Source of the DNA: T1SED10-198M sp003554345 [NCBI: Candidatus Sumerlaeota bacterium]
GTDB lineage: Bacteria > Sumerlaeota > T1SED10-198M
DNA length: 12,253 nucleotides
Direction: 5' to 3'
NCBI GenBank assembly: GCA_003554345.1
Contig: PWGE01000174.1
Coordinates: forward strand, 1 to 12,253
The notes under the pieces were generated by a model. It had not been told where the DNA came from. It made no database searches and was given only the letters and a program-made list of their open reading frames with translations. This document shows, one piece after another, positions 1 to 12,253 of this stretch. The position numbers and the translations under genes were made by a program. Positions within the stretch are counted from its first letter, which is position 1; the number at the start of each line of letters is the position of its first letter.

Positions 1-3000
1 AGGAATGATGTCTGGCGCTCAACAGATAATGGAGAAAACTGGTCGCGGATAACGACAAATGCCGCCTGGTCGGAACGAAGTACTCATTCTAGTGTTGTTT
101 TGCCTGACGGCAGTATTATCCTGACGGGTGGATTTGACGATGATGGGAACAGGTTGAACGATGTCTGGCGCTCAACAGATAATGGTGCTACCTGGACAAG
201 AATGACGGCTAACGCTCCCTGGGAGAAGCGAAATCATCACCAAACCGTGGTTTTACCTGATGGCAGTATTGTCCTGATGGGCGGTATTGGCGAATATTCC
301 GGAGATTTGAATGACGTCTGGCGCTCGACCGATAGGGGCGCTAGCTGGGTACAGATGACTTCCCATGCACCATGGGGAGTACGATTTAGAACTTCCAGTG
401 TGGCAACGCCGGATGGGAGCATTGTAGTTATGGGTGGAGGTATTAGTTACAGAAATGATGTGTGGCGTTCGACTGATAAAGGAAAGTCCTGGACGCGGGT
501 GACTGCCAATGCGGCATGGGTAAGTCGTAACGGACATGCTGCCGTGGTCGTGCCCAATGGTAATATTATTCTGATGGGTGGTTTTAACTATGGTGAGGGA
601 GGGAGAAAAAATGACGTATGGCGCCTGATAACCGCCGGTTCAAACTTGCAAAACCGGCTGCATACCTACCAGGAACCCGGGACATACGATGTCACTTTAC
701 AGTCCTTTAATTCACACGGCTCCAGCCGCATCAAAAAAGAAAATTATATCACCGTAGAACCGCCTCCTCCAACTGCCGATTTTATCGGGGAACCAACGAC
801 CGGTCCGGTTCCGCTGACAGTTGATTTTACCGACCTGTCAGGTTTTCCCTCGGGCTGGTCCTGGTATTTCGGCGATGAAGATTTTTCAGGTTCCTGGAGC
901 CAGAGGACGGCAAGCGCCTCCTGGGGAGCAAGGACCGGTCACAGCAGTGCCTCCCTGCGTGACGGAAGTATTGTTCTCATGGGTGGATCTGAATTAACCG
1001 GAAACAGGAATGATGTCTGGCACTCGACAAATAATGGAGCCACCTGGACGCAGCTAACTGCAAATGCCGGCTGGAGCGCCCGCGAAGGTCATACCAGTGT
1101 AGCGTTGCCCGACGGCGGCATCGTTGTCATGGGCGGCAGGGACAGCAGTGAGAATCTCCTGAGCGATGTCTGGCACTCGGAAGATAAAGGGGCGACCTGG
1201 ACGAGGATGACGGCAAATGCCGGCTGGTCGGCTCGCATGAGTCACAGCAGTGTGGCTATGCAGGACGGGAGTATTATTCTTATGGGTGGTTTGGATCTCA
1301 ATGACCAATTTAAAAATGATGTGTGGCGTTCGACAGATAAAGGTACTAACTGGACAAGAATGACCGCCAATGCCGGCTGGTCGGGACGATGGAATCATGC
1401 CGGGGTGGCTTTGCCCGACGGCAGTATTGCGATTATGGGCGGCTGGGATGGCAGTTCCAGGTTGAACGATGTCTGGCGTTCCACAAACAATGGAGTGAGC
1501 TGGAGCAGGAGGACTGGCGATGCCGCCTGGACCGGGAGATCAGGGCTGGAAGGCGCGGCACTCCCTGATAACAGTATGGTTATCATGGGGGGGTTCGATG
1601 GAGCTAATAAAAACGATGTCTGGCGCTCTACGGATAACGGTATAAACTGGACCCGGCTAACCGCCCATGCCGACTGGGGCGGACGCAGCAGGTTCGGCAG
1701 TGCGGTGCTCCGGGACGGGAGTATCGTCATCATGGGCGGTTTTACTGGTACGGCAAGGCTTAATAACGTATGGCGGTTGTTTACCGCCGATTCGAATGTT
1801 CAAGATCCTTCGTACACGTACAACGAACCGGGGACTTACCAGGTATCTCTCCAGGTATTCAATAATTTCGGATACTCCAGTATGCAGAAGTTTGATTATA
1901 TCACGGTTACTGTAACGCCTCCTTTAGCCGATTTCTCTGGTAGTCCGGTGTCCGGCATCGAACCGCTGCAGGTTCAGTTCACCGATCAGTCTACAGGCTA
2001 TCCCGAAGGGTGGGTCTGGTATTTTGGCGATGAGAATTATGACGGGAACTGGACGCAGATGACCGTGGGCGCCGGTTGGTCGGCACGGCACAGCCACAGC
2101 AGCGTGGTGCTTCCGGACGGGGATATTGTTCTTCTCGGTGGTTGGGACTTTACCCGTAAAAATGATATATGGCTTTCAAAAAATAAAGGGGCGGCATGGA
2201 CACAGGTATCGACTACCGGGGTTATGTGGTCGGGAAGAAGTGGGCTGAACAGTGTAGCGCTTCCCGACGGCAGTATTGTGGTCATGGGTGGCTATGATGG
2301 TTCATCATGGCTGAATGATGTCTGGCGTTCGACGGATAAAGGCGCTACCTGGACGAGAATGACGGCAAATGCCGGCTGGTCGGGACGAAACGGTCACAGC
2401 AGCGTTGTGCTGCCGGATGGCAGTATCGTTCTGATGGGCGGTTATGACGGCAGTTCAAGGGTGAATGATGTTTGGCGCTCCACGGATAAAGGCGCTACCT
2501 GGACAAGAATGACCGCAAATGCCGGCTGGTCCGGGCGTTTTGGTCATAGCAGTGTAGCCCTGCCGAATGGTAACATTGTTGTGATGGGCGGTTATGACGG
2601 AAACGAAAAAAATGATGTGTGGCTCTCGACAAATAATGGCGCATCCTGGATGCGCTATTTAACAATGGGAGGAATATGGAGCGCGAGAAGATTTCATTCC
2701 ACGGTGGTTCAGCCTGACGGGAGCATTATACTTATGGGTGGTCTTGATGGCACTTCAAGAAGTAATGATATATGGCGTTCGACAAATAATGGTCTATCCT
2801 GGGTGCAAGTTAATGCCGGCGCCCAATGGACGGGGCGGGACAATCACAGCAGTGTCGTCTTGCCGGATGGAAGTATTGTCCTCATGGGGGGTTTTGACGG
2901 CAGTTTCAAAAATGATGTCTGGCGGTTGATTACAAGTTCCTCTACAGAACAGCATCCTGTATATACTTATACTGTGCCCGGCACTTATACGATAGCCCTT

Positions 3001-3453
3001 CAGGTGTATAATGAAAAAGGCTGGAGCAGCGTTCGCAAAACAGACTATATCACTGTTGAAGAGCTGGTTCTTCCGGATTATGATTCTGAGGTCGTGGACT
3101 GGGATTTGCCTGACCGTTTACCGGTCAACCAGGCATATACCATGACCCTGACCCTTTGCAATACCGGTCTTTCTACGTGGGAATCTTCGGAAAACGTATT
3201 TCTGGGAGCAGTGGGAGACCACGATTACCTGGTGCCTTCTGATAACTGGAATGTCTCCCTGGAATATGAGGTCGGTCATCTTGAAACATATACCTTTGAA
3301 GTTGAATTATTGCCGGAACAGGTGGGAGCCTTTAGTACTGAATGGCAAATGTTTAAAACAGGGGAAGGCTGGTTCGGCGAGATCTTCAGCCGGGAAGTGG
3401 AAGTCCATCCAAGAACGGCTATTGAAAGTGCGCTCTGGCACCTGTTTGAATGA
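1..3453 (+). CDS. Kelch propeller / PKD repeat protein, 5' end outside window
   Basis: The reading frame is open from base 1, so the true start lies upstream; the first in-frame start-like codon, TTG at 100, falls inside a repeat. The protein is built of ~50-residue units carrying a kelch-type signature (H-S-S-V-V-L-P-D-G-S-I-V-L-M-G-G, then N-D-V-W) and an Asp-box-like S-T-D-x-G-A-T-W. Units group as at least five (nt 1-640), six (883-1785) and six (2035-2940). PKD halves separate the groups: W-Y-F-G-D-E at 862-879 and 2017-2034, and Y-x-x-P-G-T-Y segments near 661, 1810 and 2965. Each propeller therefore sits inside a PKD domain, after its FGD motif. The C-terminus (3064-3450) resembles an Ig-like NBR1 'FW'-type domain (N-T-G-x-x-T-W, W-Q-M, W-F-G-E). 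No membrane anchor is visible. Such proteins are usually extracellular and bind carbohydrate or protein; the ligand is unknown. It ends with TGA at 3451. Confidence 0.9.
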   Translation, partial: RNDVWRSTDNGENWSRITTNAAWSERSTHSSVVLPDGSIILTGGFDDDGNRLNDVWRSTDNGATWTRMTANAPWEKRNHHQTVVLPDGSIVLMGGIGEYSGDLNDVWRSTDRGASWVQMTSHAPWGVRFRTSSVATPDGSIVVMGGGISYRNDVWRSTDKGKSWTRVTANAAWVSRNGHAAVVVPNGNIILMGGFNYGEGGRKNDVWRLITAGSNLQNRLHTYQEPGTYDVTLQSFNSHGSSRIKKENYITVEPPPPTADFIGEPTTGPVPLTVDFTDLSGFPSGWSWYFGDEDFSGSWSQRTASASWGARTGHSSASLRDGSIVLMGGSELTGNRNDVWHSTNNGATWTQLTANAGWSAREGHTSVALPDGGIVVMGGRDSSENLLSDVWHSEDKGATWTRMTANAGWSARMSHSSVAMQDGSIILMGGLDLNDQFKNDVWRSTDKGTNWTRMTANAGWSGRWNHAGVALPDGSIAIMGGWDGSSRLNDVWRSTNNGVSWSRRTGDAAWTGRSGLEGAALPDNSMVIMGGFDGANKNDVWRSTDNGINWTRLTAHADWGGRSRFGSAVLRDGSIVIMGGFTGTARLNNVWRLFTADSNVQDPSYTYNEPGTYQVSLQVFNNFGYSSMQKFDYITVTVTPPLADFSGSPVSGIEPLQVQFTDQSTGYPEGWVWYFGDENYDGNWTQMTVGAGWSARHSHSSVVLPDGDIVLLGGWDFTRKNDIWLSKNKGAAWTQVSTTGVMWSGRSGLNSVALPDGSIVVMGGYDGSSWLNDVWRSTDKGATWTRMTANAGWSGRNGHSSVVLPDGSIVLMGGYDGSSRVNDVWRSTDKGATWTRMTANAGWSGRFGHSSVALPNGNIVVMGGYDGNEKNDVWLSTNNGASWMRYLTMGGIWSARRFHSTVVQPDGSIILMGGLDGTSRSNDIWRSTNNGLSWVQVNAGAQWTGRDNHSSVVLPDGSIVLMGGFDGSFKNDVWRLITSSSTEQHPVYTYTVPGTYTIALQVYNEKGWSSVRKTDYITVEELVLPDYDSEVVDWDLPDRLPVNQAYTMTLTLCNTGLSTWESSENVFLGAVGDHDYLVPSDNWNVSLEYEVGHLETYTFEVELLPEQVGAFSTEWQMFKTGEGWFGEIFSREVEVHPRTAIESALWHLFE
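2335..2631 (+). repeat. Near-identical 150-bp tandem units inside the kelch gene
   Basis: Two consecutive propeller-blade units start with the same bases, GATAAAGGCGCTACCTGGAC, at 2335 and 2485, exactly 150 bp (50 codons) apart. They stay nearly identical through the following MTANAGWSGR and HSSV segments. Other blades in the gene are clearly more diverged at DNA level, so this pair looks like a recent duplication or gene conversion. Confidence 0.75.
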
Positions 3454-3473
3454 ACGACCGGTCTTATAATACC

Positions 3474-3505
3474 GAACAGGGGCGGAGTTTGACCCGCCAC
3501 TGTTC
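3474..3505 (+). terminator. Possible terminator hairpin after the kelch/PKD gene
   Basis: GAACAG-G-GGCGG (3474-3485) pairs with CCGCC-A-CTGTTC (3494-3505): an 11-bp stem with one mismatch and an 8-base loop, 20 bases after the stop codon. The downstream sequence is only moderately T-rich (ATACTATTTCTGTC), so it is not a textbook intrinsic terminator. Confidence 0.45.
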
Positions 3506-3732
3506 ATACTATTTCTGTCTGTGAATCAATAACACAAATTGAGGATCTTTCGTAAATTTTGTGGAGTCTCCGGCATAAACCCATTGATAAAAAGAGAGGA
3601 GATTGGTAAAAAAGATCTGAAAAGATAAACATCCCTTACCCGAAGAAACCTTATATGGCGGGAAAACTATTCTTGTCCTTTTAGAAACTTTGCGAAGGCT
3701 TCGGTATAATACCGGCAGGCTATGGTTTTAAA
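3506..3732. other. Non-coding spacer, no gene recognised
   Basis: No convincing coding sequence is visible in the 527-base gap between the kelch gene and the peptidase. This part holds only a 13-base palindrome, CGGTATAATACCG, at 3702-3714. It contains a TATAAT hexamer but has no matching -35 box at a normal distance. The rest of the gap is covered by the palindromic element and hairpins listed separately. Confidence 0.5.
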
Positions 3733-3851
3733 AGCGCTGAAGGCGCGAACTATATCAGCCTATGGTGAAAGCATCGCCTGAAAGCGATGCTGTAAGCCAT
3801 AGGGACCAGGTATTCCCTCCTTTCTTTGAGCGCTGAAAGTGGGGGATATAG
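3733..3851. repeat. Nested palindromic extragenic element
   Basis: Three sets of complementary arms are nested: CTATATC (3750-3756) with GATATAG (3845-3851), CCTATGG (3759-3765) with CCATAGG (3797-3803), and GCATCGC (3771-3777) with GCGATGC (3784-3790). AGCGCTGA occurs as a direct repeat near both ends (3733 and 3829). The composition and the 'CTGAAAG' spacers resemble the REP-like intergenic palindromes found in many bacterial genomes. Whether it is mobile, transcribed or structural cannot be told from one copy. Confidence 0.6.
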
Positions 3852-3960
3852 TCAATTACACATATTTTCATTTAAAGGTCTTGATTCAAATGCCGGTACC
3901 TGCTTATTCCATTGGAGAAATTTCTCACAAAATTTACTAAAGAACCGAAATTGACACTGA

Positions 3961-3979
3961 TCAGGGTGTATTCCCCTGA
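3961..3979 (-). terminator. Possible hairpin terminator of the peptidase gene
   Basis: TCAGGG (3961-3966) and CCCTGA (3974-3979) form a 6-bp stem with a 7-base loop, immediately downstream of the minus-strand stop codon at 3981-3983. No strong T-run follows on the minus strand, so the call rests on position and symmetry only. Confidence 0.35.
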
Positions 3980-3980
3980 A

Positions 3981-5205
3981 CTATAATTCTGCCTCGGCTA
4001 ATTTCGAAAAAAAATCAGCCATTTCCAGTAGTCTGCTGATATCAAGAAGTTCCAGGGTATCCTGGTCGGTATGAATAATGGTGGAGAGCAGTTCCTGCGC
4101 CCTGCTGGAAGTACAGGCAATGGTCGGTACCTGGTGCATGGCAAAGAGCATGTGGTCTCCCTGGTACCAGGGTTCGGTTTCTTCAAGGTCAGGATACCCC
4201 GATGCCAGACTGCGAATCTTTTGCTGCCGGCGGTCTGAAACACTGAAACAGGAGAAGGTGTCTTTTCCCTCCTTATAACCGATTCCGTCGCAATTTACCG
4301 CCAGCTTTACAGAAGCAAACATATGCAGGTATTTCTCCAGGTAGATGGTTTCCCCGGGGGCGGAATAATAATCCTCTCCGTTGAAAAGCACGATTTCGAT
4401 ACCGTTTTTTATGGAACGACCGGTGAGAATATCACTCAATGCCAGTAAACAGGCAACTCCGCCTGCGTTGTCCAGAGCACCGGGGGTACCCTGGGTGCAG
4501 TATCAATATGAACGCTGAAAAGAAGTTTTTTATCTGCTTCTGGTTCAGGCAGGCGATAACATTAGCGGCACGTGAAGGTTTTCGCTGAGAAGTTATGATG
4601 AGGTGACCCTTTTTCCCTGTTGATTCGAACAGTAAAGTCTGATCAGGTTCTGTAATAATACCGCAGGGGATATCAAAATCTCCGTCTGTAATGATAGGTA
4701 CCGGCGTTCCTTCTTGAAAAGCGTACGTCAGTATTGCTGCAGGCTTTTTCTCTTCGAGAAGATGAATTATCTGCTGATGCTCTTCAGGATTATAGAACGC
4801 GAAGTTTTTTGGCATGAGGGGCTCAGAGACCAGAGAACCGTACAACAGGGCAATACGCCCCTGCAGCTGAGCTATCTTTAATTCCTGTAAAGAGCCTATG
4901 GTACAAACGTCTGCTTTTACATCACAAGGTAAGGTATAATCAGAAGGACGAACGGAAATTTCTTTTCCGCTGATATGCAATGAGGCTTTTCCTGGTGACC
5001 AGTCCATACAATCAAAAGACTGCAGTTCGACGGTAAAGCCATTGTTCTTTAAAATCTTTTCGATATAGGAGACTGCTTTCTGATTGCCTGTCGAGCCGAC
5101 CGGCCTCGGTCCAATATCTTCGCATAATATTTGCAACCTCTCCTGGAAATATAACCCTTTTGAGACGCAAAATATGGCGTCTCTACTCTTTTGACTCCTT
5201 TTCAT
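3981..5205 (-). pseudogene. M28-family zinc aminopeptidase, broken by two frameshifts
   Basis: The N-terminal part has the M28-like start L-C-E-D-I-G-P-R-P-V-G-S followed by a PA-like insert and A-N-V-I-A. The frame then breaks twice. Near 4537-4548 it must move to continue as A-D-K-K-L-L-F-S-V-H-I-D-T. Near 4488-4497 it must move again to give G-T-P-G-A-L-D-N-A-G-G. Each break is repaired by one extra base, for example one more C on the coding strand. Joined, all co-catalytic metal-site residues are present: H of HIDT, D of LDN, E-D of FNGEDYY, D of NCDG and H of HTDQD. The product would be a ~400-residue metallopeptidase; no signal peptide is obvious. The start at 5205 (ATG, AAAGGA six bases upstream) lies 52 bases after the predicted transcription start. 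The frame stays open to an ATG at 5256, and a TTG at 5136 is also possible. Either a true pseudogene or assembly error at homopolymers. Confidence 0.85.
5162..5183. repeat. GAGACGC/GCGTCTC palindrome inside the peptidase 5' end
   Basis: GAGACGC (5162-5168) and GCGTCTC (5177-5183) form a 7-bp stem with an 8-base loop. Palindromes built on GAGACGC/GCGTCTC are familiar as intergenic repeats in several uncultured bacterial lineages (from memory). The adjacent bases 5135-5160 resemble 11973-11998 and 5403-5426, both of which are intergenic. The first ~20 codons of the peptidase frame therefore probably read through repeat DNA. Confidence 0.55.
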
Positions 5206-5263
5206 CCTGGATCCTTTTCTTTTTCTGCAATGGTTGTCTCTTACCTGAAAATACACTCTTTAA

Positions 5264-5293
5264 AATATAAAATATAACGTAAAATGATGACAA
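5264..5293 (-). promoter_or_regulatory. Predicted sigma-70-type promoter for the peptidase
   Basis: Reading the minus strand, TTGTCA (5293-5288) is followed after 18 bases by TATATT (5269-5264). Transcription would start near 5257, about 50 bases before the ATG at 5205. This argues against a start at 5256. Confidence 0.45.
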
Positions 5294-5370
5294 ATCATAT
5301 ATTTTACCATTGTATTGCTACTTCCCTGGCAGCACTGCTTCCCGACTTAGAGTCCGTCTCTGGCGCATGG

Positions 5371-5415
5371 ATGATGGCACCAGCCCTCGTGCTGGCGTAA
5401 ATAACTCCTTTGAAG
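5371..5415. repeat. CCAGC/GCTGG hairpin repeat, copy 1
   Basis: A short element with the pattern TGGCACCAGC...GCTGGCGT followed by AACTCC and TTGAA. CCAGC (5380-5384) pairs with GCTGG (5391-5395). A second copy lies at 6856-6900 with the same order of motifs. Confidence 0.55.
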
Positions 5416-5745
5416 ATAGAACCCTAAAAAAGATGTATTACATCTATAATACGGGAATGAAGTCAAGATAAGACCATAGAGACTAAGAAACCAGAAAATT
5501 TGCATCGATGGACAGGATATGCAGGATATCAAAAGAAAGATAATCTCATCAGATCCGGAAAAGAGATGTAACATGATGAAGAGGATGAAACAGGATAAGA
5601 ACATAAAGACTAAGAATACAGAAAATTTGCATCGATGTGCAGGATGAACAGGATATCAAAAAAAAGGTAATTATACTTCACATCCTGATAAGATATTTTT
5701 ACAGGGTTGAAAGGATAACACAGGGGATAGGGAGGATACCACAGA
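5403..5745. repeat. Dispersed AGGAT-rich intergenic repeat, copy A
   Basis: The block begins AACTCC...GATAGAACCCT, runs through ATACGGG, and contains two tandem sub-units built on CAGAAAATTTGCATCGATG (5489 and 5619). Each is followed by closely spaced AGGAT pentamers. It aligns by eye with 11973-12253 over most of its length and with 6547-6720 in its second half. The right edge is diffuse, because AGGAT-type motifs continue to about 5740. Open frames here on either strand have repeat-like composition and are not convincing genes. Confidence 0.75.
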
Positions 5746-5928
5746 GAAAAAATGTTGCGAAATATTTTTGTAATGGTATTAAAGCCGGTAGTTGCCTGGC
5801 ATGTTCTTTCTACCACTAGATACCGGGAGCTGTATTTTGACTACTGAGGGTAGATAAAGAAGTTATCAGAAAGAAAACATAAACCAGAAAATTGAATTAT
5901 TATGAGCCTTAAGGTCTTTTTCTTATTA
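5746..5928. other. Spacer upstream of tspO, nothing recognised
   Basis: A+T-rich sequence with no recognisable gene, RNA or clear terminator. It holds an 8-bp palindrome, CCTTAAGG, near 5907, too short to interpret. Confidence 0.4.
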
Positions 5929-5958
5929 TCTGGCAGTAAAACATTTCTGTCGTATAAT
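5929..5958 (+). promoter_or_regulatory. Predicted promoter of tspO
   Basis: A perfect -10 hexamer TATAAT (5953-5958) is preceded after 18 bases by CTGGCA (5929-5934, four of six consensus bases). A start point near 5965 would leave a ~32-base leader that contains the AGGAGG ribosome binding site. Confidence 0.5.
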
Positions 5959-5996
5959 AAAGCTTTATACACATCAGTGATCTCAAGAGGAGGAGT

Positions 5997-6497
5997 ATGA
6001 TGAGCCGGATGTCAAAGAAGAAGCAGGTGATAGGACTCCTGGCGTGGCTTGGAGTCACCTTTCTTGCCGCAGGCATAGGAAGTGCTGCCTCAGTAAATGC
6101 CGGCCCGTTTTACATGGAATTGACTCGTCCGGAGTGGGCTCCTCCGCCGTCTGTCTTCGGTCCTGTCTGGTCGGTGCTTTATGTACTTATAGGTGTGGCT
6201 GCATGGCTGGTATGGCGTACCGGCGGATTTTTTATGGCACGTAAAGCCCTTATTCTATTTTTCATTCAACTTCTTCTCAATGCTCTCTGGACGTGGCTCT
6301 TTTTTGGTTGGAATATGGGAGCGGCGGCTTTTGTTGAAATAGTATTGCTGTGGGGTTTCATCGTAGCAACGCTTATTGCTTTCTGGCGCGTCAATAGGCT
6401 GGCAGGTGTTTTGTTCATTCCTTACCTGCTGTGGGTGAGCTTTGCCGTTATGCTGAGCTATACCGTCTGGCAGTTGAATCCGGAAATTCTGGGATAG
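5997..6497 (+). CDS. tspO: TspO/MBR family tryptophan-rich membrane protein
   Basis: A 166-residue protein with five predicted membrane helices (about 11-30, 52-73, 84-104, 107-129 and 135-158) and many Trp and aromatic residues, as expected for the TspO / peripheral benzodiazepine receptor family. Family motifs are visible: P-x-W-A-P-P-P-S-V-F-G-P-V-W-S-V-L-Y (residues 45-62), L-N-A-L-W-T-W-L-F-F-G (94-104) and S-Y-T-V-W-Q-L-N near the C-terminus. Members bind tetrapyrroles and other hydrophobic ligands and take part in stress or porphyrin-related regulation; the role here is unknown. Length is normal. Two ATGs are adjacent. AGGAGG (5988-5993) is 3 bases from the first and 6 from the second, so 6000 may be the real start. 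The gene stands alone between repeat blocks with its own promoter. Confidence 0.95.
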   Translation: MMSRMSKKKQVIGLLAWLGVTFLAAGIGSAASVNAGPFYMELTRPEWAPPPSVFGPVWSVLYVLIGVAAWLVWRTGGFFMARKALILFFIQLLLNALWTWLFFGWNMGAAAFVEIVLLWGFIVATLIAFWRVNRLAGVLFIPYLLWVSFAVMLSYTVWQLNPEILG

Positions 6498-6530
6498 AAG
6501 GCATGTGATTTCTGCAATTTCTGGTGACCG

Positions 6531-6722
6531 GTGAGTAAGTCGGTGGACAGGAAATCAAAAGAAAAATGATCTCATCAAATCCGGGAAAGAGATGTAACAA
6601 GGATTTAGAGGATGAAACCGGATAAGAACAAAAAGATGAAGAATACAGAAAAATTTGCATCGATGGACAGGATAGTCAGGATAGGGAAAGAAAGACAAAA
6701 AAACCCCGGAAGAAGAATGTAT
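6531..6722. repeat. Dispersed AGGAT-rich intergenic repeat, copy B
   Basis: From about 6547 to 6720 this block aligns by eye with 12080-12253. Differences are few in the right half, which includes TGCATCGATGGACAGGATAG and ACCCCGGAAGAA. Compared with copies A and C it lacks the left part that contains the GAACCCT and ATACGGG motifs. An open frame over 6612-6881 is a by-product of the repeat, not a supported gene. Confidence 0.8.
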
Positions 6723-6855
6723 CACGCGCTTGCCAAGCCGCAGACTCGCCAGAGTGAACTTTCAGGAAGACAGAAAAGAACCTGCAAAATACAATTCTTT
6801 ATTCTCCAATCCTATAAGTCATATCCGTCCTATTGGGCCCATTATTTTTCATCAT

Positions 6856-6900
6856 TGGTGGTGCCAGCTGTGCTGGCGTGAAGAACTCCACTGAAAGCTG
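6856..6900. repeat. GCCAGC/GCTGGC hairpin repeat, copy 2
   Basis: GCCAGC (6863-6868) and GCTGGC (6872-6877) form a perfect 6-bp stem with a 3-base loop, followed by GTGAAGAACTCCACTGAAAG. It matches the order of motifs in 5371-5415. Between this element and the operon control region (6901-7003) nothing else is recognised. Confidence 0.55.
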
Positions 6901-7003
6901 AGAATAATTATCAGTTCATTTTGATGCTGTTATTCCACCAAACTCTTTTCATATCAATATATCATGCTGGAATCTTCGCAATGTTATTTGTGGAAACCTA
7001 ACT

Positions 7004-7032
7004 TTTACATATTGCATTTTCCCTGAATTAAT
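7004..7032 (+). promoter_or_regulatory. Weak candidate promoter of the hydrogenase operon
   Basis: TTTACA (7004-7009) and ATTAAT (7027-7032) are separated by 17 bases. The -10 match is poor. An alternative, TTGCTA (7053-7058) plus TAATAT (7075-7080), would place the -10 box inside the 28-bp palindrome. Neither is strong, so the start point is undecided. Confidence 0.3.
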
Positions 7033-7065
7033 AGAAAAATGAGCAGAAAAATTTGCTATTCGATT

Positions 7066-7093
7066 ATTATTCGTTAATATATTAACGAATAAT
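7066..7093. promoter_or_regulatory. Perfect 28-bp palindrome, probable operator
   Basis: The left half ATTATTCGTTAATA is followed directly by its exact reverse complement, with no spacer and no mismatch. It ends one base before the GGAGG ribosome binding site (7094-7098) of the first operon gene. Perfect dyads of this size and A+T content next to a start are typical targets of dimeric helix-turn-helix repressors such as ArsR- or MarR-type proteins. In RNA it could also form a hairpin that hides the ribosome binding site. No regulator gene lies in the window. Confidence 0.65.
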
Positions 7094-7103
7094 GGAGGTG
7101 AAT

Positions 7104-7355
7104 ATGAAGAAAACAGAACTGAAGATCTGTCTGGGAAGTGCATGTCACACGAAGGGAAGTTCCGAATTTGTGGAGATTATCCAGGACTGGTTGAAAAAGA
7201 ATGATCTTGAAGACAGGATTCGATTTACAGGTACGTTATGTCTTGGTAAATGTCGTGAAGGAATTAACGTATTGGTTGATGAGCAAATCTATTCGTCATT
7301 GAATAATAAGAATATTTACAGGTTTTTGACGGAATTGCTGCAGAAAGGAGAATGA
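7104..7355 (+). CDS. NuoE-like thioredoxin-fold [2Fe-2S] protein 1
   Basis: An 83-residue protein with four cysteines spaced as in thioredoxin-like [2Fe-2S] ferredoxins: C9-x4-C14 and C46-x3-C50. It is about half the length of a full NuoE/HydC subunit and consists of the cluster-binding fold only. Its likely role is electron transfer to or from the adjacent hydrogenase. The start at 7104 is chosen over an in-frame ATG at 7092 for two reasons. GGAGG at 7094-7098 sits 5 bases before 7104, and M-K-K-T-E-L-K-I-C-L-G then aligns with the start of the second [2Fe-2S] protein at 10252. The ATG at 7092 overlaps the palindrome. This is the first gene of the operon; only 4 bases separate it from the next. 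Confidence 0.88.
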   Translation: MKKTELKICLGSACHTKGSSEFVEIIQDWLKKNDLEDRIRFTGTLCLGKCREGINVLVDEQIYSSLNNKNIYRFLTELLQKGE

Positions 7356-7359
7356 ATGT

Positions 7360-9069
7360 ATGACTGCTGTTTCGAAAGGTATTATCTATACTGATAAGGC
7401 AAATTGCCAGGATTGCTATAAGTGTGTCAGGAATTGTCCGGTGAAATCTATCACTATTAAAGATGGACAGGCTATGGTTGAACAGGAAGAATGCGTTCTA
7501 TGTGGCACATGTATTGATATCTGTCCCACCCATTCAAAAAAATACCGCTTGGATCTGCAGCTTTTTGAGAAAATGCTTGAAGAAAAAGATAAGCCGGTAT
7601 ATATCTCTCTTGCTCCCAGTTTTCCGGTTTATTTTCAAAATTGTACCACTTCGCAGCTCATACAGGCTCTTCATTCTATTGGTGTTCAAGGGGTCTCTGA
7701 AACGGCTCTTGGCGCGGAGATTGCTTCTTACTATACCAGAAAGTATTTTGATTCGTATCCCGGGGGAGTTCTTATTTCTTCTGCATGTCCTTCTGTGGGG
7801 ATTTTCCTGCAAAAGTACTATCCTCAAATATATGAGAAGTACTACTCTGAAATGCCGTCTCCTCTGGGATATCATGCTACTTATTTGCGCAAATTGTTTG
7901 GCAAGTCCATCCGTGTTGTATTTGTAGGACCCTGTATTGCTAAAAAATATGAAGCGGATACCTTTTCGGATATCGATCTTGCCCTTACATTCAAAGAGCT
8001 GGACGAATTCCTGGCAAATAAAGATGTTAAGCCTGAAAAATTTAACAATGAAGGTGAATACTGTACAGAAGAAGCAGAAAATGCCAGAACTTTTCCTGTT
8101 CCCGGAGGAATGATAAAAACGGTTCACCCTGACGCTCCTCTTCTGGGTACCCGGACTTTTGCCTTTGATGGCATGAATGAACTCAAGTTGTTCTTTGACC
8201 AGTTTAAAGGCACCTATGAAAACCTCTTTCTTGAAGTGCTGGCCTGTGAGAACGGGTGTATTAATGGACCGATAATGCGACATATCAGTAATCCCGCTTT
8301 TAACCGGCTGAATTTTATTCAACAGCTTGAGATATCAGAACAACCTGAGGAAAAAAAATATAATCTTCCCCTCAAGGTTGAGAGGAAGGGGAAAGGTTTG
8401 AAAAAGTCCTTGCCAGGAGAGAAACAAATTGAAGATATCCTTGAAGCAATGGGCAAATATACGGAAGAGGATATGTTGAATTGTAACGCCTGCGGTTATT
8501 TTACCTGTCGTGATATGGCGATCGCTATTTACCAGGAAAAGGCTGAAATTAATATGTGTGTTTCCTATATGCGTAAACTGGCAGAAAATAAGGCTTCAGC
8601 CCTTCTCAAGGCTGATCCCAACGGTATTGTCATACTTAATGAGCGGCTTGAAATAATCTCGTATAATCCTTCTTTTGCCGCAATGTTCCAGATTTCTGAA
8701 ACAATGAAACCGAAAAAAATGCAGGAGCTTATGCCTGATGACGATTTTTTCGAGGTGTTAACAAAGAACAGGAATATTACCAATAAAACATATCATTTCC
8801 CTGAAAATGACCTTACCGTTAAAGTTTCTATTTTCCCCATAGAAAATTACCGTCTCATTGGAGCAATTTTTAATGATATCAGTGAGGAGATTCAAAGTAA
8901 ACAGGAAGTAGAAAATCTCAGTGAAATTACCATTGCCAATGCCCATAAGGTTATGAATAACCAGATGAAATCGGCACAGCAAATTGCCAAAATGCTGGGC
9001 GATGTGACGGCTGATACTAAAATTTTATTGCATGATATGATCAAACTGGCAGAAAAGTTTAAACAATGA
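7360..9069 (+). CDS. Sensory [FeFe]-hydrogenase with PAS domain (group C type)
   Basis: A 569-residue protein. It starts with two 4Fe-4S ferredoxin motifs (C16, C19, C22, C26 and C45, C48, C51, C55). The H-cluster domain follows, with motif 1 S-S-A-C-P (C143), motif 2 G-P-C-x3-K-K-x-E (C192) and motif 3 L-A-C-E-N-G-C (C296, C300). All four cysteines that hold the H-cluster are present, but the proton-relay cysteine of the usual TSCCP is alanine (A142). Next is an FeS domain of the C-x2-C-G-x3-C...C kind (C375, C378, C383, C400), then a PAS domain (about 411-510) and a helical tail. This order matches the putatively sensory group C hydrogenases. It likely senses H2 or redox state rather than producing H2. 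The ribosome binding site AAAGGAG is at 7344-7350. The gene overlaps the phosphatase start by 4 bases (ATGA), suggesting coupled translation. It resembles the PAS-containing member of the hfs cluster. Confidence 0.93.
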   Translation: MTAVSKGIIYTDKANCQDCYKCVRNCPVKSITIKDGQAMVEQEECVLCGTCIDICPTHSKKYRLDLQLFEKMLEEKDKPVYISLAPSFPVYFQNCTTSQLIQALHSIGVQGVSETALGAEIASYYTRKYFDSYPGGVLISSACPSVGIFLQKYYPQIYEKYYSEMPSPLGYHATYLRKLFGKSIRVVFVGPCIAKKYEADTFSDIDLALTFKELDEFLANKDVKPEKFNNEGEYCTEEAENARTFPVPGGMIKTVHPDAPLLGTRTFAFDGMNELKLFFDQFKGTYENLFLEVLACENGCINGPIMRHISNPAFNRLNFIQQLEISEQPEEKKYNLPLKVERKGKGLKKSLPGEKQIEDILEAMGKYTEEDMLNCNACGYFTCRDMAIAIYQEKAEINMCVSYMRKLAENKASALLKADPNGIVILNERLEIISYNPSFAAMFQISETMKPKKMQELMPDDDFFEVLTKNRNITNKTYHFPENDLTVKVSIFPIENYRLIGAIFNDISEEIQSKQEVENLSEITIANAHKVMNNQMKSAQQIAKMLGDVTADTKILLHDMIKLAEKFKQ

Positions 9070-10238
9070 GAATTTTAAACCAACGATTTCTTGTCGATTA
9101 CAACTATAGACAGCTCAACCATTACGGGGAAGAGCTTTGTGGTGATGTGATTGGAGTTCGCGAGGGAGAAAACTTTATGGTGTTTGTCCTGGCAGACGGT
9201 CTGGGAAGCGGGATCAGGGCAAACATACTGGCAAATTTGATGGTGGAAATCTCCGAACGTCTTACCACTGGAGGATTGACCATTCAGGAGGTTGTAGAGA
9301 CTGTGATGGAAACCCTGCCTGTTTGCCCAATCCGCAATATTGCGTATGCTACCTTTACCATTATTCAACTCTTTAACTCCGGTTTTGCCCGAATCTATGA
9401 ATTTGACAATCCCGAATATCTTCTTTTTCGGAATGGAACAATTCAGGAGGTTTCTAAAAAAGAGCTTGTGATCGGAAACTATCGTATTTTATATAGTGAA
9501 CAACGCCTTAATGTTCATGATAGCCTTTTTGTTTTCAGCGACGGTATTACTCATTCAGGTATGGGAAAAACCCTTCCCTTTGGTTTGCAGCGTGAAGAAG
9601 TGATGAAATTCCTGGGAAAGCAGTTTAATAGGAAAACCCACGAAAAGTATAAGGCTGGGCAGTTGACTGATAAACTCATCCAACACTGTTTAAACCTTGA
9701 TCTGGGCGAACCTGGTGATGACACCTCTGTTCTGGGAATTATGGTGCGCGAAACTCATAAAGCTGTTATTTTTACAGGTCCTCCTAAGGATAAGGCTCTC
9801 GATAAAAAAGCTTTTGATCTTTTCTGGAATCAGCCGGGAGAAAAAATTGTTTGTGGTGGTACTACTTCCTTGATTGTTAGCCGAATGCTCAAAAAGAGTG
9901 TCAAAGTACAGCTGGATTCCTTTGAAAAGGATATTCCAGCTATGGCTTCTATTCCCGGTATTGACCTGGCTACTGAAGGTGTGATTACCATGTCCAGGGT
10001 GTGTGAAATGCTGGAGGGAAAGCCTGTTCAATATGAAAAAGCTAATGGGGCAGTTAAATTATATCAGCACCTGGTAAAAGCTGATGAGGTGAACATCATA
10101 GCCGGTACTGCCATCAATGAAGCCTACCAGAATCCTGAACTTCCTCAGATGCTTTCTCTGCGAAAGAATCTGGTTGATAAACTGGTCGATATTTTACAAC
10201 ATAGATGGAATAAAACAGTCCATCTCACTTATTTTTAA
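9066..10238 (+). CDS. SpoIIE/PP2C-type serine phosphatase with extra C-terminal domain
   Basis: A 390-residue protein. The first ~230 residues carry the PP2C/SpoIIE metal-site signatures: G-D (D27), A-D-G-L-G-S-G (D44), F-S-D-G-I (D159) and G-D-D-T-S (D218, D219). It should remove phosphate from Ser/Thr residues of a partner, often an anti-anti-sigma-like protein in this family; the target is unknown. Residues ~231-390 form a separate region with T-G-P-P-K-D, C-G-G-T-T-S, G-I-D-L-A-T-E-G and a helical end. I associate this tail with phosphatases beside sensory hydrogenases, but know no function for it. No membrane segment is seen. It is translationally coupled to the upstream PAS-hydrogenase, which supports a sensor-output pair. 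The pairing matches what I recall of the phosphatase-linked subgroup (C3) of [FeFe]-hydrogenases. Confidence 0.92.
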   Translation: MRILNQRFLVDYNYRQLNHYGEELCGDVIGVREGENFMVFVLADGLGSGIRANILANLMVEISERLTTGGLTIQEVVETVMETLPVCPIRNIAYATFTIIQLFNSGFARIYEFDNPEYLLFRNGTIQEVSKKELVIGNYRILYSEQRLNVHDSLFVFSDGITHSGMGKTLPFGLQREEVMKFLGKQFNRKTHEKYKAGQLTDKLIQHCLNLDLGEPGDDTSVLGIMVRETHKAVIFTGPPKDKALDKKAFDLFWNQPGEKIVCGGTTSLIVSRMLKKSVKVQLDSFEKDIPAMASIPGIDLATEGVITMSRVCEMLEGKPVQYEKANGAVKLYQHLVKADEVNIIAGTAINEAYQNPELPQMLSLRKNLVDKLVDILQHRWNKTVHLTYF

Positions 10239-10251
10239 AGGAGCGTGAGAT

Positions 10252-10500
10252 ATGAAAAAAACACAGATACGTATTTGTCTGGGAACCAAATGTTACCTTT
10301 TCGGAGCTGGTGACCTGGTAGAGACATTCCAGAATCTACCTGAAGAGATTCAAAGCCGGTATGAGTTAGTCACTGTTTCCTGTTTTACGAAATGTGAAAG
10401 TCCGGAGGCAAAGACACCCATTATTCAAATCGGGGAGGCATTTTATTATGGTGTCCAGCCGGAGAAGCTTTTAGAGATCCTGAAAAAACACGATAACTAA
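10252..10500 (+). CDS. NuoE-like thioredoxin-fold [2Fe-2S] protein 2
   Basis: An 82-residue paralogue of the first operon gene, with C9-x4-C14 and C44-x3-C48 for one [2Fe-2S] cluster. Both begin M-K-K-T and share I-C-L-G around the first cysteine, but they differ elsewhere (for example S-P-E-A-K-T-P between the last cysteine and the end strand). They are therefore old paralogues rather than a recent copy. It probably serves as electron carrier for the hydrogenase encoded just downstream. AAAGGAG (10237-10243) lies 8 bases before the ATG and overlaps the phosphatase stop codon. Confidence 0.9.
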   Translation: MKKTQIRICLGTKCYLFGAGDLVETFQNLPEEIQSRYELVTVSCFTKCESPEAKTPIIQIGEAFYYGVQPEKLLEILKKHDN

Positions 10501-10516
10501 AGGAGAATCAATACAA

Positions 10517-11947
10517 ATGCTGATAAAAAGCGGAGTAACTATTTTACGAAGAAATATATTTACAATACTTGCGGAAATGGCATTTGAAGACAGGCTGATA
10601 GAAGACATTGAAAAAATCCCTCGAATGATTGTTCCGGATGATTCCAAATCTTTTCGTTGTTGTATTCATAAAGACCGGGCTATTATAGGAGAGCGGATAA
10701 AAAACATGCTGGGGTTTATTTCTGAAGAATATACTTCGAAAGACCTACGGCAACTGGCGAGACTTGCTATTGAAGAGCCAGTAGAAGACATGGGATTCTG
10801 GTTAAAGGCCATTAAAACGGCTTGTGATTCCTGTCCTACCCATAAATATTATATTACCGAGGGATGCCGTAATTGCGTGGCTCATTTATGTCAGCATAAT
10901 TGTCCCAGAGATGCGATTCAAATAGTTAATAACCGCGCTATGATCAATGAGGAGCTCTGTGTGGAATGCGGGAAATGTGCTGTTGTATGTCCTTTCCATG
11001 CGATTATAGAGTTAAAAAGACCCTGTGAGTATGCTTGCCCGGTAAATGCCATCAAAGTCAGTGAAGATAAAAAAGTTCATCTTGATGAGGAAAGTTGTAT
11101 ATTATGCGGTAAATGTATTGTGGGATGCCCATTTGGTGCTATTGAAGAAAAGTCCCAAATAGTCCAGGTTATTCAGGAAATTAAACAAAACACGCCTGTG
11201 TATGCCCTTATTGCTCCTTCCATTATCGGGCAGTATTCCGTTATGGCAGATTTTCAGAAAATAAACGGAGCCCTGGAGGCGTTAGGTTTTGCAGGTGTTT
11301 TTGATGTTGCAGAAGGTGCTGATGAAACAGTCCTCCATGAAACTACAGAATTTATTGAAAGGAGTCAATCAGATCCTCTTATGACAACTTCATGCTGTCC
11401 ATCTTTCAAACTTTGCCTGGAAAAAATCTATCCTGATCTTTCTGATTATATATCGGATACGGTCTCTCCCATGGTTTTTGCTGCTCGAAAAGCAAAACAG
11501 CAATATCCACACGCTAAAACGGTGTTTATAGGTCCATGCCTGAGCAAAAAACATGAAGCGACGCTATATGATGAAGTTGATTATGTGTTAACATTCGAAG
11601 AACTGGCTGCCATGTTTGTTGCTCAGAAAATTGATGTGCTATCGGTGTCGGGAAAACCATTTGAATCTCAGGCTTCTGATCATGCCAGGCTGTTTGCGCA
11701 GTCGGGTGGGGTGGCCCAGAATATTCAGGAAAAGCTTGCAGAGAAGGATCATGATAACAGCCGACTGCAGCCGGTTTTTATAAATGGAATTGATAAAGAT
11801 GGGCTCAAAACTCTCAAGGCTGCATCTTTTGGTAAGTGTGACGGGAACTTTATGGAAGGAATGGCCTGTACATCAGGATGCATAGGAGGACCGCACATCC
11901 TTACCGCTCCCAGGGTTACCCGAAAATTACTGGATAAATACCGCTAG
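10517..11947 (+). CDS. [FeFe]-hydrogenase with multiple Fe-S clusters (group B type)
   Basis: A 476-residue protein. The N-terminal ~110 residues are cysteine-poor apart from C48-C49 and C103-x2-C106. A cluster-rich region follows: C117, C120, C125, C129; C148, C151, C154, C158; a half motif C170-x3-C174-P; and C194, C197, C200, C204. The H-cluster domain has T-S-C-C-P-S-F (C293, C294), G-P-C-L-S-K-K-H-E (C341) and E-G-M-A-C-T-S-G-C-I-G-G-P (C451, C455). All H-cluster ligands and the proton-relay cysteine are intact, so it is likely catalytic (H2 evolution or oxidation with ferredoxin). This layout fits the group B monomeric hydrogenases often found beside sensory group C genes. The maturases HydE, HydF and HydG are not in the window. 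AGGAG at 10501-10505 precedes the ATG by 11 bases. It is the last gene of the operon. Confidence 0.93.
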   Translation: MLIKSGVTILRRNIFTILAEMAFEDRLIEDIEKIPRMIVPDDSKSFRCCIHKDRAIIGERIKNMLGFISEEYTSKDLRQLARLAIEEPVEDMGFWLKAIKTACDSCPTHKYYITEGCRNCVAHLCQHNCPRDAIQIVNNRAMINEELCVECGKCAVVCPFHAIIELKRPCEYACPVNAIKVSEDKKVHLDEESCILCGKCIVGCPFGAIEEKSQIVQVIQEIKQNTPVYALIAPSIIGQYSVMADFQKINGALEALGFAGVFDVAEGADETVLHETTEFIERSQSDPLMTTSCCPSFKLCLEKIYPDLSDYISDTVSPMVFAARKAKQQYPHAKTVFIGPCLSKKHEATLYDEVDYVLTFEELAAMFVAQKIDVLSVSGKPFESQASDHARLFAQSGGVAQNIQEKLAEKDHDNSRLQPVFINGIDKDGLKTLKAASFGKCDGNFMEGMACTSGCIGGPHILTAPRVTRKLLDKYR

Positions 11948-11972
11948 TACGTATGCATTGAACAATTGTAAA

Positions 11973-12253
11973 AACCTCCCTGGAAATAGAACCCTTGAAA
12001 AATGTTTTAGATCAATGATACGGGGATGAAACCAGGATAAGTTCGGAAAGAATAAGAAACCAGAAAATTTGCATCGATGGACAGGATATCAGAAAAAATA
12101 ACCTCATCAGATCCAGAAAAAGAAATGTAACAAGGATTTACAGGGTGAAACAGGATAAGAACAAAAAGATGAAGAATACAGAAAAATATGCATCGATGGA
12201 CAGGATAGTCAGGATAGGGAAATAAAGACAAAAAAAACCCCGGAAGAATAATG
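11973..12253. repeat. Dispersed AGGAT-rich intergenic repeat, copy C, runs off the window
   Basis: It begins 25 bases after the last operon gene with AACCTCCCTGGAAATAGAAC, followed by GATACGGGG. It has two CAGAAAAT(T/A)TGCATCGATGG sub-units at about 12060 and 12179, each followed by AGGAT motifs. The left part matches copy A, and 12080-12253 matches copy B closely. The window ends inside the block. No terminator hairpin is evident between 11948 and 11972. Confidence 0.8.

What the first reader, a model, noticed from the sequence alone, without database searches (positions are those of the whole stretch)
7104..11947. Complete sensor-phosphatase-hydrogenase operon
Two [2Fe-2S]-protein/hydrogenase pairs enclose a PP2C phosphatase. 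Short spacers and a 4-base overlap imply one transcript. The group C protein has sensor features and the group B protein keeps catalytic features. This implies a circuit in which H2 or redox state alters protein phosphorylation, but its target is unknown. Related hfs clusters affect fermentation end products.
Basis: partly seen in the sequence, partly recalled or inferred. Interest (0 to 1): 0.6.

Follow-up and report, generated by a model that had tools for sequence, protein, structure and literature searches.

The report
Hydrogenase sensor coupled to a phosphatase
A bacterial operon that joins a probable hydrogen-sensing enzyme to a protein phosphatase and to a hydrogen-handling enzyme; operons of this kind are already known in fermenting bacteria, and the new part is a short conserved tail that may be where sensor and phosphatase meet.

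Summary
7104-11947 holds five packed same-strand genes: [2Fe-2S] protein, PAS-bearing group C-type [FeFe] hydrogenase (HydS/HfsB type), SpoIIE-type PP2C phosphatase (ATGA overlap, no ribosome site of its own), second [2Fe-2S] protein, group B [FeFe] hydrogenase. The arrangement is known: Thermoanaerobacterium hfsABCD, the Ruminococcus albus HydS cluster, HydDB group C3 'phosphatase-linked (putative)'. The circuit is the published hypothesis; I found no biochemistry of the phosphatase.

Added here: (1) in 391 genomes of one class, 110 of 112 tail-bearing sensor matches lie directly before a phosphatase match; (2) a ~44-residue tail after the PAS domain, searched alone, marks 111 of those genomes, 110 of them among the 112 with the phosphatase, and it diverges together with the phosphatase more than the PAS or hydrogenase domains do; (3) in two genomes of the window's phylum a 168-169-residue PAS-plus-tail protein without hydrogenase domain precedes the phosphatase, so the tail follows the phosphatase; (4) a perfect 28-bp palindrome with a Rex-type core precedes the operon, but no Rex was found in this incomplete genome. 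New member of a known kind, with an extra [2Fe-2S] gene not seen in this place in 69 related loci. The phosphatase target remains unknown.

The parts
7066..7093 (.). Perfect 28-bp palindrome (14-nt arms, no loop), core GTTAA-N4-TTAAC as in clostridial Rex operators; candidate operator
   Evidence: best arm 14 against a maximum of 10 in 300 mononucleotide shuffles of the 250 nt upstream; core once in window, expected 0.01; consensus TTGTTAANNNNTTAACAA quoted in PMC8457756
7104..7355 (+). A: thioredoxin-like [2Fe-2S] protein, 83 aa (HfsA position)
7360..9069 (+). B: group C-type [FeFe] hydrogenase with PAS and tail, 569 aa (HydS/HfsB type)
8482..8559 (+). Cx2Cx4Cx16C motif of B (residues 375-400), fourth cluster between H-domain and PAS
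   Evidence: 65 of 65 full-length relatives including the window; PF04060 373-401
8617..8886 (+). PAS domain of B (residues 420-509)
   Evidence: 25.1 bits, cut-off 27
8917..9048 (+). Conserved C-terminal tail of B (about residues 520-563), proposed phosphatase contact
9066..9069 (+). ATGA overlap of B stop and C start; no ribosome site for C
9066..10238 (+). C: SpoIIE-type PP2C phosphatase, 390 aa (HfsC position)
9741..10235 (+). C-terminal part of C (residues 226-390), conserved, no Pfam family; carries the CGGT stretch with C263 invariant in 42 of 42
10252..10500 (+). A': second thioredoxin-like [2Fe-2S] protein, 82 aa, between C and D
   Evidence: not seen between C and D in 69 loci
10517..11947 (+). 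D: group B [FeFe] hydrogenase, 476 aa (HfsD/HydA2 position)

Best explanation
This is a phosphatase-linked [FeFe]-hydrogenase sensor operon of the hfs kind. B lets its H-cluster equilibrate with H2/H+ and the ferredoxin pool, perhaps with A as electron partner; the state passes by the Cx2Cx4Cx16C cluster to the PAS domain and through the conserved tail to phosphatase C, which is made from the same mRNA by coupled translation. C then removes phosphate from a serine/threonine protein. D, with A' as possible partner, does the bulk H2 chemistry. Shown here: genes, motifs, gene overlap, co-occurrence and co-divergence of B's tail with C. Inferred from genetics published for a relative: A and B restrain C, and C acts upstream of D or of ethanol genes. 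Guessed: the direction of the H2 effect and the target, for which a STAS-type protein is the default by the habit of SpoIIE phosphatases (recalled).
For: Layout and missing ribosome site of C. Sensor signature of B: Ala, Gly and Leu at the C299, M353 and M497 positions, H-cluster cysteines kept, Cx2Cx4Cx16C present. Catalytic signature of D: C299, E279, E282, R286, S319 and M497 equivalents kept against CpI (CpI positions checked). Linkage: 110 of 112 tail-bearing B matches directly before C, 111 of 117 C matches directly after B; genomes 109 both, 0 tail-bearing B only, 3 C only of 391. Tail profile alone: 114 places in 111 of 391 genomes, the weakest at E 3.9e-10. Co-divergence with the window over 66 pairs: C against tail rho 0.43, against PAS 0.21, against H-domain 0.14. 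R. albus 7 has the same gene kinds beside rex and adhE, 33-38% identical. PMC5707799 (passages): loss of hfsA or hfsB gives high ethanol, and loss of hfsB raises hydrogenase activity, while loss of hfsC, hfsD or all four does not give high ethanol.
Against: No biochemistry of HfsC was found (searches; most subscription papers are not held). hfsA deletion in T. saccharolyticum lowered hfsB, C and D expression two- to six-fold, so the hfsA result may be polar. Target unknown: of 69 loci one has an RsbW-like kinase near C, and in G000 the one RsbW-like match over the cut-off and one STAS protein sit beside another SpoIIE phosphatase. Three of 69 C loci have no B next to them. 40 of 65 full-length B proteins have Cys at the C299 position, so many relatives may be ordinary catalysts. 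The strict tail motif is missing in 10 of 66 B relatives, 6 of which go with the six most divergent phosphatases. Structure models were too poor to judge contacts. The window's PAS score is just under Pfam's cut-off.
Confidence: 0.72

Rival explanations
1. B is not a sensor but a slow or structural hydrogenase subunit: A, B, A' and D form one ferredoxin-linked hydrogenase, and C regulates that complex by dephosphorylating it.
For: Two [2Fe-2S]/hydrogenase pairs in one operon. 40 of 65 full-length B proteins keep Cys at the C299 position. PMC13277313 (passage) suggests HfsABC might work as a hydrogenase without HfsD.
Against: D directly follows C in only 24 of 69 loci. Window B has lost C299, M353 and M497. 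PAS-plus-tail proteins without hydrogenase domain precede C in L020 and L021. hfsB deletion raised hydrogenase activity (PMC5707799).
Confidence: 0.17
2. C's proximate job is partner switching: it dephosphorylates a STAS anti-anti-sigma factor and so frees a sigma factor for fermentation genes.
For: SpoIIE-type fold by profile: best PDB matches are a serine phosphatase, SpoIIE and RsbX. G000 has five STAS matches and an RsbW-like kinase. In L068 an RsbW-like protein follows C.
Against: One of 69 loci only. G000's RsbW-like kinase sits with its own SpoIIE phosphatase and STAS gene on C27. STAS genes were not searched for in the 69 loci by profile; the recurring gene families there, of which I scanned seven, include no STAS family.
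Confidence: 0.3
3. C is directed at a protein phosphorylated by the APH/RIO-like kinase encoded beside adhE in some clusters, so kinase and phosphatase set one switch on ethanol or hydrogenase enzymes.
For: APH-type kinase gene near C in 11 of 69 loci, including R. albus 7; PMC5707799 reports that Zheng et al. proposed signalling to an adjacent Ser/Thr kinase.
Against: Absent near C in 58 of 69 loci and in the window; not searched for in G000.
Confidence: 0.12

Closest known systems
hfsABCD of Thermoanaerobacterium saccharolyticum (PMC5707799, PMC11837493, PMC12288451, PMC5886521; passages read)
   Same: HfsA, PAS hydrogenase HfsB, serine phosphatase HfsC, ferredoxin-linked hydrogenase HfsD in this order; predicted Rex site TTGTTAATAAATTAACTA 78 nt upstream (PMC5886521 Table 5)
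   Different: The window has a second [2Fe-2S] gene between phosphatase and last hydrogenase and a different flank around the palindrome core; the Tsac proteins were not in hand, so no direct comparison was made
Ruminococcus albus 7 HydS / phosphatase / HydA2 cluster on pRUMAL01 (L017; PMC6776011 passages)
   Same: B 33%, C 38% and D 37% identical over nearly full length; sensor and phosphatase genes overlap
   Different: Both [2Fe-2S] genes lie before the sensor; rex, adhE and an APH-type kinase gene lie upstream. PMC6776011 calls the partner hydrogenase group A1, whereas window D passes the group B1 model; I did not scan the R. albus protein
HydDB group C3 [FeFe] hydrogenase (PMC5037454 passages)
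   Same: PAS-type sensory hydrogenase with a serine/threonine phosphatase gene beside it
   Different: Membership of the SSN cluster could not be run here
Thermotoga maritima HydS and Thermoanaerobacter mathranii HydS (groups C and D; PMC10055695, PMC8163306, PMC13104023 passages)
   Same: Altered H-cluster surroundings and Cx2Cx4Cx16C motif
   Different: Phosphatase coupling is not mentioned in the passages read; TamHydS has no PAS domain

Membership tests
Group C (M2f) sensory [FeFe] hydrogenase | H-cluster cysteines kept; C299, M353 and M497 (CpI) replaced | tested here: met
   Window B: A142, G190, L294; C143, C192, C296, C300 kept. Other proton-pathway residues of B not tested one by one
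Group C (M2f) sensory [FeFe] hydrogenase | C-terminal Cx2Cx4Cx16C motif | tested here: met
   C375, C378, C383, C400
Group C (M2f) sensory [FeFe] hydrogenase | PAS domain after that motif | tested here: met
   PF13426 at 420-509, E 2.2e-5, but 25.1 bits against a cut-off of 27; the PAS of L020 passes it with 33.0
HydDB group C3 (phosphatase-linked) | Encoded with a serine/threonine phosphatase | tested here: met
   C overlaps B; SpoIIE 49.7 bits
HydDB group C3 (phosphatase-linked) | Falls in the C3 cluster of the similarity network | not testable with these tools
   No HydDB reference set in hand
Group B [FeFe] hydrogenase | Over the curated cut-off of TIGR04105 | tested here: met
   Window D 536.8 bits against 450
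SpoIIE/PP2C phosphatase | SpoIIE domain with metal-binding aspartates | tested here: met
   PF07228 49.7 bits; D27, D44, D159, D218, D219 invariant in 42 relatives; their role as metal ligands is recalled
Stage II sporulation protein E proper | Over the cut-off of TIGR02865 | tested here: not met
   26.7 bits against 490.8
hfsABCD operon | HfsA-B-C-D gene kinds in this order | tested here: met
   an extra [2Fe-2S] gene stands between C and D
Rex-regulated operon | Rex operator TTGTTAANNNNTTAACAA and a Rex protein in the cell | tested here: inconclusive
   Core matches, next base C/G instead of T/A; no PF06971 match in G000, 87.66% complete

The most novel reading that the evidence does not exclude
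The PAS domain with its ~44-residue tail is a portable phosphatase adaptor: the tail docks on this SpoIIE-type phosphatase, and different sensing heads are plugged onto it, a hydrogenase in most genomes seen and no hydrogenase in L020 and L021, where a [2Fe-2S] protein may be the input. The hydrogenase is then one of several redox inputs to one conserved phosphatase pathway.
Probability: 0.45. Interest if true: 0.55.

Novelty: new member of a known kind. Interest (0 to 1): 0.36.

Why it matters
Whether PAS-bearing [FeFe] hydrogenases sense H2 in the cell, and how they pass the signal on, is still called putative in the reviews read here, while hfsB mutations are already used to raise ethanol yield without a known mechanism. 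A near-exclusive tail and natural hydrogenase-free variants point to a small, testable contact between sensor and phosphatase.

Tried and rejected
Rejected: chance neighbours. Not taken as regulon evidence: the only other CGTTAAN4TTAACG site in G000 (C108), where I saw no clearly related gene among the listed ORFs. Dropped: the 'hydA 66 of 69' row, because B itself passes that score window; for the trimeric hydrogenase I use the NuoE and NuoF clusters (21 of 69 loci each). Not run: fold searches, because both models are poor (mean pLDDT 52.1 and 46.3; three sequences per alignment). Not found: Rfam matches in the window; a named family or solved relative for the C-terminal part of C (a phosphoheptose isomerase match at E 0.3 over profile positions 232-294 was not pursued). 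The organism was not identified; its class holds only itself among the genomes searched.

Weak points of the counts. The 69 loci are 2 from the search for related loci, 3 from the plasmid collection, 4 of the window's phylum and 60 picked by me (59 of the 117 matches, one); not a random sample. By gene order L018/L093 and L095/L096 look like near-duplicates. Genomes are related, so the Fisher value and the p-values are not probabilities of independence. One search scored at most 3 candidates per genome and its list was cut; I used 113 of its listed rows and left out those whose match stops before the tail (fragments, the ~880-aa and ~430-680-aa frames, G360 ending at residue 520). One search covered the tail without that limit and added two places: G405, directly before C, and G098, at a contig edge in a genome without a C match. 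Profile A4 contains tails from genomes it was then searched against. The shuffles are first-order Markov resamplings.
Full report
What is there. Five same-strand genes fill 7104-11947. A (83 aa) and A' (82 aa) are thioredoxin-like [2Fe-2S] proteins with four cysteines each. B (569 aa) runs: 4Fe-4S motifs, H-cluster domain, FeS domain, PAS, tail. C (390 aa) is a SpoIIE-type PP2C phosphatase. D (476 aa) passes the curated cut-off of TIGR04105, the group B1 model, which B does not. Gaps are 4, -4, 13 and 16 nt. C starts in B's stop codon (ATGA) and has no ribosome site, unlike the other four genes, so its translation is probably coupled to that of B.

Sensor and catalyst. Passages of PMC8163306 and PMC10055695 say what sets sensory enzymes apart: C299, M353 and M497 (CpI numbering) are altered, and a Cx2Cx4Cx16C motif stands at the C-terminal side of the H-domain, before the PAS domain in group C. 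Window B has Ala, Gly and Leu at the three positions, keeps the four H-cluster cysteines and has the motif. Window D, aligned with CpI (positions checked), keeps the equivalents of C299, E279, E282, R286, S319 and M497 and has Gly for M353. So the split into sensor-like and catalyst-like holds for this window. A caution: of 65 full-length B proteins (the window included) 40 have Cys at the C299 position, so that loss does not mark the whole set.

How tight is the pair? In 391 genomes of the class of a Lachnospiraceae MAG (presumably Clostridia), C matches 112 genomes at 117 places. Of 112 B matches that reach the tail, 110 lie directly before C; the two others are the first of a tandem pair (G081) and one about 15 kb away on the same contig (G137). 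Of 117 C matches 111 lie directly after B; the six others are G137, G162, a weak match inside a 766-aa frame (G257), a second match in G289, and the second halves of genes split over contigs or the contig origin in G386 and G083. By genome: 109 with both, none with tail-bearing B only, 3 with C only. In 69 fetched loci B precedes C in 66, two of these being the short forms below; the exceptions are L019 (Acetoanaerobium noterae), L068 and L097.

The tail. Across 67 B proteins the best-kept stretch after the FeS domain is not the PAS core but the C-terminal segment kQm...qeIA.LLGEt.AeTK..L..L. A profile of 14 such tails (A4) finds 114 places in 111 of 391 genomes at E 1e-4 or better, the weakest at 3.9e-10. 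These are the 112 B matches plus G405 and G098; 110 of the 111 genomes also have a C match. Of the hydrogenases listed whose match stops before the tail, for example the ~880-residue frames, the only one with a tail hit is G098 (765-residue frame at a contig edge). Over 66 B-C pairs, identity of C to the window's C goes with identity of the tail (Spearman 0.43) more than with that of the PAS (0.21) or the H-domain (0.14), and the six most divergent phosphatases (L022, L023, L105-L108; 23-27% identical) all lack the strict tail motif, which 56 of 66 have. This fits a contact between tail and C, but shared ancestry could give the same.

Hydrogenase-free versions. In the window's phylum 6 of 40 genomes, the window's included, have a C relative. 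In G031 (L020) the order is [2Fe-2S] protein, a 169-residue protein with PAS (PF13426 33.0 bits, cut-off 27) plus tail, then C. In G034 (L021) a 168-residue PAS-plus-tail protein precedes C. Neither short protein has a hydrogenase domain. The tail is thus tied to the phosphatase and not to the hydrogenase. In G029 and G030 (L022, L023) full-length B and C follow rex, NuoE, NuoF and a HydA-like gene. The partial match in G039 was not followed up.

Surroundings. In the 69 loci D directly follows C in 24, an [2Fe-2S] gene precedes B in 48, adhE occurs within the fetched stretch in 14, rex in 10 and an APH-type kinase in 11; NuoE and NuoF of a trimeric hydrogenase in 21 each. None of the 69 has an [2Fe-2S] gene between C and D as the window has. 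B-C is the constant pair and the partner hydrogenase changes. In L068 an RsbW-like ATPase (HATPase_c_2 40.7 bits) and a hydrogenase-like protein without PAS lie beside C, the one hint of partner switching in the loci.

Operator. A perfect 28-bp palindrome, 7066-7093, ends 10 nt before A's start codon. Its core GTTAA-N4-TTAAC is that of the clostridial Rex site quoted in PMC8457756. The same core starts 15-93 nt before the first gene of the cluster in 6 of 69 loci, against a mean of 0.07 (maximum 2) in 500 resamplings, and PMC5886521 Table 5 predicts a Rex site before hfsABCD. Against: the window's site has C/G where the consensus has T/A; no Rex DNA-binding domain was found in G000, which is 87.66% complete; 63 of 69 loci lack the core. 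I call it a Rex-like operator whose regulator is not identified.

Mechanism. In T. saccharolyticum loss of hfsA or hfsB raises ethanol and loss of hfsB raises hydrogenase activity, while loss of hfsC, hfsD or all four does not give high ethanol; the hfsA deletion was polar (PMC5707799, passages). PMC12288451 says the hfsB mutation is thought to deregulate hfsD. With the present data the simplest order is: A and B restrain C, and freed C pushes the cell towards D-dependent H2 chemistry and ethanol. In R. albus an eight-gene cluster with the sensor, adhE and a hydrogenase fell 111-fold in co-culture, which the authors tie to H2 level (PMC6776011). The target stays open. G000 has five STAS matches and one RsbW-like kinase over the cut-off; the kinase and one STAS gene stand beside another SpoIIE phosphatase on C27.

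Novelty. The system is known: hfsABCD, the R. albus cluster, HydDB group C3. What I did not meet in the papers read in passages or the searches listed is the near-exclusive tail, its co-occurrence with the phosphatase in numbers, and the hydrogenase-free PAS-tail versions. The library lacks most subscription papers; Zheng et al. 2014 and a further paper asked for by id were not held.

Noticed in passing
L020:7334-8143 and L021:7660-8166: PAS-plus-tail proteins of 168-169 residues without hydrogenase domain directly before the phosphatase gene, in two genomes of the window's phylum.
   Followed up: partly
L068:4884-9161: Phosphatase gene followed by an RsbW-like HATPase_c_2 protein, a hydrogenase-like protein without PAS and a PHP-like protein (PHP by eye, not scanned).
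   Followed up: partly
L098:6451-7971 and nine other loci: A ~506-residue protein family; the member scanned had no Pfam match. It directly follows the phosphatase gene in nine of the ten loci that carry it.
   Followed up: no
window 5429-5647, 6548-6707, 11998-12240: Intergenic repeat family rich in CAGGAT/ACAGGA (stretches of 52-122 nt, 61-94% alike to their reference copies) on both sides of the operon.
   Followed up: partly
window 3981-5256, minus strand: A peptidase-like gene (M28-like by eye, not scanned) lies in two overlapping frames: frameshift or assembly error.
   Followed up: no
window 1-3453: 1150-residue open frame cut by the contig end, with many Kelch-like repeats and PKD-like segments (by eye).
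   Followed up: no
window 5997-6497: TspO-like tryptophan-rich sensory protein (NF047825 114.7 bits, under its cut-off of 180).
   Followed up: no
L026:527-2825 (G000 contig C27): Separate SpoIIE phosphatase, STAS and RsbW-like gene trio, with a kinase-like frame (by eye) after it.
   Followed up: partly
L001 (G000:C101:6538-7410): Third [FeFe] hydrogenase gene of this genome (PF02906 322 bits), not examined further.
   Followed up: no
G060:C60, G343:C22, G274:C108 and others: Hydrogenase domains alike to B inside ~880-residue open frames, matched only up to B residue ~405-433; what is fused behind was not looked at.
   Followed up: no
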